Origin: Streptomyces colonosanans
GTDB lineage: Bacteria; Actinomycetota; Actinomycetes; Streptomycetales; Streptomycetaceae
Direction of reading: 5' to 3'
DNA length: 64,000 nt
Assembly: GCF_001866645.1 (NCBI RefSeq)
Contig: NZ_MLYP01000002.1
Coordinates: 62,001 to 126,000, forward strand
Shown: in pieces, positions 1 through 64,000 of the stretch
How the letters are laid out: each line of letters opens with the position of its first letter
Position numbering within the stretch: the stretch's first letter is position 1
Made by a program: the position numbers and the translations under genes
The notes under the pieces: model-generated
Databases searched by the model: none
What the model saw: the letters and a program-made list of their open reading frames with translations, nothing else
Told to the model about the DNA's origin: nothing

Positions 1-301
1 AGGCGACGACCAGCGCCTGGGGCAGCAGACGGCGCACGGGGTCGGGGCGTGTGCCCCCGCCCTTCCTGCGCCGCGCGGCATGCCGGGCCTGGGCGCGCCC
101 CGCGGTGCGAGGGGGGCCGTCCGCCGGCCGGGGCGGCTGGGGCGGCTGGGGCGGCTGGGCCTTCCCGGCACGCACCGCGCGCTCCCGCATCTCGTACGCG
201 GGCCGGTACGGGTCCGCGTACGCCTGGCCGTACGACTCGCGGTCCTCGTACGGCGAAATCGAGCCGTACGTCCCGTACGGCGAGTACTGCCGATTGCTCA
301 C
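1..301 (-). CDS. Resuscitation-promoting-factor-like protein, 5' end only
   Basis: The reading frame starts with GTG at 301-299, ten bases after a GGAG, and is open to the left edge, so only about 100 N-terminal residues are present. They are rich in Tyr and Pro: an MSNRQYSPYGTYG start, a triplicated QPP tract, then an Arg-rich stretch leading into a hydrophobic RRLLPQALVVA segment that looks like the start of a membrane anchor or signal. Streptomyces RpfB-type proteins (DUF348/G5/transglycosylase domains) have such a Tyr-rich cytoplasmic leader before the anchor and usually sit beside tatD, as here. The catalytic domain lies outside the window, so the family call rests on leader style and context. 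Confidence 0.55.
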   Translation of the reverse strand, partial: MSNRQYSPYGTYGSISPYEDRESYGQAYADPYRPAYEMRERAVRAGKAQPPQPPQPPRPADGPPRTAGRAQARHAARRRKGGGTRPDPVRRLLPQALVVA

Positions 302-456
302 GACGACACGCTCCAGAGAGGGTCCGAAACGGGAGACCAGAACCTAACGGCTGGCCGTCACTCTCCAAAGCAACGCGGTGACTCGGTGTGGCGACACGGC
401 TCCGTGGTCCCGTGGACGAGACCGGAAGGCGCTCGCAAGCGTTTAATCGGTCAGTA

Positions 457-1341
457 TCAGTAGTTGAAGGCGCGTGCCGTGTTCTCCGCGAGGGCCGCCG
501 CCAGCACGTCCTCCTCGACCCCCCGCACCGCGGCCATCGCTCGAACCGTGACCGGAACGAGGTACGGCGCATTGGGCCGACCGCGGTAGGGCGCGGGTGT
601 CAGGAACGGTGCGTCGGTCTCCACGAGGACCAGGTCGAGGGGGGCCACGGCGAGCGCGTCGCGCAGCGGCTGCGCGTTCTTGAAGGTCACGTTGCCGGCG
701 AACGACATGAAGTACCCGGCGCGAGCGCACACCTCGGCCATCGCCGCGTCGCCCGAGTAGCAGTGGAAGACGGTCCGCTCCGGCGCACCCTCCTCCTTGA
801 GGATGCGCAGCACGTCGGCGTGGGCGTCACGGTCGTGGATGACCAGGGTCTTGCCGTGCCGCTTGGCGATCTCGATGTGCGCGCGGAAGGAACGTTCCTG
901 GGCGGCCTTGCCCTCGGGCCCGGTGCGGAAGTAGTCGAGGCCGGTCTCGCCGATGCCCTTGACGTGCGGCAGTGCGGCAAGGCGGTCGATCTCGGCCAGG
1001 GCCGTCTCCAGTGCCGCGTCGCCGCCCGGCTCGCGCGCGCCCTGGCGCGACCAGTCTCCCCCAGGATCGCCGTGCACGATGCGCGGGGCCTCGTTCGGGT
1101 GCAGCGCCACCGTCGCGTGCACGGCCTCGTGCGCGGCTGCCGTCTCGGCGGCCCATTGCGAGCTCCGCACGTCGCAGCCGACCTGTACGACCGTCGTCAC
1201 GCCGACCGCCGCGGCCTTGGCAAGGCCCTCCTCGACGGTGGAGGACTGCATGTCGAGGTGGGTGTGCGAGTCGGCGACGGGAACGCCGAGGGGCTCGGGA
1301 AGCGGCGGCGGCGCGTTCTTGTCGGACGCTTGGGAAGGCAT
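457..1341 (-). CDS. tatD: TatD-family metal-dependent deoxyribonuclease
   Basis: 294-residue TIM-barrel hydrolase of the TatD/YcfH family, expected to be a cytoplasmic metal-dependent 3'-5' nuclease. Metal-ligand motifs are visible in order: the HxH of ADSHTHLD (His26/His28), IGETGLDYF with the bridging Glu, the HxH-region LVIHDRDAH, VFHCYSGD, and the late Asp in LVETDAPFLTP. A Gly/Arg-rich insertion near residue 90 is common in actinobacterial members. The gene lies upstream of and co-directional with the Rpf-like gene, about 155 bases away. I saw no missing catalytic residue. Family assignment is firm; the physiological substrate is not known from sequence. Confidence 0.93.
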   Translation of the reverse strand: MPSQASDKNAPPPLPEPLGVPVADSHTHLDMQSSTVEEGLAKAAAVGVTTVVQVGCDVRSSQWAAETAAAHEAVHATVALHPNEAPRIVHGDPGGDWSRQGAREPGGDAALETALAEIDRLAALPHVKGIGETGLDYFRTGPEGKAAQERSFRAHIEIAKRHGKTLVIHDRDAHADVLRILKEEGAPERTVFHCYSGDAAMAEVCARAGYFMSFAGNVTFKNAQPLRDALAVAPLDLVLVETDAPFLTPAPYRGRPNAPYLVPVTVRAMAAVRGVEEDVLAAALAENTARAFNY

Positions 1342-1400
1342 GCTCCGATCCTACGAAAGGCCGGTCCCCACGAACGACCGATCGAACGGCCGCCGGTCCT

Positions 1401-1751
1401 TCACCCCGCCTTGCGGTGGTGGAACGGGTGCAGCAGATCCGACAGATGCCAGCGGTGGCGCCCGTGGCGTTCACCTTGCAGGCGGCTCTGCGCGAAGGAC
1501 ACCTGGCCCGGGCGCATGATGCGCACCACATGACTGTCGCAGTTCAGGCAGGTGGGCCGGCTCAGCGGCGACGGGACGACGCATCCGGCCGCCACGTACA
1601 TCACGAACTCGTTGCCGTCCCCGTCGAGGTGGTGCTCTATCTCGTACGACTGCTCCCAGCCGTGCCCGCAGCGCATACAGGCGAAGGAATAGGACTCATG
1701 GACGACGGCGGTCGCCACACCTCGATCGGTCTGCCCTGCGATCTCAGCCAT
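1401..1751 (-). CDS. Small zinc-ribbon protein of unknown function
   Basis: 116 residues from the ATG at 1751, chosen because AGGAG sits just upstream; a longer in-frame extension to 1853 crosses a hairpin and has no ribosome site. The protein has two Cys pairs, CMRCGH near residue 27 and CLNCDSH near residue 70, spaced like a four-Cys zinc ribbon, between an acidic-aromatic strand region and a His/Arg-rich tail. It lies in the same direction between rsmI and tatD. I do not recognise a function; a nucleic-acid-binding or protein-contact ribbon is plausible but is inference. Confidence 0.7.
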   Translation of the reverse strand: MAEIAGQTDRGVATAVVHESYSFACMRCGHGWEQSYEIEHHLDGDGNEFVMYVAAGCVVPSPLSRPTCLNCDSHVVRIMRPGQVSFAQSRLQGERHGRHRWHLSDLLHPFHHRKAG

Positions 1752-1776
1752 GCCGGCTCCTTGGTCCGCTGGACAA

Positions 1777-1798
1777 GAACCCCGCCAAAGCGGGGTTC
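1777..1798 (-). terminator. Hairpin between rsmI and the zinc-ribbon gene
   Basis: Perfect 8-bp inverted repeat: GAACCCCG, a 6-base loop, then CGGGGTTC. It lies in the intergenic space after rsmI and about 25 bases before the zinc-ribbon start. There is no U-tract, so it may be a weak terminator or attenuator. Confidence 0.4.
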
Positions 1799-1960
1799 CC
1801 GGGGGCGGATACGTCCCTTCGACCAGTGGACGCTTCTGCGGGCGCGAACGCATCCGAACTGTCGACTATTGGAGTCGATTTGGACAGTCCTTGTCGGAAA
1901 CCCCCCGGAATGCGTCCTGAGCTTTGCTTTTCGCGTCGCTCCTTTGCCTGTCCATGAGCC

Positions 1961-2842
1961 TCAGCATGGCGCGTTCTTCGCCGCCACGACCGCGTCGAAC
2001 ACGTCGCGTTTGGGAATTCCGGCCTCCGCGGCGACCGCCGCGATGGCCTCCTTGCGGCGCTCCCCCGCCTCTTCCCGCACCCGTACCCGGCGCACCAGCT
2101 CGTCCGCGTCCAGTTCCTCGGCGGCCTTCTCGCCGGCCCCCTCCACGACGACGGTGATCTCGCCCCGCACGCCCTCGGCGGCCCACAGCACCAGCTCGCC
2201 CAGCGGACCGCGCCTGACCTCCTCGTATGTCTTCGTCAGTTCACGGCAGACGGCGGCCCGGCGCTCGGCGCCGAACGCCTCGGCCATGGCGGCGAGGGTG
2301 GCCTGAAGCCGGTGCGGGGCCTCGAAGTAGACGAGCGTGCGCCGCTCCTCGGCGGCCTCGCGCAGCCGGGACAACCGCTCGCCCGCCTTGCGCGGCAGGA
2401 ACCCCTCGAAGCAGAACCGGTCGACGGGCAGCCCGGACAACGCGACCGCGGTGAGCACGGCGGACGGGCCGGGCACGGCGGTGACCCGGATGTTCTCCTC
2501 CACGGCAGCGGCGACCAGCCGGTACCCGGGGTCGGATACGGAGGGCATCCCCGCGTCGGTCACCAGCAGCACGCGCGCGCCGCCCACCAGGGCCTCGACC
2601 AGCTCCGGTGTCCGGGCGGACTCGTTGCCCTCGAAGTAGGACACGACACGCCCGGCCGGCTGCACACCCAGCGCCTGGGTGAGCCGGCGCAGCCTGCGCG
2701 TGTCTTCGGCCGCGATCACATCGGCGGTCGCCAGCTCCTGCGCGAGCCGCGGCGGTGCGTCCTCGATGTCCCCGATGGGGGTGCCGGCGAGGACCAGGAT
2801 TCCGGACGCGGCTCCGGTCGTGGTTCCGGGTGTAACTGTCAC
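1961..2842 (-). CDS. rsmI: 16S rRNA (cytidine-1402-2'-O)-methyltransferase
   Basis: SAM-dependent tetrapyrrole-methylase-fold enzyme that 2'-O-methylates C1402 of 16S rRNA. Family motifs are clear: LVLAGTPIGDIEDAPPR, AAEDTRRLRRL, VSYFEGNE, VLLVTDAGMPSVSDPGYRLV (SAM loop), VPGPSAVLTAVALSGLP and FEGFLPRK. About 293 residues from the GTG at 2842, which has GAGGA eight to eleven bases upstream. Another GTG at 2878 would add 12 residues and leave only 26 bases to the divergent mannosyltransferase gene. The C-terminal Arg/Glu-rich helices are complete. Confidence 0.92.
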   Translation of the reverse strand: MTVTPGTTTGAASGILVLAGTPIGDIEDAPPRLAQELATADVIAAEDTRRLRRLTQALGVQPAGRVVSYFEGNESARTPELVEALVGGARVLLVTDAGMPSVSDPGYRLVAAAVEENIRVTAVPGPSAVLTAVALSGLPVDRFCFEGFLPRKAGERLSRLREAAEERRTLVYFEAPHRLQATLAAMAEAFGAERRAAVCRELTKTYEEVRRGPLGELVLWAAEGVRGEITVVVEGAGEKAAEELDADELVRRVRVREEAGERRKEAIAAVAAEAGIPKRDVFDAVVAAKNAPC

Positions 2843-2892
2843 GTTTCCATCCTCGCAGGCGCCATCCGCGGGACTCACTCAGCCGGGTTCCC

Positions 2893-2898
2893 TACGAT
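2893..2898 (+). promoter_or_regulatory. Probable -10 element for a leaderless pmt transcript
   Basis: TACGAT sits exactly six bases before the GTG of the mannosyltransferase gene, which has no Shine-Dalgarno sequence. This is the usual arrangement of leaderless Streptomyces messages. No good -35 hexamer is visible. Confidence 0.4.
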
Positions 2899-2904
2899 GG
2901 CGCG

Positions 2905-4644
2905 GTGACCAGTACCGCGTCCTCCACGGACACCCGGCAGGGCCAGGCCACCGAAGACCAGCGGCCGTCGTGGCAGCAACGGCTGCACCGTTTCGGCTAC
3001 ACGGCGCGCCCGGCAAGCGACGTCCGCGACCAGCTGGTGCCGCCGTACAGCGAGCCCAGCCCGCGTCTGTGGGCGGTGATCGGGCTGCGTCGGGAGGTCG
3101 CCGACCGCCTCATGCGCTGGTCGGCGTGGGGCGGCCCGCTGCTCGTGACGCTGATGGCCGGGCTGATGCGGTTCTGGAACCTGGGCAGCCCCGACGCGGT
3201 GATATTCGATGAGACGTATTACGCCAAGGACGCCTGGGCGATCATCCACCACGGGTTCGAGGCGAACTGGGCGAAGGACGCCAACGACCTGATCATCCAG
3301 CACCACGGCCATGTGATGATCCCCACAGATGCCGCGTACGTCGTGCACCCGCCGGTCGGCAAGTACGTCATCGGGCTGGGTGAGCTGATCTTCGGGTTCA
3401 ACCCGGTCGGCTGGCGCTTCATGACGGCGCTCCTGGGCACGCTGTCGGTGCTGCTGCTGTGCCGCATCGGCCGCCGGCTGTTCCGCTCGACGTTCCTGGG
3501 CTGTCTGGCCGGCGCGCTGCTGGCGGTGGACGGGCTGCACTTCGTGATGAGCCGCACCGCGCTGCTGGACAGCGTGCTGCAGTTCTTCGTACTGGCGGCC
3601 TTCGGCTGCCTGCTCGTCGACCGGGACCGGGCGCGCGCCCGGCTGGCCGCGGCGCTCCCGGTGGACGCGGACGGCCGGGTCCGCCCCGACGCGCACACGG
3701 CGGAGACGACGCGCCTCGGATGGCGCCCCTGGCGCTGGCTGGCGGGCCTGATGCTCGGCCTCGCCATCGGCACCAAGTGGAACGGCCTCTACTTCCTGGC
3801 CGCCTTCTGCGTGATGACGGTCCTGTGGGACGTGGCCGCGCGCCGGGTCGCGGGCGCCCACCGCCCCTACCTGACGGTCCTCAAGCGGGACACGGGCTTC
3901 GCGTTCCTGGCGACGGTCCCGGTCGCACTGGCCGTCTACCTCGCCTCCTGGACCGGCTGGATCCTCTCTCCCACCGACGGCTCCGGGGGCTACTTCCGCA
4001 ACTGGGCGGCCACCGACGGCAAGGGCGGCTTCTGGTCTTTCCTGCCCGACTGGCTGCGCAGCCTGTGGCACTACGAGCACGAGGTCTACCAGTTCCATGT
4101 GGGCCTGTCGTCCCCGCACACGTACCAGTCGAACCCATGGAGCTGGCTCGTGGCGGGCCGCCCGGTCTCGTACTTCTACGAGTCCCCCTCCCCCGGCCAG
4201 GCCGGCTGCCCCGCGGACGCGGGCGAGAAGTGCGCCCGCGAGGTCCTGGCGCTCGGCACCCCGCTGCTGTGGTGGGCGGCCTGCTTCGCGATCCTGTACG
4301 TCCTGTGGCGGTGGGCGTTCCGCCGTGACTGGCGGGCGGGCGCGATCGCCTGCGGCGTCGCGGCCGGCTATCTGCCCTGGTTCCTGTACCAGGAGCGCAC
4401 GATCTTCTACTTCTACGCGGTCGTCTTCGTACCGTTCCTGTGCCTGGCGGTGGCGATGATGATCGGCGCCATCCTCGGCCCGCCCGGTTCGAGTGAACGC
4501 CGCCGGGTGGTGGGAGCGGCGGGCGCGGGCGTCCTGGTCCTGCTGATCGCCTGGAACTTCATCTACTTCTGGCCCATCTACACGGGCCAGGCGATCCCGA
4601 TCGACTCGTGGCGGGCGCGCATGTGGCTCGATACCTGGGTCTGA
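2905..4644 (+). CDS. pmt: Dolichyl/polyprenyl-phosphate-mannose protein mannosyltransferase
   Basis: 579-residue polytopic GT39-family enzyme that transfers mannose from polyprenyl-phosphate-mannose to secreted proteins at the membrane. The N-terminal cytoplasmic arm precedes the first membrane helix (around residues 75-95). The catalytic Asp-Glu of the first external loop is present in FDETYYAKDAWAI (Asp102/Glu103), followed by VHPPVGKYVIG, a GWRFM helix, SRTALLDSVLQFF, and the loop near GTKWNGLYF. The C-terminal half carries further helices and ends normally. In Streptomyces this enzyme glycosylates cell-wall and phage-receptor proteins, which fits the following penicillin-binding-protein genes. 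Start GTG; transcription is probably leaderless and divergent from rsmI. Confidence 0.94.
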   Translation: MTSTASSTDTRQGQATEDQRPSWQQRLHRFGYTARPASDVRDQLVPPYSEPSPRLWAVIGLRREVADRLMRWSAWGGPLLVTLMAGLMRFWNLGSPDAVIFDETYYAKDAWAIIHHGFEANWAKDANDLIIQHHGHVMIPTDAAYVVHPPVGKYVIGLGELIFGFNPVGWRFMTALLGTLSVLLLCRIGRRLFRSTFLGCLAGALLAVDGLHFVMSRTALLDSVLQFFVLAAFGCLLVDRDRARARLAAALPVDADGRVRPDAHTAETTRLGWRPWRWLAGLMLGLAIGTKWNGLYFLAAFCVMTVLWDVAARRVAGAHRPYLTVLKRDTGFAFLATVPVALAVYLASWTGWILSPTDGSGGYFRNWAATDGKGGFWSFLPDWLRSLWHYEHEVYQFHVGLSSPHTYQSNPWSWLVAGRPVSYFYESPSPGQAGCPADAGEKCAREVLALGTPLLWWAACFAILYVLWRWAFRRDWRAGAIACGVAAGYLPWFLYQERTIFYFYAVVFVPFLCLAVAMMIGAILGPPGSSERRRVVGAAGAGVLVLLIAWNFIYFWPIYTGQAIPIDSWRARMWLDTWV

Positions 4645-4662
4645 CGGGTTAGGGTCCTGCCC

Positions 4663-4839
4663 ATGGGGGCTCATCTGGGGGACGACGGACGGTACTACGG
4701 CGAACTGCGGTGCCGCTGGTGCGAGACGCACATCAAGCAGGGCGGGCGCCACAAGCCGCGGCTGTACTGCCGCGGGACCCATCGCTGGAAGACCTACGGC
4801 ATGCGGGTCGTCGGCGTGTTCGCCGCGATTCTGGGGTGA
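4663..4839 (+). CDS. 58-residue Cys/His-rich small protein
   Basis: ATG at 4663, TGA at 4837-4839, 18 bases after pmt. The product has RCRWCETHIKQ around residues 16-26 and RLYCRGTHRWKTYG around residues 34-47: a CxxC followed by a lone Cys-x3-His and an aromatic-basic tail. This resembles the short Streptomyces motif RCxWC...RPRxYCxxxCRQRAY, with His replacing the last Cys, so a small zinc-binding protein is likely. Codon use is normal for the region and the spacing suggests co-transcription with pmt. Function is unknown. Confidence 0.62.
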   Translation: MGAHLGDDGRYYGELRCRWCETHIKQGGRHKPRLYCRGTHRWKTYGMRVVGVFAAILG

Positions 4840-4947
4840 GCCCGGGGTCGGTCACGTCTTTGATCACCCTTCGGACAACAAACGATCACAGCCTTCACCG
4901 GTTCCCCTCAGGCGCCCTACAGTGCGAGGCCTACCGGAGGGGGCATC

Positions 4948-6597
4948 ATGCACAGGGGGGCCAAGACCGCCATAGTCGGCGGGGTGTTCGCGGTGATGGT
5001 GGGGGGCGCCGGGTACGGCGCGTACAACTTCCTGAACGCACTCAACAGCAGCGCGGGCGGTCCGGGCAGCAGTGTCGGCGGGCCCGCGCACAAAAAGACC
5101 GGGCCGCCGTCCGCGAGCGAGGTCAAGGAAGCCGGTACGAAGTTCCTCGCCGCCTGGGCGAAGGGCGACGCGGCCACCGCCGCCTCGTACACGAACAACA
5201 CCGAAGCCGCGGAGCAGCTGCTGACGGCGTACGGCGGCGACGCGCACATCGGCGCGGTGCACATCACGCCGGGCGCGCTCAGCGGGGACTCGCTGCCGTT
5301 CTCGGTGAAGGCGACGGTGTCCTTCGAGGGCAAGTCCAAGCCCCTCGCGTACAACAGCACGCTGAAGGTCGTGCGCGGGATGACCACGGGGCGCGCGCTG
5401 GTCGACTGGGAGCCGTCCGTCGTCCATCCCGCTCTGGAGAAGGGCGACACGCTCGTCACCGGTGAGGCCAAGGTCCCGCCCATCGAGGCGGTGGACCGCA
5501 ACGGCGTGGTGCTGACCGGCAAGAAGTACCCCTCGCTCGGCCCGATCCTGGACGCGCTGCGCGCGAAGTACGGCGACAAGGCCGGCGGCAGGCCGGGTAT
5601 CGAGCTGTCCGTCGTACGCGCCGACGGCAGCGCTCCGGTCAAGACCCTGCTGACCCTGGCCAAGGGCAGGCCCGGAAAGCTGCAGACGACGCTCAGCGCC
5701 GGCGCGCAGGGGGCGGCCGAGCGGGCCGTGACGCAGTACGCGGAGTCGTCGGTGGTGGCGGTGAAGCCGAGCACGGGTGAGGTGCTCGCGGTCGCCAACC
5801 ACCGCAAGGACGAGTTCAACGCGGCCTTCGAGGGGCGACTGGCGCCCGGCTCCACGATGAAGATCATCACGGCGGCGATGCTCATCGACAACGGTGTCAC
5901 CACCATGAACGGGCCGGCACCCTGCCCGGCCTCGGCCGTGTGGCAGAGCCAGACCTTCACCAACCTCAAGGGCATGGCACCCGACGACAACGCCACCCTG
6001 GCCAACACTTTCATGCGCTCGTGCAACACCGCCTTCGTCAAGCTGATCGACGAGAACCCGCTGACGGACGCCTCGCTCACGGCCGAGGCCCAGGAGCGGT
6101 TCGGTCTCGGGCGGGACAACTGGAAGACGGGCATCACCTCCTTCGACGGCAGCATCCCCGCCTCCAGCGGCCCGGACCGCGCGGCCAATGCCATCGGCCA
6201 GGGCCAGGTGCAGATGAGCCCGCTGAACATGGCGTCGGTCACGGCGACCGCGATCACGGGCACGTTCCGGCAGCCCTATCTGGTCTCGCCGGGGCTCGAC
6301 GACCGTCAACTGGCCACCGCCCGGGGCCTGGCGCCGGGCACGGTGGCGCAGCTGAAGACGATGATGCGGCTGACGGCGACCCAGAGCCCGGGCACCGCCG
6401 TCCGCGCGATGGCGGGCCTGGGCCCGGACATCGGCGCGAAGACCGGGTCCGCGGAGGTCGACGGCCAGACGAAGTCCAACAGCTGGTTCACGGGCTACCG
6501 GGGCGACATCGCGGCAGCGGCCATGACCCAGGAGGGCGGGCACGGCGGCGACGCGGCCGGTCCTATCGTCGCAGCTGTGCTACGAACCGGCGGCTGA
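4948..6597 (+). CDS. Penicillin-binding transpeptidase with NTF2-like domain (copy 1)
   Basis: 549 residues, start ATG with GGAGGGG upstream. One N-terminal membrane anchor (residues about 8-28), then a Gly/Ser/Lys linker, an NTF2-like MecA-N domain (residues about 50-160: ASEVKEAGTKFLAAW through the FEGKSKPLAY strands), and a C-terminal D,D-transpeptidase. Catalytic motifs are intact: STMK at Ser302-Lys305, SCN at 358-360 and KTGS from Lys498. It should cross-link peptidoglycan outside the membrane. It is followed 94 bases later by a paralogue with the same architecture, so the pair arose by tandem duplication. The MecA-like domain recalls low-affinity PBPs, but beta-lactam affinity cannot be judged from sequence. 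Confidence 0.92.
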   Translation: MHRGAKTAIVGGVFAVMVGGAGYGAYNFLNALNSSAGGPGSSVGGPAHKKTGPPSASEVKEAGTKFLAAWAKGDAATAASYTNNTEAAEQLLTAYGGDAHIGAVHITPGALSGDSLPFSVKATVSFEGKSKPLAYNSTLKVVRGMTTGRALVDWEPSVVHPALEKGDTLVTGEAKVPPIEAVDRNGVVLTGKKYPSLGPILDALRAKYGDKAGGRPGIELSVVRADGSAPVKTLLTLAKGRPGKLQTTLSAGAQGAAERAVTQYAESSVVAVKPSTGEVLAVANHRKDEFNAAFEGRLAPGSTMKIITAAMLIDNGVTTMNGPAPCPASAVWQSQTFTNLKGMAPDDNATLANTFMRSCNTAFVKLIDENPLTDASLTAEAQERFGLGRDNWKTGITSFDGSIPASSGPDRAANAIGQGQVQMSPLNMASVTATAITGTFRQPYLVSPGLDDRQLATARGLAPGTVAQLKTMMRLTATQSPGTAVRAMAGLGPDIGAKTGSAEVDGQTKSNSWFTGYRGDIAAAAMTQEGGHGGDAAGPIVAAVLRTGG

Positions 6598-6691
6598 CAT
6601 CACGCGTGTCACCGCGGGACTCTAGGGTGGTTGTTCTCGTTGGGGGGCGTGGGTGCACTGGTGACTCGGGGACTGCGGAGGGTCGGAAGCT

Positions 6692-8365
6692 GTGGGCAAG
6701 AGAAGGCGCGCCACCGAGCGGAAGTCGAACGGACCGCTGGTGATCGCGGGGCTGCTCGCCGTCGTCGGTGTGGGCGGGGCGGTCGTCGGCTACAGCGTGA
6801 TGGGCGACGGCGCGGCGGCCGAGGACCGTACGACGGCCACGGCCGACCACGAGGAAGTGAAGAAGAAGGGCCCGCTGTCGGCGTCCGAGGTCCAGACGGC
6901 GGCCACGGCATTCCTGACGGCCTGGCAGCAGGGTGACGTCACGAAGGCGGCGGCCGCCACGGACGACTCGGCGGCCGCGACCCGGGCCCTGACGGGTTAC
7001 GGCAAGGACGCCCACATCACGGGCGTCACCCTGACCCGTGGTACGCCGTCCGGGGCGTCGGTCCCGTTCTCCGTCAAGGCGACGGTGTCGTACCAGGGCA
7101 AGAGCAAGCCGCTGGCGTACGAGTCGAAGCTGACGGTGGTGCGCCGGGCCGACGACGGTGCGCCGCAGGTGCGTTGGCAGCCGTCGGTGGTGCATCCCGA
7201 TCTGACCGACGGCGACCGTCTGGTGACGGGTGAGGCGGGCGCGCCCCCGGTCAGGGCCCTGGACCGGGCCGGCGGCGAACTCACGACGGCCAAGTACCCC
7301 TCCCTGGGCCCGGTAATGGACGGCCTGCGCGAGAAGTACGGCAAGAAGGCCGGCGGCACGGCGGGCGTCGAGCTGCGGATCGTCCGCAAGGCGGCGGCGA
7401 AGGGCACGCAGAAGACCCCCGACAAGACGCTGGTCACGCTGAGCGAGGGCACGCCGGGCACGCTGAAGACGACGCTGAACCCGACGCTCCAGGCGAAGGC
7501 CGAGCAGCAGGTGGCGGCGAAGGACAAGGCGTCCGTGGTCATCATGCGCCCGTCGACGGGCGAGATCCTGGCGGTGGCGAACTCGAACCACGGCTTCAAC
7601 GTGGGCTTCCAGGGTTCCCTCGCCCCCGGCTCGACGATGAAGATCGTGACGTCGACGCTGCTGTTCGAGAAGGGCCTGGCGTCGCCGGACAAGCCGCACC
7701 CCTGCCCCAAGTACTTCACGTACGGCGGCTGGAAGTTCCAGAACGTCAAGGAGTTCGAGATCAAGAAGGGCACGTTCAAGGCGAGCTTCGCCGCGTCCTG
7801 CAACACGGCCTTCATCAGCCAGGCGAAGAAGCTCCACGACGACGACCTCACCAAGGTCGCCCAGCAGGTCTACGGCCTGGGCCTGAACAACTGGTCGATC
7901 GGCGTCCCGACCTTCGACGGCGCGGTCCCGGTGCAGAGCGCGGCCCCGATGGCGGCGTCCCTGATCGGCCAGGGCGGGGTCCGTATGAATCCGCTGAACA
8001 TGGCCTCGGTGGTCTCGACGGCGAAGACGGGCGTCTTCCGTCAGCCGTATCTGGTCTCCCCGTCGGTGGACAACCGCACCCTGGCGAAGGCGAGCCGCAC
8101 GATGTCGGCGTCGACTCAGGCCCAGTTGAAGGACGTCCTCCAGTACACGGCCGCGGCGGGCACGGCGGCCAAGGCGATGGCGGGCCTGGGCCCGGACTTC
8201 GGCGCGAAGACCGGCTCGGCGGAGGTCGACGGGCAGAAGCAGCCCAACGGGTGGTTCGCGGCCTGGAAGGGGGACCTGGCCGGGGCGGGCGTGGTCCAGG
8301 AGGGGGGCCACGGCGGCGACACGGCGGGGCCGATCGTGGCGGCGCTGCTGCGCGCCGGAAGCTGA
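6692..8365 (+). CDS. Penicillin-binding transpeptidase with NTF2-like domain (copy 2)
   Basis: 557 residues from the GTG at 6692 (GGAAG upstream). Same plan as its neighbour: a basic MGKRRRATERK leader, a membrane anchor (residues about 15-35), an NTF2-like domain, then a transpeptidase with STMK at Ser314-Lys317, SCN at 369-371 and KTGS from Lys506. It shares GPLSASEV, VSYQGKSKPLAY-like, FRQPYLVSP and GHGGDTAGPIVAALLR blocks with copy 1. Both end with the same glycine-rich VQEGGHGGD tail. No lytic or glycosyltransferase domain is present, so these are class-B-like enzymes that need a separate polymerase. Confidence 0.92.
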   Translation: MGKRRRATERKSNGPLVIAGLLAVVGVGGAVVGYSVMGDGAAAEDRTTATADHEEVKKKGPLSASEVQTAATAFLTAWQQGDVTKAAAATDDSAAATRALTGYGKDAHITGVTLTRGTPSGASVPFSVKATVSYQGKSKPLAYESKLTVVRRADDGAPQVRWQPSVVHPDLTDGDRLVTGEAGAPPVRALDRAGGELTTAKYPSLGPVMDGLREKYGKKAGGTAGVELRIVRKAAAKGTQKTPDKTLVTLSEGTPGTLKTTLNPTLQAKAEQQVAAKDKASVVIMRPSTGEILAVANSNHGFNVGFQGSLAPGSTMKIVTSTLLFEKGLASPDKPHPCPKYFTYGGWKFQNVKEFEIKKGTFKASFAASCNTAFISQAKKLHDDDLTKVAQQVYGLGLNNWSIGVPTFDGAVPVQSAAPMAASLIGQGGVRMNPLNMASVVSTAKTGVFRQPYLVSPSVDNRTLAKASRTMSASTQAQLKDVLQYTAAAGTAAKAMAGLGPDFGAKTGSAEVDGQKQPNGWFAAWKGDLAGAGVVQEGGHGGDTAGPIVAALLRAGS

Positions 8366-8369
8366 CGCG

Positions 8370-8406
8370 GGCATGCGGCCGACACCGGGCAATCGGGTCG
8401 CATGCC
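8370..8406 (+). terminator. Hairpin after the second PBP
   Basis: GGCATGCG pairs with CGCATGCC across a loop that itself contains CCGA/TCGG. It begins five bases after the PBP stop codon; there is no U-tract. Confidence 0.4.
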
Positions 8407-8465
8407 GCATATCCCCGCCGCTAGCGTGACGTTCTTGTCCTCCTCCCCCAGTCAAGGAGTTCCCG

Positions 8466-8972
8466 ATGACGACGTCCCCCGCAGAAGACTCCGGAGCCCA
8501 CCCCCGTTTCGCCGAGGCGCTGGAAGAGCTGGGGCTCGGTGAACTGCGCACCCGGATCCGCCGTTTCCCGGACGCGACGCGTACCGCTGCGGAGGCCGCC
8601 GCGGCGATCGGGTGCGAACTCAGCCAGATCTGCAAGTCGTTGATCTTCGCAGTGGATCAGGAGCCGGTGCTCGTCCTGATGGACGGGGCGTCCCGGGTGG
8701 ATGTGGAGCGCGTCCGGGAAGAGCTGGGCGCCGAGAAGGTGACCCGGGCGCGGGCCGAGGTCGTGCGGGAGACCACCGGGTACGCGATCGGCGGTGTGCC
8801 GCCCTTCGGACACCGTACGAAGACGCGGGTGCTCGCCGACCGTTCGCTGCTCGACCACGACACCGTGTGGGCCGCGGCGGGCACTCCGCACACCGTGTTC
8901 CCGATGGACCCGAAGACACTGATCGCCCAAGCGGGCGGCCTACTGGTGGACGTGCGCGAGCGGTCCGCGTGA
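8466..8972 (+). CDS. YbaK/ProX-type aminoacyl-tRNA deacylase
   Basis: 168 residues, ATG preceded by AAGGAG. Single YbaK domain: CKSLIFAVDQEPVLVLM holds the conserved catalytic Lys, followed by AIGGVPPFGH and VLADRSLLDHDTVWAAAGTPHTVF. These free-standing domains hydrolyse mischarged tRNAs such as Cys-tRNA(Pro) or Ala-tRNA(Pro) in the cytoplasm. The stop overlaps the start of the interrupted transporter gene by four bases (GTGA), so the two were translationally coupled. Exact tRNA specificity is not evident. Confidence 0.9.
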   Translation: MTTSPAEDSGAHPRFAEALEELGLGELRTRIRRFPDATRTAAEAAAAIGCELSQICKSLIFAVDQEPVLVLMDGASRVDVERVREELGAEKVTRARAEVVRETTGYAIGGVPPFGHRTKTRVLADRSLLDHDTVWAAAGTPHTVFPMDPKTLIAQAGGLLVDVRERSA

Positions 8973-9684
8973 CACCGGCCGTCACCGCGGCGGTGCTGCT
9001 CGCCGCGCTCACGCACGCCGGGTGGAACGCGATCGCGCACCGCATCACCGACAAGCTGGTCGGCTTCACCCTGATCGCGGGCGGCGGGATGCTCATCGGG
9101 CTGGCCATGGCCCCGTTCACGGCGTTCCCGGCGGCGCGGGCGTGGCCGTACCTCCTCGCCTCCGCCTGCATCCATATCGCCTACTACGCGCTGCTGATGC
9201 GCTCCTTCCAGCTCGGCGACTTCGGGCAGGCGTACCCGATCGCGCGCGGCACCGCGCCCCTGCTGGTCACCGTGCTGGCGGCGGTGTTCGCGCACGAGGT
9301 GCCGGACGGCTGGGCCGCGGCGGGCGTCGCCGTGTCGTGCGCGGGCCTGACCGGGGTGGCGCTGTGGGGGCTGCGCGGGCGCCGGCCGAACTGGGCGGCC
9401 ATCGGCGCCGCCCTCGCGACAGGAGGGACGATAGCGGCGTACACGGTGGTGGGCGTACGGGCTTCGGGGTCCTCGTTCGGGTACATCGCGTGGCTGATGG
9501 CGGTGCAGGGAGCCGTGATCCCCGCATACGCCGCGCACCGGTGGCGAGGCGAACTCATCGGCGTGCTACGGCCGTTCGCGACGCTGGGGCTGCTCGGCTC
9601 GGCCCTGTCGGTGACGGCGTACGCCCTGGTCCTGTGGGCGCAGACCCGCGCGGAACTGGCCCCCGTGGCGGCCCTGCGCGAGTC
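8969..9684 (+). pseudogene. EamA/DMT-family transporter, 5' part, interrupted by integration
   Basis: GTG at 8969 overlaps the deacylase stop. The frame encodes nine of about ten membrane helices of a drug/metabolite transporter: HAGWNAIAHRITDKLV, YYALLMRSFQLGDFGQAYPIARGT-type blocks, and a final LWAQTRAELAPVAALRES. In intact members ALRE(T/S)S leads straight into the last helix. Here the frame instead turns into unrelated sequence (Leu-Ala-Gly-Arg) and stops at 9742. The missing C-terminus lies 3.8 kb downstream at 13516-13635 in a compatible frame. The split marks an integration site. The truncated product lacks the last helix and is probably inactive. Confidence 0.85.
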
Positions 9685-9692
9685 TAACTTGG
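9684..9692 (+). repeat. 9-bp direct repeat at left element end
   Basis: CTAACTTGG begins at the left junction; an identical copy lies at 13469-13477, inside the first codons of the integrase. After excision both copies would flank attP. Confidence 0.5.
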
Positions 9693-9869
9693 CTGGTCGG
9701 GGGGCTGGACGTCGAGTAGCAGCTAAGGCGTGGGCCTTTTGAGCCCGCTCGGCCCCAGAGCGGGCAGGCCACCGACCAAACCTGCTCCACCGACCTCTAG
9801 CTAAGGGCGTCGTCAGTCGAGGGCTGGTCACTGGATGTCACTGAGTGGCGTAGGGTGTTCCTACACCGA

Positions 9870-9943
9870 CGCGGGGTGGAGCAGCTCGGTAGCTCGCTGG
9901 GCTCATAACCCAGAGGTCGCAGGTTCAAATCCTGTCCCCGCTA
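9870..9943 (+). tRNA. Initiator tRNA-fMet (CAT)
   Basis: 74 bases, no encoded CCA. Acceptor arms 9870-9876 and 9936-9942 pair except for C1 against T72, the end mismatch typical of bacterial initiators. The anticodon arm CTGGG/CCCAG gives three consecutive G-C pairs below a CTCATAA loop, the other initiator hallmark. The T arm is GCAGG-TTCAAAT-CCTGT. It lies inside the integrated element, about 185 bases from its left end. It looks intact and, with its own terminator, is likely expressed. Confidence 0.93.
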
Positions 9944-9949
9944 CTACAT

Positions 9950-9986
9950 GAAGCGGAGCCTGGGCGTACACACCAGGCTCCGCTTC
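9950..9986 (+). terminator. Intrinsic terminator after tRNA-fMet
   Basis: Perfect 14-bp stem (GAAGCGGAGCCTGG and its complement) with a 9-base loop, followed by ATTTATT. Starts seven bases after the tRNA. Confidence 0.85.
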
Positions 9987-10194
9987 ATTTATTGCTGGGC
10001 AGTTTCCTTTCGGCCCAGCGAGTGACGTCAGTCAACCCTGGCTCATACAGTAATAACCTTGCTAGCCAGGGGGCTTGACGAGGTCATCCCGTACACTCCG
10101 GCCACGTCTTATGCCGTGAGTCCTCGGTACGGTCGAGGTCGTGACCGGCGAGCGTCGGGCAATGCCTCTTGCGGAAGTGTTGAGGTCCTGCTGG

Positions 10195-10638
10195 CTACGG
10201 AGTTGGGTGCGCTGTAGGTGTTGGTCGCGCTCCTGCTGCCCTGAGGATTTCGGCAGTGTCGGGGTGGGGGCCATTGTTCGCCCAGTCCAGGGGGGACCTG
10301 CCTGCGCCGTGGTCTTCGCGGAGGTTGGGATCAGCGCCATGCGCCAACAGTTCCCGGACCGTTTCGGTGTGTCCCCAGCAAGCGGCTGCGCACAGCGGTG
10401 TGCCCTCCGAGCCGGGCCCGCTACTTTCTGCGTCAAGAGAAGCCCCGGCTTCCATAAGCAAGCGGGCTACTTCGGCCTCTCCCTGTACCGATGCCAGGTA
10501 CAGAGGAGTGGTGCCGTCGGTGTTCCTTCTCTCCGGACTCGCTCCACTGCGCAACAGGGCCTTCGCGCTCCTGGCATCGCCTGACAGGACTGCCTCGAAG
10601 AGTCGGTGAGAGAGCTTCTTCTGCTGCCGCTGCTTCAT
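10195..10638 (-). CDS. Ankyrin-repeat protein
   Basis: 147 residues beginning MKQRQQKKLSHRLFEAVLSGD. Three to four ankyrin units follow: ARSAKALLRSGASPERRNTDG, TTPLYLASVQGEAEVARLLMEAGA, GTPLCAAACWGHTETVRELLAHGADPN and SPLDWANNGPHPDTAEILRAAG. No signal peptide or membrane helix, so it is probably a cytosolic protein-binding module. It is cargo of the integrated element. A phage- or defence-related role is possible, but nothing in the sequence shows one. Confidence 0.85.
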   Translation of the reverse strand: MKQRQQKKLSHRLFEAVLSGDARSAKALLRSGASPERRNTDGTTPLYLASVQGEAEVARLLMEAGASLDAESSGPGSEGTPLCAAACWGHTETVRELLAHGADPNLREDHGAGRSPLDWANNGPHPDTAEILRAAGARPTPTAHPTP

Positions 10639-10677
10639 AGCCGGTGAGGCTAGCGATCACGGATGCGCCAGAGCCAG

Positions 10678-11205
10678 TCAGAACGGAAGCTCGGGCCTGG
10701 CGGCGCCTCGCCTGATAGTCATGATCTGCTCGTGGAAGTCGCGCGTGGCGGCTTCGCGCGGGTACCTGGCGCGCAGTTCCTTGTCCAACTCGTCGGCGAC
10801 TAAAAGCAGGGATGGCAGGGACTTCTGGTCGGCTTCCAGAGCTGTGGTGCCCATGCCGATGGCTTCTTCGATGTCACCCATCCGGGCGGAGGCGACTCCG
10901 AGCGTGAGACGGGCCTCTGCCGCGCGCATGGGTGAGATCTCGGTCCCGTCGGGGCCGGTGCTGATACGGATCACGGAGCGGGCGTGGGCGGCGGCGCGTT
11001 CGTCATCTCCGAGGAGGCGGTAGGCGTCCATCTCGCAGAAATCCCACTTGTCCGGGTCAATGATGAAGTGGTGTTCGGGGTGGTCGGGCCTGGGGAGTCG
11101 GTCCAGCCTCGCGCGCCCGGCGTCGAGTGACTCGCGGACGAGGCGGCCGTCTCCCATGCGTGCGGCGGCGCGGGCCTTGTGCGCGTACAACTGTGGGCCT
11201 GTCCG
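10678..11205 (-). pseudogene. C-terminal remnant of a TPR-containing XRE-type regulator
   Basis: The frame encodes helical-repeat sequence: QLYAHKARAAARMGDGRLV, LDRLPRPDHPEHHFIIDPDK, WDFCEMDAYRLLGDDERAAAHA, PMRAAEARLTLGVASARMGDIEEA, SLPSLLLVADELDKEL. This matches the C-terminal half of Streptomyces helix-turn-helix/TPR regulators of about 400 residues. No DNA-binding domain precedes it: upstream of about 11205 the sequence changes abruptly into the tandem-repeat region, and residues before that have no homologous look. The open frame continues to an ATG at 11262, so a short protein could still be made, but it is best read as a truncated gene. Confidence 0.7.
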
Positions 11206-11336
11206 ACGGGTCGCGTCACCGACCCCGCACCCGCCAAAACTGTCACCCGACCGGCGCAACATGACGTGCCACCCACATGGGTGAGGATCAAGCTGACTAG
11301 TGCCCCAACCGAGTCAATCCGTGAAAGGGGAACCAA

Positions 11337-11540
11337 ATGCGCATTCGACGAATCCTCGCCGCCGTCAGCGCCACGGCAGCCCTCGCCGGGCTCGGCCTCA
11401 CAGGCGCCGCCACCGCCACCGCACAGGATGGCTCAGGCTTCACCACCCCGTCTCAGTGCAGGGAGGGCGGCGGACAGCCCTATCTGCACAACACCGTCAA
11501 ATGCTGGGGCGGCAAATACGACGGGATGACTGTCGACTAA
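11337..11540 (+). CDS. Small secreted two-cysteine protein (copy 1)
   Basis: 67 residues. Signal peptide: basic MRIRR, hydrophobic ILAAVSATAALAGLGLTG, AATATA-type cleavage near residue 29. The mature part of about 38 residues has CREGGGQP, a spacer, then CWGGKYDG, ending in a Val-Asp. The two Cys could form one disulfide. GAAAGGGGAACC lies just upstream of the ATG. I do not recognise the family beyond the impression that short Streptomyces secreted proteins with C-x2-GGG...C-x-GG-x-x-(D/N)-G exist. Candidate roles (bacteriocin, signalling peptide, surface peptide) are guesses. Confidence 0.75.
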   Translation: MRIRRILAAVSATAALAGLGLTGAATATAQDGSGFTTPSQCREGGGQPYLHNTVKCWGGKYDGMTVD

Positions 11541-11550
11541 ACCCCACAAG

Positions 11551-11579
11551 GCGCCCCGCAGCCACGCGCCGCGGGGCGC
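11551..11579 (+). terminator. Hairpin after peptide gene 1
   Basis: GCGCCCCGC pairs with GCGGGGCGC, 9 bp, 11-base loop, eleven bases after the stop. The same hairpin follows copy 2. Confidence 0.6.
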
Positions 11580-11736
11580 TCCCGCGCGAGCGTTGCCGGG
11601 AGAGTCGCGGGGACTGTGCCGACCCCGCACCCGACAGCCCTGTCACCCGAATGACGCAACATGACGTGCCACCCACATGGGCGAGGATCAAGCTGACTTG
11701 TGCCCCAACCGAGGCAATCCGTGAAAGGGGAACCGA

Positions 11737-11943
11737 ATGCGCATTCGACGAATCCTCGCCGCCGTCATCGCCACGGCAGCCCTCGCCGGACTCGGCCTCA
11801 CAGGCGCCGCCACCGCCACCGCCGCCACCACAAAGGGTGCCCCATCCGCCGTCACCCCTGAAGAGTGCCGGGAGGGCGGCGGAATGCCAGAAAACTTCTC
11901 CTGCGTGGGCGGTACGCATAACGGGCAGTACCTCCTCGACTAA
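11737..11943 (+). CDS. Small secreted two-cysteine protein (copy 2)
   Basis: 68 residues; the signal peptide is identical to copy 1 except Ser to Ile at residue 11. The mature part differs: TTKGAPSAVTPEE, CREGGGMP, a spacer four residues shorter than in copy 1, then CVGGTHNG and a final Leu-Asp. Both cysteines, the GGG and the C-x-GG-x-x-(D/N)-G block are conserved while the linkers are not, which argues that the Cys-bracketed fold is what is selected. Each copy has its own upstream region and terminator, so the two genes are separate transcription units. Confidence 0.75.
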   Translation: MRIRRILAAVIATAALAGLGLTGAATATAATTKGAPSAVTPEECREGGGMPENFSCVGGTHNGQYLLD

Positions 11944-11953
11944 ACCCCACAAG

Positions 11954-11982
11954 GCGCCCCGCAGCCACGCGCCGCGGGGCGC
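11954..11982 (+). terminator. Hairpin after peptide gene 2
   Basis: Same 9-bp GCGCCCCGC/GCGGGGCGC stem as after copy 1. It lies between the + strand peptide gene and the convergent integrase gene. Confidence 0.6.
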
Positions 11983-12038
11983 GCCCGCGCGAGCGTAGCC
12001 GGGAGAGTCGCAGGGACTGTGCCGACCCGTCGGGCACG

Positions 12039-13487
12039 CTAGTCCAGAGGGTTCGGTTCGATCTCCACCCGGTCCGTGTCGAACCCCCTACCCCTCCGTG
12101 TCGGCGGGCCGACGATCACGGCGGCGAACAGGAACCGATAAATCGCGTTCATACGCGCGTGGTCCTCCGCCTTCTCCAACCTCTCCCAGTTGGCTTCGGC
12201 GTCCGGTCCCGCGATCCCCTCCAGGACGGCAACCGGCCGCTTGATGGTCTTCCGCTGCCGCTCCTTCATCCGCTTCACGATCGGCGTGCGCATGGCCTGG
12301 AAGTCGGCGGTCGTGAAGTCGTCGTCGTTGAGCCACAACTCCTTCAGCTCCCGCAGCTTCTCGCGGTCCTTCTCGTCCGCGATGACGTCGGCTTCGGGGC
12401 GCGTGGTCATGGCGGGCTCGTAGCCGGAGGTGTCCAGCTTGGTCAGCACCTTGATCGCCACGTCCCGAACGAATGCCTCCAACGGCTCGGCCGAGACGGA
12501 GCGGTTGCACTTCTGCTGGTCGGTGTTGTCGGCGCGGTTGCACCGGTAGTAGGGGTACCGCACGCTGTTCGATCCACCCATGCGCGCTCCGCATGCGCAG
12601 GTGACCACCCCGCGCAGGATGTAGTTCCGGATCGGCCGAGTCTTCGTGTCCCGGTGTTGCTGGGCGCGGTATTCCCTGAGCCGCTGCACCTCGTCCCATT
12701 GGCCCCGGTCGATGATGGCGGGCCACGTCCCGACGGCCACTTCTTCGCCCAGGTGGAACCGCAACCCCGCCACGAAGTGGGACGACAGCAGATGGCGAAC
12801 GTTCTCGGGGTTCCACGCCTTGCCCTTCGACGTGGGGATGCCGCGTGCTGCAAAGTCCTGCGCCATCTGGTTCGGTGACTCTCCGTCCAGGTAGCGGCGG
12901 TAGACCTCACGAACGATCTCCGCTTCCTCCTCGACGATCGCACGGCCGTCACGGGTGTAGCCGTACGGCCGGTTGCCCACGTGCGGCCGACCTTCGCGGG
13001 CGTGGTCCTTCAAGGCATCCTTGAGGCGGCGCGACGAATCGTCGGAGGAGCGGCACGCGTGGGCGACCTCGATACGAAGGATGAAACGGTCGTCTGGGTC
13101 CGACAGGTCCCGTCGGTTCGCCTCGCCATGCAGAAGGACGCGCTTGTCGTCGGCGATGGAGAGCAACTCCTCAAGATCCTTGGGCTGCCTCATGAGGCGG
13201 TCGGGGTGGTAGACGATGACGTGCCGAATCTCCCCGTCCCCCATCGCGTTCAGCATCGCTTCCCAACCCGGCCGCTTGCGGTTGCGCTGCCACGCCGAAC
13301 GGTTGTTGTCCACGTAGACGTGCGTCGACTCGACGCGGAGTTGCAGCCGTTCGGCGATGTCCCGGCAGATGCGCTCCTGGCGGTCCACTCCGGTCTGGTC
13401 CTCATCCCGGGTGTGGGAGATAAGGCAGTAGATCGCTGCGGGCTCGCCCGGTGTGATCGTGGCCTTGCCTAACTTGGATCGACTCAT
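12039..13487 (-). CDS. Large serine recombinase (integrase)
   Basis: 482 residues from the ATG at 13487. N-terminal resolvase domain: AAIYCLISHTRDEDQTGVDRQ places the nucleophile at Ser24, and HPDRLMRQPKDLEELL is the conserved DRLxR region. The recombinase domain follows (HAREGRPHVGNRPYGYTRDG; GIPTSKGKAWNPENVRHLL), then a zinc ribbon (CACGARMGG...YYRCNR...KCNRS, residues about 300-330) and a long helical C-terminus. No Shine-Dalgarno precedes the ATG, but TACGGT lies just upstream, so a leaderless message is possible. The frame stays open far upstream through the host DNA, but that extension is not coding. It should catalyse attP x attB integration of the surrounding element. Confidence 0.9.
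   Translation of the reverse strand: MSRSKLGKATITPGEPAAIYCLISHTRDEDQTGVDRQERICRDIAERLQLRVESTHVYVDNNRSAWQRNRKRPGWEAMLNAMGDGEIRHVIVYHPDRLMRQPKDLEELLSIADDKRVLLHGEANRRDLSDPDDRFILRIEVAHACRSSDDSSRRLKDALKDHAREGRPHVGNRPYGYTRDGRAIVEEEAEIVREVYRRYLDGESPNQMAQDFAARGIPTSKGKAWNPENVRHLLSSHFVAGLRFHLGEEVAVGTWPAIIDRGQWDEVQRLREYRAQQHRDTKTRPIRNYILRGVVTCACGARMGGSNSVRYPYYRCNRADNTDQQKCNRSVSAEPLEAFVRDVAIKVLTKLDTSGYEPAMTTRPEADVIADEKDREKLRELKELWLNDDDFTTADFQAMRTPIVKRMKERQRKTIKRPVAVLEGIAGPDAEANWERLEKAEDHARMNAIYRFLFAAVIVGPPTRRGRGFDTDRVEIEPNPLD
13469..13477 (+). repeat. 9-bp direct repeat at right element end
   Basis: CTAACTTGG, identical to 9684-9692, encoding part of the integrase N-terminus on the minus strand. Either part of an attP arm or chance. 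Confidence 0.45.
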
Positions 13488-13515
13488 GGAAACACCGTAT
13501 GAGCCGGGTATGACA

Positions 13516-13635
13516 TCGATCATCGTCGGCGCGGCGATCGGCGCGATCTTCTTCAAAGAGCGGTTCGGCATCCCGCGGATCGCGGCGGCCGGACTGCTGG
13601 TCCTCGGCATCGGCCTGATGCTGCACGCCGGGTAG
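13516..13635 (+). pseudogene. EamA/DMT-family transporter, 3' part
   Basis: From the TCG codon at 13516 the frame reads SIIVGAAIGAIFFKERFG followed by IPRIAAAGLLVLGIGLMLHAG and TAG. This is the last helix of the EamA fold, with its KERFG signature and end. It is in frame with the 5' part at 8969-9684 if the intervening 3.8 kb is removed. No start or ribosome site of its own. Confidence 0.85.
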
Positions 13636-13775
13636 CCGGTGAGCGGTGCCCGTTCCTCTCCGGCGAGCGGCACGCGGGACCCGGTGATCCTCGCGGAAGT
13701 TTCGCGTCCGGGCGAGCATCCTGAGCAAGCAACGCTGAAGCGCACCACCATCGCACGGATCAGGAAGATGACGTC

Positions 13776-14666
13776 ATGACCGACAAGCTCACCGTGAGCG
13801 TCCTGGGCACCGGGATCATGGGGGCCGCGATGGCCCGCAACCTCGTCCGCGCCGGGCACACCGTCCGCGCCTGGAACCGCACCCGCGCCAAGGCCGAACC
13901 GCTCGCCGCCGACGGCGCGCACATCTCCGACACCCCCGCCGACGCCGTGCAGGGCGCCGATGTCGTTCTGACCATGCTGTACGACGGGCCCACCGTCCTC
14001 GAGGTCATGCGGGAGGCCGCCCCCGCCCTGCGCACCGGCACCGCCTGGGTGCAGTCGACCACCGCCGGGACCGACGCCGTGGGCGAGCTGGCCGGCTTCG
14101 CCCGCGACCACGGCCTGGTCTTCTACGACGCCCCCGTGCTCGGCACCCGCCAGCCCGCGGAGGCCGGGCAGCTGACCGTCCTCGCCGCCGGCCCCTCGGA
14201 CGGCCGGGAGGCGGTGACGCCCGTCTTCGACGCCGTCGGCAGCCGCACCCTGTGGACCGGCGAGGACGGTGCCGCGGGCAGCGCCAGCCGTCTGAAGCTG
14301 GTGGCCAACAGCTGGGTTCTCGCGGTCACCGCCGCGACGGGCGAGGTGCTGGCCCTGGCCCGGGCTCTCGACGTCGACCCGCAGAAATTCTTCGACCTCG
14401 TCGCGGGCGGCGGGCTCGACATGGGCTATCTGCGCGCCAAGGCCGATGCCATCCTGAACGACAGGCTCACCCCGCCCAGTTTCGCGGTGACCACCGCGGA
14501 GAAGGACGCCCGTCTGATCGTCCGGGCCGGTGAGCAGCACGGCGTCCGTCTCGACGTGGCCGCCGCGGCCGCCGAACGCCTCTCCCGCGCCGCCGCCCAG
14601 GGCCACGCCGACGAGGACATGGCCGCCGCGTACTTCGCCAGCTTCGACGAGAAGCCCGCCTCCTGA
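13776..14666 (+). CDS. NAD(P)-dependent beta-hydroxyacid dehydrogenase family protein
   Basis: 296 residues, AGGAAG nine bases before the ATG. Rossmann motif VSVLGTGIMGAAMARNLVRAGH at the N-terminus, WNRTRAKAEPL specifying the cofactor ribose (the Arg pair favours NADP), then DAPVLGTRQPAEAGQLTVLAAG as the substrate loop, GSASRLKLVANSWV carrying the catalytic Lys, and a C-terminal helical domain with TAEKDARLI. Member of the 3-hydroxyisobutyrate dehydrogenase/GLYR1 group; substrate unknown. It begins 141 bases after the broken transporter gene. Confidence 0.88.
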   Translation: MTDKLTVSVLGTGIMGAAMARNLVRAGHTVRAWNRTRAKAEPLAADGAHISDTPADAVQGADVVLTMLYDGPTVLEVMREAAPALRTGTAWVQSTTAGTDAVGELAGFARDHGLVFYDAPVLGTRQPAEAGQLTVLAAGPSDGREAVTPVFDAVGSRTLWTGEDGAAGSASRLKLVANSWVLAVTAATGEVLALARALDVDPQKFFDLVAGGGLDMGYLRAKADAILNDRLTPPSFAVTTAEKDARLIVRAGEQHGVRLDVAAAAAERLSRAAAQGHADEDMAAAYFASFDEKPAS

Positions 14667-14751
14667 GGGCGTTCCCGTGAACCGGATCCGCACCGTGCGT
14701 GAGGCGGCCAGGAGGAGCACCCTGGAATCAGCGGTTCCGGAGGTGATGGTC

Positions 14752-15030
14752 ATGGTTCTGCACACCGCAGTGGGATGGCATGTCGAGCTCGAATTCCAGG
14801 AGGACGATGACAAGACACGGGCGGCGGCGCTCGTACGGCTACCCGACGGGAACGAGGTCCGCTCGCGCGGATACGCCAGCCGCCACCACACCGATGCGAA
14901 TCAGCCGCGTGTCGGGGAGGAGATCGCGGGGGCGCGCGCGCTCAACGAGTTGGCGATGCGGCTGCTCACGAAGGCGCACGAGGAGATCGACGAGGCGTCG
15001 GGGAGGACGTCGCGTCCGCTGACGCACTGA
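14752..15030 (+). CDS. DUF1876 family protein
   Basis: 92 residues starting MVLHTAVGWHVELEFQED; the ATG at 14752 is chosen because GGAGG is eight bases upstream (an ATG at 14746 is too close). Conserved core: RAAALVRLPDGNEVRSRGYA, then a PRVGEEIAGARALNELAMRLL helix. The family includes mycobacterial Rv2632c and Rv1738, the latter structurally like ribosome-hibernation factors, so a stationary-phase RNA/ribosome role is possible. That is family inference. Confidence 0.8.
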   Translation: MVLHTAVGWHVELEFQEDDDKTRAAALVRLPDGNEVRSRGYASRHHTDANQPRVGEEIAGARALNELAMRLLTKAHEEIDEASGRTSRPLTH

Positions 15031-15118
15031 GTGCGTTCCGGTGTTGCCCGTACGCGGTGAGACGTACGGGCACCGCCATGCCCGCCGTAGCGGGCGGCTA
15101 CCGAACACTTGCCCAGTG

Positions 15119-15138
15119 CTCCACCCTTCAGGGTGGAG
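15119..15138 (+). terminator. Hairpin after DUF1876 gene / possible insertion-element end
   Basis: CTCCACCC-TTCA-GGGTGGAG, perfect 8-bp stem. It could terminate the DUF1876 message or be a subterminal palindrome of the IS605-type remnant that follows. Confidence 0.45.
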
Positions 15139-15139
15139 G

Positions 15140-15377
15140 TGAAGGGCATCCGGTCCCTTGCGGCCCGGAGGGCCACAGCGGCATGGCTACGATCGCGTCA
15201 TCCGATGACGGAGTTGTCGGATCTACCGCCGGACGGGCGGCAAGTGACGCCTGTGCAGGCCCCTGTAAGACCGATCTCCCCGGAGAGCGGCAAGGGCCGG
15301 TGAAGCAGGAACCCGAGGTGGCACCGCGTAGCGGTGCGGACCGCAATCTCCTGCCCTCGGGCAGGAGAGGACGTCAA
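15140..15377 (+). mobile_element. Remnant of an IS605/TnpB-type right end with omega-RNA-like sequence
   Basis: No intact gene fills this stretch. Its last ~150 bases look like the 3' end of actinobacterial tnpB elements: GGGCCGGTGAAGCAGGAACC, a small stem GCACCGC-GTA-GCGGTGC (15321-15337), then AATCTCCTGCCC opening a 9-bp terminal hairpin (15348-15367), and a GAGGACGTCAA end. The short + frame through it (DACAGPCKTDLPGERQG, VKQEPEV) resembles a degenerate TnpB C-terminus. The catalytic body of TnpB is absent. The element end overlaps the last codon and stop of the convergent hydrolase. The call rests on remembered similarity. Confidence 0.45.
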
Positions 15378-16531
15378 GCCAGTGACGTACGCACGGCCCG
15401 GACCAGCGCCTGCGCCCGCGGGTCCGCCGTCACGCTCGTGAGGAAGCCGTTGGTGACGTAGCCGAACGCGATGCCCGACTCGGGGTCGGCGAAGCCCAGG
15501 GCGCCGCCGCGGCCCGGGTGGCCGAAGGAGCCGGGGCCGAGGAGCGGGGACGCGCCACCGTGGAGCATGTAGCCGAGGCCGAAGCGGGTGGCGACGACGA
15601 GCACGCGGTCGGGGCCGGCGGAGGACTCCGCGCGGGCCCACTCCAGCGTCCGCGGCGCGAACAGGCGTATGCCGTCCACCTCTCCGGTCAGTGCCGCGTA
15701 GAAGCGTGCGAGGCCGTCGGCCGTCGCGATGCCGTTCGACGCGGGAAGAACCGCAGCGCGGTAGGCGGGGTCGTTCTCGTCGGGCGGTGGGGTGATCGCG
15801 GCGAAGGCGCGGCGGGTCAGGCTGCCGGGGTCGGCGTACGCCTCGGCGACCGCGCGCTTGGGGCGGGCGCGCAGGGCGCCTTCCTGTGCCGGTGCCGCGA
15901 TGGGGCCGACCCGGCCCGCCCGCTGCGCCTCCGCTCCGGTCAGGCCCACCCACAGGTCGAGACCCAGCGGCCCCGCGATCTCGGTGGCGATCCACGCGCC
16001 GATCGAGCGGCCCGTGACCCGCCGCACCAACTCACCGGTCAGCCAGCCGTAGGTGTGCGCGTGGTAGCCGTGGTCCGTGCCGGGCTCCCAGGCGGGGGCC
16101 TGCGCGGCCAGCACGGCGGCGGTGAGGTCCGGGTCGGCCGCCTCGGCGGGCGTGAGCGGACGGTCCAGCACCGGTACGCCGGCACGGTGCGCCAGCACGT
16201 CCCGCACCAGCGTGCGCTCCTTGCCGCTCTCCTTGAACTCTGGCCAGTAGTGGCCGACCGGCGCGTTCAGGTCCAGTTCCCCGCGCTCGGCCAGCATCAG
16301 CAGGACGGCCGCGGCCACGCCCTTGGTCGCCGAGCGCACGATCTGCGCGGTGCCCTGCTCCCAGGGCACCGTACCGTCGACGTCCCGTGTCCCGCCCCAC
16401 AGGTCCACGACCTTGCGCCCGTCGCGGTACACGGCGACCGCCGCCCCGCGCTCCCCCAGCGCCTCGAAGTTCCGTACGAACGCTTCCCTGACCGGCTCGA
16501 AGCCCTCGGCCACAACGCCGCTCACATCCAC
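15374..16531 (-). CDS. Serine hydrolase of the beta-lactamase/EstB family
   Basis: 385 residues. SATK near residue 69 gives the Ser-x-x-Lys nucleophile, and GYHAHTYGWL near residue 155 the Tyr base. VAVYRDGRKVVDLWGGTRDVDG and VLAHRAGVPVLDRPLTPAE are typical of class-C-like esterases (EstB, LpqF-type) rather than secreted beta-lactamases. No signal peptide, so it is likely cytoplasmic. The stop codon falls in the predicted right end of the TnpB remnant, so the last few residues may have been replaced when that element inserted. True substrate unknown. Confidence 0.85.
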   Translation of the reverse strand: MDVSGVVAEGFEPVREAFVRNFEALGERGAAVAVYRDGRKVVDLWGGTRDVDGTVPWEQGTAQIVRSATKGVAAAVLLMLAERGELDLNAPVGHYWPEFKESGKERTLVRDVLAHRAGVPVLDRPLTPAEAADPDLTAAVLAAQAPAWEPGTDHGYHAHTYGWLTGELVRRVTGRSIGAWIATEIAGPLGLDLWVGLTGAEAQRAGRVGPIAAPAQEGALRARPKRAVAEAYADPGSLTRRAFAAITPPPDENDPAYRAAVLPASNGIATADGLARFYAALTGEVDGIRLFAPRTLEWARAESSAGPDRVLVVATRFGLGYMLHGGASPLLGPGSFGHPGRGGALGFADPESGIAFGYVTNGFLTSVTADPRAQALVRAVRTSLA

Positions 16532-16639
16532 GCCCGTCTTCCCCTCACTCGCCTACGCCCTCACACGCCTGTGCCAGTGAGTGCAACGCCGACCCGATGC
16601 CTTCGATTCCTCGAACGCTCGGCCCCTACGCGCCCAGGG

Positions 16640-17398
16640 TCACAGACGGCCCGTACCCGTCGGCACGCTTCGGGGGTCGAAGCCGAAGGGCAGTTCCAGA
16701 CGGTGCGCGCGCATGAGCGCGTCGTCGGCGAGCAGATCGGCCGTCTTCCCGTCCGCCGCGATCACGCCGTCGCTGAGGACCAGCGAGCGCGGACACAGCT
16801 CCAGCGCGTACGGCAGGTCGTGCGTGACCATGAGGACCGTGACGTCCAACGACCGCAGGATGTCGGCGAGTTCGCGCCGTGAGGCGGGGTCGAGGTTGGA
16901 CGACGGCTCGTCCAGGACGAGGATCTCCGGCTCCATGGCCAGGACGGTCGCCACGGCCACCCGGCGCCGCTGGCCGAAGGAGAGGTGGTGCGGCGGGCGG
17001 TCCTTGAAGTCCGTCATGCCGACCAGGTCGAGCGCCCGGTCGACGCGCGCCTCCAGCTCGGCGCCCTTCAAGCCGGCCGCCGCGGGTCCGAAGGCGACGT
17101 CCTCGCGGACCGTCGGCATGAAGAGCTGGTCGTCGGGATCCTGGAAGACGATGCCGACACGGCGGCGGATCTCGGCCATGTGCTGCTTCCCGACGGGGAG
17201 CCCGGCGACGGTCACCGTCCCGGTGCCACCGCTCAGGATGCCGTTGAGGTGCAGCACGAGCGTCGTCTTCCCGGCGCCGTTCGGCCCGAGCAGGGCCACC
17301 CGCTCGCCGCGCGCGAGGCGGAAGTCGACGCCGAAGAGGGCCTGGTGCCCGTCGGGGTAGGCGAAGGCCAGTTGGGTCACTTCCAGCGAAGGTGTCAC
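16640..17398 (-). CDS. nikO: ECF nickel/cobalt transporter ATP-binding protein
   Basis: 252-residue ABC ATPase of the CbiO/NikO type. Walker A GPNGAGKTT, Q-loop VFQDPDDQLF (the DPDDQLF form typical of ECF ATPases), signature LSFGQRRRVAVA, Walker B EILVLDEPSSNLD, and switch His in MVTHDLPYAL. Start taken as the GTG at 17398, which overlaps the nikQ stop by four bases; an ATG at 17407 is also possible. Last gene of a three-gene operon; it powers metal uptake through NikQ and NikM/N. Confidence 0.9.
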   Translation of the reverse strand: MTPSLEVTQLAFAYPDGHQALFGVDFRLARGERVALLGPNGAGKTTLVLHLNGILSGGTGTVTVAGLPVGKQHMAEIRRRVGIVFQDPDDQLFMPTVREDVAFGPAAAGLKGAELEARVDRALDLVGMTDFKDRPPHHLSFGQRRRVAVATVLAMEPEILVLDEPSSNLDPASRRELADILRSLDVTVLMVTHDLPYALELCPRSLVLSDGVIAADGKTADLLADDALMRAHRLELPFGFDPRSVPTGTGRL

Positions 17399-18156
17399 AG
17401 GGTCCATCCCAGAACGCAGACGGCGAGGGCGGCGAGAGGCAGGGCGAGGGCGTACGACCACTGGGCGCGGGAGGCGGTCACCTCGTCGATGACCGGCATC
17501 GCACCGGCGTAGCCCCGGCTGACCATGGCCAGGTGCACGCGCTCGCCGCGCTCGTAGGAACGGATGAAGAGCGCGCCCGCGGACTTCGCGAGCACGCCCC
17601 AGTGGCGGATGCCGCGCGCCTCGAAGCCGCGCGACTCCCGGGCGATCCGCATCCGGCGCATCTCGTCGGTGATGACGTCGCCGTAGCGGATCATGAAGGA
17701 CGCGATCTGCACGAGGAGCGGCGGGAGTCTGAGCCGCTGCAACCCGAGGAGCAGTTCGCGCAGTTCGGTGGTCGAGGCGAGCAGGACGGAGGCGGCGACG
17801 CCGAGGGTGCCCTTGGCGAGCACGTTCCAGGCGCCCCACAGCCCGCTGACGCTCAGCGACAGTCCGAGGACGTCGACCCGCTCGCCCTCCGCCACGAACG
17901 GCATGAGCACCGCGAAGGCGACGAACGGGATCTCGATCAGCAGCCGCCGGAGCAGGAATGCGGCGGGGACCCGGGCCGCGTACGCGACGACGCCGAGGAG
18001 GACGGCGTACAGCGCGAACGCCCACATCGCCTCGCGCGGCGTCGACACCACGACGACCACGAAGGCGAACGTGGCCGCGAGCTTGGTGTGCGGCGGCAGT
18101 CCGTGCACGGGAGAGTGCCCGTGCCGGTAGAGCCTGTGCGCGTGCCCGGCTCCCAC
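17395..18156 (-). CDS. nikQ: ECF nickel/cobalt transporter transmembrane protein
   Basis: 253 residues, EcfT/CbiQ family. Starts with a His-rich MGAGHAHRLYRHGHSPVH, has four to five membrane helices, and the paired coupling helices with ARESRGFEARG (A-R-G-type motif) and RSYERGERVHLAMVSRGYAG. It couples the ATPase to the substrate-binding component. One base separates it from the upstream CbiM/N fusion and it overlaps the ATPase downstream, so the three are one transcript. Confidence 0.9.
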   Translation of the reverse strand: MGAGHAHRLYRHGHSPVHGLPPHTKLAATFAFVVVVVSTPREAMWAFALYAVLLGVVAYAARVPAAFLLRRLLIEIPFVAFAVLMPFVAEGERVDVLGLSLSVSGLWGAWNVLAKGTLGVAASVLLASTTELRELLLGLQRLRLPPLLVQIASFMIRYGDVITDEMRRMRIARESRGFEARGIRHWGVLAKSAGALFIRSYERGERVHLAMVSRGYAGAMPVIDEVTASRAQWSYALALPLAALAVCVLGWTL

Positions 18157-18157
18157 C

Positions 18158-19192
18158 TCAGCCGACCTGCGAGGGTTCGCTCGTACGACGGCGGCGGACC
18201 GCCCAGAAGACAGTGCTGCCCGCGACGACGGTGACCCCGACGCCGATCACGCCCGCGAGGCCGCCGGAGAGGCGGGCGTTGCCGATGTCCTTGACGCCGT
18301 AGTCGGCCAGCGGCGAGTCGGCGCTCGCGTGCTCCTGCGCCTTCTTGTCGATGCCCTGGTCGGCGGCGACCTTCTCCAGTCCGTCGGGGCTGGCGGAGGC
18401 GTAGAAGCTGACGAACCCGGCGAGGACGAGGGAGGTGACGAGACCGGCGGCCCAGAGCCCGCGGCGGGACCGGGCGGCGACGGGCGCGGGCTCGGCGGCG
18501 GGCGCGTCGACCAGTTCCCCGCCGACGCGCAGCTTGAGGCGCTGCTGAAGGCCCCGGGCGCCGTACACGAGGTCGGGCCGGACGGCGATGACGGCGCCCA
18601 CGGTCAGGGCGGTGATGGCGGCCTCGCCGAGGCCGATGAGGACATGGACGCCGATCATCGCGGTGGCGACCTTGCCGATCGAGACGTCGGTGGTGCCGCC
18701 GACCGCGTAGATCAGCGTGAAGGCGACGGCGGCGGCCGGGACGGAGACCAGGGCGGCGAGGAAGGAGGCGACGGTGACGGAGCGGCGCGTGCGCGGGAGT
18801 ACCTTGACCAGCCCGCGGAAGACGGCATAGGCGACGACGGTCGTCACGATCGCCATGTCGGTGATGTTGACGCCGAGGGCGGTGAGGCCGCCGTCGGCGA
18901 AGAGGATGCCCTGCATGAGGAGCACGACGGAGACGCACAGGACCCCGGTGTAGGGCCCGACGAGTATGGCGGCAAGCGCCCCGCCGAGCAGGTGCCCGCT
19001 GGTCCCGGCGGCGACCGGGAAGTTCAGCATCTGTACGGCGAAGATGAACGCGGCCACCAGGCCGGCGAGCGGCGCGGTGCGCTCGTCGAGTTCACGCCGG
19101 GCGCCCTTCAGGCTGACAGCCAAGGCGCCCGCGGCGACGACTCCGGTCGCGGCGGATATGGGGGCGTCGATGAATCCATCGGGTACATGCAC
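18158..19192 (-). CDS. nikM: ECF nickel/cobalt transporter substrate component, CbiM-CbiN fusion
   Basis: 344 residues from the GTG at 19192, giving VHVPDGFIDAPISAATG; the second-position His is the conserved metal ligand of CbiM/NikM. Six or seven helices follow, with NFPVAAGTSGHLLGG and LFADGGLTALGVNI as family signatures. After a linker (about residue 235) comes a CbiN/NikN-like unit with two helices and SPDGLEKVAADQGI, the PDGLE signature. A single polypeptide therefore does the job of M and N. A Nur box lies 20 bases upstream, favouring nickel over cobalt. Confidence 0.9.
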   Translation of the reverse strand: MHVPDGFIDAPISAATGVVAAGALAVSLKGARRELDERTAPLAGLVAAFIFAVQMLNFPVAAGTSGHLLGGALAAILVGPYTGVLCVSVVLLMQGILFADGGLTALGVNITDMAIVTTVVAYAVFRGLVKVLPRTRRSVTVASFLAALVSVPAAAVAFTLIYAVGGTTDVSIGKVATAMIGVHVLIGLGEAAITALTVGAVIAVRPDLVYGARGLQQRLKLRVGGELVDAPAAEPAPVAARSRRGLWAAGLVTSLVLAGFVSFYASASPDGLEKVAADQGIDKKAQEHASADSPLADYGVKDIGNARLSGGLAGVIGVGVTVVAGSTVFWAVRRRRTSEPSQVG

Positions 19193-19212
19193 CGTACGAG
19201 AATACCCGCTTA

Positions 19213-19229
19213 TTGCGAACGATTCGCAA
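19213..19229 (-). promoter_or_regulatory. Nur box upstream of the nickel transporter operon
   Basis: TTGCGAACGATTCGCAA is a perfect palindrome with three central bases. It fits the Streptomyces Nur consensus TTGCaa-N5-ttGCAA at the invariant TGC/GCA positions. It lies 21-37 bases before the nikM start codon, suitable for repression when nickel is sufficient. Confidence 0.7.
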
Positions 19230-19353
19230 GAGCAAGAAGGGCCTCGAAGCGACGCGCACGCGACAGGAGGCCACTTTTGTCCCGTTATGCGACATTGAAG
19301 GGGTGACGGATCCACAGATCCTGCCGCGATGACGCAGCGTGAGGAGCGGCCCC

Positions 19354-19695
19354 ATGTCCGTTGTCGAACAGTACGCACGAGCCCACGTCATCACGGACTC
19401 CCCGGACGCCCCTGACGCGATCCCCGTCATCCTGCGCTACGACCCGAGCGCCGACTCGCTCGACGTCCACATCGACCTGCCCGGCCCCCACGAATGGACC
19501 CTCTCCCGGGATCTGCTGGAAGAAGGCCTGCGCGCCCCGGCGGGCAAGGACGATGTCCGCATCTGGCCGTGCGGCCGGGTCCAGGCGGTGATGGAGTTCC
19601 ACACGCCGGAGGGCGTCGAGGTGGTGCAGTTCGAATCGCAGACGCTGCTGCGGTTCCTGCGGCGGACTTACCTGGAGGGGGCAGCGGCGCGCTGA
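19354..19695 (+). CDS. ssgE: SsgA-like sporulation/cell-division regulator (SsgE type)
   Basis: 113 residues from the ATG at 19354 (GAGGAG upstream). SALP-family hallmarks: VILRYDPSADSLDVHIDLPG, EWTLSRDLLEEGL, GKDDVRIWPCGRVQAVMEF and VVQFESQTLLRFLRRTY. These small Streptomyces proteins control septum-site selection and autolytic separation of spores. Position next to the nickel operon and length match the SsgE member, by memory of the S. coelicolor map; another SALP paralogue cannot be excluded. Confidence 0.85.
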   Translation: MSVVEQYARAHVITDSPDAPDAIPVILRYDPSADSLDVHIDLPGPHEWTLSRDLLEEGLRAPAGKDDVRIWPCGRVQAVMEFHTPEGVEVVQFESQTLLRFLRRTYLEGAAAR

Positions 19696-19793
19696 GCGGA
19701 GAGGTACGTGACGAAGTGAGGGGTGTTCGCGGGCGACGACGCCGGCGACGCGGAGCACCGAGCGCGCCGGCCGCGCGGTCACGGCGCACACGA

Positions 19794-19821
19794 GAGGGCG
19801 CCCCCGAGTGGGGGCGCCCTC
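19794..19821. terminator. Bidirectional terminator between ssgE and MMPL gene
   Basis: Perfect 12-bp stem GAGGGCGCCCCC/GGGGGCGCCCTC with a GAGT loop, between two convergent genes. Confidence 0.8.
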
Positions 19822-19840
19822 CGCGTTCAGCCGGGCGACG

Positions 19841-22063
19841 TCACGCCCGTACCAGCTCCCGGTCCTGGTCCGCGTCCGGATCCCGGCGGCCGTCGTCGGC
19901 GGACGCCAGACCCTCGCCCTCCACGTCCACGTTCGGCAGGGCGCGGTCCAGCCACTTCGGCAACCACCAGGCCTTCCTGCCCAGCAGCGCCAGCACCGCC
20001 GGCACGATCGCCATCCGCACCACGAACGCGTCGAAGAAGACCGCGACCGCCAGGCCGAAGCCGATCATCTTGACCATCGACTCGCTGGAGCCGATGAAGC
20101 CGGAGAACACCGCGATCATGATGACGGCCGCGGCCGTCACCACCCGCGCGCCGTGCTGGAAGCCGGTCACGACCGCCTGGCGGGGAGTCTCCCCATGGAC
20201 GTACGCCTCGCGCATGCGGGTCACGAGGAAGACCTCGTAGTCCATCGCCAGGCCGAAGACCACGCCCACCATGAAGATCGGCATCATCGACATGATCGGG
20301 CCCGTCTCCTCGACGCCCATCAGGCCGGAGAGCCAGCCCCACTGGAACACCGCGACCACCGCGCCGAGCGCCGCCAGCACCGAGAGCAGGAAGCCGAGCG
20401 CCGCCTTCAGCGGGACCAGGATCGAGCGGAAGACCACGATCAGGAGCAGGAACGCGAGGCCCACGACCAGCGCCAGGTACGGCAGCAGCGCGTCGTTCAG
20501 CTTCTGCGACACGTCGATGTTCATCGCCGTCGAACCCGTGACCAGCAGCTGCGCGTCCGTGTCCGCCTTGATGCCGGCGCCCGCGTCACGGATGCCGTGC
20601 ACCAGGTCCTCGGTGGTGGTCGAGGACGGCTTGGAGCCGGGGACGACCGTGACCACCGCCGTGTCGCCGGCCTTGTTGTACGTCGCCGGGGTCACCGTCA
20701 CGACGTTCTTCAGACCCTTGATCTCGTCCGTCACCGTGGCGACGGCGCCCTTCGGGTCGTCGCTCGCCTTCGCGTCGACCACGACCATCAGCGGGCCGTT
20801 GACGCCCGGGCCGAAGCCCTCCGAGAGCAGGTCGTAGGCGCGGCGCTGCGTCGTGGAAGTCGGCTGCGAACCGTCGTCCGGCAGGCCCAGCGTCAGCGAG
20901 GCCGCAGGGACGGCCGCCGCACCGAGGCCGAGGACGCCGAGCAGCAGGACAGTGATCGGGCGGCGCACCACGAAGCTCGCCCAGCGCGTGCCCATATTGG
21001 GCTTGTCCGCCTTCTTCGCGGCCCGGCCCCCGCCCAGCAGCCTGCTCTTCTCGCCGGCCGGCTTGACCTTGCGGCCCGCGTAGCCCAGCAGTGCCGGAAT
21101 CATCGTCAGGGCGATCAGGACCGCGATGGCGACCGTGCCGGCCGCGGCGACGCCCATCTTCGTCAGCATCGGGATGTTCACGACCGCGAGGCCGACCAGG
21201 GCGATCACCACCGTCAGACCGGCGAAGACGACCGCGGAGCCCGCCGTGCCGACCGCCCGGCCCGCCGCCTCCTCGCGCTCGCGGCCCTCGGCCAGTTCCG
21301 ACCGGTAGCGGGAGACGACGAACAGCGCGTAGTCGATGCCGACCGCGAGGCCGATCATCATCGCCAAAATCGAGGTGGTGGAGCCCAGGTCCAGCGCGTT
21401 GGCCAGCGCCGTAATGGTCGAGACGCCGATGCCGACGCCGATCAGGGCCGTGAGCAGCGGCAGCCCGGCCGCCACCAGCGAGCCGAAGGTGATGACGAGG
21501 ACCACCGCGGCGATCGCGATGCCGATGACCTCCGTCGCGCCCGTCTCCGGTACGGCCATCAGCGCGTCACCGCCGACCTCGACGGTCAGCCCGCCGTGCC
21601 GGGCGTCCTGCGCGGCCGTCTTGAGGGCTTCCCTGGAGGAGTCCTTCAGCTCCATCCCGGAGACCTTGTACGTCACCTGCGCATAGGCGGTCGTGCCGTC
21701 CTTGCTGACGGCGTGCGCGGTGAACGGGTCGATGACGGAGGCGACCTCGGAACCGCCGCCCAGCTCCTTGACGGTCTTCTCGACGACCGCCTTGTTGTCC
21801 TCGGCGGTCACCTTCTCCCCGTTCGGTGCCTTGAAGACGACGCGTGCGGTCGCCCCGTCGGGGGTCATCCCGGGGAAGCGCTGCTCCAGGAGGTCGAAGG
21901 CCTTCTGGGCCTCGGTGCCGGGGATGGAGAACGAAGTGGAGCCCGCTGCGGGGGCGTTGGCGGCGCCGACGCCCGCGAGCGTCAGCAGCGCCACCCAGAT
22001 CAGGGCGACGAAGTGCCGCCGCCTGAAGGACAGTCGGCCCAGTCGGTAGAGGAATGTGGCCAC
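19841..22063 (-). CDS. MMPL-family RND transporter
   Basis: 740 residues from the GTG at 22063 (GGGAG nine bases upstream); the frame stays open upstream but runs into the TetR gene region. Twelve helices in two halves, each preceded by a large external loop. MMPL signatures: IGLAVGIDYALFVVSRYRSEL in the first half and GLAMDYEVFLVTRMREAY in the second, both with the conserved Asp-Tyr proton-relay pair. Probably a lipid or drug exporter. The adjacent TetR gene, 98 bases upstream and co-oriented, likely controls it. Confidence 0.9.
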   Translation of the reverse strand: MATFLYRLGRLSFRRRHFVALIWVALLTLAGVGAANAPAAGSTSFSIPGTEAQKAFDLLEQRFPGMTPDGATARVVFKAPNGEKVTAEDNKAVVEKTVKELGGGSEVASVIDPFTAHAVSKDGTTAYAQVTYKVSGMELKDSSREALKTAAQDARHGGLTVEVGGDALMAVPETGATEVIGIAIAAVVLVITFGSLVAAGLPLLTALIGVGIGVSTITALANALDLGSTTSILAMMIGLAVGIDYALFVVSRYRSELAEGREREEAAGRAVGTAGSAVVFAGLTVVIALVGLAVVNIPMLTKMGVAAAGTVAIAVLIALTMIPALLGYAGRKVKPAGEKSRLLGGGRAAKKADKPNMGTRWASFVVRRPITVLLLGVLGLGAAAVPAASLTLGLPDDGSQPTSTTQRRAYDLLSEGFGPGVNGPLMVVVDAKASDDPKGAVATVTDEIKGLKNVVTVTPATYNKAGDTAVVTVVPGSKPSSTTTEDLVHGIRDAGAGIKADTDAQLLVTGSTAMNIDVSQKLNDALLPYLALVVGLAFLLLIVVFRSILVPLKAALGFLLSVLAALGAVVAVFQWGWLSGLMGVEETGPIMSMMPIFMVGVVFGLAMDYEVFLVTRMREAYVHGETPRQAVVTGFQHGARVVTAAAVIMIAVFSGFIGSSESMVKMIGFGLAVAVFFDAFVVRMAIVPAVLALLGRKAWWLPKWLDRALPNVDVEGEGLASADDGRRDPDADQDRELVRA

Positions 22064-22161
22064 GAGGGCGTACTCCCGGTCAGGTCGTGGGGTGTTCAGG
22101 GCAGGGGTGATCAGCCCGACGACGTGAGCGGTGACGTCAGGTGGGGCTAACTGGAGATGTG

Positions 22162-22803
22162 TCAGCTGGTGGGCGCGCCGAGGGCAGGGAGGACCACGGC
22201 GTCGATGTACGAGGTGAGGAAGGCCCGCGTCGGTGGCTGGTCGTCGAACAGCGTGCGGGTGGCGAACGCGCCGACCAGCATGTGCGGCAGGAAGTCCAGC
22301 GCCGGGCAGTCCGGCCGGATCTCGCCGCGGTCGACGGCACGCTGCAGAACGCGCCGGGACTGTGCCATCTCCGCGTCCACGAGCTGCTCGCGGAAGGCCT
22401 GGCGCAGATCCGGGTTGTGGTGGATCGCCATGGCCACGCCCCGCATCAGCGCGGAATTCTGCTCCATGGTGCAGTCGTCCTCGTGGGCGATCAACGCGTG
22501 CAGGTCGCCCCGGAGTGAGCCGGTGTCGATCTCGTCGATACGGTCCCGCTTGCCGTGCCGGAGAGCCTTGACCACCAGGTCGGCCTTGCCGCCCCACTGA
22601 CGGTAGAGCGTCGCCTTGCTGGAGCGGGTGCGGGCGGCCACCGCGTCCATGGTCAGGGCGTCGTAGCCGACTTCCCGGAGCAGATCGAGCACGGCCCCGT
22701 ACAGCTCGGCCTCGCGCTCGGGCGTGATGCGACTGCGACGCCCCGGTGCAGGCACCGGCTCCACCGGAACGGCTGACACCGCGCCCTTGGATGCCTCGGT
22801 CAT
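22162..22803 (-). CDS. TetR-family transcriptional regulator
   Basis: 213 residues. Recognition domain: ELYGAVLDLLREVGYDALTMDAVAARTRSSKATLYRQWGGKADLV (residues about 33-77), with the ATLYRQW helix typical of TetR/AcrR. The C-terminal ligand domain ends with a FLPHMLVGAFATRTLF helix. Upstream are repeated ACGGTTTCG half-sites that should be its operator, so it probably represses itself and the MMPL exporter in one transcript. Confidence 0.9.
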   Translation of the reverse strand: MTEASKGAVSAVPVEPVPAPGRRSRITPEREAELYGAVLDLLREVGYDALTMDAVAARTRSSKATLYRQWGGKADLVVKALRHGKRDRIDEIDTGSLRGDLHALIAHEDDCTMEQNSALMRGVAMAIHHNPDLRQAFREQLVDAEMAQSRRVLQRAVDRGEIRPDCPALDFLPHMLVGAFATRTLFDDQPPTRAFLTSYIDAVVLPALGAPTS

Positions 22804-22853
22804 CTCACTCCGCCTCTCCTGCTCCGCGCCCGGAGCGCAGGGCTCCGAACGAC

Positions 22854-22914
22854 ACGGTTTCGTACGACTCTGACGATACCCTTGGACACTATCGAAACGA
22901 AACGGTTTCGTACG
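22854..22914 (-). promoter_or_regulatory. Probable TetR operator sites
   Basis: ACGGTTTCGTACG occurs twice (22854-22866 and 22902-22914). The second copy is part of the palindrome ACGAAACGGTTTCGT (22897-22911). They lie 50-110 bases before the TetR start. Confidence 0.6.
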
Positions 22915-23012
22915 TGTCCTGCACCACGGCTCCGGCGCTCAACCGGTGCACGGGTCCGGACCACACCCGGCGTCGAGTTGCCGTGACCCGTTCGGAGGAA
23001 AAGCATGGGTAG

Positions 23013-26000
23013 GTGAGCGACACGAGCGACGTGTACGAGAACGCCCGCGGCTATCTGCGCTACCCGCATCTGCACGGCGACCGGCTCTGCTTCGCCGCCG
23101 AGGACGACCTGTGGGTGGCCCCGCTGGAGGGGCCAGGCCGCGCCTGGCGGCTCACCGTCGACCGTACGAAGATCGGCCATCCCCGCTTCTCGCCCGACGG
23201 CCGCCTCATCGCGTACACGAGCTGGCGCAACCTCGCACCCGAGATCCATCTGACGCCGGTGGACGGCGGCCCCGGCCGGCGCCTCACCTACTGGGGCAGC
23301 ACCGACACGCGGGTGTGCGGCTGGACGCCCCCCGAGCCGGACGGAAGGGCCGACATCCTCGCCGTCGCCTCGCACGGAGAGCCGTTCTCCTACTTCACCT
23401 GGGCCTACAAGGTCCCCACCGACGGCGACCCCGGCGGCAAGCTGCCCTGGGGCCCGGTCTCGGACATCGCGGTCGCCGATGTCGAGGGCGAGCACCGGAC
23501 GCTGCTGCTCACCGGCACCCCTCCGCACGAGCCGGCCTCCTGGAAGCGCTACCGCGGCGGCGCCATGGGCAGACTGTGGCTGCACGGGCGGCAGCTGCTC
23601 CCCGACCTCGGCGGCCACCTCGACTCGCCGATGTTCGTCGGCGGGCGGATCGCGTTCCTCTCCGACCACGAGGGCATCGCCAACCTGTACTCGTGCGCGT
23701 ACGACGGCTCCGATCTGCGCCGCCACACCGACCACGACGCCTTCTACGCCCGGCACGCCTCCAGCGACGGCACGCGGGTGGTGTACCAGTGCGCGGGCGA
23801 CCTGTGGGTCGTCGACGACCTCTCCCCCGACTCGACCCCGCGCCGCCTGGACATACGGCTGGGCGGACCGCGCGCGGGGCGTCGCAAGTACCCGGTGCCG
23901 GCCGCGCAGCACCTGGACGGGATCTCGGTCGGCGAGACCGGGCGGGCCAGCGCGGTCGTCGTCCGCGGCAGCCTGTACTGGCTCACGCACCGCGACGGCC
24001 CCGCCCGTACGATCACCGACACCCCCGGCGTACGGGTCCGGCTGCCGGAGATGCTCGGTACGGGCGGCCGGCTCGCCTACATCACGGACGCGGAGGGCGA
24101 GGACGCCGTCGAGATCGCGTATCTGCCGCGGGCGTCCGGCGACCGGGAGCCGCGCAGGCCGGCCTCCGGGGGGCTGGGCCGGGTGCTGGAAATGGTGTCG
24201 GACCCGCAGGGCGAACGGCTCGCGATCGCCTCGAACGACGGGCGGCTGCTACTGATCACCGTGTCCGAGGAGGAGGCCGCCGCGGGGACGGCGGAGCCGG
24301 ACGGGGAGGTCACCGAGCTGGTCCGGTCGGTCAACGGGCCGGTGCGGGACCTGGCGTTCTCCCCGGACGGGGCATGGCTGACCTGGTCGCATCCGGGGAT
24401 CGGCCGGTCGCTGAGGCAGATCAAGATGGCGCGGATCAAGGACCGGCTGATCGTCGACGTGACCAACGGGCGCTTCGAGGACGAGAACCCGGTGTTCACC
24501 TCGGACGGGCGCTATCTGGCGTTCCTGTCCTGGCGCGGCTTCGACCCGGTCTACGACGTGCACACCGGGGACCTGTCCTTCCCGCTGGGCTGCCGCCCGT
24601 ACCTCGTCCCGCTGTCCTCGGCGACCCCGTCCCCCTTCGCACTGAACCCGGAGGGGCGGCCCGCCGCCGGGGGTCTCGATCCACTGGAGGAAGAGGAGGG
24701 CGGCGGCACGGTCACTGTCGAACTGGAGGGCCTGGAGAGCCGGGTGACGCCGTTCCCGGTCGCCGCGTCCAAGTACTCGGCGCTGCGTCCGGTCGCGGGC
24801 GGGGGCCTGGTGTGGCTGCGCTGGCCGATCTCGGGCGCGCTGGGCGAGACCTTCGCGAACCCCGACGACACCACGGGGCGGCCGACCCTCGAACACTTCA
24901 CCATCAGCAAGGCGAAGAAGGCCGAACTGGTGAGCCACCTGGACTGGTTCGCGGTGAGCGGGGACGGAACACGGCTGGTGGTCGTCGACGAGGGCGTTCT
25001 GCGAGCGGTCCCCTCGTCCGAGACAGGCGACATCGAGACGACGGTATGGATCGATGTGCGCCGGATCATGCACGTGGTGGACCCGGCGGCGGAGTGGCGG
25101 CAGGCGTACGCGGAGGCCGGCCGGCTCATCCGGGCGTACTTCTGGGATCCCGGCATGAGCGGGATCGACTGGGACGCGATCCTGGCGCAGTACCGCCCGC
25201 TGGTCGAACGGGTCGCGTCACCGGACGACTTCGCCGACCTGCTGCGCGAGGTGCTGGGCGAGCTGGGCACGTCCCACGCGTATGTGACGCCGGCGCGGCG
25301 CAACGAGGGCCCGGCGCACTACCAGCGCTACCAGGGCCTGCTGGGCGCCAATTTCGTACGCCGCGACGGCCATTGGGCGATCAGGCGGATCCTGCCGGGC
25401 GACCCGTCGGACTCCAAGGCGCGCTCGCCGCTGGCGGGCACGGGGATCCGGGAGGGGGCGGTCCTGACCCATGTGGACGGACGGCCGGTGGACCCGGTGA
25501 CGGGACCGTACCCGCTGCTGGCGGGCGCAGGCGGTACGACGGTGGAGCTGACGTTCACACCGGCGGAAGGCGAAGGGCGGCCACGGCGGGTGGCCGTGAT
25601 CCCTCTGATCGACGAACGCCCCCTGCGCTACCAGGACTGGGTCACCAAACGCCGGGCCGTCGTCCGCGAGTTGAGCGGCGGCCGCTGCGGGTACCTGCAC
25701 ATCCCGGACATGGGCGGCTCGGGCTGGGCGCAGTTCAACCGGGACGTGCGGATGGAGGTCTCGCGCCCGGCGCTGATCGTGGACGTACGCGGCAACGCCG
25801 GTGGCCACATCAGCGAACTGGTCATCGAGAAGCTCACGCGCACCATCCTGGGCTGGGACCTGACGCGCAACGCCCAGCCGGTGTCGTACACGTCCAACGC
25901 CCCACGGGGGCCGATCGTGGCGCTGGCCGACGAAGCGACCTCCTCGGACGGCGACATGATCACCGCGGCCTTCAAGCTGCTGAAGCTGGGCCCGGTGGTG

Positions 26001-26315
26001 GGCCAGCGCACCTGGGGCGGAGTGGTCGGTATGACGGGCCGCCATCGCCTGGGCGACGGCACGGTGATCACGGTCCCGATGAACGCAGCGTGGTTCGACG
26101 CCTACGGCTGGTCGGTCGAGAACCAGGGCGTGACACCGGACATGGAGATCCAGCGCACCCCGCTGGACTGGGCGGAGGGACGCCACAGGCAACTGGACGA
26201 CGCGGTCGAACTGGCCCTGGACCTGCTGCGCACCCAGCCGGCGGCAACACCCCCGGACTACAGCGATATCCCGGACAGGACCCGCCCGAAACTCCCCCCG
26301 AGGAACACGGGTTGA
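23013..26315 (+). CDS. Tricorn protease (S41 family)
   Basis: 1100 residues from the GTG at 23013. The N-terminal half is beta-propeller (repeats with RFSPDGRLIAYTSW, VFTSDGRYLAFLSW); then come a helical C1 region, a PDZ domain (around residues 780-860: GLLGANFVRRDGHWAIRRI to LTHVDGRPVDPVTG), and the C2 catalytic domain with DVRGNAGGHISE. Active-site elements are visible as GTSHAY (Ser754-His755) and SSDGDM (nucleophile Ser978, then Asp979). Tricorn degrades oligopeptides in the cytosol downstream of the proteasome. Full length and intact. Confidence 0.93.
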   Translation: MSDTSDVYENARGYLRYPHLHGDRLCFAAEDDLWVAPLEGPGRAWRLTVDRTKIGHPRFSPDGRLIAYTSWRNLAPEIHLTPVDGGPGRRLTYWGSTDTRVCGWTPPEPDGRADILAVASHGEPFSYFTWAYKVPTDGDPGGKLPWGPVSDIAVADVEGEHRTLLLTGTPPHEPASWKRYRGGAMGRLWLHGRQLLPDLGGHLDSPMFVGGRIAFLSDHEGIANLYSCAYDGSDLRRHTDHDAFYARHASSDGTRVVYQCAGDLWVVDDLSPDSTPRRLDIRLGGPRAGRRKYPVPAAQHLDGISVGETGRASAVVVRGSLYWLTHRDGPARTITDTPGVRVRLPEMLGTGGRLAYITDAEGEDAVEIAYLPRASGDREPRRPASGGLGRVLEMVSDPQGERLAIASNDGRLLLITVSEEEAAAGTAEPDGEVTELVRSVNGPVRDLAFSPDGAWLTWSHPGIGRSLRQIKMARIKDRLIVDVTNGRFEDENPVFTSDGRYLAFLSWRGFDPVYDVHTGDLSFPLGCRPYLVPLSSATPSPFALNPEGRPAAGGLDPLEEEEGGGTVTVELEGLESRVTPFPVAASKYSALRPVAGGGLVWLRWPISGALGETFANPDDTTGRPTLEHFTISKAKKAELVSHLDWFAVSGDGTRLVVVDEGVLRAVPSSETGDIETTVWIDVRRIMHVVDPAAEWRQAYAEAGRLIRAYFWDPGMSGIDWDAILAQYRPLVERVASPDDFADLLREVLGELGTSHAYVTPARRNEGPAHYQRYQGLLGANFVRRDGHWAIRRILPGDPSDSKARSPLAGTGIREGAVLTHVDGRPVDPVTGPYPLLAGAGGTTVELTFTPAEGEGRPRRVAVIPLIDERPLRYQDWVTKRRAVVRELSGGRCGYLHIPDMGGSGWAQFNRDVRMEVSRPALIVDVRGNAGGHISELVIEKLTRTILGWDLTRNAQPVSYTSNAPRGPIVALADEATSSDGDMITAAFKLLKLGPVVGQRTWGGVVGMTGRHRLGDGTVITVPMNAAWFDAYGWSVENQGVTPDMEIQRTPLDWAEGRHRQLDDAVELALDLLRTQPAATPPDYSDIPDRTRPKLPPRNTG

Positions 26316-26376
26316 GAGGCGTCGCCTGAGCAGGCGACACCGAGAGCGGTCGGCCTCGGGAGCGGCGCGCAGCAAA

Positions 26377-26411
26377 AAGTGGGGCACCCTCAGAGCGAGG
26401 GTGCCCCACTT
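26377..26411. terminator. Bidirectional terminator after tricorn
   Basis: Perfect 15-bp stem (AAGTGGGGCACCCTC and complement) with a 5-base loop; the A-run on its left supplies a U-tract for the opposite strand. Confidence 0.85.
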
Positions 26412-26435
26412 CACGGCCAAGGCCGAGTGCAGCGG

Positions 26436-26660
26436 CTACGCGTCGTAGTCCTGGTTGAAGCGGTCTTCCGACTCGTCCCGCATCCTCTGCGTGTCCTCCT
26501 GCGGCTGGCGGCCGCGCTGCTGGCTCTGCTGGCTCTGCTGGCCGCGCTGTTGGCTCTGCTGGCCGCGCTGCGAAGCCTGCTGCTTCGACTGCTCCGCCTT
26601 ACGCTTCGCCTGCTGCTTCATCTGCTCGGACTTGTCCTGGTTCTGGTCCTTCATGCCCAT
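26436..26660 (-). CDS. Small glutamine-rich hydrophilic protein
   Basis: 74 residues: MGMKDQNQDKSEQMKQQAKRK, then QQ/SQQRG repeats (SQQRGQQSQQ patterns between residues about 28 and 50), then an acidic tail ending DRFNQDYDA. No hydrophobic segment; strongly helical or disordered. Streptomyces genomes hold short proteins of similar start (GMKDQ.QDKS) and end (FDQDYDA), so the ends look conserved while the middle is repeat-driven. GGGAG lies nine bases before the ATG. Function unknown. Confidence 0.7.
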   Translation of the reverse strand: MGMKDQNQDKSEQMKQQAKRKAEQSKQQASQRGQQSQQRGQQSQQSQQRGRQPQEDTQRMRDESEDRFNQDYDA

Positions 26661-26736
26661 GTGGTTTCACTCCCGAAGTGGGTGAGGGGATCGGGCTCGA
26701 CCAGACTGACACGCCCGGACACACTGCGCATTTCGA

Positions 26737-27621
26737 TCAGTCACGCAGCGTACGCAGCCGCTGCTCGTCGGCCTCCCCACCGGCCCCGACCAGCCCCGTA
26801 GGCACCTCGCGGAGCCGCGGCTCGAACCTCCGCATCTCCCGCTGCCCCACCGTCGCGATGACGCCCGGCAGACAGCCGCGCACGCCCTGCATCCCCCGCA
26901 GCCACCACTGCGCGTACACATGGCTGGAGCGCCGTTCGATCCCCGCCACGATCCGGTCCACCGCCGGCCCCAGCGGGTAGGTCTTGTTGGACGGCCACGG
27001 CAGCCGCTGCCGCAGCTCCCGCATCACCTCGTCCTGGTCGGCGCCGCGCACCATGTCCGTGTCGGTCCAGGACAGGTATCCCAACCCGACCCGCACGCCC
27101 TTGTGCGCCACCTCGGCGCGCAGACTGTGCGCGTACGCCTCCACGCCCGACTTGGACGCGCAGTACGCCGTCATCATCGGCGCGGGCGTGATCGCCGCGA
27201 GCGAGGCGATCTGGAGCAGAAAGCCGCGGCTCTCGACCAGCACCGGCAGGAAGGCGCGGGCCGTCACCGCGGAGCCGATCAGATTGACCTCGATCACCCG
27301 CCGCCAGGCCTCGGGGTCGGAGTCCGCGAACGGCCCGCCGCTGGCCACTCCGGCGTTGGCGACCACGATGTCGACCTTCCCGAACCGCCCCTTCACCTCC
27401 CGGGCGACCCGCGCCATCACCTCGTGGTCGGTGACGTCCGCGTACCAGTGGCCGCTGTCGCCGTACAGCTGCTCCGATACCTGCTTCAGCGCGTCCACCT
27501 CAAGGCCGACGAGCGCGACGGTCGCGCCGCGTGCCGACAGCTTGCGGGCCAGCAGTTCACCGACGCCCCGCGCGGCGCCCGTGACGACCGCGACCTGCCC
27601 CTCCAGGCTCACCCTGCTCAT
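26737..27621 (-). CDS. Short-chain dehydrogenase/reductase
   Basis: 294-residue classical-type SDR. Cofactor motif TGAARGVGE, DVTD, NAGVASGG, catalytic Ser in QIASLAAITP and YCASKSGVEAYAHSL (Tyr-x3-Lys). The C-terminus is extended by about 60 residues relative to the minimal fold. Its ATG overlaps the upstream hydrolase stop (ATGA), so it is the third gene of the monooxygenase operon, a grouping that resembles the mycobacterial mymA-type lipid-modifying clusters. Substrate unknown. Confidence 0.9.
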   Translation of the reverse strand: MSRVSLEGQVAVVTGAARGVGELLARKLSARGATVALVGLEVDALKQVSEQLYGDSGHWYADVTDHEVMARVAREVKGRFGKVDIVVANAGVASGGPFADSDPEAWRRVIEVNLIGSAVTARAFLPVLVESRGFLLQIASLAAITPAPMMTAYCASKSGVEAYAHSLRAEVAHKGVRVGLGYLSWTDTDMVRGADQDEVMRELRQRLPWPSNKTYPLGPAVDRIVAGIERRSSHVYAQWWLRGMQGVRGCLPGVIATVGQREMRRFEPRLREVPTGLVGAGGEADEQRLRTLRD

Positions 27622-28544
27622 GCGCCCTCCTCCGTCCTGGCGTTCGTCGCGTACGCGGTGACGAGGTACCGGATCCTCCCGGTCACCAGCTCCGGCGCCT
27701 CCACCGGTGTCATATGGCCGAGCCCGAACAGCTCGGTGCTGCCGACGCAGTTCGGCAGGGCAGCGGCCAGCGTCCGTGCGTGCACCAGCGGAGTCAGCCG
27801 GTCAGCCGTGCCGACGACGACCTCGGTCGGTACGGTCAACTCCCGCATGCCGTCGTCGAGATCCAGCGTCTCGAGCACATACGACCAGGCGTGGCGCACA
27901 TCGCGTGGGCAGGCGTGCACCACCCGAGCGCAGGCCTCGACCATCTCCGGCGCCGAACCGGCGCCCATGGTCGCGTACTTGAGAACGCGCTTGGCCGCGG
28001 GTGTGACCGGCCCGAGCGGGAGCCGCGAGCCCAGGATGCGCGCCGTGAGCCAGGTGCGCGGACGTCCGGCACGCATCGGCACCACGCGCGCCTCGGCGAC
28101 CAGGCGCGCGCTTCCCGTGCTGCACAGCAGGGCGGCCGCCGTGTGCGCCCGGAAGCGGGGACGCCGGGCCGCGGCCAGCACGGCCACCCCGCCCATGGAG
28201 TGCCCCCCGACCACGGCCCGCTCGCCCGGCGCGAGGGTGGCGACGAGCACCGCCTCCAGGTCGTCGGCGAGCGCGTCGGTGGAACACCTGGCACTGGCCG
28301 GGCTGCGCCCGTGCCCCCGCTGGTCGTAGGCGATCACCCGGTGGTCGACGGCGAGGTCCCGTATCTGTGCCGCCCAGAAGGCGGTCGAGCAGGTCCAGCC
28401 GTGCGCGAGGACGACGGGTGGCGCGTCCTCGGGCCCGTGTACCTCGACATGCAGCCGGGCGCCGTCGGCGGACACGACGGTCAGCTCCCGGGCGGGGGCG
28501 CCGGGCGCGTACGGACCGCTCACGACGTGCGCCGGCCGGCTCAT
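27618..28544 (-). CDS. Alpha/beta-fold hydrolase
   Basis: 308 residues from the ATG at 28544, which overlaps the monooxygenase stop by four bases. Oxyanion region VVLAHGWTCSTAFW, YDQRGHGRSP, nucleophile elbow GGHSMGG, acid in VVGTADRLTPL, and His in FGLGHMTPVEAPE. In this operon it could hydrolyse the ester produced by a Baeyer-Villiger oxidation; that is inference from context. Confidence 0.88.
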   Translation of the reverse strand: MSRPAHVVSGPYAPGAPARELTVVSADGARLHVEVHGPEDAPPVVLAHGWTCSTAFWAAQIRDLAVDHRVIAYDQRGHGRSPASARCSTDALADDLEAVLVATLAPGERAVVGGHSMGGVAVLAAARRPRFRAHTAAALLCSTGSARLVAEARVVPMRAGRPRTWLTARILGSRLPLGPVTPAAKRVLKYATMGAGSAPEMVEACARVVHACPRDVRHAWSYVLETLDLDDGMRELTVPTEVVVGTADRLTPLVHARTLAAALPNCVGSTELFGLGHMTPVEAPELVTGRIRYLVTAYATNARTEEGA

Positions 28545-30070
28545 GCGCGGGCCTCCGCGGCCGCGATCTGCTCCTCGGTCGCCGCGGCAGCGCCCGCCCG
28601 GGGCGCCCTCAGTACCTCGTACTCCCCCAGGTCCACGCGCCGCGTCGCGTTGCGGAACTCCGTCGTCGTACCGGGCCAGACGGTGGTGTTGCGGCCGTTG
28701 GCGTCGAGGTACCAGCTGGTGCAGCCGCCGGTGTTCCACACCGTGCGCTTCATCCGCTCCTGCACCGTGTGGTTCCAGGCCTCGACGGCACGCGGCCTGG
28801 CGTCGAGCGCGACCCGGCCGCCCAGGACGTCCAACTGCCGCAGGTAGTCGGCCATGTAGTTCAGCTGGGACTCGATCATCAGGATCATCGAGGAGTTCCC
28901 GAGGCCGGTGTTGGGCCCGATGATCGTCATCCAGTTGGGGAACCCGGAGGCGGTCGCGCCGCGCAGCCCCTTCATACCCTCGCTCCAGGACTCCGCGAGC
29001 GTCCGCCCGTCGGCACCGACGACCCGCTCGGCCATCGGCATGCCCGTGACGTGGAAGCCAGTACCGAAGACGATCGCGTCGACCTCGGCCTCGGTGCCGT
29101 CGGCGGCGACGACGGTCGATCCGCGGACCTCGGCGAGCCCGCTCGCGACGACGTCCACATTGGGCCGGGCGAGGGCCGGATAGTACGTGTTGGAGAGCAG
29201 GATCCGCTTGCAGCCGATGCGGTAGTCGGGGGTCAGCTTGGCCCGCAGCGCCGGGTCCTTGACGGCGCGGGCCATGTTGTACTTGGCCAACTGCTCGACG
29301 AAGCCCAGCTCGTTGGGGCGCTTGGTGAACGCCTGGACCTGCAACTCCCGGATGCCCCACAGCAGTCCGCGCCGCAGTTTTGTGGTGAAGGGCAGCGCCC
29401 GGTGCAGCGAGCGTTCGGGACCGCTGATGGCGCGGTCCACGCGGGGCATCACCCACGCCGGGGTCCGCTGGAAGAGGACGAGCTTCGCGACGTCGGGCTG
29501 GATCGACGGCACGATCTGGATCGCGGACGCGCCCGTGCCGACCATGGCGACCCGCTTGCCGCGCACGTCGTAGTCGTGGTCCCAGCGGGCGGAGTGGAAG
29601 ACCGCACCGGGGAACGAGTCGAGACCCGGGATGTCCGGCATCTTCGGGTCGGACAGCGGACCGGTGGCGGAGACGACGACGTCCGCGGAGAAGCTGCCGC
29701 CACTGGTCTCGATGTCCCAGCGCAGCTGCTGCGCGTTCCAGGCCATCCGCTTCACCTCGCAGCCGAAGCGGAGGTGGGGCCGCAGCCGGAAGACCTCCGC
29801 CACGTGCTCCAGATACGCGCGGATGTGCTCCTGCCCGGAGAACGTGCGCGGCCATTCGGGGTTGGGTGCGAACGAGAACGAGTAGAGATGGGAGGGGACA
29901 TCGCAGGCGCAGCCCGGATAGGTGTTGTCGCGCCAGGTCCCACCGACACCGTCCGCCCGTTCCAGGACCACGAAGTCGGTGATCCCCTCCCGGCGCAGCC
30001 GCACGGCGGCCCCGAGCCCGCCGAACCCGGACCCGATCACCGCCACCCGTACATGCTCGTGCTCGGCCAT
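28541..30070 (-). CDS. Flavin-containing (Baeyer-Villiger-type) monooxygenase
   Basis: 509 residues; the ATG at 30070 follows GAGGG and starts MAEHEHVRVAVIGSGFGGLG. FAD motif GSGFGGLG, then ERADGVGGTWRDNTYPGC, a BVMO fingerprint FPGAVFHSARWDHD (F-x-G-x3-H-x3-W), a second Rossmann GTGASAIQ and FGTGFHVTG. FAD and NADPH sites are intact. First gene of a tightly coupled operon with the hydrolase and the SDR, divergent from a MerR regulator. It likely oxygenates a ketone or lipid substrate; identity unknown. Confidence 0.9.
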   Translation of the reverse strand: MAEHEHVRVAVIGSGFGGLGAAVRLRREGITDFVVLERADGVGGTWRDNTYPGCACDVPSHLYSFSFAPNPEWPRTFSGQEHIRAYLEHVAEVFRLRPHLRFGCEVKRMAWNAQQLRWDIETSGGSFSADVVVSATGPLSDPKMPDIPGLDSFPGAVFHSARWDHDYDVRGKRVAMVGTGASAIQIVPSIQPDVAKLVLFQRTPAWVMPRVDRAISGPERSLHRALPFTTKLRRGLLWGIRELQVQAFTKRPNELGFVEQLAKYNMARAVKDPALRAKLTPDYRIGCKRILLSNTYYPALARPNVDVVASGLAEVRGSTVVAADGTEAEVDAIVFGTGFHVTGMPMAERVVGADGRTLAESWSEGMKGLRGATASGFPNWMTIIGPNTGLGNSSMILMIESQLNYMADYLRQLDVLGGRVALDARPRAVEAWNHTVQERMKRTVWNTGGCTSWYLDANGRNTTVWPGTTTEFRNATRRVDLGEYEVLRAPRAGAAAATEEQIAAAEARA

Positions 30071-30097
30071 CTCGAAGCCCTCCCGCTCCGCAAAACC

Positions 30098-30115
30098 CTG
30101 CCAGTGATTACTGGC
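30098..30115. promoter_or_regulatory. Operator-like palindrome between monooxygenase operon and MerR gene
   Basis: TGCCAGT-GATT-ACTGGCA, perfect 7-bp arms, 28 bases before the monooxygenase start and 86 bases before the merR start. Likely the MerR-family binding site. Confidence 0.6.
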
Positions 30116-30200
30116 ACAGTCGGAGAGTAGGGCAGCGGCGTACCGATGGGCAGGGGGGCGGAACAAGGAAGTTACCGGCGGTACGACGTAGGGTGCGGGC

Positions 30201-30857
30201 GTGGCAGATCACGGGGAGCGGCGCGAGTACCGCATGGAGGAGCTGGCGGAAGCGGCCGGCATCACGGTGCGCACCCTGCGCTTCTACCGCGAGCGCAAGC
30301 TGATCCATCCGCCGCGCCGCGAGGGCCGCATCGCCTGGTACGACGACTCGCACCTGGCCCGGCTGCGCACCATCTCGGCGCTTCTGGAACGCGGTCACAC
30401 CCTCAGCGGCATCGCGGAACTGGCCGAGGCCTTCGACCACGGACGCGACGTCGGCGACCTGCTCGGCCTCGACGCCCCCACCGAGGAGACCCCCGTACGG
30501 CTCACCCCCGAGGCCCTGGCCGACGTGTTCGGCGCCGAGGCGACCCCGGAGAACCTGACCGCGGCCCTCGACCTCGGCTACCTCGGTGTGGACGGCGACG
30601 ACATAGTCCACATCAGCCGCCGACTGCTGGACGTCTCGGCGACCCTGGTGCGCGAGGGCATCCCGCTCGCGGACGTGCTGACCGCCGCCCGCCGCGTCCG
30701 CGAACACACGGAGGCTCTCGCGGACGTCTTCACGGACCTGATGACCGCCCACGACCGCTCCCCCCAGGACGCCGAGCACCTGCGCCCCCTGGCGAAGAGC
30801 GTGGTGGAGGCGGAACTGTCCCTGGCCCTGGACAGGCGGCTGCGCAAGCAGGGGTGA
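30201..30857 (+). CDS. MerR-family transcriptional regulator
   Basis: 218 residues. MerR winged-helix domain: YRMEELAEAAGITVRTLRFYRERKLI (residues about 10-36) and ARLRTISALLERGHTLSGIAEL. The C-terminal part is long, helical and lacks a Cys cluster, so it is not a metal sensor of the classic kind. The GTG follows TAGGGT by six bases, suggesting a leaderless transcript. It is divergent from the monooxygenase operon and probably controls it. Confidence 0.88.
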   Translation: MADHGERREYRMEELAEAAGITVRTLRFYRERKLIHPPRREGRIAWYDDSHLARLRTISALLERGHTLSGIAELAEAFDHGRDVGDLLGLDAPTEETPVRLTPEALADVFGAEATPENLTAALDLGYLGVDGDDIVHISRRLLDVSATLVREGIPLADVLTAARRVREHTEALADVFTDLMTAHDRSPQDAEHLRPLAKSVVEAELSLALDRRLRKQG

Positions 30858-30867
30858 CGGCCGGGCC

Positions 30868-31671
30868 TCAGAGGTCGTACACGACCGTCACCGGGGCGTG
30901 ATCGGACCAGCGCTCGGCATGGGTGGCCGCGCGTTCCACGAACCCCTTGACGGCCCTGGCGGCGAGGCCGGGCGTGGCCCCGTGGTAGTCGATCCGCCAC
31001 CCCGAATCGTTGTCAAAGGCCCGTCCGCGGTACGACCACCAGGTGTACGGCCCCTCGGCCTCCGGATGCAGTGCCCGCACCACATCCACGTATCCGCCGT
31101 CCGCGAGGTCGAAGACCCGGGTCAGCCACTCCCGCTCCTCCGGCAGGAAACCGGAGTTCTTGGTGTTGCCGCGCCAGTTCTTCAGGTCGGCCTGCCGGTG
31201 AGCGATGTTCCAGTCGCCGCAGACGAGCACCTCGCGCCCGTCAGCGACGGCCTGCTCGCTCAGTTCCTTGAGATAGGCGAGGAACTCACCCATGAAGCGG
31301 ATCTTCTCGTCCTGCCGCTCGGTACCGACCTCACCGGAGGGGAGGTAGAGGGAGGCGACCGTCACACCTGGCAGATCGACCTCGACGTAACGCCCGCTCG
31401 CCTCGAACTCCGACGACCCGAAGCCGACCTGGACCCGGTCCGGCTCGCGGCGGGAGTAGAGGGAGACGCCCGCACGCCCCTTGGCGGCGGCCGGCGCGTG
31501 CACGACGTGCCAGCCCTCGGGCGTGCGCACATGCTCGGGCAGTTGCTGCGGCTCGGCGCGGACCTCCTGCAGACACAGCACGTCCGCCCCAGTCCCCGCG
31601 AGCCACTCCACGAAGCCCTTCTTGCCGGCGGCACGCAGCCCGTTCACGTTGGCGGAGGTCACAGTCAGCAT
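30868..31671 (-). CDS. xth: Exodeoxyribonuclease III
   Basis: 267-residue AP endonuclease/3'-5' exonuclease of the EEP fold acting in base-excision repair. Motifs: SANVNGLRAA, LCLQEVRAEPQQL (metal-binding Glu), SGRYVEVD, VCGDWNIAH (Asp/Asn pair), RIDYHGATPG and WSDHAPV (catalytic Asp-His). Convergent with merR with ten bases between stops. Complete. Confidence 0.93.
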   Translation of the reverse strand: MLTVTSANVNGLRAAGKKGFVEWLAGTGADVLCLQEVRAEPQQLPEHVRTPEGWHVVHAPAAAKGRAGVSLYSRREPDRVQVGFGSSEFEASGRYVEVDLPGVTVASLYLPSGEVGTERQDEKIRFMGEFLAYLKELSEQAVADGREVLVCGDWNIAHRQADLKNWRGNTKNSGFLPEEREWLTRVFDLADGGYVDVVRALHPEAEGPYTWWSYRGRAFDNDSGWRIDYHGATPGLAARAVKGFVERAATHAERWSDHAPVTVVYDL

Positions 31672-31763
31672 CCGGGCACCCTACCTGCACACTGGACGAG
31701 GTCCCGTAAGGGACCGCATGCTGACCCTCCTGTTACTCACAGCCTGGACATACGGTTACGAAA

Positions 31764-32240
31764 ATGCTCATCCACCCTGTTCCCTTCGACCACCCGGACG
31801 CCGTCAAGCTCAATGGCGAGGTCCAGGCCGAGTACGACGTGCGCTACGGCGACGGTGGCGACGCCACTCTTCTGGACCCCGCCGACTTCCGGCCGCCGAA
31901 CGGCCTGTACCTGATCGCGTACGACGTGGACGGCACCCCCGTCGCCACGGGCGGCTGGCGCAGCCGGGACAAGAACGCCGAGGGGAACGAGGACGGCGAC
32001 GCCGAGCTCAAGCGCATGTTCGTCGTCGCAGGCATGCGCGGGCGGGGGCTGGCCCGGCGCATCCTGGCGGCCTTGGAGGAAGACGCCCGCGCGGCGGGCC
32101 GGGTCCGCATGGTCCTGGAGACCGGCACCAAGCAGCCCGAGGCGGTCGCCCTGTACGCCTCCAGCGGCTATGAGCCGTGCGAGAAGTTCGGCTACTACCG
32201 CTTCCACGACGACAGCCTCTGTTACGCCAAGCCGCTTTAG
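31764..32240 (+). CDS. GNAT-family N-acetyltransferase
   Basis: 158 residues. Acetyl-CoA motif A: LKRMFVVAGMRGRGLARRILAALEE, preceded by VATGGWRSR and followed by LETGTKQPEAVALYASSGYEP. The fold is complete. Substrate cannot be inferred; small Streptomyces members often acetylate amines or protein N-termini. Confidence 0.88.
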   Translation: MLIHPVPFDHPDAVKLNGEVQAEYDVRYGDGGDATLLDPADFRPPNGLYLIAYDVDGTPVATGGWRSRDKNAEGNEDGDAELKRMFVVAGMRGRGLARRILAALEEDARAAGRVRMVLETGTKQPEAVALYASSGYEPCEKFGYYRFHDDSLCYAKPL

Positions 32241-32338
32241 GACGCCGCCGGGCCGGTTCACCCCGGCCCCGCGCACCGCCTCACAGCCGCGAACTCTTCG
32301 CTTGACGGGCGGCGTTCGGCGACTTGTGCGCACAACGA

Positions 32339-32372
32339 AAATCCCGCCCGGTCTTCCGACCGGACGGGATTT
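32339..32372. terminator. Terminator between GNAT gene and tRNA-Ala
   Basis: 15-bp stem with one mismatch: AAATCCCG...CCGGTC pairs with GACCGG...CGGGATTT around a TTCC loop. It lies 34 bases past the tRNA and also follows the GNAT gene; A/T ends suit both strands. Confidence 0.8.
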
Positions 32373-32405
32373 CCCAACTCCCCGAGACTCAGAGAGTCGT
32401 TGCGG

Positions 32406-32479
32406 TGGACCTGAGGGGATTTGAACCCCTGGCCCCCTCGATGCGAACGAGGTGCGCTACCGGACTGCGCCACAGGCCC
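32406..32479 (-). tRNA. tRNA-Ala (CGC)
   Basis: 74 bases without CCA. The acceptor GGGCCTG/CAGGTCC includes the G3-U70 pair that marks alanine tRNAs. The anticodon arm CCTCG-TTCGCAT-CGAGG reads CGC; the T arm is AGGGG-TTCAAAT-CCCCT. Confidence 0.95.
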
Positions 32480-32574
32480 TTGCAACGAGTGAAACTCTAG
32501 CATCCCCATCGGCCAGTCTGGAAATCCGTTCCGCCCAGGTCAGCACCGCGGGATGCGGCAGGCCGCCGGGACAC

Positions 32575-33765
32575 CTACTCGTTGGCGGCCCGGGGCCGAT
32601 CCCCGTCCTCGTACTGGTCGAACAGCGGGGTACGCCCCCGCTCCCGGGACCGCCGCGCGGACGCCGCCCGCCGGGCGTCGCTCCGGCCGCCGTCCCCGGG
32701 CTCCGCCGAGGCGGGCCGCCCCGGATCCGGCTCGGATGCCGACACCCCGGGTACGGGCGCCGCCGCCTCCGCCGCACTGGACCGGGCGGAGCTCCAGGCG
32801 TCAGGCGCCCCGAGGTCCACGCTCGGTGTCGCCCGGGGGGCGACCGGCGCGGTCACATACGTCGGCAGCGGCACCGGGACCGGGTCCCAGGTCTCCCCGT
32901 GGCCCGGCCTGCGCTGGCGCTCGCGCTGCTGGTCCACCCACTCCGCGTGGTCGGTCTGCTCGACGAGCGCCCGGCGGTCGGCGGCGAGCGCGGACAGCCC
33001 GGGGTCGCTTTCCGGCTCGGGTCCCTCCTCCGGTTCGTCCGGGTCGGCGGCGACCGGGGGCCGCCGCCTGGGCTGCCGCTCCCTGAGCCGCTGAGCCGCC
33101 ACCTCGGCCTGTCGCCGGTCCATCGTGTACGTGAACCGCTTCCGCTCCTGCACCCGCAGATACGCGATGTACGCGCTCAGCAGCACGGCGGGCACGCCGG
33201 GCGCCCACAGAAAGGCGAGGCCCCCGACCGCGGCGACGACTGCGCCGATGGTGAAAGCGAGGAAGAGCACCACGGTCGTACGCCGTCGGCGCGCGAGCAC
33301 CTTCGAGCGCTGGGCACGCGCCGCCGCCTGTGCCGACGGCGCCTTCCGCGCCGGGGGAACGCCCGCCGGCTCCGCGGGGTGCGCCCCGGTCGCCCGGGCC
33401 GGGGTCTGCGCTCCGGGCCTGGGCGCGGCCTTGCCCGCCGCTCCCCGCCGGGCCGGGGCCTCCGGCTCCACTCTCGCCCGCGCCTGCGGATCGGTCGGAG
33501 GCATGGCGAAGGCCCGGACGTCCACCGAGCCGGTGACGCCGTCCGGAAGGGCACTGGACTCCCCCTCTTCGGTGGAGCGCGCCCGCAGGTCCTTGGCGTA
33601 TCGGCGCTCCATACCCGCCCGCCCGGACAGCAGCCGGATGGCGGTACTGAAGCGTTCCGTCGGACGAGACTCGTTGAGTTCGTCCTGCCTACGGAGCCAC
33701 ATCGGCACCAAGTAGGCGGCCCAGGCCCCGACAATGACTGCGTAGATGAGGCCGCTGCTGCTCAC
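32575..33765 (-). CDS. sepX: SepX/GlpR-type cell-division membrane protein
   Basis: 396 residues. One N-terminal membrane helix (SGLIYAVIVGAWAAYLVPMW), then RRQDELNESRPTERFSTAIRLL. A long Ala/Pro/Arg-rich cytoplasmic linker follows, then two close helices (residues about 165-205) and a charged, disordered C-terminus ending DQYEDGDRP. This is the architecture of Streptomyces SepX and corynebacterial GlpR, the membrane receptor of the gephyrin-like protein Glp. The same cluster here carries that MoeA-like gene (36001-37341). Expected to act in septation and hyphal compartmentalisation. Confidence 0.8.
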   Translation of the reverse strand: MSSSGLIYAVIVGAWAAYLVPMWLRRQDELNESRPTERFSTAIRLLSGRAGMERRYAKDLRARSTEEGESSALPDGVTGSVDVRAFAMPPTDPQARARVEPEAPARRGAAGKAAPRPGAQTPARATGAHPAEPAGVPPARKAPSAQAAARAQRSKVLARRRRTTVVLFLAFTIGAVVAAVGGLAFLWAPGVPAVLLSAYIAYLRVQERKRFTYTMDRRQAEVAAQRLRERQPRRRPPVAADPDEPEEGPEPESDPGLSALAADRRALVEQTDHAEWVDQQRERQRRPGHGETWDPVPVPLPTYVTAPVAPRATPSVDLGAPDAWSSARSSAAEAAAPVPGVSASEPDPGRPASAEPGDGGRSDARRAASARRSRERGRTPLFDQYEDGDRPRAANE

Positions 33766-33938
33766 GCCTCACACGGTAGAGGGATTTGCGTGAGGCCATC
33801 CGCCAATTGGGCCGGTGTGTCGCACGATCTGGCTGATATTTCGAGCTTTTTTTGAGACCGATGCGATCAGCACGCCATCGGGACCGCTAATTCATGGGAC
33901 CGAGACGGTCAGTGACCGGTCAATTTCGAACATATTTT

Positions 33939-34631
33939 TTATTTCCTCGGGTTGACCGGCTTGCCCCGGCCCGAACTCGACCCCGGTGCGCGGGAACCCG
34001 GGCCCGGTGCGCCGGTCTGCTGTGAACGTGCCCGGTGCCAGCGCGCCAGCAATCCGTCGGGCAGCTCTTCCGCGGTGAGCGCGAAGACGAGATGGTCCCG
34101 CCAGGCCCCGTCGATGTGCAGGTAACGCGGCCGGAGCCCTTCCTCGCGGAATCCGAGTTTCTCCACCACGCGGCGGCTCGGCCCGTTCTCCGGGCGAATG
34201 CAGACTTCGATGCGGTGCAGCCCGACGGTCCGGAAGCAGTGGTCGACGGCGAGCGCCACGGCCGTCGGCATCACCCCGCGGCCCGCGACCGCCTCGTCCA
34301 CCCAGTAGCCGATGTGGCCCGAGCACATCGAGCCCCAGGTGATCCCCGCCACCGTCAACTGCCCGGCGAGCCGCCCCCGGTACTCGATGACGAAGGGCAG
34401 CATCCGGCCCGCACCGGCCTCGCCGCGCAGGTGCCGGACCATCTGGCGGTAGGTCGGCCGGTGTGTGACCGGGCCGCTGGGCGCCGGCGGCGGAATAGTC
34501 GCCTCCCATGGCCGCAGCCACTCCCGGTTGCGGCGGTTGACCTCGCGCCAGGCCCGCTGGTCACGCAGCTTTATCGGCCGGAGGACGACATCGCCGTCCG
34601 CCAGCTCGACGGGCCAGAATGGGCTGTTCAG
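33939..34631 (-). CDS. RimJ-type GNAT acetyltransferase with an apparent CTG start
   Basis: Acetyl-CoA motif GYWVDEAVAGRGVMPTAVALAVD and CIRPENGPSRRVVEKLGFREEG identify a RimJ/RimL-like acetyltransferase. The first ATG (34442) would delete the N-terminal strand and helix that are clearly encoded upstream: VVLRPIKLRDQRAW, NRREWL-like NRRNREWLRPWEATIP and PTYRQMVRHL. Between the in-frame TGA near 34655 and that ATG there is no ATG, GTG or TTG. The CTG at 34631-34629, in a CTGA overlap with the moaB stop, gives 230 residues starting (L/M)NSPFWPVEL and is my choice. Downstream gene of the molybdenum-cofactor/Glp cluster. Confidence 0.82.
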   Translation of the reverse strand: MNSPFWPVELADGDVVLRPIKLRDQRAWREVNRRNREWLRPWEATIPPPAPSGPVTHRPTYRQMVRHLRGEAGAGRMLPFVIEYRGRLAGQLTVAGITWGSMCSGHIGYWVDEAVAGRGVMPTAVALAVDHCFRTVGLHRIEVCIRPENGPSRRVVEKLGFREEGLRPRYLHIDGAWRDHLVFALTAEELPDGLLARWHRARSQQTGAPGPGSRAPGSSSGRGKPVNPRK

Positions 34632-35209
34632 CGTGCACCCCCACTCGGTCTCGAGCGGTCCTCACCGGCCGCGGAGCCGCCCGTGTCGGCCCTGCGGTGA
34701 TCACCGCCGCGGATCTGGTCGACGGCGTGCACCAGCAGGGGTTCCAGGACGGCCAGTCCGTCCTTCACTCCGCCGGTGGATCCCGGCAGGTTGACGATCA
34801 AGGTCCCGTCGACGACTCCGGCGAGGCCCCGGGACAGCGCCGCCGTGGGCACCTTCTCTCTTCCGAACGCCCTGATGGCCTCGGGAATGCCCGGCACCTC
34901 GTAGTCGATCACCGCACGGGTGGCCTCGGGGGTGCGATCGGTGGGCGAGATACCGGTACCGCCGGTGGTCACGATCACGTCGTAACCGGCGCGGGAGCCG
35001 ACGCGCAGCGCGTTCTCCACCGGGTCCCCGTCCGGGACCACCCACGGCCCGTCGACCGCGAAGCCGAACCGGAGGAGCGCCTCGGCGATCAGGGGCCCGC
35101 CCTTGTCCTCGTACACGCCCGCCGCCGCGCGGTTCGATGCGGTCACCACCAGGGCGGAGTACGCCGCGAAGAGGGCGCCGCCGATCGGCGGCTCGACCGG
35201 GGCCGTCAT
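34628..35209 (-). CDS. moaB: Molybdopterin adenylyltransferase family protein (MoaB/MogA)
   Basis: 193 residues from the ATG at 35209, overlapping the moaC stop (ATGA). MoCF-fold motifs: SALVVTASNRAAAGVYEDKG, VIVTTGGTGISPTDRTPEAT, and VNLPGSTGGVKDGLAVL. It should adenylylate molybdopterin before metal insertion. The C-terminal 25 residues are Arg/Gly-rich and probably disordered. Confidence 0.9.
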   Translation of the reverse strand: MTAPVEPPIGGALFAAYSALVVTASNRAAAGVYEDKGGPLIAEALLRFGFAVDGPWVVPDGDPVENALRVGSRAGYDVIVTTGGTGISPTDRTPEATRAVIDYEVPGIPEAIRAFGREKVPTAALSRGLAGVVDGTLIVNLPGSTGGVKDGLAVLEPLLVHAVDQIRGGDHRRADTGGSAAGEDRSRPSGGAR

Positions 35210-35685
35210 GCCCGGCTCCAGTCGCCCGACGTGCCGCCCGTCTTCTCCTCCACGCGCACGTCCGTGATCACCGCTCCCTTGTCGACCGCCTTGACCATGT
35301 CGATCACGGTCAGCGCCGCGACGGTGACCGCGGTGAGCGCCTCCATCTCGACACCCGTGCGGTCGGTGGTCTTCACGGTGGCCGTGATCTCGACGGCGTC
35401 GTCCGCCACCGACAGATCCAGCTTCACTCCCGACACCGCCAGCGGGTGGCACAGCGGGATCAGGTCGGGCGTGCGCTTGGCGCCCATGATCCCCGCGATA
35501 CGCGCCGTGGCGAGCGCGTCGCCCTTGGGGACGCCCTCGCCGCGCAGCAGCTCCACCACGCGCGGCGAGACCAGGACGCGGCCGCCGGCGCGCGCGGTGC
35601 GCTCCGTCACGTCCTTCCCGGACACGTCGACCATGCGGGCTGCTCCGGCGTCGTCGATGTGGGTCAGTCGGTCGTGCGTACTCAT
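35206..35685 (-). CDS. moaC: Cyclic pyranopterin monophosphate synthase
   Basis: 159 residues, the normal length for MoaC. Conserved blocks: LTHIDDAGAARMVDVSGKDVT, KGDALATARIAGIMGAKRT, IPLCHPLAVSGV, TDRTGVEMEALTAVTVAALT and MVKAVDKGAVITDVRV with the active-site Lys/Asp. Catalyses formation of cyclic pyranopterin in molybdenum-cofactor synthesis. Start of the moaC-moaB-GNAT run. Confidence 0.95.
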   Translation of the reverse strand: MSTHDRLTHIDDAGAARMVDVSGKDVTERTARAGGRVLVSPRVVELLRGEGVPKGDALATARIAGIMGAKRTPDLIPLCHPLAVSGVKLDLSVADDAVEITATVKTTDRTGVEMEALTAVTVAALTVIDMVKAVDKGAVITDVRVEEKTGGTSGDWSRA

Positions 35686-36000
35686 GTGCTGCGGCGCTCC
35701 TGGTCCGGGCCCGGCGCGCTACCGCGCGGGCCTGCTGTGCGCGACACGGTACCGCCAACTCGACGCGTCCAACCGGGCAAGGTCCGGCCGTCCGCGCACC
35801 CGGACGGACGAGTCCCCGCAACACGGACGTCCGGAACAAGGCTCTCGGCCACGACCCCACCCGGCGGCCCGCTCGGCGCGGTGGGAGGCCCGGGAGACGG
35901 CCTCCCCGACCGAAGGATCTCCTGCCCCGACGCGAGAGACCCGAGCAGGACCGCCAGGGCCCCGCGTCCGGCCGTACAGCGGGGTGAAGCCGTGGGTCGC
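35686..36000. other. Intergenic region between moaC and glp
   Basis: 315 bases with no convincing gene. Frames through it are low-complexity Arg/Gly/Pro readings of high-GC DNA. It must hold the moaC promoter and the end of the glp transcript; I see no strong hairpin. Confidence 0.5.
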
Positions 36001-37341
36001 TCAGCCGAGCAGGACCACTTCGACCTCGGTGCCCGGCTCGACCGACGTGTCGGCCTCGGGGACGACGATCAGCGCGTCGGCCTGCGCGAGGGCCGCGATC
36101 AGGTGGGATCCGGCGCCACCGACCGGGGTGACCACGCCGTCGGCGTACGTCCCGCGCAGGAACTGCCGGCGCCCCGCGGGCGAGGTCAGCACCTTGTCCG
36201 CACGCAGGACGGCGCTGGTCCTGGGGCGATGGACGTCCTCCAGGCCCATCAGGGTGCGGATCGCGGGGCGTACGAACAGTTCGAAGGAGACGTACGACGA
36301 CACCGGGTTGCCCGGCAGTGCGAGCAACGGCGTGTGGTCGGGGCCGATCAAGCCGAAGCCCTGGGGCTTACCCGGCTGCATGGCGAGCTTGCGGAACTCG
36401 ACGCCGCCGCCCGCCTCGCCTTCGTCACCGTCACCGTCACCGACGTCGACGGAGGTGAGCGCCTCCTTCACCACGTCGTACGCCCCCACGCTCACCCCTC
36501 CGGTGGTGACCATGAGGTCGGCACGGACGAGCTGGTCCTCGATGGCGGAGCGGAGCGTCTCGGCGTCGTCGGCGACCGCACCGACCCGGTAGGCGATGGC
36601 ACCGGCGTCCCGGGCGGCGGCGGTGAGGGCAAAGCTGTTGGAGTCGTAGATCTGGCCGCCCGTCAGCTCCTCGTCGGGCTGGACGAGTTCACTGCCGGTG
36701 GACATGACGACCACGCGCGGGCGCGGGCGCACGCGTACCGTGCCGCGGCCGATCGCGGCGAGCAGTGCGATCTGCGGCGGCCCGAGGACGGTGCCCGCCG
36801 CGAGGGCGAGGTCACCGGCCTTCACATCACTGCCCTTCGCGCGCACATGCGCGCGTGCCTCGGCCGGGCGGTGGATCCGCACCTGCCCGGTGGCACCCTC
36901 GGGCGACAGGCTGCGGGCGGGCATTGCGGAGACGGGGCCGCCGCCCAGCCCGCCGTCGGTCCACTCCACGGGGACGACGGCCTCGGCACCGGGCGGTAGC
37001 GGGGCGCCGGTCATGATGCGTGCGGCCTGACCGGGCCCCACCTCGAGCAGGTCGGCCGAGCCCGCCGCGACGTCCCCGATCACCGTGAGGACGGCGGGGA
37101 ACTCCTCACTCGCGCCCTCGACGTCCGCGACCCGCACCGCGTACCCGTCCATCGAGCTGTTGTCGAACGGTGGCAGCGAGAGCGGCACCGTGACGTCGTC
37201 GACCAGGACGCAGCCCTGGGCGTCGAGCAGGTTGAGCTCGATGGGTTCCAGGGGGCGGACGGTGGCGAGGATGTCCTTCAAGTGTTCGTCCACCGACCAG
37301 AGGTGGTCCTGCCCGGTGGCCCGGGTCGCGGCGGCGCTCAA
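36001..37341 (-). CDS. glp: Gephyrin-like MoeA-family protein (Glp)
   Basis: 446 residues; start TTG at 37341 with GGAGATG ten bases upstream, five bases after the galU stop. MoeA domains in order: PPFDNSSMDGYAVRVADV, IMTGAPLPPGAEAVVP, VRVRPRPRVVVMSTGSELV, LMVTTGGVSVGAYDVVKEAL, LPGNPVSSYVSFELFVRP and a C-terminal beta domain. By family it is a molybdopterin molybdenumtransferase. By context (SepX/GlpR five genes away, galU next door) it is the Glp paralogue that links FtsZ and the GlpR receptor in actinobacterial division. An acidic GDGDGDEGE insert near residue 305 is unusual. Confidence 0.85.
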   Translation of the reverse strand: MSAAATRATGQDHLWSVDEHLKDILATVRPLEPIELNLLDAQGCVLVDDVTVPLSLPPFDNSSMDGYAVRVADVEGASEEFPAVLTVIGDVAAGSADLLEVGPGQAARIMTGAPLPPGAEAVVPVEWTDGGLGGGPVSAMPARSLSPEGATGQVRIHRPAEARAHVRAKGSDVKAGDLALAAGTVLGPPQIALLAAIGRGTVRVRPRPRVVVMSTGSELVQPDEELTGGQIYDSNSFALTAAARDAGAIAYRVGAVADDAETLRSAIEDQLVRADLMVTTGGVSVGAYDVVKEALTSVDVGDGDGDEGEAGGGVEFRKLAMQPGKPQGFGLIGPDHTPLLALPGNPVSSYVSFELFVRPAIRTLMGLEDVHRPRTSAVLRADKVLTSPAGRRQFLRGTYADGVVTPVGGAGSHLIAALAQADALIVVPEADTSVEPGTEVEVVLLG

Positions 37342-37346
37342 GATCG

Positions 37347-38249
37347 CTACATCTCCTCGGCTACATAACTGCGAAGCCAGGTCCGGAAGTCCGGGCCCAG
37401 GTCTTCACGTTCGCATGCGAGTCGGACAATGGCACGCAGGTAGTCGCCACGGTCGCCGGTGTCATAGCGGCGGCCCTTGAAGACGACGCCGTGCACGGGG
37501 CCTCCGACCTTCTCGTCCTCGGCAAGTTGCTGGAGGGCGTCGGTGAGCTGGATCTCACCGCCGCGGCCCGGCTCGGTCGTACGAAGTATGCCGAAGATGT
37601 TCGGGTCGAGGACATAGCGGCCGATGATCGCGTAGTTCGACGGGGCGTCCGCCGGGTCGGGCTTCTCGACCAGGCCGGTCACCTTGACGACGTCGCCGTC
37701 CTCGGTGGACTCGACGGCGGCACACCCGTAGAGGTGGATCTGCTCCGGAGCGACCTCCATGAGCGCGACGACGCTGCCGCCGCGCTCCTCCTGGACCTCG
37801 ACCATGCGCGCCAGCAGGGGGTCGCGCGGATCGATCAGGTCGTCGCCGAGCAGGACGGCGAAGGGCTCGTGGCCGACGTGCGGGGCGGCGCACAGCACGG
37901 CGTGGCCGAGACCCTTGGGGTCGCCCTGGCGGACGTAGTGCATGGTGGCGAGATCGCTGGACTGACGGACCTTCGCGAGCCGTTCGGCGTCGCCCTTCTT
38001 CTCCAGGGCCGACTCGAGTTCGTAGTTGCGGTCGAAGTGGTCCTCGAGAGGGCGCTTGTTGCGGCCGGTGACCATCAGGATGTCGTCGAGCCCTGCGGCC
38101 ACGGCCTCCTCGACCACGTACTGGATCGCAGGCTTGTCGACGACCGGCAGCATCTCCTTGGGAGTGGCTTTGGTGGCAGGCAGGAACCTGGTGCCGAGGC
38201 CCGCCGCGGGGATGACAGCCTTGGTGATCTTGGGGTGCGACTCAGTCAT
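37347..38249 (-). CDS. galU: UTP-glucose-1-phosphate uridylyltransferase
   Basis: 300 residues if started at MTESHPKITKAVIP (38249); an ATG four codons earlier (38261) is also possible and neither has a clear ribosome site. Nucleotidyltransferase signature AAGLGTRFLPATKATPKEML, then VTGRNKRPLEDHFD, GDPKGLGHAVLCA, LLGDDLI with the metal-binding Asp, and LVEKPDP. Makes UDP-glucose for polysaccharides and wall polymers. First gene of a run through glp. Confidence 0.94.
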   Translation of the reverse strand: MTESHPKITKAVIPAAGLGTRFLPATKATPKEMLPVVDKPAIQYVVEEAVAAGLDDILMVTGRNKRPLEDHFDRNYELESALEKKGDAERLAKVRQSSDLATMHYVRQGDPKGLGHAVLCAAPHVGHEPFAVLLGDDLIDPRDPLLARMVEVQEERGGSVVALMEVAPEQIHLYGCAAVESTEDGDVVKVTGLVEKPDPADAPSNYAIIGRYVLDPNIFGILRTTEPGRGGEIQLTDALQQLAEDEKVGGPVHGVVFKGRRYDTGDRGDYLRAIVRLACEREDLGPDFRTWLRSYVAEEM

Positions 38250-38344
38250 GTCCGCAACCATATCCGCTGGCTATGTACTGAATCCGCAATTCCAGTTAGT
38301 TCGCTCTCATATGAGCGCTTTTACGAAGGGTAGGGCAGTGACCT

Positions 38345-38959
38345 GTGGTTCCCAGGGGACACGAGGCAGAGCCTGACAAGAGGACGTTGCGGCGAGGGTT
38401 CCTCGCGGTGAGAAACGGGTTGACCGCGGATGACGTGCGGGAAGCGGCGGCGGCGCTCGCCGGGCACGCGCTGGAGCTGCCCGAACTCGGACATGCACAC
38501 ACGGTGGCGGCCTATGTTTCCGTGGGGAGCGAACCCGGCACCCTCGCGCTCCTGGACGCGCTGCGCGCGCGGGGTGTGCGGGTGCTGCTCCCGGTGCTCC
38601 TGCCGGACAACGACCTCGACTGGGCGGCGTACGCCGGGCCTGACTCCCTCGTGCGCGTCCGGCACGGCGGGAAGATGGCCCTCCTGGAGCCCGCGGGCGA
38701 GCGACTGGGCCCGGAGGCCGTCGGACGGGCCGATGCCGTGCTGCTGCCGGGCCTGGCCGTCGACGCACGCGGCATGCGGCTGGGGCGCGGTGGCGGCTCG
38801 TACGACCGCGTACTGGCCCGCCTGGAGCGTGCGGGCGCCGACCCCGCGCTGGTGGTGCTTCTGTACGACACGGAGGTCGTCGAGCGGATCCCCGAGGAGG
38901 CACACGACCGTCCGGTGCACGCGGTGGTGACGCCGTCGGGCGTACACCGCTTCCACTGA
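38345..38959 (+). CDS. 5-formyltetrahydrofolate cyclo-ligase
   Basis: 204 residues from GTG at 38345. Motifs: RGFLAVRNGLT, VAAYVSVGSEPGT, VLLPVLLPDNDLDW, and RLGRGGGSYDR, the ATP-binding signature. Converts 5-formyl-THF to methenyl-THF. Divergent from galU, 83 bases between alternative starts. Complete. Confidence 0.93.
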   Translation: MVPRGHEAEPDKRTLRRGFLAVRNGLTADDVREAAAALAGHALELPELGHAHTVAAYVSVGSEPGTLALLDALRARGVRVLLPVLLPDNDLDWAAYAGPDSLVRVRHGGKMALLEPAGERLGPEAVGRADAVLLPGLAVDARGMRLGRGGGSYDRVLARLERAGADPALVVLLYDTEVVERIPEEAHDRPVHAVVTPSGVHRFH

Positions 38960-39012
38960 GTTCCATCGCCCAACTCCGCCCCGGGAGACGCCCGGAAGCC
39001 GCCCCGTACGCG

Positions 39013-39046
39013 AACCGGCCCTCCACGCGCGCGTGGAGGGCCGGTT
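39013..39046. terminator. Bidirectional terminator, perfect 34-bp palindrome
   Basis: Two 17-base arms (AACCGGCCCTCCACGCG and its complement) abut without spacer between the convergent cycloligase and acylase genes; ends AACC/GGTT give short U-rich tails. Confidence 0.85.
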
Positions 39047-39065
39047 TCCTGCCGGGACCGTCAGG

Positions 39066-41816
39066 TCAGGGCTTGAGCACCAGGGTGTCGCTCGTGTTCT
39101 TGTCGACCGCGTCCTTCGAGAAGTTCCACGGCAGCAGTTCGCCCTTGGCCCACTTGTCCGTCTGGTCGGTGTAGTGGGCGCTGTAGGCGTGTCCCGAGGC
39201 GCCGGAGAGGTTTATCCACTTGGACTTGTCGAGGTCGTCCAGGTTGATCACCATGCGCATCGACGGCACCCAGATCGCGCCGTAGCCGCCCGCGGCGTTC
39301 CAGCCGGTGGCGTTCACCGTCGCCTCACCGCCGTCGATCTTCCAGGGACCGCGGTTGAGCATGTACTGCACTATGCGGGGACCGCCCGTGCCCAGGGTCT
39401 GGTTCTTCAGGAACAGGCGGTGCAGCCGGCCCCAGCTCCAGGTGTCGATGTCCTTGCCGAGCTTGGCGGTCAGCTCCCAGCGCGCGTCGTGCATGGCGCG
39501 CGCGAACAGCTCGTCGCGCGTCGTGGTGGCCGGCTGGGTGCGCGTCTTGGGCGACTGCCACCAGTCGTTCTGCTGGTCGTTGACGATGTTGCGCACCACC
39601 TCGAACCAGCGGTCGCCGCCGTCCGGCTGCGCCTGGTCCGCGTCGCGCTGACCGCACTCGCGCACCTTCTGGTTCTCGTCGGCGGGCCTGGTCGTGGCGA
39701 CCGGCTCCACCCACAGGCACTGCCCCTTGACCCGCAGCTCCTTGGGCATCTTGTTGCCGAAGGCGAGCTTGAGGATGTTGCGCCAGACGGCGTTGAAGTA
39801 CGCGGCCGCCGCCGAGTCGGAGTCCTGGGTGTAGTCCCAGCCCTCCAGCAGCTTCTGCGCCTCGCGGACGTACTTGTCGGAGACGTCGATCTTGAGCAGC
39901 TTGGGCACCAGGAGCCTGGCGATCTCGCTGCTGTTGTCGAGCTGCATCTGCCGCATGTCGTCGGTCGAGATCTTGCCGCCGCCCTTGATCTTCGACTCGA
40001 TCAGGTCGGTGATCCGCTGGCTGCGCGCGCCGTAGCCCCAGTCCGTGGTGAGCGTGTAGGGGTACTTGTCCTTGTCGACCACGGCCTGGTTGGCGGTGAC
40101 GATGTAGCCGCGCTTCGGGTCGAACTCGTAGGGCAGCTCATCCTGCGGGATGTAGGGGCCCCAGCTGTACTTGGAGTCCCAGCCAGGCGCGGGGAGCGAG
40201 CCGGCGTCGCTCTTGGCGCGCGTCGGGATCCTTCCGGGCAGCTGGTAGCCGATGTGGTCCTGGGTGTCGGCGTAGATCAGGTTCTGCGAGGGAACGTCGA
40301 AGGACCGGGCCCCTTGGCGGAACTCCGTCCAGTTCGAGGCCTTGTCTATCGCGAAGACGGCGTCCATGGAGTTGCCGGGCTCCAGGGCGGTCCAGCGCAG
40401 CGCGATGCCGTAGCCGTCGCCCCGGTCGGGCGCCGCGGTGGTGACGGTGGCCTTCTTGCCGACCTTGACGAGCTCGTCATCGCGGTCGGACAGCAGGGGG
40501 CCGTTGTTCGTCTCGCGAACGACGATCTTCTTGGACCCGCCCCCGGCGATCTTGATCGTTTCGGTGCGGGTGGTGAACGGCTTCACCTTGCCGTCGTACA
40601 GATAGCCGTCACCGGAGAGCTTCTCCAGGTAGAGGTCGGTGACGTCGACGCCGGAGTTGGTCATGCCCCAGGCGATGTTCTGGTTGTGGCCGATGATCAC
40701 ACCGGGCATGCCCGCGAAGGTGTACCCCGTGACGTCGTACTGGCACTTGCTGGAGACCTCGGTGCAGTGCAGGCCCATCTGGTACCAGACCGACGGCAGT
40801 GACGCCGACAGGTGCGGGTCGTTGGCCAGCAGCGGCTTGCCGGTGATGGTGTGGCTGCCGGCGACGACCCAGGAGTTGGAGCCGATGCCGTGGCCGTTCA
40901 CGCCGACGGCCGTCGGCACGTTGTCCAGGACCCTGGTGAGGCCCGCCAGCTGGTTCTGCAGGGCCGAGCCGGCCGAGGTCGTGGTCGAGGTCCCGGCCGT
41001 CGCTGTCGACTGCCCGCCCGTCGCGGAGCCCTGTTCGAACGTCTTGGTGAGGGCGTTGTACTCGCCCTCCTGGACGATCGCCTTGTTGCGGCTGTACGGG
41101 TACTCCGGGTACAGGTCGGCGATCTGCTTCGGACCGAGGCGGCTGGCCATCAGGGAGCGGTCGATCTCGTCCTGCATGTTGCCCCGCAGGTCCCAGGCCA
41201 TCGCCTTGAGCCAGGAGACCGAGTCGACGGGGGTCCAGGCCTGGGGCGTGTAGTCGTTGGTGAGACCCAGGGCCGCGTACTCCAGCGAGATGTCCTTGCC
41301 GCCCTTGCCCTTCAGATAGGCGTTGACCCCCTTGGCGTACGCCTGGAGGTAGGCCTTGGAGGAGGCCGACAGTTTGGTGTCGTACTCCTTCTGAGCCACC
41401 CGGTCCCAGCCCAGGGTGCGCAGGAACTCGTCGGACTTCACCTGGCTCTTGCCGAACATCTCGGACAGGCGTCCGGACGTCATGTGGCGGCGCACGTCCA
41501 TCTCGTAGAACCGGTCCTGCGCCTGAACGTAGCCCTGCGCCATGAACAGGTCCGCGTCGGACGAGGCGTAGATCTGCGGGACCCCGTAGCCGTCACGCTT
41601 GACGTCGACGGGACCTGAGAGTCCGTCCAGGGTGATCGAGCCCTGGGTCTGCGGGAAGGAGGCGCGCACGGTGCTGACGGACCAGTAGCCGCCGTAACCG
41701 ACGCCTCCCACGAGAGCCAGAACCAGAACGATCACAAGCAGACGGGCTCTGCGCCCCTTCTTCCTGCCGGACTTGCCGGGCTTCTGGCCGGAAGAGGCGG
41801 TGGTGTTGGGGGGCAT
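39066..41816 (-). CDS. Penicillin acylase family Ntn-hydrolase
   Basis: 916 residues from the ATG at 41816 (AAGGA eight bases upstream); longer frames upstream are not coding. N-terminal Lys/Arg-rich tail and one membrane helix (LLVIVLVLALVGGVGYGGYW), then the alpha chain: DVKRDGYGVPQIYA, AQGYVQAQDRFYEMDVRRH. A spacer leads to the beta-chain nucleophile in GSNSWVVAG (Ser313, which becomes N-terminal after autoproteolysis). Later DPHLSASLPSVWYQMGL and PSQNLIYAD. S45 family; amide hydrolases of this type in Streptomyces include acyl-homoserine-lactone and lipopeptide acylases. It is probably membrane-tethered outside; substrate unknown. Confidence 0.92.
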   Translation of the reverse strand: MPPNTTASSGQKPGKSGRKKGRRARLLVIVLVLALVGGVGYGGYWSVSTVRASFPQTQGSITLDGLSGPVDVKRDGYGVPQIYASSDADLFMAQGYVQAQDRFYEMDVRRHMTSGRLSEMFGKSQVKSDEFLRTLGWDRVAQKEYDTKLSASSKAYLQAYAKGVNAYLKGKGGKDISLEYAALGLTNDYTPQAWTPVDSVSWLKAMAWDLRGNMQDEIDRSLMASRLGPKQIADLYPEYPYSRNKAIVQEGEYNALTKTFEQGSATGGQSTATAGTSTTTSAGSALQNQLAGLTRVLDNVPTAVGVNGHGIGSNSWVVAGSHTITGKPLLANDPHLSASLPSVWYQMGLHCTEVSSKCQYDVTGYTFAGMPGVIIGHNQNIAWGMTNSGVDVTDLYLEKLSGDGYLYDGKVKPFTTRTETIKIAGGGSKKIVVRETNNGPLLSDRDDELVKVGKKATVTTAAPDRGDGYGIALRWTALEPGNSMDAVFAIDKASNWTEFRQGARSFDVPSQNLIYADTQDHIGYQLPGRIPTRAKSDAGSLPAPGWDSKYSWGPYIPQDELPYEFDPKRGYIVTANQAVVDKDKYPYTLTTDWGYGARSQRITDLIESKIKGGGKISTDDMRQMQLDNSSEIARLLVPKLLKIDVSDKYVREAQKLLEGWDYTQDSDSAAAAYFNAVWRNILKLAFGNKMPKELRVKGQCLWVEPVATTRPADENQKVRECGQRDADQAQPDGGDRWFEVVRNIVNDQQNDWWQSPKTRTQPATTTRDELFARAMHDARWELTAKLGKDIDTWSWGRLHRLFLKNQTLGTGGPRIVQYMLNRGPWKIDGGEATVNATGWNAAGGYGAIWVPSMRMVINLDDLDKSKWINLSGASGHAYSAHYTDQTDKWAKGELLPWNFSKDAVDKNTSDTLVLKP

Positions 41817-42018
41817 CGCTGTCCTTGCTGTCCTTACGCGAGCGGCAGGGCGGGCTGTGCTTTCTTCTTGAGCGCTGGAGCAACCATAGGCGCAGAGCCC
41901 GCCCCGCCTTGACGCGGAGTCGGGAACCCACCCGGCCTGAAGTCCGCTCGCACAGCCCCCGAGCGTCAAGGAAACGTCAAGAGTTAGGTAAAGTAATGAA
42001 GTAGTCGCGCGGAAGACC

Positions 42019-43605
42019 GTGGCACCACCCGGCTTCACGTGCTCGGATCGAGGCGTTCGCATCGCGGCGCTCGGATCGGCGAGAAGGGAACGGCCGCTGA
42101 CTGTCCACCACCTCAACCAGCTCCTGCTCGTCTGCGCGCTCGTACTGCTCGTAGCGGTGGCGGCCGTCCGGATCTCCTCGCGCAGCGGGCTCCCCAGCCT
42201 GCTCCTCTACCTGGGCATCGGCATCGCCATGGGCGTGGACGGGTTCGGCCACGTCTACTTCAGCGGCGCGGCCTTGACCCAGGTCATGGGGTACGCGGCC
42301 CTGGTCGTCATCCTGGCCGAGGGCGGTCTCGGGACGAAGTGGAAGGAGATCAGGCCGGCCCTGCCGGCGGCCTCCTCCCTGGCCCTCGTGGGCGTCGCGG
42401 TGAGCGTGGGCGTCACCGCCGCCGGCGCGCACTACCTGACCGGTCTCGAGTGGCGGCAGGCGCTCATCATCGGAGCGGTGGTGTCGTCGACGGACGCGGC
42501 GGCGGTCTTCTCGGTACTGCGGAAAGTCCCCCTTCCCGCGCACCTGAAGGGTGTTCTGGAGGCCGAGTCCGGCTTCAATGACGCCCCGGTGGTCATCCTC
42601 GTCGTCTCCTTCTCCACGGCAGGTCCCGTGGAGCACTGGTACGTACTCCTGGCCGAGATAGCCATGGAGCTGGCCATCGGTGCCGCCATCGGTCTCGCGG
42701 TGGGCTGGCTCGGCTCCTGGGGTCTGCGGCACGTGGCGCTGCCCGCCTCCGGTCTCTACCCGATCGCCGTCATGGCCATCTCGGTCACCGCCTACGCGGT
42801 CGGCGCGCTGGCGCACGGCAGCGGCTTCCTCGCCGTGTACCTCGCGTCGATGGTGCTCGGCAACGCGAAGCTGCCGCACTGGCCCGCGACACGCGGCTTC
42901 GCCGAGGGGCTCGGCTGGATCGCCCAGATCGGAATGTTCGTCCTGCTCGGACTGCTGGTCACCCCGCACGAGCTGGGCGGCGACATCCTGCCCGCCCTCG
43001 TGATCGGCCTGGTGCTGACCCTGGTGGCGCGGCCGCTGAGCGTGGTCGTGAGCCTGGCGCCCTTCCGGATGCCGTGGCAGGAGAAGACGCTGCTGTCGTG
43101 GGCGGGGCTGCGCGGTGCGGTGCCCGTCATCCTGGCGACAATCCCCATGGTCAACGGCGTCGCCGCCGCCCACCGCATCTTCAACATCGTCTTCGTCCTG
43201 GTCGTCGTCTTCACCCTGGTCCAGGGGCCGACACTGCCGTGGCTGGCCCGCAGGCTGCAGCTGGGCGAGGGCCCCGAGGCCGCCGACCTCGGCATCGAGT
43301 CGGCCCCCCTGGAGAGGCTGCGCGGCCACCTGCTGTCCGTCGCGATCCCCGAGGGGTCGCGGATGCACGGCGTCGAGATCAACGAACTGCGGCTGCCGGC
43401 CGGGTCCGCCGTCACCCTCATCGTCCGGGACGGAAAGTCCTCGGTGCCGCTGCCGACGACGGTGCTGCAGCACGGCGACGAACTCCTCGTGGTCACCACC
43501 GACCAGGTCCGCGATGCGGCGGAGAGCCGCCTGCGGGCCGTCGGCCAAGGCGGCAAGCTGGCCAGTTGGCTGGGGACGAGCGGGAACGGGGGGCCGGGCC
43601 GCTGA
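42019..43605 (+). CDS. Potassium/proton antiporter (CPA1 type with regulatory TrkA-C domain)
   Basis: The GTG at 42019 gives 528 residues, but the first 26 look non-homologous and the family start is at the CTG at 42097 ((L)TVHHLNQLLLVCALVLL), nine bases after AAGGGA. About 12 helices with SSTDAAAVFSVLRK, ESGFNDAPVVILV (transport Asp) and SWAGLRGAVPVILA. The cytoplasmic RCK-C-type domain (residues about 430-500: GVEINELRLPAGSAVTLIVRDG, LQHGDELLVVTT) likely binds a nucleotide. Exports K+ or Na+ in exchange for protons. Confidence 0.9.
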   Translation: MAPPGFTCSDRGVRIAALGSARRERPLTVHHLNQLLLVCALVLLVAVAAVRISSRSGLPSLLLYLGIGIAMGVDGFGHVYFSGAALTQVMGYAALVVILAEGGLGTKWKEIRPALPAASSLALVGVAVSVGVTAAGAHYLTGLEWRQALIIGAVVSSTDAAAVFSVLRKVPLPAHLKGVLEAESGFNDAPVVILVVSFSTAGPVEHWYVLLAEIAMELAIGAAIGLAVGWLGSWGLRHVALPASGLYPIAVMAISVTAYAVGALAHGSGFLAVYLASMVLGNAKLPHWPATRGFAEGLGWIAQIGMFVLLGLLVTPHELGGDILPALVIGLVLTLVARPLSVVVSLAPFRMPWQEKTLLSWAGLRGAVPVILATIPMVNGVAAAHRIFNIVFVLVVVFTLVQGPTLPWLARRLQLGEGPEAADLGIESAPLERLRGHLLSVAIPEGSRMHGVEINELRLPAGSAVTLIVRDGKSSVPLPTTVLQHGDELLVVTTDQVRDAAESRLRAVGQGGKLASWLGTSGNGGPGR

Positions 43606-43829
43606 CGGGCCCCTGCGGCGGCGGGCACGGGGCCCGCGGACGCGACCTGCCTCTGTAGAATCGGGGGCGCACCCTGATCGAACCAACTCTGCCTGACGCA
43701 GAGCTGGCGCGACCGTATGGCGGCCGGGGCGCCCACCTGAGCGGGCGCCGGTATCTACCGCAGTCCGCGCAAGAGGACAGCTCTCGGCGCCCCGCACGGG
43801 CGCTACCAGGTGGCAGAAAGGCACGGGCC

Positions 43830-45107
43830 GTGGCGTCCACGGTCACCTCGAAGTCGTCCCGTCCGGGCTACGGGCAGCTGCTGCGCACCCGCGGCGCCTG
43901 GACGTTCCTGCTCCCCGGTTTCGCGGCGCGTCAGCCGTTCGCGATGCTCACCATCTCCATCGTGCTGCTCGTGCAGCACACCACGGGCTCGTACGGGGCC
44001 GCGGGCGCCGTCGCGGCGGCCACCGGCGTCTCCATGGCGCTGTTCGCGCCGTACGGCGGCCGCCTCACCGACCGGTACGGCCAGCGCACGGTACTGCTCC
44101 CCGGCGTCCTGGTGCACTCCCTGTCCGGTGTGTCCCTGACGATGCTCGCGCTGGCCCACGCTCCCCTGTGGGCGCTGTTCGCGGCGGCGGTCCCGACCGG
44201 CGCGTCGGTGCCGCAGGTCGGCCCCATGGTGCGCGCCCGCTGGGGCGTGAAGCTCCAGGGTTCCCCGCTGATGACGACGGCGGCGGCCTTCGAGTCCGTC
44301 ACCGACGAGCTGACCTTCGTGTTCGGCCCGCTGCTGGCGACGGCCCTGTGCACCGCCGTGAACCCGGCCGCGGGCCTGCTGAGCGAGGCGGCGCTGACGC
44401 TGGTCGGCGGCCTGCTGTTCGCGGCGCAGAAGAGTACGCAGCCGCCCGTCGCCGACGTGACGCACGCGCGCGTGGAGCACGCTTCCGCCCTGCGCGTCCC
44501 CGGGGTGCGCGTTCTGGTCGTGACCTTCCTGGGCATCGGCTCCGTCTTCGGCGGCATGCAGGTCTCGCTCGCCGCGTTCAGCGACTCGATCGGCAAGCCC
44601 GGCCTGAACGGCGTCCTGTACGGCGTCTTCGCCGCCGGCAACATGCTCTCCGGTGTCGTGTGCGGCGCCATCGCCTGGAAGGCCGCCCCGCAGCAGCGCC
44701 TCGTCATCGGCTACGCGGCCCTCACGCTGACCGCCTCGGGCCTGTGGACCGCGCACTCAGCGGTCGTCCTGGCGGGCCTCGGCCTCCTGGTGGGCATGTG
44801 CATAGCGCCCGCACTGATCAACGGCTACACACTGGTCGAGAGCCTGGTCCCGGCCCAGGTCCGCACCGAGGCCTTCACCTGGCTGACCGGCGCGGTCGCG
44901 CTCGGCCAGGCGGCCGCGGTCACGGTGGCCGGGCAGTTGGAGGACCGCCTCTGGGACGGCGCCGGATTCCTGGTGCCGATGGCCGGTACGGTGCTCGCGC
45001 TGGCGACCCTGGTGTCCCTGCGGTCATGGCTGTCGCCGTCGCAGGGGACCACCACGGCCACGCGCGGCGCGGCCCCTCGCGATCCCGTCGCGGTCGGCGA
45101 GATGTGA
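43830..45107 (+). CDS. MFS transporter
   Basis: 425 residues from GTG (AAAGG upstream), twelve predicted helices. Loop 2-3 signature APYGGRLTDRYGQRTVLLPG; mid-loop AAQKSTQPPVAD; second-half RTEAFTWLTGAVALGQAA. A proton-driven efflux carrier is likely. The preceding 224 bases hold no gene that I can see. Substrate unknown. Confidence 0.9.
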   Translation: MASTVTSKSSRPGYGQLLRTRGAWTFLLPGFAARQPFAMLTISIVLLVQHTTGSYGAAGAVAAATGVSMALFAPYGGRLTDRYGQRTVLLPGVLVHSLSGVSLTMLALAHAPLWALFAAAVPTGASVPQVGPMVRARWGVKLQGSPLMTTAAAFESVTDELTFVFGPLLATALCTAVNPAAGLLSEAALTLVGGLLFAAQKSTQPPVADVTHARVEHASALRVPGVRVLVVTFLGIGSVFGGMQVSLAAFSDSIGKPGLNGVLYGVFAAGNMLSGVVCGAIAWKAAPQQRLVIGYAALTLTASGLWTAHSAVVLAGLGLLVGMCIAPALINGYTLVESLVPAQVRTEAFTWLTGAVALGQAAAVTVAGQLEDRLWDGAGFLVPMAGTVLALATLVSLRSWLSPSQGTTTATRGAAPRDPVAVGEM

Positions 45108-45281
45108 CGTGGACGGGAGATCCCGGTTCGGCAAGGAATACGCCACTGCGCCTCCGCCGCCGACCCGGCTTCTCACCCGGGCACAAAGGCCGTCATGACG
45201 GTCACGCCGCGACCGCCTCCCGGGGGACAGGTGACGTTCGTTACTCCGTTCGCCTGCGGCACGGGTTACCATGGACGATCG

Positions 45282-45308
45282 TTAGCACTCATTGAGTGAG
45301 AGTGCCAG
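45282..45308 (+). promoter_or_regulatory. CIRCE-like element before the FmdB gene
   Basis: TTAGCACTC, nine bases, then GAGTGCCAG. The left arm is the exact CIRCE arm; the right arm (consensus GAGTGCTAA) matches at 7 of 9 positions and the N9 spacing is exact. It overlaps the ribosome site of the following gene. CIRCE binds the heat-shock repressor HrcA. Confidence 0.7.
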
Positions 45309-45319
45309 GAGGAAGACAA

Positions 45320-45628
45320 GTGCCCACCTACCAGTACCAGTGCACCGAGTGCGGCGAGGGCCTCGAGGCGGTCCAGAAGTTCACCGACGACGCCCTGACC
45401 GAGTGCCCCAACTGCGGTGGGCGCCTGAAGAAGGTGTTCTCTGCCGTCGGCATCGTCTTCAAGGGCTCCGGCTTCTACCGCAACGACAGCCGCGGCGCGT
45501 CCTCGAGCAGCAGCCCCGCGTCGTCGAAGCCGTCCGGCTCCTCCACCTCGTCGTCGACCGACTCCGGGTCCTCGTCGACCGGCTCCGGATCGTCGTCGAC
45601 CGGAACTTCCTCCAGCTCCGCCGCATAA
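45320..45628 (+). CDS. FmdB-family zinc-ribbon protein
   Basis: 102 residues from the GTG at 45320 (AGGAGGAAGACAA directly upstream). VPTYQYQCTECGEGLE...CPNCGGRLKKVFSAVGIVFKG is the FmdB putative regulatory domain with four Cys for zinc; GSGFYRNDSR completes it. The C-terminal 50 residues are almost pure Ser/Thr/Gly and must be disordered. Known family role is vague. A CIRCE-like operator in the leader suggests heat-shock control. Confidence 0.9.
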   Translation: MPTYQYQCTECGEGLEAVQKFTDDALTECPNCGGRLKKVFSAVGIVFKGSGFYRNDSRGASSSSSPASSKPSGSSTSSSTDSGSSSTGSGSSSTGTSSSSAA

Positions 45629-45640
45629 GGCCCGGCCAGG

Positions 45641-45671
45641 AGACCCTGCCGTCGTGACGACGGCGGGGTCT
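45641..45671 (+). terminator. Terminator after the FmdB gene
   Basis: 14-bp stem with one G-U pair: AGACCCTGCCGTCG and CGACGGCGGGGTCT around a TGA loop, thirteen bases after the stop. Confidence 0.75.
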
Positions 45672-45736
45672 TCGGCATTTCCCGGGCCAACTACTGTGCT
45701 CGCCGTGACGTACGACAGGCCAGGGAAGCGATTCCC

Positions 45737-45756
45737 CCACCGGCTCGAGCCGGTGG
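45737..45756 (+). other. Leader palindrome before MTA phosphorylase
   Basis: CCACCGGCTC followed directly by GAGCCGGTGG, flanked by C-runs, ending 20 bases before the start codon and eight bases before AGGAG. It could hide or expose the ribosome site, or stabilise the message. Confidence 0.45.
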
Positions 45757-45775
45757 CCCCCTCGCTAGGAGACTG

Positions 45776-46609
45776 ATGGAGAACGCAGAGATCGGCGTCA
45801 TCGGCGGTTCGGGCCTCTACTCCTTCCTCGACGACGTGACCGAGATCCAGGTCGACACCCCTTACGGCGCGCCCAGCGACTCCCTCTTCCTCGGCGAGAT
45901 CGCCGGCCGTCGGGTCGCCTTCCTCCCCCGCCACGGCCGCGGCCACCATCTGCCGCCGCACCGCATCAACTACCGCGCCAACCTGTGGGCGCTGCGTTCG
46001 GTCGGTGTACGGCAGGTACTCGGACCCTGCGCGGTGGGCGGGCTGCGCGCCGAGTACGGCCCCGGGACGCTGCTCGTGCCGGACCAGATGGTGGACCGTA
46101 CGAAGACCCGCACGCAGACGTACTTCGACGGGCTGCCGCTGCCCGACGGCACCGTGCCGAACGTGGTGCACGTCTCGCTCGCCGACCCGTACTGCCCGGT
46201 CGGCCGCAAGGCCGCGCTGGAGGCGGCGCGCGGGCGGGACTGGGAGCCGGTGGACGGCGGCACGCTGGTCGTGGTCGAGGGCCCGCGGTTCTCCACCCGC
46301 GCCGAATCGTTGTGGCACCAGGCGCAGGGCTGGTCCGTGGTGGGTATGACCGGCCACCCCGAGGCCGCGCTCGCCCGTGAACTGGAGCTGTGTTACACGT
46401 CGTTGACGCTGGTCACGGATCTGGACGCGGGCGCCGAGACCGGCGAAGGCGTCTCGCACGACGAGGTGCTCCAGGTGTTCGCGGCGAACGTGGACCGGCT
46501 GCGGGACGTGTTGTTCGACGCGGTCGCGGGACTTCCGGCGAACGAGACGCGGGACTGCCTGTGCACGACGGCGCTGGGCGGGATGGATCCGGGATTCGAG
46601 CTGCCGTAG
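45776..46609 (+). CDS. S-methyl-5'-thioadenosine phosphorylase family protein
   Basis: 277 residues; ATG with AGGAG six bases upstream. MTAP/PNP motifs: GVIGGSGLYSFLDD (phosphate loop), FLPRHGRGHHLPPHRINYRANLWAL, EGPRFSTRAESL, VVGMTGHPEAALARELELCYTSLTLVTD. The GHPEA...CY region of the base site is typical of MTAP; the inosine-acting variants differ here. Salvages methylthioadenosine from polyamine or autoinducer-like reactions. Complete. Confidence 0.9.
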   Translation: MENAEIGVIGGSGLYSFLDDVTEIQVDTPYGAPSDSLFLGEIAGRRVAFLPRHGRGHHLPPHRINYRANLWALRSVGVRQVLGPCAVGGLRAEYGPGTLLVPDQMVDRTKTRTQTYFDGLPLPDGTVPNVVHVSLADPYCPVGRKAALEAARGRDWEPVDGGTLVVVEGPRFSTRAESLWHQAQGWSVVGMTGHPEAALARELELCYTSLTLVTDLDAGAETGEGVSHDEVLQVFAANVDRLRDVLFDAVAGLPANETRDCLCTTALGGMDPGFELP

Positions 46610-46652
46610 GGGTGGGCGCAGAGGCCCGGAACGTCCCGTTCGGGTGAGCGAG

Positions 46653-46661
46653 TTGTCCACA
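46653..46661 (+). other. DnaA-box-like nonamer
   Basis: TTGTCCACA equals the Streptomyces DnaA-box consensus; a weaker TAGTCCACG lies at 46671-46679. Both are in the 152-base gap before the SAF-domain gene. Confidence 0.35.
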
Positions 46662-46761
46662 ACCGGCCGGTAGTCCACGGTCGTCGGCGGACTTCGCCGC
46701 AAGCCCTCATCGTGGATCGCGTCTCGATCTCGTCGATCTCGCGATGCAGGTGGTGGTCAGC

Positions 46762-47364
46762 ATGGCTCAGCTCCCCCTTTCCGCAGGCCCTTTGTACAGG
46801 GGCGCTTCCGTACGCCCGCCGGAACCGGACATCGCGGCGCGCCCGCCGGGCTCGGGTATCGCGGTACGCGCGGACGCGCCTCCGGCCTGCGCGGTGCCGC
46901 AGTTCGCTCCCGTGCGCGTAGGTGGCGGGCGACACCGACTTCGGCGTCTCGTACGGCACCGGAGGCGGGCCGTGGCCCTGGGCCTGGCGGTCGGTGCCGC
47001 CGCTTTGGTGGCTGCGGGACCGCGCGACTTCGAGAGGCCACGGGGACATCCGGGCGTCGAAGCGCGTCCGACGACGGCGGCCGAGCCCGCACGGGAGCGA
47101 CGCGTGGTCGAGACGGTGACGGCGCCCGTGCGGATCGCGGACGGGGCGACGGTGCGGATACTGCGGCCGGGCGACCGGGTCGACGTGATCGCGGCCGACG
47201 GCGGCGCCGCGAAGGTGGTCGCGGCCGGGGCCCGTGTGACGCGGGTGCCGGACGTCGACCTCACGGAGAGCGGCGCGCTGCTCTTGCTCTCCGTGCCGCG
47301 CACCACGGCCGCACGCCTGGCCGGTGCCGGCGCGACCTCACGGCTGGCGGTGACGCTGCGCTGA
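46762..47364 (+). CDS. RcpC/CpaB-like SAF-domain protein
   Basis: About 200 residues from the ATG at 46762 (AGGTGG upstream); an ATG at 46744 is possible. A Pro/Arg-rich N-terminus and a single membrane helix (ALGLAVGAAALVAA), then a periplasmic-type domain: VVETVTAPVRIADGATVRILRPGDRVDVIAA...RVTRVPD...GALLLLSVPRTTAARLAGA. The RPGDRVDV and VPRTTAARLA blocks match the RcpC half of Flp-pilus CpaB proteins. No other pilus genes are adjacent, so the role is uncertain. Confidence 0.7.
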   Translation: MAQLPLSAGPLYRGASVRPPEPDIAARPPGSGIAVRADAPPACAVPQFAPVRVGGGRHRLRRLVRHRRRAVALGLAVGAAALVAAGPRDFERPRGHPGVEARPTTAAEPARERRVVETVTAPVRIADGATVRILRPGDRVDVIAADGGAAKVVAAGARVTRVPDVDLTESGALLLLSVPRTTAARLAGAGATSRLAVTLR

Positions 47365-47461
47365 GCACCCAAGGCGATCCGCGATCCCCTGCCGGCTCTG
47401 GCCCGGGCACCGTCGCGCGTGGCCGCGGCGCGGCGGTGGGTGCGCGGGTGCGCCGCCTGGT

Positions 47462-47632
47462 TCAGATGTGGTGGGGCGGCTTCTCGTCGAGGAAGCGCTT
47501 CAGATCGGCCGCGCTGTCGGTGCTCGGCCGCTCGCCCCACCCACGATCCGTGTCGTCCGCCGACTGCTGGTCCAACGGGTCACCGAAGATCAACGTGTTC
47601 TTCGGATCGAGCGGTTCGGGGGCAGTGCTCAT
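47462..47632 (-). CDS. 56-residue conserved-looking acidic protein
   Basis: Starts MSTAPEPLDPKNTLIFGDPL at the ATG at 47632 and ends RFLDEKPPHHI; a longer frame upstream is Arg/Pro junk. Codon third positions are strongly G/C, as in true genes here. No domain recognised. It converges with the SAF-domain gene. Confidence 0.6.
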   Translation of the reverse strand: MSTAPEPLDPKNTLIFGDPLDQQSADDTDRGWGERPSTDSAADLKRFLDEKPPHHI

Positions 47633-47851
47633 GCCCCCAGGGTACGTCCCTGGGGGAGCCGGGCCGCGACGGTGCCGCGTCGCGGCCCGCCCTTGACCGT
47701 CGGCAGCGGGCTTCCAGGTGGGGCCCCGGGGGGGCTTGCTCAACTCTGTGATGTGCGTGGACGCCCGTGCGGCGGGTGTCCGCCGTGGGCGCGGGCGTGG
47801 TGCCGAGGGGCCGGGTCACCGCGGTCGCGCCAGGGCGGCCCGGCGGGTGTG

Positions 47852-48482
47852 TCAGTCGAAGCGGAGGCTGCCCGTCCGGATCCTCTTCAGTTCGAAGGCG
47901 TCCGGGTAGTTGGCCAGGGCGCGGGCTCCGTCGAAGATCCGGACGGCTTCCTCGCCTCGCGGAATCGAGTTGAGCACCGGGCCGAAGAAGGCGCCGCCGT
48001 CGATGTGGACGGTAGGCGTGCCCACGTCCTCGCCGACCGGGTCCATGCCCTCGTGGTGACTCTTGCGCAGCTCTTCGTCGTAGGCATCGGTGCCGGCCGC
48101 GTCCATCCGCGAGGCGGGCAGGTTCCGCGCGGCGAGCGCCCCGGCCGCCATGGCGAGGTAGTCCTCGTCGCCGTTGTGGATGCGGGTGCCGAGCTCCTCG
48201 CAGAGACCGGGCAGGACGTCCTCACCGTGGTGGTGGGCCGCCGCGGCACAGATCCGGGTCAAGGCAAGGGAGTTGTCCACCAGGGTGCGGTACCGGTCCG
48301 GCAGCTCACGGCGCTCGTTGAGCACGTACAGGCTCATCAGCCTGAAGCGCAGGTCCAGCGGGCGGTGCTGCTGCACCTCCAGAATCCAGCCGGAGGAGAT
48401 CCAGGCGAAGGGGCAGGCCGGGGCGAAGTATGAAGTCGACCTTGGCGGTGTCCCTTCCGGCGCTCCCGGGGGTGGTGGTCAT
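47852..48482 (-). pseudogene. Mycothiol-dependent nitroreductase-like (Rv2466c/DsbA family) gene with a frameshift
   Basis: The C-terminal 174 residues (from GTG 48376) are a clean DsbA-like helical domain: [55 protein letters not shown]. The thioredoxin N-terminus is also present but split. The ATG at 48482 (overlapping the upstream stop) reads [18 protein letters not shown], then the frame is lost around 48428-48434; in the next frame the sequence continues [19 protein letters not shown]. One extra base in ATACTTC explains it. Either a real inactivating indel or a sequencing error. The active site would be CPFA, lacking the second Cys. Confidence 0.75.
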
Positions 48483-48757
48483 GCAGCGGATTCCTCACGG
48501 ACGGTGAGGAGCCGGTCCTCGTTCCGTCGGACGTAGGTGGCGAGATCGGCGTACTGCTCGCGCAGTTGCCGCTCAAGAACCCTGCAAGTGATGCCGACGG
48601 GCAGGCCATCCTCCTCCGGGACGGTCTCCAGCAGGCCGAACGCCGACGCGGACGTCGCCTCCGTCGCCCTCCAGGCGATCGCGGTGCCCGTGGGGGTGAC
48701 ACCGACCGCGTGGACGGCCGCGCGTGAGGTCACGACCGCCGAGTAGCAATGAATCAT
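48479..48757 (-). CDS. Small hypothetical protein upstream of the DsbA-family gene
   Basis: 92 residues, MIHCYSAVVTSRAAVHAVGV...GLPVGITCRVLERQLREQYA...TVREESAA. The stop overlaps the next start (ATGA), which supports it as a coupled gene. The start is uncertain: the ATG at 48757 lies within seven bases of the divergent peptidase start and lacks a clear ribosome site; a GTG eight codons later is possible. No domain recognised. Confidence 0.5.
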   Translation of the reverse strand: MIHCYSAVVTSRAAVHAVGVTPTGTAIAWRATEATSASAFGLLETVPEEDGLPVGITCRVLERQLREQYADLATYVRRNEDRLLTVREESAA

Positions 48758-48763
48758 GGGGTC

Positions 48764-49795
48764 ATGACAGTTGACGCTCTGACGGATGTCGCGGGTCTGC
48801 GGGTGGGGCACGCCGCACGGACCGGGGACGGCTGGCTCACCGGCACCACGGTCGTGCTCGCCCCGGAGGAAGGCGCGGTCGCCGCCGTGGATGTGCGCGG
48901 TGGCGGCCCCGGCACCAAGGAGACCGACGCGCTCGATCCGCGCAACCTCGTGCAGAAGGTCGAGGCGGTCGTCCTGACGGGCGGCAGCGCGTACGGACTC
49001 GACTCGGCGTCGGGCGTGATGGCCTGGCTGGAGGAGCGCGGACGCGGAGTGCGGGTCGGCCCCGACCCGGCGCACGTGGTGCCGGTCGTGCCCGCCGCCT
49101 GCGTCTTCGACCTGGGCCGCGGCGGCGACTTCAAGGCCCGTCCGGACGCGGCCCTCGGGCGGGCCGCGGTAGAGGCCGCCGCCGCGAGCGGGCCGGGTAC
49201 GCCCGTTGCCGAGGGCTGTGTGGGCGCGGGCACGGGAGCGACGGTCGGCCGGATCAAGGGCGGGGTCGGCACCGCGAGCACGGTGCTCGCCTCGGGAATC
49301 ACGGTCGGCGCCCTGGTCGTGGCCAACGCCGCGGGCTCGGCGGTGGATCCGGCAACGGGTTCCCTGTACGGGGAGTTGTTGCTCCAGGGCCGGGTCGAAC
49401 ACCCGGCGCACGAGGTGCACGAGGCCGCGCGGCGGCGGCTTGCGGAGTCCGCCGCCAAGGAACGCCGCCCCACGCTGAACACGACCCTCGCCGTCGTGGC
49501 GACCGACGCCGCCCTCACCAAGGCACAGGCGCAGAAGCTCGCGGGCACCGCGCACGACGGCATCGCGCGTGCCGTGCGGCCGGTGCATCTGCTCAACGAC
49601 GGGGACACGGTGTTCGCGCTGGCGACCGGTGCGCGACCGCTGGACCCGGCCGATCCCCTCGCCCTCAACGAAGTGCTCGCGGCGGGCGCGGACCTCGTGA
49701 CACGCGCGGTCGTACGGGCCGTGCGCGCCGCCGATTCGGTGGACGGGCCGGGCGGTACCTGGCCGTCGTACGAGGAGTTGTACGGAGAGCAGTAG
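48764..49795 (+). CDS. P1-family (DmpA/NylC-like) peptidase
   Basis: 343 residues from MTVDALTDVAGLRVGHA; an ATG five codons earlier also exists. Family blocks: VRGGGPGTKETDALDP, VVLTGGSAYGLDSASGVMAWLE, VPAACVFDLGRGGDF, GCVGAGTGATVGRIKGGVGTAS. PTLNTTLAVVATDAALTK carries the Asn-Thr where NylC-type enzymes self-cleave to expose the nucleophile. Expected to be an N-terminal-nucleophile aminopeptidase or amidase in the cytoplasm. Confidence 0.9.
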   Translation: MTVDALTDVAGLRVGHAARTGDGWLTGTTVVLAPEEGAVAAVDVRGGGPGTKETDALDPRNLVQKVEAVVLTGGSAYGLDSASGVMAWLEERGRGVRVGPDPAHVVPVVPAACVFDLGRGGDFKARPDAALGRAAVEAAAASGPGTPVAEGCVGAGTGATVGRIKGGVGTASTVLASGITVGALVVANAAGSAVDPATGSLYGELLLQGRVEHPAHEVHEAARRRLAESAAKERRPTLNTTLAVVATDAALTKAQAQKLAGTAHDGIARAVRPVHLLNDGDTVFALATGARPLDPADPLALNEVLAAGADLVTRAVVRAVRAADSVDGPGGTWPSYEELYGEQ

Positions 49796-49937
49796 GTACC
49801 GGAGCCGGGTGATTGTCCCGGTTCTGTCACATCGATCCGCTCACCGCGATGGGCGGGAACCCTTCGGCGCGGCGTTCGCTCTTTGTCCACGTACTCGAGC
49901 GGATCACCCACGCCACGACGACGATTTGGAGTAGCCC

Positions 49938-51152
49938 GTGACAACGCCGGACATGCGAGAGCGGCGTGTACTGGGGGCCTGTGCCGCCCTGATGATCGGC
50001 GCCCTGACCCTCACGGCCTGCGGCGGCAGCGCCAACGCCGACAACCACAAAGGCGGGAAGGACTCCGCCAAGACCTCCACCGCGAGGATCACCATCTCCG
50101 CGAAGGACGGTTCGACGGGCGCGTCGATCAACGCGACCGGGGTGAAGGTCAGCGACGGGAAGCTGACCGAGGTGAAGATGACGGTGGCCGGGGCGGGCAC
50201 GGCCGTCGCAGGGGAGCTCTCCGCGGACGGGACGTCCTGGAAGCCGAAGGAGCGGTTGGAGCGGGGGACGAAGTACGAGATCAACGCCACCGCCAAGGAC
50301 GCGGACGACCGCGTCGCGGCCGCCAACTCCATCTTCACCACGGTCACATCGGCCAACAGCTTCATCGGGACGTACACGCCCGACGACGGGACGACGGTCG
50401 GCGTCGGAATGCCGGTGTCCTTCACCTTCGACAAGGCGATCACCCATCAGAAGACCGTGCAGTCGCACATCACGGTGACCTCCAGCAGCGGGCAGCAGAT
50501 CGAGGGGCACTGGTTCGGGGCGCAGCGACTGGACTTCCGGCCCGAGGAGTACTGGAAGGCCGGCTCCAAGGTCACGATGAAGATCAACCTGGACCGGGTG
50601 GAGGGCGCGAACGGCGTCTACGGCGTGCAGAAGAAGACCGTGACCTTCACGATCGGCCGCTCGCAGGTCTCCACGGTGGACGCGCACACGCAAACCATGA
50701 CGGTCGTGCGGGACGGGCAGACCGTCAAGACGATCCCGGTGTCCACAGGCAGCCCCGAGCACACCACGTACAACGGGCAGATGGTGATCTCGGAGAAGTT
50801 CACGCAGACGCGCATGAACAGCCAGACCGTCGGCATGGGCGGCGAGTACGACATCTCCGACGTGCCGCACGCGATGCGCCTGACGGCCTCCGGCACCTTC
50901 ATCCACGGCAACTACTGGTACAACCCGAGCAATCCGCCGTTCGGCCGCCAGGGCACCAGCCACGGCTGCGTGGGGATGGCGGATGTACAGGGCGGGCGGG
51001 GCTCCACCACGGCCAAGTGGTTCTACGACAGTTCGCTCACGGGGGACATCGTGATCGTCAAGAACTCCCCCGACAAGACCGTCGCCCCGGACAACGGCCT
51101 CAACGGCTGGAACATGCCGTGGAGCGCGTGGACCGCGGGAAGTGCCGTCTGA
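49938..51152 (+). CDS. Lipoprotein L,D-transpeptidase (YkuD)
   Basis: 404 residues from GTG at 49938. Lipoprotein signal with lipobox LTAC (Cys near residue 28), two immunoglobulin-like domains (residues about 50-240: KVSDGKLTEVKMTVAGAG; IFTTVTSANSFIGTYTPDDG), then the YkuD domain with GTFIHGNYWY and GTSHGCVGM (catalytic His and Cys). The C-terminal WNMPWSAWTAG tail is typical of actinobacterial Ldt enzymes. It makes 3-3 peptidoglycan cross-links outside the membrane. Confidence 0.94.
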   Translation: MTTPDMRERRVLGACAALMIGALTLTACGGSANADNHKGGKDSAKTSTARITISAKDGSTGASINATGVKVSDGKLTEVKMTVAGAGTAVAGELSADGTSWKPKERLERGTKYEINATAKDADDRVAAANSIFTTVTSANSFIGTYTPDDGTTVGVGMPVSFTFDKAITHQKTVQSHITVTSSSGQQIEGHWFGAQRLDFRPEEYWKAGSKVTMKINLDRVEGANGVYGVQKKTVTFTIGRSQVSTVDAHTQTMTVVRDGQTVKTIPVSTGSPEHTTYNGQMVISEKFTQTRMNSQTVGMGGEYDISDVPHAMRLTASGTFIHGNYWYNPSNPPFGRQGTSHGCVGMADVQGGRGSTTAKWFYDSSLTGDIVIVKNSPDKTVAPDNGLNGWNMPWSAWTAGSAV

Positions 51153-51309
51153 ACCGGGCCGTATGGCGACTGATCGGGCCGCGCGGGAACGTCTCGCGCG
51201 GCCCGTCCGTTTTCCGACCGTACGTTTTCTCGGTTTCCGGACATGATGTCCGATCGAGGGGCTACGGTATGCACCCACAAGGTGACATGCAGCAACGCCG
51301 GGAGAAACC

Positions 51310-52068
51310 TTGAGCGTTCCGTACGAGACGGCAGCGTACGAGCCACCCGAGTCGCCCGAGTCTCCTGAGGAGCATCTCGCGCGACTCCTCGGCCGCGCCC
51401 TGAACTCCTTCGAGCTGCCCGACGAGACGATCGGGCAGCTCGACTGCGCACTGGTGTACGACAGTTCACTGCACTCCGCGCACCACAGCGCGGGGCTGTA
51501 CCGGGAGACGTACCGGCACACCTGGCTGCTCACGGACGGCTCTGCGGTCACCCTGTGGGAGCTCGTCCACAACACGGCACCGGACGGCCTTCTGGAGCAC
51601 GAGGTGTACGTGGACGAGGAGGAGCTGGGCGCCGCCACGGCCCGGCTCCCGCTGCCGCAGGACGCGCCCGACGTCGAACTGCCCGTCCTGGTACAGCTGT
51701 CACAGATCCCCGAACCGCGCCATGTGTACATGCCGGACGACTCCGCGGACCACGCGCGTCGGCTGCTGCGCCGGGCGGAGAACCCGGACCGGCCGGGTCC
51801 GGATCTGGCGACGTTACTGCTGCGCGCGGCCTTCGCGCACGAGATCACCCAGGCCTTCGGACGGCCATGGCGGGCCGGCCGGGCGGGGCTGTGCTTCTCG
51901 CTCTATGAGCACGCGTTCCTGCTGCGGGACGGCCGGGAGCTGTCCCTGTGGGAGGTCGAGCACACGGCGACGCCGGACGGACGGCACATGTGCGAGGTGT
52001 ACGCCACCGAGGAGGCGGCACGGGAGGCGATGGAGCGGCGCGCAGCGACGCGTGGCCGAGGCGCCTGA
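51310..52068 (+). CDS. DUF6227-like protein with internal duplication
   Basis: 252 residues from TTG at 51310, seven bases after GGGAG. Two homologous halves: TWLLTDGSAVTLWELVHNTA followed by EVYVDEEELGAA, and AFLLRDGRELSLWEVEHTAT followed by EVYATEEAAREA. Each half is preceded by an LLxRALxxFELP/LLLRAAFAHEI helix. Soluble, acidic, Streptomyces-type; I remember it as DUF6227 but cannot check. Function unknown. Confidence 0.75.
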   Translation: MSVPYETAAYEPPESPESPEEHLARLLGRALNSFELPDETIGQLDCALVYDSSLHSAHHSAGLYRETYRHTWLLTDGSAVTLWELVHNTAPDGLLEHEVYVDEEELGAATARLPLPQDAPDVELPVLVQLSQIPEPRHVYMPDDSADHARRLLRRAENPDRPGPDLATLLLRAAFAHEITQAFGRPWRAGRAGLCFSLYEHAFLLRDGRELSLWEVEHTATPDGRHMCEVYATEEAAREAMERRAATRGRGA

Positions 52069-52121
52069 GCGCCTCCGAGCGAAGGCCCCGACGCAGAAGA
52101 TCCTGTGCCGCCTCACACGGC

Positions 52122-52164
52122 GGCGCCCGGCAGGGCTCGCGCGAAACGCGACCCGCCGGGCGCC
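52122..52164. terminator. Bidirectional hairpin between DUF6227 gene and MFS gene
   Basis: GGCGCCCGGC pairs with GCCGGGCGCC (10 bp); the loop holds a second CGCG-CGAAA-CGCG stem. Convergent gene ends flank it. Confidence 0.7.
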
Positions 52165-52194
52165 ATCAACCACCACCCCGGACACCGGCACCGT

Positions 52195-53721
52195 TCAGGA
52201 GACGAGCACCCGCTCCTCGGCCGCCTCCGTCCCCATGGCCGCCTCCGAGTCCTGCGTACCCTCCAGATGCTGCGCCGGCCGCTTCGGCAGGGCGAACATC
52301 AGCAGGAAGATCGCCACCAGCACGGCCGCAACCCAGCCCAGAGCGTGCTGGAAGGCGTGCACGAACGCCGGGCCCACCTGCTCAGGAGTCAGCCGGTCAC
52401 CGATCTCGCCGAAGAAGACCACCGACACCAGCCCGAGGCCCAGTGCGTTGCCCATCTGCTGCACCGTATTGATCAGGCCCGACGCCGAACCGGAGTGCTC
52501 CGGCGGCACCTGGGACAGGACCGCGTCCGTCAGCGGAGCCACGATCAAACCCATGCCCACCCCCATGACCACCAGCGGCAGCGCCATCTGCCAGGGGGCG
52601 ATGTCCAGGCCGTAGCGGTCGGACTCCGCGATGTAGAGGAGTACGCCCGCCGCCATCACCAGCGCGCCCGCCTGCAGCACCTTGCGGCCGAAGCGCGGGA
52701 CCAGCTTCTGCACGGACATCCCGGCCGCCGTCGAGACCGCGAGCGAGAACGGCACCCCCGTCAGGCCGGCCCGCAGCGCGCTCCAGCCCAGCCCGACCTG
52801 CATGTACAGCGTCCAGACCAGGAAGAAGATACCGAGGCCGACCCCGAACACCGTCTGCACCGCAATGCCCGCAGCGAAGCTCTTCACCCGGAAGAGGGAA
52901 AGCTCGATGAGCGGGGACCCATCGCGCACCGCCTTCCTCTTCTCGTACGCCACCAGCACCGCGAAGACGACCAGCGCACCCGCCATCGACGCGTACCCCC
53001 ACAGCGGCCAGCCCAGCTCGCGGCCTCGGGTCAGCGGGTAGAGCAGCATCAGCAGGCCGAGGGTGACCAGGGCGACACCTACGAGGTCCAGTCGCAGCGC
53101 CCGCGGGGCCTTCGACTCCGTGATGAAGCGCCGGCCCAGGACCAACGCCGCAACGCCGACCGGCAGGTTGATCAGGAAGATGGGCCGCCATTCCAGCCCG
53201 AACAGGTTCCACTCGGTGAGCAGTGCGCCGAGCAGCGGCCCGGAGACCGCCCCCAGCCCGACGATGGCGCCGAAGAGCCCGAAGACCTTGCCCCGCTCGT
53301 GCGCCGGGAAGGTGGCGTGCACGATCGCCAGCACCTGCGGCACCATCAGCGCGGCCATCGCGCCCTGCAGGATCCGCGAGGCGACGAGCATCTCCGGGTT
53401 CGCGGCGAAGCCGCACAGCGCCGAGGCGAGCGTGAACCCGGCCACGCCGAGGAGGAAGAGGTGCTTGCGGCCGTGGATGTCACCGAGACGGCCTCCGGTG
53501 ATGAGCCCTGCGGCGAAGGCGAGCGCATAACCCGCGGTGATCCACTGGATCTGGCTGAACGACGCGCCCGCGTCCCGCTGGATCGACGGGATCGCGATGT
53601 TGACGATCGTGACGTCGACGAGGTCCATGAAGGCCGCGGTCATCACGATGGCGAGCGCGAACCAGCGACGACGGTCACCCGCGCCCGCGGTGGTACTGAG
53701 AGTGCTCTCGGTGGAGGTCAT
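52195..53721 (-). CDS. DHA2-family MFS drug exporter
   Basis: 508 residues, 14 helices. MDLVDVTIVNIAIPSIQRD is the DHA2 motif in helix 1, GGRLGDIHGRKHLFLLG the loop 2-3 motif, and LEWRPIFLINLPVGVAAL is characteristic of EmrB/QacA proteins. Likely exports drugs or own metabolites. Divergent from the WYL regulator with a palindrome between. Confidence 0.92.
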   Translation of the reverse strand: MTSTESTLSTTAGAGDRRRWFALAIVMTAAFMDLVDVTIVNIAIPSIQRDAGASFSQIQWITAGYALAFAAGLITGGRLGDIHGRKHLFLLGVAGFTLASALCGFAANPEMLVASRILQGAMAALMVPQVLAIVHATFPAHERGKVFGLFGAIVGLGAVSGPLLGALLTEWNLFGLEWRPIFLINLPVGVAALVLGRRFITESKAPRALRLDLVGVALVTLGLLMLLYPLTRGRELGWPLWGYASMAGALVVFAVLVAYEKRKAVRDGSPLIELSLFRVKSFAAGIAVQTVFGVGLGIFFLVWTLYMQVGLGWSALRAGLTGVPFSLAVSTAAGMSVQKLVPRFGRKVLQAGALVMAAGVLLYIAESDRYGLDIAPWQMALPLVVMGVGMGLIVAPLTDAVLSQVPPEHSGSASGLINTVQQMGNALGLGLVSVVFFGEIGDRLTPEQVGPAFVHAFQHALGWVAAVLVAIFLLMFALPKRPAQHLEGTQDSEAAMGTEAAEERVLVS

Positions 53722-53742
53722 ACCGCAAAGCTACGCGGCCAT

Positions 53743-53761
53743 TAGGTCAGATCACGTCCTA
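53743..53761. promoter_or_regulatory. Operator-like palindrome between MFS exporter and WYL regulator
   Basis: TAGGTCAGATCACGTCCTA: TAGG-x-C and G-x-CCTA arms, 23 bases before the regulator start. Probable binding site of that regulator. Confidence 0.5.
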
Positions 53762-53783
53762 TTCCTGCGGCACCCTGGTAGGT

Positions 53784-54758
53784 ATGACGACCGACACACC
53801 GGCGCGACTCCTGCAGCTCCTCTCCCTCCTCCAGACCCCGCGCGAGTGGCCCGGCGGCGAACTCGCCGAGCGACTCAGGGTCTCCCGGCGCACCGTCCGG
53901 CGGGACATCGACCGCCTGCGCGAGCTGGGCTACCCGGTGCAGGCCGCCAGGGGAGCCGACGGCGGATACCGGCTGGCCGCCGGGAAGGCCATGCCGCCGC
54001 TGGTGCTGGACGACGAGGAGGCGGTGGCGATCGCGGTGGGGCTGCGCGCCGGTGCCGGCCACGCGGTGGAGGGCGTGGACGAGGCGTCCGTACGGGCCCT
54101 GGCCAAGCTGGAGCAGGTGCTGCCGAACCGGCTGCGTCATCGCGTCGCCACCCTGCAGGCCGCCACCACGCCCCTGGCCAGCGGCGACGGGGCGAGCATC
54201 GCGCCGGAGACGCTCACCGTGATGGCCTCGGCGATCGCGGGCCACGAGCGGCTGCGCTTCGCCTACCTCTCCCACGACAAAACGCCGTCGCGGCGTCTCA
54301 CGGAGCCGTACCGGCTGGTGTCGACCGGACGCCGCTGGTACCTGGTGGCCTTCGACCTCGATCGCGACGACTGGCGCACATTCCGGGTCGACCGGGTCAG
54401 TGAGCCGTTCGCGACGGGCGCGCGGTTCGCACCGCGGGAGCTGCCGGCGGGGGACGCGGCGGAGTATCTACGGCAGTCGATGCAGCGGCGGCAGGAGACG
54501 TACGAGTTCGAGGTGACCTTCGCCGCGCCCGCCGACCTCGTCGCGGCGCGTCTGCCCCGCTGGTTCGGTACACCCGAGCCGCTCGACGAGGACAACTGCC
54601 GGCTGTGCGGCACATCGAGCGACTCCGTGGAGTGGATGGCGGTGCGTCTCGCAATGGCCGACTGCGAGTTCACGGTGCACCGGCCATCCGAACTGGTCGC
54701 GTGCGTAAGGGACTTCGGGGCTCGGTTGAGCCGGGCGGCGGACACCCGGGGAGCGTGA
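53784..54758 (+). CDS. WYL-domain helix-turn-helix regulator (YafY type)
   Basis: 324 residues. N-terminal HTH: RLLQLLSLLQTPREWPGGELAERLRVSRRTVRRDIDRL with a wing GYPVQAARGADGGYRL. WYL domain: RLRFAYLSHDK, RLTEPYRLVSTGRRWYLVAFDLDRDDWRTFRVDRV. C-terminal WCX-like part from FEVTFAAPADLVAARL. Likely controls the divergent exporter through the palindrome between them; ligand unknown. Confidence 0.92.
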   Translation: MTTDTPARLLQLLSLLQTPREWPGGELAERLRVSRRTVRRDIDRLRELGYPVQAARGADGGYRLAAGKAMPPLVLDDEEAVAIAVGLRAGAGHAVEGVDEASVRALAKLEQVLPNRLRHRVATLQAATTPLASGDGASIAPETLTVMASAIAGHERLRFAYLSHDKTPSRRLTEPYRLVSTGRRWYLVAFDLDRDDWRTFRVDRVSEPFATGARFAPRELPAGDAAEYLRQSMQRRQETYEFEVTFAAPADLVAARLPRWFGTPEPLDEDNCRLCGTSSDSVEWMAVRLAMADCEFTVHRPSELVACVRDFGARLSRAADTRGA

Positions 54759-54781
54759 GGAGAGCGGCTGCCCTACAGGAA

Positions 54782-54865
54782 GAGCCGGGCTTCAGCACCA
54801 AGGGGAAGGGCGCCGAAGCCCGGCTCGGGGAGAGTCCCGACGCCGGGGGGAGTGCGTCGGGACTC
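54782..54865. terminator. Two tandem terminator hairpins between WYL gene and hrdD
   Basis: First stem 54782-54793/54815-54826 (GAGCCGGGCTTC and complement, 12 bp); second 54832-54843/54854-54865 (GAGTCCCGACGC and complement, 12 bp). They separate convergent transcripts. Confidence 0.75.
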
Positions 54866-54974
54866 GGCTCTGGGGACTGCGACGCAGCACCACGTTCGCA
54901 CGACGTGAGCGGCGCCGCCGGGCCGACGGGTAGGCCGTCGGCCCGCGGTCACCGGCCCTGTTGACGCCGAACAC

Positions 54975-55973
54975 TCACGCCGCCGCGTCGAACCCGGTGT
55001 CCCGCGCCAGCTTCTTCAGCTCCAGCAGCGCGTGCTTCTCGATCTGGCGGATCCGCTCGCGGGTCAGGCCATGCTCCTTGCCGACCTCCGTCAGCGTGCG
55101 CTCCCGGCCGTCCTCGATGCCGTACCGCATCTTGATGATCGAGGCCGTGCGCTGGTCGAGCCGGCCGATGAGGTCGTCCAGCTCCTCGCTGCGCAACAGC
55201 GTGAGCACCGACTGCTCGGGCGACACCGCCGAGGTGTCCTCGAGCAGGTCGCCGAACTGCGTCTCACCCTCGTCGTCCACCGACATGTTCAGCGAGACCG
55301 GGTCACGGGCCCAGTCGAGCACGTCGATGACGCGCTCCGGGGTCGCGTCCAGCTCGGCCGCGATCTCGGCCGGCTCCGGCTCCCGCCCGTGCTCGCGGTT
55401 GAACTCCCGCTGGACGCGGCGGATCCGACCGAGCTCCTCGACCAGGTGGACGGGCAGCCGGATGGTCCGCGACTGGTCGGCGATGGACCGCGTGATGGCC
55501 TGGCGGATCCACCACGTCGCGTATGTCGAGAACTTGAAGCCCTTGCGGTAGTCGAACTTCTCGACCGCCCGCACCAGGCCTGCGTTGCCCTCCTGGATCA
55601 GGTCGAGCAGTGGAAGACCGCTGCGCGGATAGCGGCGCGCCACGGCGACGACGAGCCGGAGGTTCGAGCGGATGAAGACGTCCTTCGCCCGCTCCCCTTC
55701 GGCGACCAGGGCCTCCAGCTCCTCTCGGGTGGCATCGGCCTTGGCCTCTTCCACACCGCCGAGGATCTGCTGCGCGAACACCCCGGCCTCGATGACCTGG
55801 GACAGCTCGACCTCCCTCGCGGCATCGAGCAGCGGTGTACGCGCGATCTCGTCGAGATACATGCCGACCAGGTCGCGATCGGCGATCTCGCCGCCATGGG
55901 CGCGAACACTGTGTGCCGCGTCGACGGTCTCGCCTCCGGCGGACTTGCGACGGGCGACGGCACGGGTTGCCAT
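54975..55973 (-). CDS. hrdD: RNA polymerase sigma factor HrdD
   Basis: 332 residues from the ATG at 55973 (GGGAG upstream), starting MATRAVARRKSAGGETVDAA. Group-2 sigma-70: region 1.2 DLVGMYLDEIARTPLLDAA, region 2 FIRSNLRLVVAVARRY...LDLIQEGNAGLVRAVEKFDY...FSTYATWWIRQAI, region 3, region 4 LTEVGKEHGLTRERIRQIE. No acidic region 1.1 as in HrdB. A sigma-R-type promoter lies about 120 bases upstream, matching the known sigma-R control of hrdD. Non-essential alternative of the main sigma factor. Confidence 0.93.
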   Translation of the reverse strand: MATRAVARRKSAGGETVDAAHSVRAHGGEIADRDLVGMYLDEIARTPLLDAAREVELSQVIEAGVFAQQILGGVEEAKADATREELEALVAEGERAKDVFIRSNLRLVVAVARRYPRSGLPLLDLIQEGNAGLVRAVEKFDYRKGFKFSTYATWWIRQAITRSIADQSRTIRLPVHLVEELGRIRRVQREFNREHGREPEPAEIAAELDATPERVIDVLDWARDPVSLNMSVDDEGETQFGDLLEDTSAVSPEQSVLTLLRSEELDDLIGRLDQRTASIIKMRYGIEDGRERTLTEVGKEHGLTRERIRQIEKHALLELKKLARDTGFDAAA

Positions 55974-56091
55974 GCGTGCTCCCTTGCGGTTGGGGTCCCC
56001 CCGCTCGAGCGAAGCCGAGAGTGGGGAAGGGCTGGCGATGGTCCTGCGACGCTGCGGCCACCTTTTCGGGTGCCCGGCATCTGATGGAAAC

Positions 56092-56117
56092 AACGACTGG
56101 AATCCGGACAGAATTCC
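56092..56117 (-). promoter_or_regulatory. Sigma-R (thiol-stress) promoter of hrdD
   Basis: Read on the minus strand: GGAAT (56117-56113), 18 bases, GTT (56094-56092). This is exactly the GGAAT-N18-GTT consensus of sigma-R. Confidence 0.75.
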
Positions 56118-56199
56118 CAACCCGCCCCGCAACTTTTGCGATCATGCAGTATCCTGCACCGCCACAATGCGGCGCCGAGTACCGACGGAACGTAAAGAG

Positions 56200-56436
56200 G
56201 TGCAGGTCAGACCGGGAGTCGAAGGTGACCTCGAAGCCCTCACGGGCATCTACGACCACTACGTGCGCGAGACGCCCGTCACATTCGACACGGAGGCCTT
56301 CACGCCGGAAGAGCGACGTCCTTGGCTGCTCTCCCACCCTGAAGACGGCCCGCACCGGCCGATGGTTGCCACGGCCGCAGGCTCGCAGGCGACTACGAGG
56401 TACGTCACATCCGGCGCCTTCCGCGCGAAGCGGGCG
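56200..56436 (+). pseudogene. Truncated phosphinothricin-acetyltransferase-like GNAT gene
   Basis: From GTG at 56200: VQVRPGVEGDLEALTGIYDH, YVRETPVTFDTEAFTPEERR, PWLLSHPEDGPHRPMVAT, matching the first ~75 residues of Pat/Bar-type acetyltransferases. The acetyl-CoA-binding half is missing: after residue ~70 the frame decays (RYVTSGAFRAKRAPG) and runs into the convergent dioxygenase gene at 56446. Residues A-x-x-GS-Q-A are where VAQ..GEI.GYA would continue. A deletion removed the 3' half. Confidence 0.75.
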
Positions 56437-56445
56437 CCGGGACCC

Positions 56446-57252
56446 CTACCCGAACTGCACCGACCGCTTCGCCAACCCCATCCAGAACCCGTCGATCACC
56501 GACCGCTGCGCACCCAGTTCCCCCGTCGCGTCCGCCGCGCCCATCGCCACGAAGAGCGGAGCGAAGTGTTCCGTGCGGGGGTGGGCGAGACGGCCCGCCG
56601 GGGATGTGCGGGTGAAGTCGAGGAGGGCGTCGACGTCACCGGCGCCCAGGGCGCGGCGGCCCCAGTCGTCGAACTCCGCCGACCAGCCCGGAACTCCCCC
56701 GCCCGTGTGACGCAGGGCCGCAAGGTTGTGGGTGAAGAAGCCGGAGCCGATGATCAGGACGCCTTCGTCGCGCAGCGGCGCCAGCCTGCGGCCGATCTCC
56801 ATCAGCTTCACCGGGTCGAGGGTCGGCATGGAGATCTGCAGGACCGGGATGTCGGCCTCGGGGAACATCTCGACGAGCGGGACATACGCGCCGTGGTCCA
56901 GGCCGCGGTCCGGGAAGTCCTGTACGGGGATCCCCGGCGCGCGCAGCAACTTCCTCACGCTCTCGGCGAGTTGAGGGGCTCCAGGGGCGTCATAGGTCAC
57001 CCGGTAGTAGTGCTCGGGGAAGCCCCAGAAGTCGTAGACCAGTGGAACCGTCCGCACCGCACCGAGGGCGAGAGGGGCCTCCTCCCAGTGGGCTGAGACC
57101 ACGAGGATCGCCCGGGGTCGCGGCAGACCGGCGGACCAGGCCGCGAGCTGGCCGGGCCAGACCGGGTCGTCGGCCAGCGGGGGCGCGCCATGGCTCAAGT
57201 AGAGGGCGGGCATGCGCTCGGGCGCGGTGCGCCCATCGATGACGGCGGACAC
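56446..57252 (-). CDS. DODA-type extradiol aromatic-ring-opening dioxygenase
   Basis: 268 residues from GTG at 57252 (AAGGGG upstream); a TTG at 57288 is possible. Class-III extradiol fold: MPALYLSHGAPPL (first metal His), ILVVSAHWEE, FPDRGLDHGAYVPLVEMFP, IIGSGFFTHNL, and HPRTEHFAPLFVAMGA. Non-heme metal enzyme related to 4,5-DOPA dioxygenase/YgiD. Divergent from a MarR gene that likely represses it. Natural substrate unknown. Confidence 0.9.
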   Translation of the reverse strand: MSAVIDGRTAPERMPALYLSHGAPPLADDPVWPGQLAAWSAGLPRPRAILVVSAHWEEAPLALGAVRTVPLVYDFWGFPEHYYRVTYDAPGAPQLAESVRKLLRAPGIPVQDFPDRGLDHGAYVPLVEMFPEADIPVLQISMPTLDPVKLMEIGRRLAPLRDEGVLIIGSGFFTHNLAALRHTGGGVPGWSAEFDDWGRRALGAGDVDALLDFTRTSPAGRLAHPRTEHFAPLFVAMGAADATGELGAQRSVIDGFWMGLAKRSVQFG

Positions 57253-57275
57253 GGCGGCAGCCCCTTTCAGCTTTT

Positions 57276-57332
57276 CTTGAAGTCTCAAGCTCTATGTCAA
57301 GCAGCCTAACGCTCACTTGTTTAACTTTCAAG
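57276..57332. promoter_or_regulatory. Two MarR-type operator palindromes
   Basis: CTTGA-AGTC-TCAAG at 57276-57289 and CTTG-TTTAACTTT-CAAG at 57316-57332, sharing CTTG/CAAG half-sites, between the dioxygenase and MarR starts. Confidence 0.6.
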
Positions 57333-57356
57333 AAGAGGGCTCGTACAGTGGTGCAC

Positions 57357-57860
57357 ATGAAGACGGCATCCGCTGAGGACACACGCTGGCTCACCGACGA
57401 GGAGCAGCGCACCTGGCGTGCGTACATGCATGCCGTCACCCTCCTCGAGGACCATCTGGACCGCCAGCTGCAGCGTGACGCGGGCATGCCGCACGTGTAC
57501 TACGGACTGCTCGTCCAACTCGCCGAGGCGCCGTGCCGGCGGCTGCGGATGACCGAGCTGGCCATGCGGGCGAAGATCACGCGCTCACGGCTCTCGCACG
57601 CCGTCGCCCGTCTGGAGAAGAACGGCTGGGTGCGACGCGAGGACTGCCCCTCCGACAAGCGCGGACAGCTCGCGGTCCTCACGGACGAGGGGTACGAAGT
57701 ACTGGCACGCACCGCACCCGGCCATGTGGCGGCGGTACGCCAGGCCCTCTTCGACCGGCTCACCCCCGAGCAGCAGAAGTCGCTCGGCGAGATCATGACG
57801 ATCCTCGCGGAGGGGCTGCAGCCGAAGGAGGCGGGGGCGGACCTGCCCTGGCTTCGCTGA
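57357..57860 (+). CDS. MarR-family transcriptional regulator
   Basis: 167 residues from MKTASAEDTRW; a GTG two codons earlier (57351) fits the AGAGGG ribosome site slightly better. Winged helix: LAEAPCRRLRMTELAMRAKITRSRLSHAVARLEKNGWVRREDCPSDKRGQLAVLTDEG. The first and last helices form the dimer region. It most likely represses the divergent dioxygenase through the CTTG/CAAG palindromes. No Cys, so it does not look like a redox sensor. Confidence 0.9.
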   Translation: MKTASAEDTRWLTDEEQRTWRAYMHAVTLLEDHLDRQLQRDAGMPHVYYGLLVQLAEAPCRRLRMTELAMRAKITRSRLSHAVARLEKNGWVRREDCPSDKRGQLAVLTDEGYEVLARTAPGHVAAVRQALFDRLTPEQQKSLGEIMTILAEGLQPKEAGADLPWLR

Positions 57861-58112
57861 GCCCCGGGCGGAGCCACACGGAAATGCCCCGGCGTCAGGT
57901 ACGGGCCGGCGGCAGGGGTGCTCCCGCCGCTCACCCGACCGGCCCCACGCCGACCGAACGCCCCTGTTCACGCCGCCCCCGCCATCACTCCTTCCGCACC
58001 CGAGAACCCCTCGTTCGGTCCGCTCCAGCGAGCATCCCCGCCCGCCGCGCCACAGGGTGATCGCAAGGGTGCAGCCGGACACCGGTGGCTGCCGTGGAGC
58101 GAAGGGCACCGC

Positions 58113-59387
58113 ATGCAGCCGTCCAGCCGCCGGATATGCCCGCGCCGCGTCGCCTCACTCGCCTCGGTCACCGTTCTGACGCTGGCGGTCGGCACCTCCG
58201 CCACCCGCGGGCATCTGACGCCGGATCCCGCGACGGGGGGCGCCATAGCCCAGGCACATTCCGCGGCACTCCGCCCCTGCATGATCCACGGCCATGTCGG
58301 CGTCCAGATGTCGGAGGGCATCCCGACCGTCTCCGGCTACGCCCGCTCCGCCGGCACCGTCCACGCCCTGACCCTCATGATCGACTTCTCCGACGCGCCC
58401 GGCCAGGGCCGTGCGCTCACCCGGTTCGCGGAGTTCTTCCCGCAGACCCGGAGGTGGTTCGCCACCAGCTCGTACGGCCGCCTCGACTACCGCCCGGAGA
58501 CACCGATACGCCACTGGCTGCGAATGCCCAAGCCGTTCAGGTCCTACGGGATAGAACGCGGCGCCCCCTTCGACCCCGGCTACCGCGCACTGATCCGGGA
58601 CATCGTGGCCGTCACCGGACCCAAGGTGGACTTCCGCCACTACGACCTGCTGAACGTCCTGGTCACCCCGAACGCGGGCCCCTCCGCCCTGGACACCGTC
58701 CTGTCGGTGACCTTCGCGGCCAACACCGAGGCACCGGACGCCGACGGCGTGCCGATCACGAACGCGTCCTTCATCTACGGCCGCCAGGACGACGGCTCCG
58801 GCTCTTACGCCATGACCGGCTACCGGGTCCTGCCGCACGAGAACGGCCATATCTTCGGCCTGCCCGACCTCTATACCCAGGAGGGCGGGGGCGCGGCCGG
58901 GCACTGGGACATCATGAGCGAGGACTGGGGCGCCGACAACGACCTTCTCGGCTGGCACAAATGGAAACTCGGCTGGCTCGACGACTCCCAGGTCAGCTGT
59001 GCGACCAGACGCGGCACCGCCGAGTACACCCTGACGCCGCTGGGTCGCGCCGGGGGCCGCAAGCTGGTCTTCGTGCCGATCGGCTCCACCGCCGGGTACG
59101 CCCTCGAACTACGCACCCAGGAAGGCAATGACGCGGTGGTGTGCCGGCCCGGCATCCTCATCTACAAGGTCGACGCGGACGTCGACACGGGCAACGGGCC
59201 CATCACGGTCTACGACTCCCAGCGCAACAGCGGCGGTTGCACCCGCAGCCCGAACGTCCAGGCCGAACTGTCCGACGCGCCGTTCGCCCCCGGGCAGACC
59301 TTCAAGGATCCGAAGAGGGGCATCGCCATCACCGTCACGGAAGCGGATCTCTCCGGCGACTACCGGGTTCATGTGACGCGACGGTGA
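58113..59387 (+). CDS. Secreted M6-family metalloprotease
   Basis: 424 residues from ATG at 58113 (GAAGGG upstream); the longer frame to 57918 is not needed. Sec or Tat-like signal (RRICPRRVASLASVTVLTLAVG). Catalytic domain: TLMIDFSDAPGQG, WFATSSYGRLDYRPE, zinc site LPHENGHIFGLPDL (His242-Glu243-x-x-His246) and GHWDIMSEDWG. C-terminal beta part with GILIYKVDADVDTGNGP. Resembles immune inhibitor A/SnapA-like secreted proteases. Complete. Confidence 0.9.
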   Translation: MQPSSRRICPRRVASLASVTVLTLAVGTSATRGHLTPDPATGGAIAQAHSAALRPCMIHGHVGVQMSEGIPTVSGYARSAGTVHALTLMIDFSDAPGQGRALTRFAEFFPQTRRWFATSSYGRLDYRPETPIRHWLRMPKPFRSYGIERGAPFDPGYRALIRDIVAVTGPKVDFRHYDLLNVLVTPNAGPSALDTVLSVTFAANTEAPDADGVPITNASFIYGRQDDGSGSYAMTGYRVLPHENGHIFGLPDLYTQEGGGAAGHWDIMSEDWGADNDLLGWHKWKLGWLDDSQVSCATRRGTAEYTLTPLGRAGGRKLVFVPIGSTAGYALELRTQEGNDAVVCRPGILIYKVDADVDTGNGPITVYDSQRNSGGCTRSPNVQAELSDAPFAPGQTFKDPKRGIAITVTEADLSGDYRVHVTRR

Positions 59388-59577
59388 CGCGACGGAACGT
59401 CCGGCTCACCCCGCGCGTCCCCGGTCTCGGCTTCCCGCCGCCGGCCCGGACGATGCCGCCGGACATCGCGACCTCGCGGCGCCAACGAGATTGATTCGCC
59501 CAGCCGTTGGGAAGTGTCGTCAGCCTTCAGGTCACACGACGCTCTGCCCGGCGGTGTGGTCAACGGTCCGCATGGCC

Positions 59578-59583
59578 TATAGT
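59578..59583 (+). promoter_or_regulatory. Good -10 hexamer before the structured RNA
   Basis: TATAGT, with TGGTCA 15 bases upstream as a possible -35. No gene start follows; the tRNA-like fold starts about 30 bases later. Confidence 0.45.
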
Positions 59584-59611
59584 TGATCACGAGCTGGTCG
59601 CCAGAACTCCT

Positions 59612-59697
59612 GGCACCCGGCCATGCGTTGGTGGTCCAAGGAAAGACGCCCCACTTCCTGTGGGGAGATGCAGGTGCAAGGCCTGCCCGGCGCTCGA
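59612..59697 (+). ncRNA. tRNA-like structured RNA candidate
   Basis: Stems in cloverleaf order: a D-arm-like GGTGGTCCAAGG segment, an anticodon-like hairpin CCCCA-CTTCCTG-TGGGG (59649-59665), a T-arm-like hairpin GCAGG-TGCAAGG-CCTGC (59670-59686), and CCGG/CCGG closing pairs (59617-59620 with 59687-59690 region). The T-loop lacks TTCRA, the acceptor is imperfect and the loop would read TCC, so it is not a normal tRNA. A TATAGT promoter precedes it and an intrinsic terminator follows four bases later. Function unknown; I have an impression of similar sequences in other streptomycetes but cannot verify it. Confidence 0.4.
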
Positions 59698-59700
59698 ACG

Positions 59701-59733
59701 GAACCCCATCCCGCGAACTGCGGGGTGGGGTTC
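59701..59733 (+). terminator. Intrinsic terminator after the structured RNA
   Basis: 14-bp stem with one G-U pair (GAACCCCATCCCGC and GCGGGGTGGGGTTC), GAACT loop, then TTGCGTT. Confidence 0.8.
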
Positions 59734-59783
59734 TTGCGTTGCCCGCCAGAACGGCCGCTCCCTACCGGTCCAAGGCCGACTCG

Positions 59784-59841
59784 GACAGCACGACGGGAGG
59801 GGGCCACCGACGAATCGGTGGCCCCCTCCCGTCGTGCTGTC
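59784..59841. repeat. 27-bp perfect inverted repeat
   Basis: Arms 59784-59810 and 59815-59841 are fully complementary around a CGAA loop, starting GACAGCACGACGGG. Far longer than a typical terminator. It lies between the structured RNA and the broken LysR gene, and the LysR frame reads through it. Confidence 0.85.
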
Positions 59842-59879
59842 ATCCGGCGGCCGCCCCGCTCGTCGAGACCTGCCCACCG

Positions 59880-60674
59880 TCGGTCCCGGTCTCGCCGAAG
59901 ACTGACGGCAGTGCAGCAGCAGCTCACGCAGCGCCGCGCTCTTGGTCGGCGCGGAGATCAGGGCCAGGATCGCGGGCACGTCGGCATCGGTGATGGCCAC
60001 GGCCCGCAGACCCTGATGCTGGGCGATCATGGACTCGGAGAGCACCGCGACCCCCAGTCCGCGCTCGGCGAGGTTGAGCACGCTGCCCGGGGCGCTCGCC
60101 TGCAGAGCGATGGTCGGGGTCACACCGCAGGCGGCGGAGGCTTGGTCGAGCACCGCACGGATACCAGTCCCCTCGGGCATACAGATGATCGGGTAGGCGC
60201 TGAGCTCGGCGAGAGTGACCCTGCCGCGTTCGGCCAGCGGATGACCGTCCGGCATCGCGGCGACGATCGGTTCGCTGATGATCTGCCAACCGTCCAGATC
60301 CTCCGGTGCCCGGCCGGCCGCACCGATCAGCGCCAGGTCGACGGCGCCCTCGCGGACGTACTCGACGAGCTTGCCGGAATCGTCCTCGATCAGACTGATC
60401 TCCACCCCGGGACGGGCGAGACGGAAACCGGACAGCGCGTCGAACAGCGGCGTGACGGTGCACGCTGTGACCATGCCCACGACGAGTTTGCCCCGGACGA
60501 GCCCGTTCATCTCGTCGACGGCGTGCTGCAGCGACTCCATCGCGGCGAGCACGGACTTCGCATGGCCGAACACCACCTCGCCGACCGCGGTCAGCGTGGC
60601 ACTGCGGCCGGAGCGGTCGATGAGCGTTGCCCCCAGTTCACTTTCGAGCTGACGAATCTGGGCACTGATTCCGC
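59880..60674 (-). pseudogene. LysR-family regulator lacking its DNA-binding start (and normal stop)
   Basis: Begins abruptly in the middle of the HTH: ISAQIRQLESELGATLIDRSGR, then TAVGEVVFGHAKSVLAAMESLQ and a complete effector domain (GKLVVGMVTACTVTPLFDAL...EYVREGAVDLALIGAAGR...GLGVAVLSESMIAQH...AALRELLLHCRQ). The first ~35 residues (RHLRYFVAVAEE-type) are missing. At the other end no stop follows the family end; the frame continues through the large inverted repeat. Both ends are broken, so it is a remnant. Confidence 0.8.
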
Positions 60675-60679
60675 AGCCG

Positions 60680-60826
60680 CTTCCCACGCTCGTCCGCGGT
60701 GATATCGCGCTGACCTCGACCCCTCCGAAGGACGGTGCGGGTGCCCGTGCGCAGGTGGTCCGGCGTCAGCCCGACGGCTGGCTGCGCATCATCGACCAGC
60801 CGGAATTCCGGCCGCCCACAAGCTGA
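60680..60826 (+). pseudogene. C-terminal fragment of an NTF2/SnoaL-like protein
   Basis: In frame with TGA at 60824: PTLVRGDIALTSTPPKDG, then ARAQVVRRQPDGWLRIIDQP and EFRPPTS. Such endings (ALTST...G...AQVLRRQPDGTW) are typical of SnoaL-like/DUF4440 proteins of ~130 residues. No start or N-terminal half is present; it abuts the broken LysR head-to-head at about 60675. Confidence 0.65.
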
Positions 60827-61003
60827 GACAGGAAGGTCGGACCGGCGCCCCCGCACAACCGATGCCGACCTCACCAGACCCGCTACACTGTCCGGCGGTG
60901 GCCCAGACCTCACCGGCCTGCCCACCACAACCCTGTCGGCAGCAAGCCTGAAGCCCACCGCCCGCCCGGGCCGGTTTTTGGACACGTTTTCCGACAGATC
61001 CCC

Positions 61004-61076
61004 GCCTTCGTAGCTCAGGGGATAGAGCACCGCTCTCCTAAAGCGGGTGTCGCAGGTTCGAATCCTGCCGGGGGCA
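61004..61076 (+). tRNA. tRNA-Arg (CCT)
   Basis: 73 bases without CCA. The acceptor GCCTTCG/CGGGGGC contains two G-U pairs; anticodon arm CCGCT-CTCCTAA-AGCGG; T arm GCAGG-TTCGAAT-CCTGC. Directly followed by remnants of an integrative element, so this tRNA is a likely integration site. Confidence 0.94.
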
Positions 61077-61083
61077 CAGAGAA

Positions 61084-61124
61084 AAGGGCCAGCTCAGGAG
61101 GGATTTCCTCCCAGGCTGGCCCTT
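61084..61124 (+). terminator. Terminator after tRNA-Arg
   Basis: AAGGGCCAGC pairs with GCTGGCCCTT; the interior adds GGAGG/CCTCC. Eight bases after the tRNA. Confidence 0.7.
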
Positions 61125-61157
61125 CGCCGTTTCAGGAGTCGTGCCACAGGCGTGCCA

Positions 61158-61326
61158 CTACGGGCCCGCAGGGTCCTTCTCAGAGGGGTCGGAGGCCGCT
61201 CCCCCACCGCCCCGGATCATGGCCCCGAGCCGGTCGGCGATGGCCCGGTCCCGGTCGCTTGTCATGTACTGATAGATCAGTGCGGCGCGCGAGCTGCTGT
61301 GGCCCATCCGCGTCATCAGCTCCCAA
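61158..61326 (-). pseudogene. C-terminal remnant of a tyrosine site-specific integrase
   Basis: Reads ELMTRMGHSSSRAALIYQYM, then TSDRDRAIADRLGAMIRGG and a stop at 61158. This is the end of actinobacterial phage/AICE-type integrases and contains the last catalytic His (MGHSS) and the nucleophile Tyr (LIYQ). Everything upstream is gone: at about 61326 the sequence switches to a different gene fragment on the other strand. Its position 80 bases from tRNA-Arg fits an element integrated at that tRNA. Confidence 0.8.
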
Positions 61327-61845
61327 GGACGGCGCCACGCTGGCGATGCTCTCGACACCCTGCTACTCGCGGTGGTCGCGACCCGGCACTGGCACAGCAC
61401 CCGCCACCACGAACAGCAGGCCGACGCCGCCCGCCGAGCGGCCGAGCACCTGCGCGCCGCCTACCGGGTAGCAGCAGCCCAGCCGATCGCAGTGATCCAC
61501 CAGCGGGGCCTGTACCTGACCGTCCCCCAACAGCACAGGCAGGCCACCGCCTTGCGCCAGACACTGCCTCCCGCGCTGGCCGAGCAGGTCCTGGCCGAGC
61601 CCGGCTGGCCCGCACTCGCCGCCACCCTCGCCGACGCCGAAGCTGCCGGTCGTGACCCAGTTGCCGTGCTCACCGAGGCGGCCGCCCGAAGGGAGCTGGG
61701 CACCGCCACGTCCGTCAGCGAAGTACTGGTGTGGCGCCTACACCACCTCGTGGACCTGCCACTGCAACCCGCCCCAGGGCAGCCGGCATCCGCTCCGCCC
61801 CCAGCCCGGTCAGCCCGACCCACCCAGCAGCACCGCACACGCTGA
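61327..61845 (+). pseudogene. C-terminal remnant of a mobile-element (relaxase/mobilisation-like) protein
   Basis: From about 61327: ALDTLLLAVVATRHWHSTRH, QADAARRAAEHLRAAYRVAA, LAEPGWPALAATLADAEAAGRD, LGTATSVSEVLVWRLHHLVD, Pro-rich end. The PGWPAL...LxxAEAAGxDPxxLL...SVAEVLxWR pattern is one I associate with C-terminal parts of Streptomyces relaxase/mobilisation proteins. A GTG at 61372 could start a 157-residue product, but there is no ribosome site. Probably residue of a conjugative element. Confidence 0.5.
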
Positions 61846-62136
61846 GCCCGAAACCCCATCGCCCGGGAAGTCCTCGGCAGCCTCGCCCCAACAGCACGCG
61901 CCCTTGCCTCGCGTCTGACCAGCACAACCTGACCCATGACGCCCTCCGGGGCCAACGTAGTTCGGCGTTGGCCCCGTTGGTATGCCGCCGCAGTCGGAGA
62001 GAAGGCTCCTGGGCTCGCGCCACGGGTGACGAACACGCCGAACACCGAAGCAGTTGTGCAAAATCTGCGACATAAACTAAAGTCAGGGCCGCACTGGAAT
62101 GCTTCGATGCGTAGTCCGACCCTAGGAGTCGTCCGC

Positions 62137-62931
62137 ATGAGTATGCCTTCGTCCTCGTGGACGACCGACGTGTTCGGCACGCAAGCAGCAGCTGTACGCC
62201 TCGGCGTCGGGCAGGGCCTTCGCAACATGCAGGCCAACGCACAGGCCGCACAGGAACAAGCCGCATCCCGCACCACCCGCACCTACGGCACCAGCCGGTA
62301 TGAGAACCAGTACGAGCGGCTGCAGGACGAACTCAAGAAACTGCCCGGCGCCCGCGCGGTCAAGCCGTTCGAGTTCTCTTACGAGCTGATGCTCATCGGC
62401 AACGGGCTGCTCTACCCGTTCCGGTACTCCAAGACCAAGTCAGACGTACGCAGCGCGCGCATCCCCAGCCAGTCCCGGCTGGTGCAGGAGCTCTTCACCT
62501 TCGCACCGGCGCCGAAGCACACCCAGGACCCGTTCGACCTCGACTTCGGACCGGCCGTCCCGACCGCCGAACCGCGCGGCGCTCTGGCGACCGTCCCGCA
62601 GGGCACCCAGCTGATCCTGGTGCCCTTCGCATGCAACGCCTCCGAGCTCCTTGAGGCGTACTGGGGCAGCGCGGCGCTCGGGATGAACCGGCAGCTGGAA
62701 TGGGCCACCGATCCCGAGCCGCTCCACCTGCCTCAGTCGGTCACCTCGCACACGCCGCGGCCGATCAGCATTCCGAACCAGGTCACGGCACACACCAGCT
62801 TCGCCGACGGAACCGAACCCACCCTTACGCTGTCCTCTCGTACCGCCTCGGACCAGGCCCTGCACGTGCCCGTGCAGACCGAGGCAGAACCCGTCGAGGA
62901 CCAGACCAGCGAAGACGATGCGACCCATTAA
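62137..62931 (+). CDS. Unknown protein paired with an XRE-ImmA/IrrE peptidase
   Basis: 264 residues from the ATG at 62137 (CTAGGAG nine bases upstream), starting MSMPSSSWTTDVFGTQAAAV. A Gln/Ala-rich helical start (residues 15-45) leads to a compact middle: RTYGTSRYENQYERLQDELK, KPFEFSYELMLIGNGLLYPF, TQLILVPFACNASELLEAYW. The last 80 residues are hydrophilic. No membrane helix. I do not recognise a family. The stop overlaps the next gene by 14 bases, so the two form a coupled module. The preceding 291 bases show no gene. Confidence 0.75.
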   Translation: MSMPSSSWTTDVFGTQAAAVRLGVGQGLRNMQANAQAAQEQAASRTTRTYGTSRYENQYERLQDELKKLPGARAVKPFEFSYELMLIGNGLLYPFRYSKTKSDVRSARIPSQSRLVQELFTFAPAPKHTQDPFDLDFGPAVPTAEPRGALATVPQGTQLILVPFACNASELLEAYWGSAALGMNRQLEWATDPEPLHLPQSVTSHTPRPISIPNQVTAHTSFADGTEPTLTLSSRTASDQALHVPVQTEAEPVEDQTSEDDATH

Positions 62932-64000
62932 GCAAGACCTCATTCCCGGTACGGAAGAACGAGGCGCCACGCCACGTGCCATTTCCGACGCCTTCGATCC
63001 CACCCGGCTGACACAAGCCCGTCGGCTGGCGGAGATGACGAAGAAGGACGTGGCGGTACAGCTCGGGGTGACGCCTGCCGCCGTGGGTCAGTACGAGACG
63101 GGGGTCTCGAAGCCACGACCTGACTTGATCCCCCGACTCGCAGGGATCCTCGGGGTCCCTGTGACGTTCTTCCTGCTGGGAAGGCCGGCCAATCGACTCG
63201 ACGCGTCCATGGCGCATTTCCGAAGCCTGCGCAGCACACCGAAGTCCCAGCGAGAGCGTGCGCTCGCCTTCGCCGAGCAGGTCTGGGAGCTCACGTACGC
63301 GCTGGAACAGCGGATCCAGTTGCCTCTTGTCGACCTGCCGGGATTCGCCGGTGGCGAGGTCCACCCCGGCGAGGAGCTGTCCACCGACCCCGCGTCCGCC
63401 GCCCGTGAGCTGCGCAGGCGCTGGGGCCTCAACGACGGCCCTGTCACGCACCTGGTGAGGCGGATGGAATCTCACGGGATCGTGGTGGTCATGCCGCCTG
63501 CCAGAGATCCTTCCGCTGCGAGCGTGGACGCCTTCTCCACCCGGGCCGCGCGACCGCTCGTCGTTCTGACCGCCAACCGGGCCGACGACATCTACCGGCA
63601 CCGGTTCACGGCTGCCCATGAACTGGGCCACCTTGTGCTTCACGGCGATGCCACCGGTGACAGCCGCCAGGAAAAGGAGGCCGACGCCTTCGCGGCCGAG
63701 TTCCTGACCCCTCAGGACAGCATCCTGCCGCTCCTGCCGCGGCGAATGGATTTTGCACGGCTGGCCGAGCTCAGAGGGGTCTGGGGAGTCTCCCTCCACT
63801 CACTCGTCTACCGCTGCCGCGAGCTGGGGCTGATCTCCGACGCCACCGCCAGCAGGACGTATCAACGCCTACGCGCTCTCGACGGCCAGCCCGGCTTCAC
63901 CGCGGAATCGGTCTCGAACTTTCCCGGTGAACAGCCTTCGCTGCTCGGACAAGCCTTCGACCTGGCTGCCAAGGAAGCGGGCCTCTCGGTTCCCCAACTG
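62918..64000 (+). CDS. XRE HTH - ImmA/IrrE metallopeptidase fusion, 3' end outside the window
   Basis: ATG at 62918 lies inside the preceding gene; open to the edge (361 codons). N-terminal XRE domain (residues about 27-80): RLTQARRLAEMTKKDVAVQL, GVTPAAVGQYETGVSKPRPD, LAGILGVPVTFFL. Then a linker and an ImmA/IrrE zinc peptidase with TAAHELGHLVLHG (His234-Glu235-x-x-His238) and EKEADAFAAEFLTP supplying the third ligand. Such proteins cleave repressors or act in toxin-antitoxin and phage-control switches. Its upstream partner is unknown, and both lie in the tRNA-Arg accessory region. Confidence 0.88.
   Translation, partial: MRPIKQDLIPGTEERGATPRAISDAFDPTRLTQARRLAEMTKKDVAVQLGVTPAAVGQYETGVSKPRPDLIPRLAGILGVPVTFFLLGRPANRLDASMAHFRSLRSTPKSQRERALAFAEQVWELTYALEQRIQLPLVDLPGFAGGEVHPGEELSTDPASAARELRRRWGLNDGPVTHLVRRMESHGIVVVMPPARDPSAASVDAFSTRAARPLVVLTANRADDIYRHRFTAAHELGHLVLHGDATGDSRQEKEADAFAAEFLTPQDSILPLLPRRMDFARLAELRGVWGVSLHSLVYRCRELGLISDATASRTYQRLRALDGQPGFTAESVSNFPGEQPSLLGQAFDLAAKEAGLSVPQL

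What the first reader, a model, noticed from the sequence alone, without database searches (positions are those of the whole stretch)
11221..12023. Tandem pair of secreted two-Cys peptides with conserved leader and diverged mature part
The 400-bp cassettes match closely in the upstream region, signal sequence and terminator but not in the mature peptide, where only C-x2-GGG...C-x-GG-x-x-(D/N)-G is kept. That pattern is typical of peptides under diversifying selection (bacteriocins, signals, immunity or surface factors). Linked to a mobile element, they may be an undescribed small-protein system.
Basis: partly seen in the sequence, partly recalled or inferred. Interest (0 to 1): 0.65.

Follow-up and report, generated by a model that had tools for sequence, protein, structure and literature searches.

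The report
Mobile cassette of secreted two-cysteine peptides
Two side-by-side genes for tiny exported proteins sit together inside what looks like a small jumping DNA cassette; the same kind of cassette turns up in many Streptomyces species, with a nearly fixed export signal and a fast-changing exported part whose job is unknown.

Summary
Two cassettes, 400-403 bp apart (11219-12028), encode 67- and 68-aa proteins with a near-identical leader and diverged mature parts that keep two Cys and a Gly pattern. The family is real: cassette DNA occurs in 38 of 392 genomes of the genus, and 48 of 48 examined copies have exactly two Cys and a relaxed form of the motif. No Pfam, NCBIfam, PHROGs or PADLOC family claims it. 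My main addition is the carrier. The pair lies inside one pair of imperfect inverted repeats (11195-11213, 12023-12039) beside a CTAG. Such ends flank 23 (left) and 18 (right) of 48 copies, against 0 and 2 of 186 control windows; identical or similar ends bound an IS5-family transposon and short MITEs in the genus. Best reading: a transposase-less mobile insertion cassette with a secreted mini-protein as passenger. The serine-integrase element is an incidental host: its five closest relatives lack the cassette. The mature part has pN/pS 1.38 overall, but only 0.59 among the closest pairs. No clean empty site was found. Function is inferred only: extracellular, not cationic.

The parts
11195..11213 (+). 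left terminal inverted repeat of the cassette element
   Evidence: GGGCCTGTCCGACGGGTCG; pairs 15 of 17 with the right end; such a left end (up to 3 mismatches) in 23 of 48 copies vs 0 of 186 control windows
11267..11285 (+). conserved upstream palindrome CACCCA-CA-TGGGTG of cassette 1, about 52 bp before the ATG
   Evidence: region found in 44 of 48 copies, at 52 bp in 36 of those 44; all six arm positions paired in 24 of 44
11337..11540 (+). secreted two-Cys peptide 1 (67 aa)
11551..11579 (+). terminator-like hairpin 1
   Evidence: hairpin sequence (up to 3 mismatches) in 44 of 48 copies
11619..11625 (+). 7-nt overlap where the 3' end of cassette 1 meets the 5' end of cassette 2; no inverted-repeat ends here
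   Evidence: D1 copy starts at 11619 and D2 copy ends at 11625; junction printed
11667..11685 (+). upstream palindrome of cassette 2 (one mismatch)
11737..11943 (+). secreted two-Cys peptide 2 (68 aa)
11954..11982 (+). terminator-like hairpin 2
12023..12039 (-). right terminal inverted repeat of the cassette element
   Evidence: CGACCCGTCGGGCACGC; such a right end (up to 3 mismatches) in 18 of 48 copies vs 2 of 186 control windows
12039..12042 (.). CTAG at the right edge; it contains the stop codon (TAG, minus strand) of the serine integrase
   Evidence: integrase relatives L247 and L248 have CTAG at the same stop without a cassette

Best explanation
The pair is the passenger of an ~848-bp transposase-less mobile insertion cassette (11195-12042) with IS5-family-type ends and a CTAG target preference. 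A single-gene version, 428-545 bp between its ends, is scattered among Streptomyces genomes; the gene with its leader DNA occurs in about a tenth of them. Here two cassettes were joined head-to-tail at a 7-nt overlap and share one pair of ends. Shown: the repeat anatomy, the shared ends, the scattered contexts, an IS5-family transposon with such ends. Inferred: movement in trans by such a transposase, followed by decay of the ends; the window copy has CTAG only on its right side. Each gene has its own palindrome-bearing upstream region, ribosome-binding-like site, leader and terminator-like hairpin. The product is inferred to be exported by Sec and cut after A-x-A, leaving a roughly 34-51-residue, mostly acidic mini-protein clamped by one disulfide. 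The constant leader DNA with a changing mature part suggests that recombination among cassettes shuffles or homogenises leaders, and that the mature part diversifies because it meets a varying extracellular partner. My guess for that role is competition or recognition between strains (about 0.3).
For: Ends: left in 23 of 48 copies, right in 18, both in 17; 0 and 2 of 186 control windows. In 31 further named loci: 15 left, 13 right, 8 both. The left edge is exactly CTAG in 7 of 23 copies, with a background of 3.6e-4 per position. CTAG at both edges: L120, L181, L182. The cassette's left end, with CTAG, bounds both sides of a 1.5-kb transposon with IS5-type transposase domains (DUF4096; DDE_Tnp_1 in two frames, the second part below cut-off) in L230; similar ends bound 115-219-bp MITEs in L231-L235 and L241. 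Three places in the window's own genome resemble that transposase (42-55% identity) and have CTAG- or TAG-bounded ends of a similar kind. Contexts: 29 for 48 copies. Integrase relatives: 0 of 5 carry the cassette. Peptide: 48 of 48 copies with two Cys and the relaxed motif; commonest base at third positions of leader codons averages 94.7% over 48 copies; mature pN/pS 1.38 vs leader 0.59. AlphaFold: two central 10-residue blocks at pLDDT 92.
Against: No empty target site was seen: 0 of 392 genomes for the commonest flank pair, and none in the 119 genomes searched besides G146 for the L120 flanks; the right L120 flank is itself a repeat at contig ends of G146. 25 of 48 copies lack the left end and 30 the right, so the gene family is older than, or independent of, the ends. 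At least eight copies share some 40-120 bp more on both sides of the ends; this right flank was found full length only in two cassette carriers, with a 49-nt part elsewhere in a third and nine weaker matches, so a larger unit may be what moves there. Only 3 of 25 copies with both ends have CTAG on both sides, and the window's left edge is TGTG. No IS with identical ends was found in the window's genome. Many single hits of the end pattern may be chance: 71 matches in 121 genomes against 20 for the reversed pattern. The pN/pS ratio is 0.59 in the closest pairs. No expression, secretion or activity data exist.
Confidence: 0.58

Rival explanations
1. Ordinary chromosomal small-protein family. The genes spread with integrative elements and homologous recombination at tRNA and integrase hot spots; the inverted repeats are MITE scars that happen to flank some copies.
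For: 25 of 48 copies lack the left end. One group of four copies without ends sits at an orthologous place (L042, L048, L114, L117). ORFs of a loose cluster whose longest member has integrase domains (F1, 8 loci) lie near some copies; L041 and L049 have tRNA-like 3' ends upstream, read by eye. A larger ~655-bp block is shared by L099 and L100 in one genome. No empty sites.
Against: Both ends recur around the gene in 17 of 48 copies, with 0 and 2 of 186 control windows, the left one at CTAG in 7 of 23, as in IS5-type elements of the same genus.
Confidence: 0.3
2. The conserved-leader, diverged-mature pattern is made by recombination (leader homogenisation or mature-part swapping), not by positive selection.
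For: Leader dS is far below mature dS in the window pair (0.08 vs 0.62). Family leader pS is 0.10, while neighbour families F5-F9, F11 and F12 have 0.30-0.42. Third codon positions of the leader are as fixed as the others. L165 in another strain has nearly the same mature part as copy 1. Mature pN/pS is 0.59 in the 62 closest pairs.
Against: Mature pN/pS is 1.06, 1.57 and 1.37 in the three more distant bins, above every control family; swapping alone should not raise pN relative to pS, though GC-biased third positions can. Two neighbour families, F2 and F13, have leader-like pS (0.12 and 0.08), so low pS is not unique. Not exclusive of the best explanation.
Confidence: 0.4
3. The peptides are bacteriocin-like toxins of the cassette carrier.
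For: Leader-bearing, small, two invariant Cys, fast-changing, patchy in the genus.
Against: No immunity gene in the conserved cassette. Mostly acidic mature part, mean charge -2.4, range -6 to +1. Relatives of the mature part exist outside the genus (L279, L282, L283), in contexts not examined.
Confidence: 0.15
4. Peptide signal with a TPR receptor (RRNPP-like; name recalled), using the neighbouring TPR gene.
For: An ORF with NsdA-family TPR similarity (46 bits) lies directly upstream, divergently.
Against: It matches only profile positions 274-432 of 432 and is below the family cut-off of 75 bits, and its first codons are cassette DNA, so it looks like a truncated remnant; other copies lie in many unrelated contexts, and no TPR family stood out among shared neighbours.
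Confidence: 0.04
5. Cargo system of the serine-integrase element.
For: The cassette abuts the integrase gene, and both lie between two parts of an EamA-like transporter gene.
Against: 0 of 5 closest integrase relatives have it; the integrase stop CTAG is itself a possible target; no peptide match in phage, plasmid or viral collections.
Confidence: 0.05

Closest known systems
Mobile insertion cassettes (MIC231 of Bacillus cereus; mic-qnrD) - passages of PMC3913671 and PMC3129680 seen
   Same: Passenger gene between two IS-like inverted repeats, no transposase inside, movement in trans expected.
   Different: IS5-like ends at CTAG instead of IS231-type ends; passenger is a very small secreted protein; tandem duplicated passengers; target duplication only in a minority of copies; movement not shown.
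IS5-type insertion sequences and MITEs of Streptomyces (L230, L231-L235, L241, L268-L270 here)
   Same: CTAGGG-type ends; both L230 ends are identical to the cassette's left end over 19 bases.
   Different: The cassette has no transposase and carries the peptide gene; its right end differs (CACGC at the edge).
DUF333 (PF03891)
   Same: A sister family near seven cassettes (A4) has two Cys, GG after the first and PDG after the second, and 3 of its 7 members match DUF333 weakly (best E 0.063, 14 bits against a cut-off of 25).
   Different: The cassette peptides themselves have no meaningful Pfam match, and A3 against A4 gives probability 9% over 17 columns.

Membership tests
Mobile insertion cassette (MIC) | bracketed by two inverted repeats | tested here: met
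   Window: 15 of 17 positions pair. Family: both ends in 17 of 48 copies and 8 of 31 further loci; the rest lack one or both.
Mobile insertion cassette (MIC) | no transposase gene between the repeats | tested here: met
   The two peptide genes are the only plausible genes between 11195 and 12042; overlapping ORFs without support exist.
Mobile insertion cassette (MIC) | target-site duplication | tested here: inconclusive
   CTAG at both edges in 3 of 25 copies with both ends (L120, L181, L182). In the window CTAG is on the right only.
Mobile insertion cassette (MIC) | empty site without the cassette in a relative | tested here: inconclusive
   Integrase relatives L247 and L248 keep CTAG at the stop without a cassette, which covers the right side only. 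No empty site in 392 genomes for one flank pair or in 119 genomes besides G146 for another.
Mobile insertion cassette (MIC) | mobilised in trans by a related transposase | not testable with these tools
   An IS5-type transposon with such ends exists in another genome (L230).
DUF333 (PF03891) | match above the Pfam gathering score | tested here: not met
   No DUF333 match for the 42 members of A3 at E up to 10; five other families matched one member each, best E 0.069. Sister family 14 bits against a cut-off of 25.
Bacteriocin with immunity gene | co-travelling immunity gene | tested here: not met
   The conserved cassette holds one peptide gene; flanking genes differ among 29 contexts.
RRNPP-type peptide and TPR receptor pair (definition recalled) | intact HTH-TPR receptor beside the peptide | tested here: not met
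   Beside the window pair only a C-terminal TPR fragment; no such family recurs beside other copies in the ORF clustering.

The most novel reading that the evidence does not exclude
A Streptomyces-wide pool of transposon-borne, promoter-leader-terminator cassettes that spread and recombine to generate a changing repertoire of disulfide-clamped extracellular mini-proteins used for recognition or competition between strains: a bacterial counterpart of hypervariable secreted peptide families with constant leaders.
Probability: 0.2. Interest if true: 0.8.

Novelty: new variant of a known kind. Interest (0 to 1): 0.5.

Why it matters
If true, it joins two things usually seen apart: a transposase-less IS-type cassette and a fast-changing secreted mini-protein family that current family libraries miss. 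It gives a defined set of peptides in named Streptomyces strains (L155-L199) whose export, target and mobility can be tested directly, and it warns that location beside an integrase need not mean that a gene is cargo of that integrase.

Tried and rejected
Cargo of the serine-integrase element: rejected on 0 of 5 relatives. Phage or plasmid gene: no match to peptide 2 in 50,697 phage and 72,556 plasmid records (low-complexity filter on), and none in viral contigs with a 10-row alignment. Peptide plus TPR receptor: rejected, truncated ORF. The upstream palindrome as a wider regulon: the own-genome scan gave 41 hits with up to 3 mismatches, three of them the cassettes, control 10; I read the surroundings of eight, which looked like chance by eye. 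IS481 as mobiliser: an IS481-type transposase abuts the third own-genome copy (L037) but was not found in the other loci held at that time. Known fold: two Foldseek hits at E 7.3 and 9.0, no VIA match; PDB sequence search gave one hit at E 1.3. Interrupted genes: joined flanks of 25 copies gave no convincing junction-spanning gene (L181, L183 and L189 gave weak ORFs only). Literature: seven searches (one returned nothing) listed no paper that I could tie to this peptide family; I saw listings and starts of abstracts, and passages of PMC3913671 and PMC3129680. Rows dropped before counts: the sister family and the disrupted L119, L109 as a repeat of L108, L196; the partial match L118 was not picked up.

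Full report
Observation. The repeat search confirms two cassettes 400-403 bp apart: upstream region plus leader 94% identical, 3' region 97%, and between them mature parts that keep the two Cys and the Gly pattern. The ORFs are 67 and 68 aa. Pairwise dS is 0.08 in the leader and 0.62 in the mature part.

Family. The protein search found a match at E <= 0.001 in 27 of 199 genomes of the genus; the leader DNA found 38 of 392 (only two candidate places per genome were scored, so copy numbers may be low). The window's genome holds three copies, two here and one on another contig. A profile of mature parts found 10 of 296 genomes of the class, four of them outside the genus; of those, L279, L282 and L283 show the motif near an ORF's end, and L284 gave no motif match in my scan. 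No family library names the peptides; weak hits were far below cut-offs. My working set is 48 copies: the matches plus the third own-genome copy, without L118 and L119; the sister family was left out. All 48 have exactly two Cys and a relaxed motif; net charge averages -2.4.

Carrier. Aligning 25 copies showed that similarity stops at short inverted repeats in many of them. In the window these are 11195-11213 and 12023-12039, 15 of 17 positions paired; 2 of 1000 random edge pairs did as well. The left end is present in 23 of 48 copies, the right in 18, both in 17; control windows gave 0 and 2 of 186 (the two window copies share one pair of ends, so they count once on each side). In 31 further loci the numbers are 15, 13 and 8. 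A scan for this kind of end in 121 genomes gave 71 matches in 35 genomes, against 20 for the reversed pattern, so many single matches may be chance. Facing pairs are more telling: short MITEs (L231-L235, L241) and a 1.5-kb element, L230, with CTAG at both edges. L230 holds DUF4096 and DDE_Tnp_1, in two frames, plus a DinB-like gene below cut-off. Three places in the window's own genome resemble its transposase and have CTAG- or TAG-bounded ends of a similar kind but another sequence.

Insertion. The right edge of the window cassette is a CTAG that contains the stop codon of the serine integrase. Among the five closest integrase relatives (73-92% identity) none shows the cassette in the 420 bp after the stop, and two have CTAG at that stop. 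The left edge is TGTG and abuts a truncated NsdA-like TPR gene, so the left side was probably rearranged. CTAG at both edges was seen in 3 of 25 copies with both ends. Empty-site searches failed: 0 of 392 genomes for the commonest flank pair and none in the 119 genomes besides G146 for the L120 flanks, whose right side is itself a repeat. At least eight copies share longer flanks; in 174 genomes that right flank was full length only in two cassette carriers, with a 49-nt part elsewhere in a third carrier and nine weaker matches. So transposition by these ends is the best reading but not proven, and for that subgroup a larger unit may move.

The pair. The two window cassettes overlap by 7 nt (11619-11625) and have no ends between them, which fits joining by recombination at a short match. 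Pairs recur elsewhere: L157 has two cassettes in tandem, and L043 has two facing each other. L165, a single cassette in the same strain as L157 and with both ends, has nearly the same mature part as window peptide 1.

Evolution. Over reliable columns the mature part has pN/pS 1.38 (bootstrap 1.27-1.52) and the leader 0.59; by distance the mature ratio is 0.59, 1.06, 1.57 and 1.37 from the closest to the most distant pairs. Eight nearby control families with at least 90 columns gave 0.14-0.91; F1, F2 and F3 have fewer columns. Leader pS (0.10) is below that of seven control families (0.30-0.42), although F2 and F13 are as low (0.12 and 0.08). The commonest base averages 94.7% at third codon positions of the leader, and 83% in the 60 bp before the ATG, counted without gaps. 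I conclude that leaders are homogenised or recently spread and that mature parts change fast; positive selection is possible but not separated from recombination, saturation and GC bias.

Structure and function. The mature part is predicted as a small strand-helix-hairpin unit, mean pLDDT 81 with two central blocks at 92, without a PDB match. A sister family found within about 5 kb of seven cassettes has weak DUF333 similarity. The single disulfide is inferred from two invariant Cys in a leader-bearing protein. The role is not shown; extracellular recognition or competition is my guess.

Known kinds. The element fits the description of mobile insertion cassettes, which are bracketed by inverted repeats, lack a transposase and usually show a target duplication (passages of PMC3913671; PMC3129680). 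Two features are met, two are inconclusive and one cannot be tested, so I call it MIC-like rather than a proven MIC.

Noticed in passing
window 9683-13518: A serine integrase (12039 to about 13488, minus; Resolvase, Recombinase and Zn-ribbon domains), an ankyrin-repeat gene and a tRNA-Met gene lie between two parts of an EamA-like gene (8969-9688 above the Pfam cut-off; 13519-13632 only 14.5 bits), as if a ~3.8-kb integrative element split it. The ends were judged by eye; att sites were not determined.
   Followed up: partly
window 9870-9944: tRNA-Met (CAT) gene inside that putative element.
   Followed up: no
window 10678-11262: C-terminal fragment of an NsdA-like TPR regulator (below the family cut-off) whose first codons are cassette DNA.
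   Followed up: partly
window 10195-10638: Ankyrin-repeat protein with similarity to PADLOC candidate PDC-M72A (E 1.9e-15), probably through the repeats.
   Followed up: no
L230:1005-2546: IS5-type transposon whose two ends are identical to the cassette's left end, with transposase domains in two frames and a DinB-like passenger gene.
   Followed up: partly
L038, L041, L045, L049, L096, L106, L111: A second small two-Cys family with a leader (..DDCTAAGGQ..CALPDGT..) lies within about 5 kb of seven cassettes, with weak DUF333 similarity.
   Followed up: partly
L099:2733-3387 and L100:2654-3310: A ~655-bp block containing the cassette occurs at two places of one genome and in part in other genomes, larger than the inverted-repeat unit.
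   Followed up: partly
L103, about 2700-3735: The sequence left of the cassette is directly repeated to its right (read by eye).
   Followed up: no
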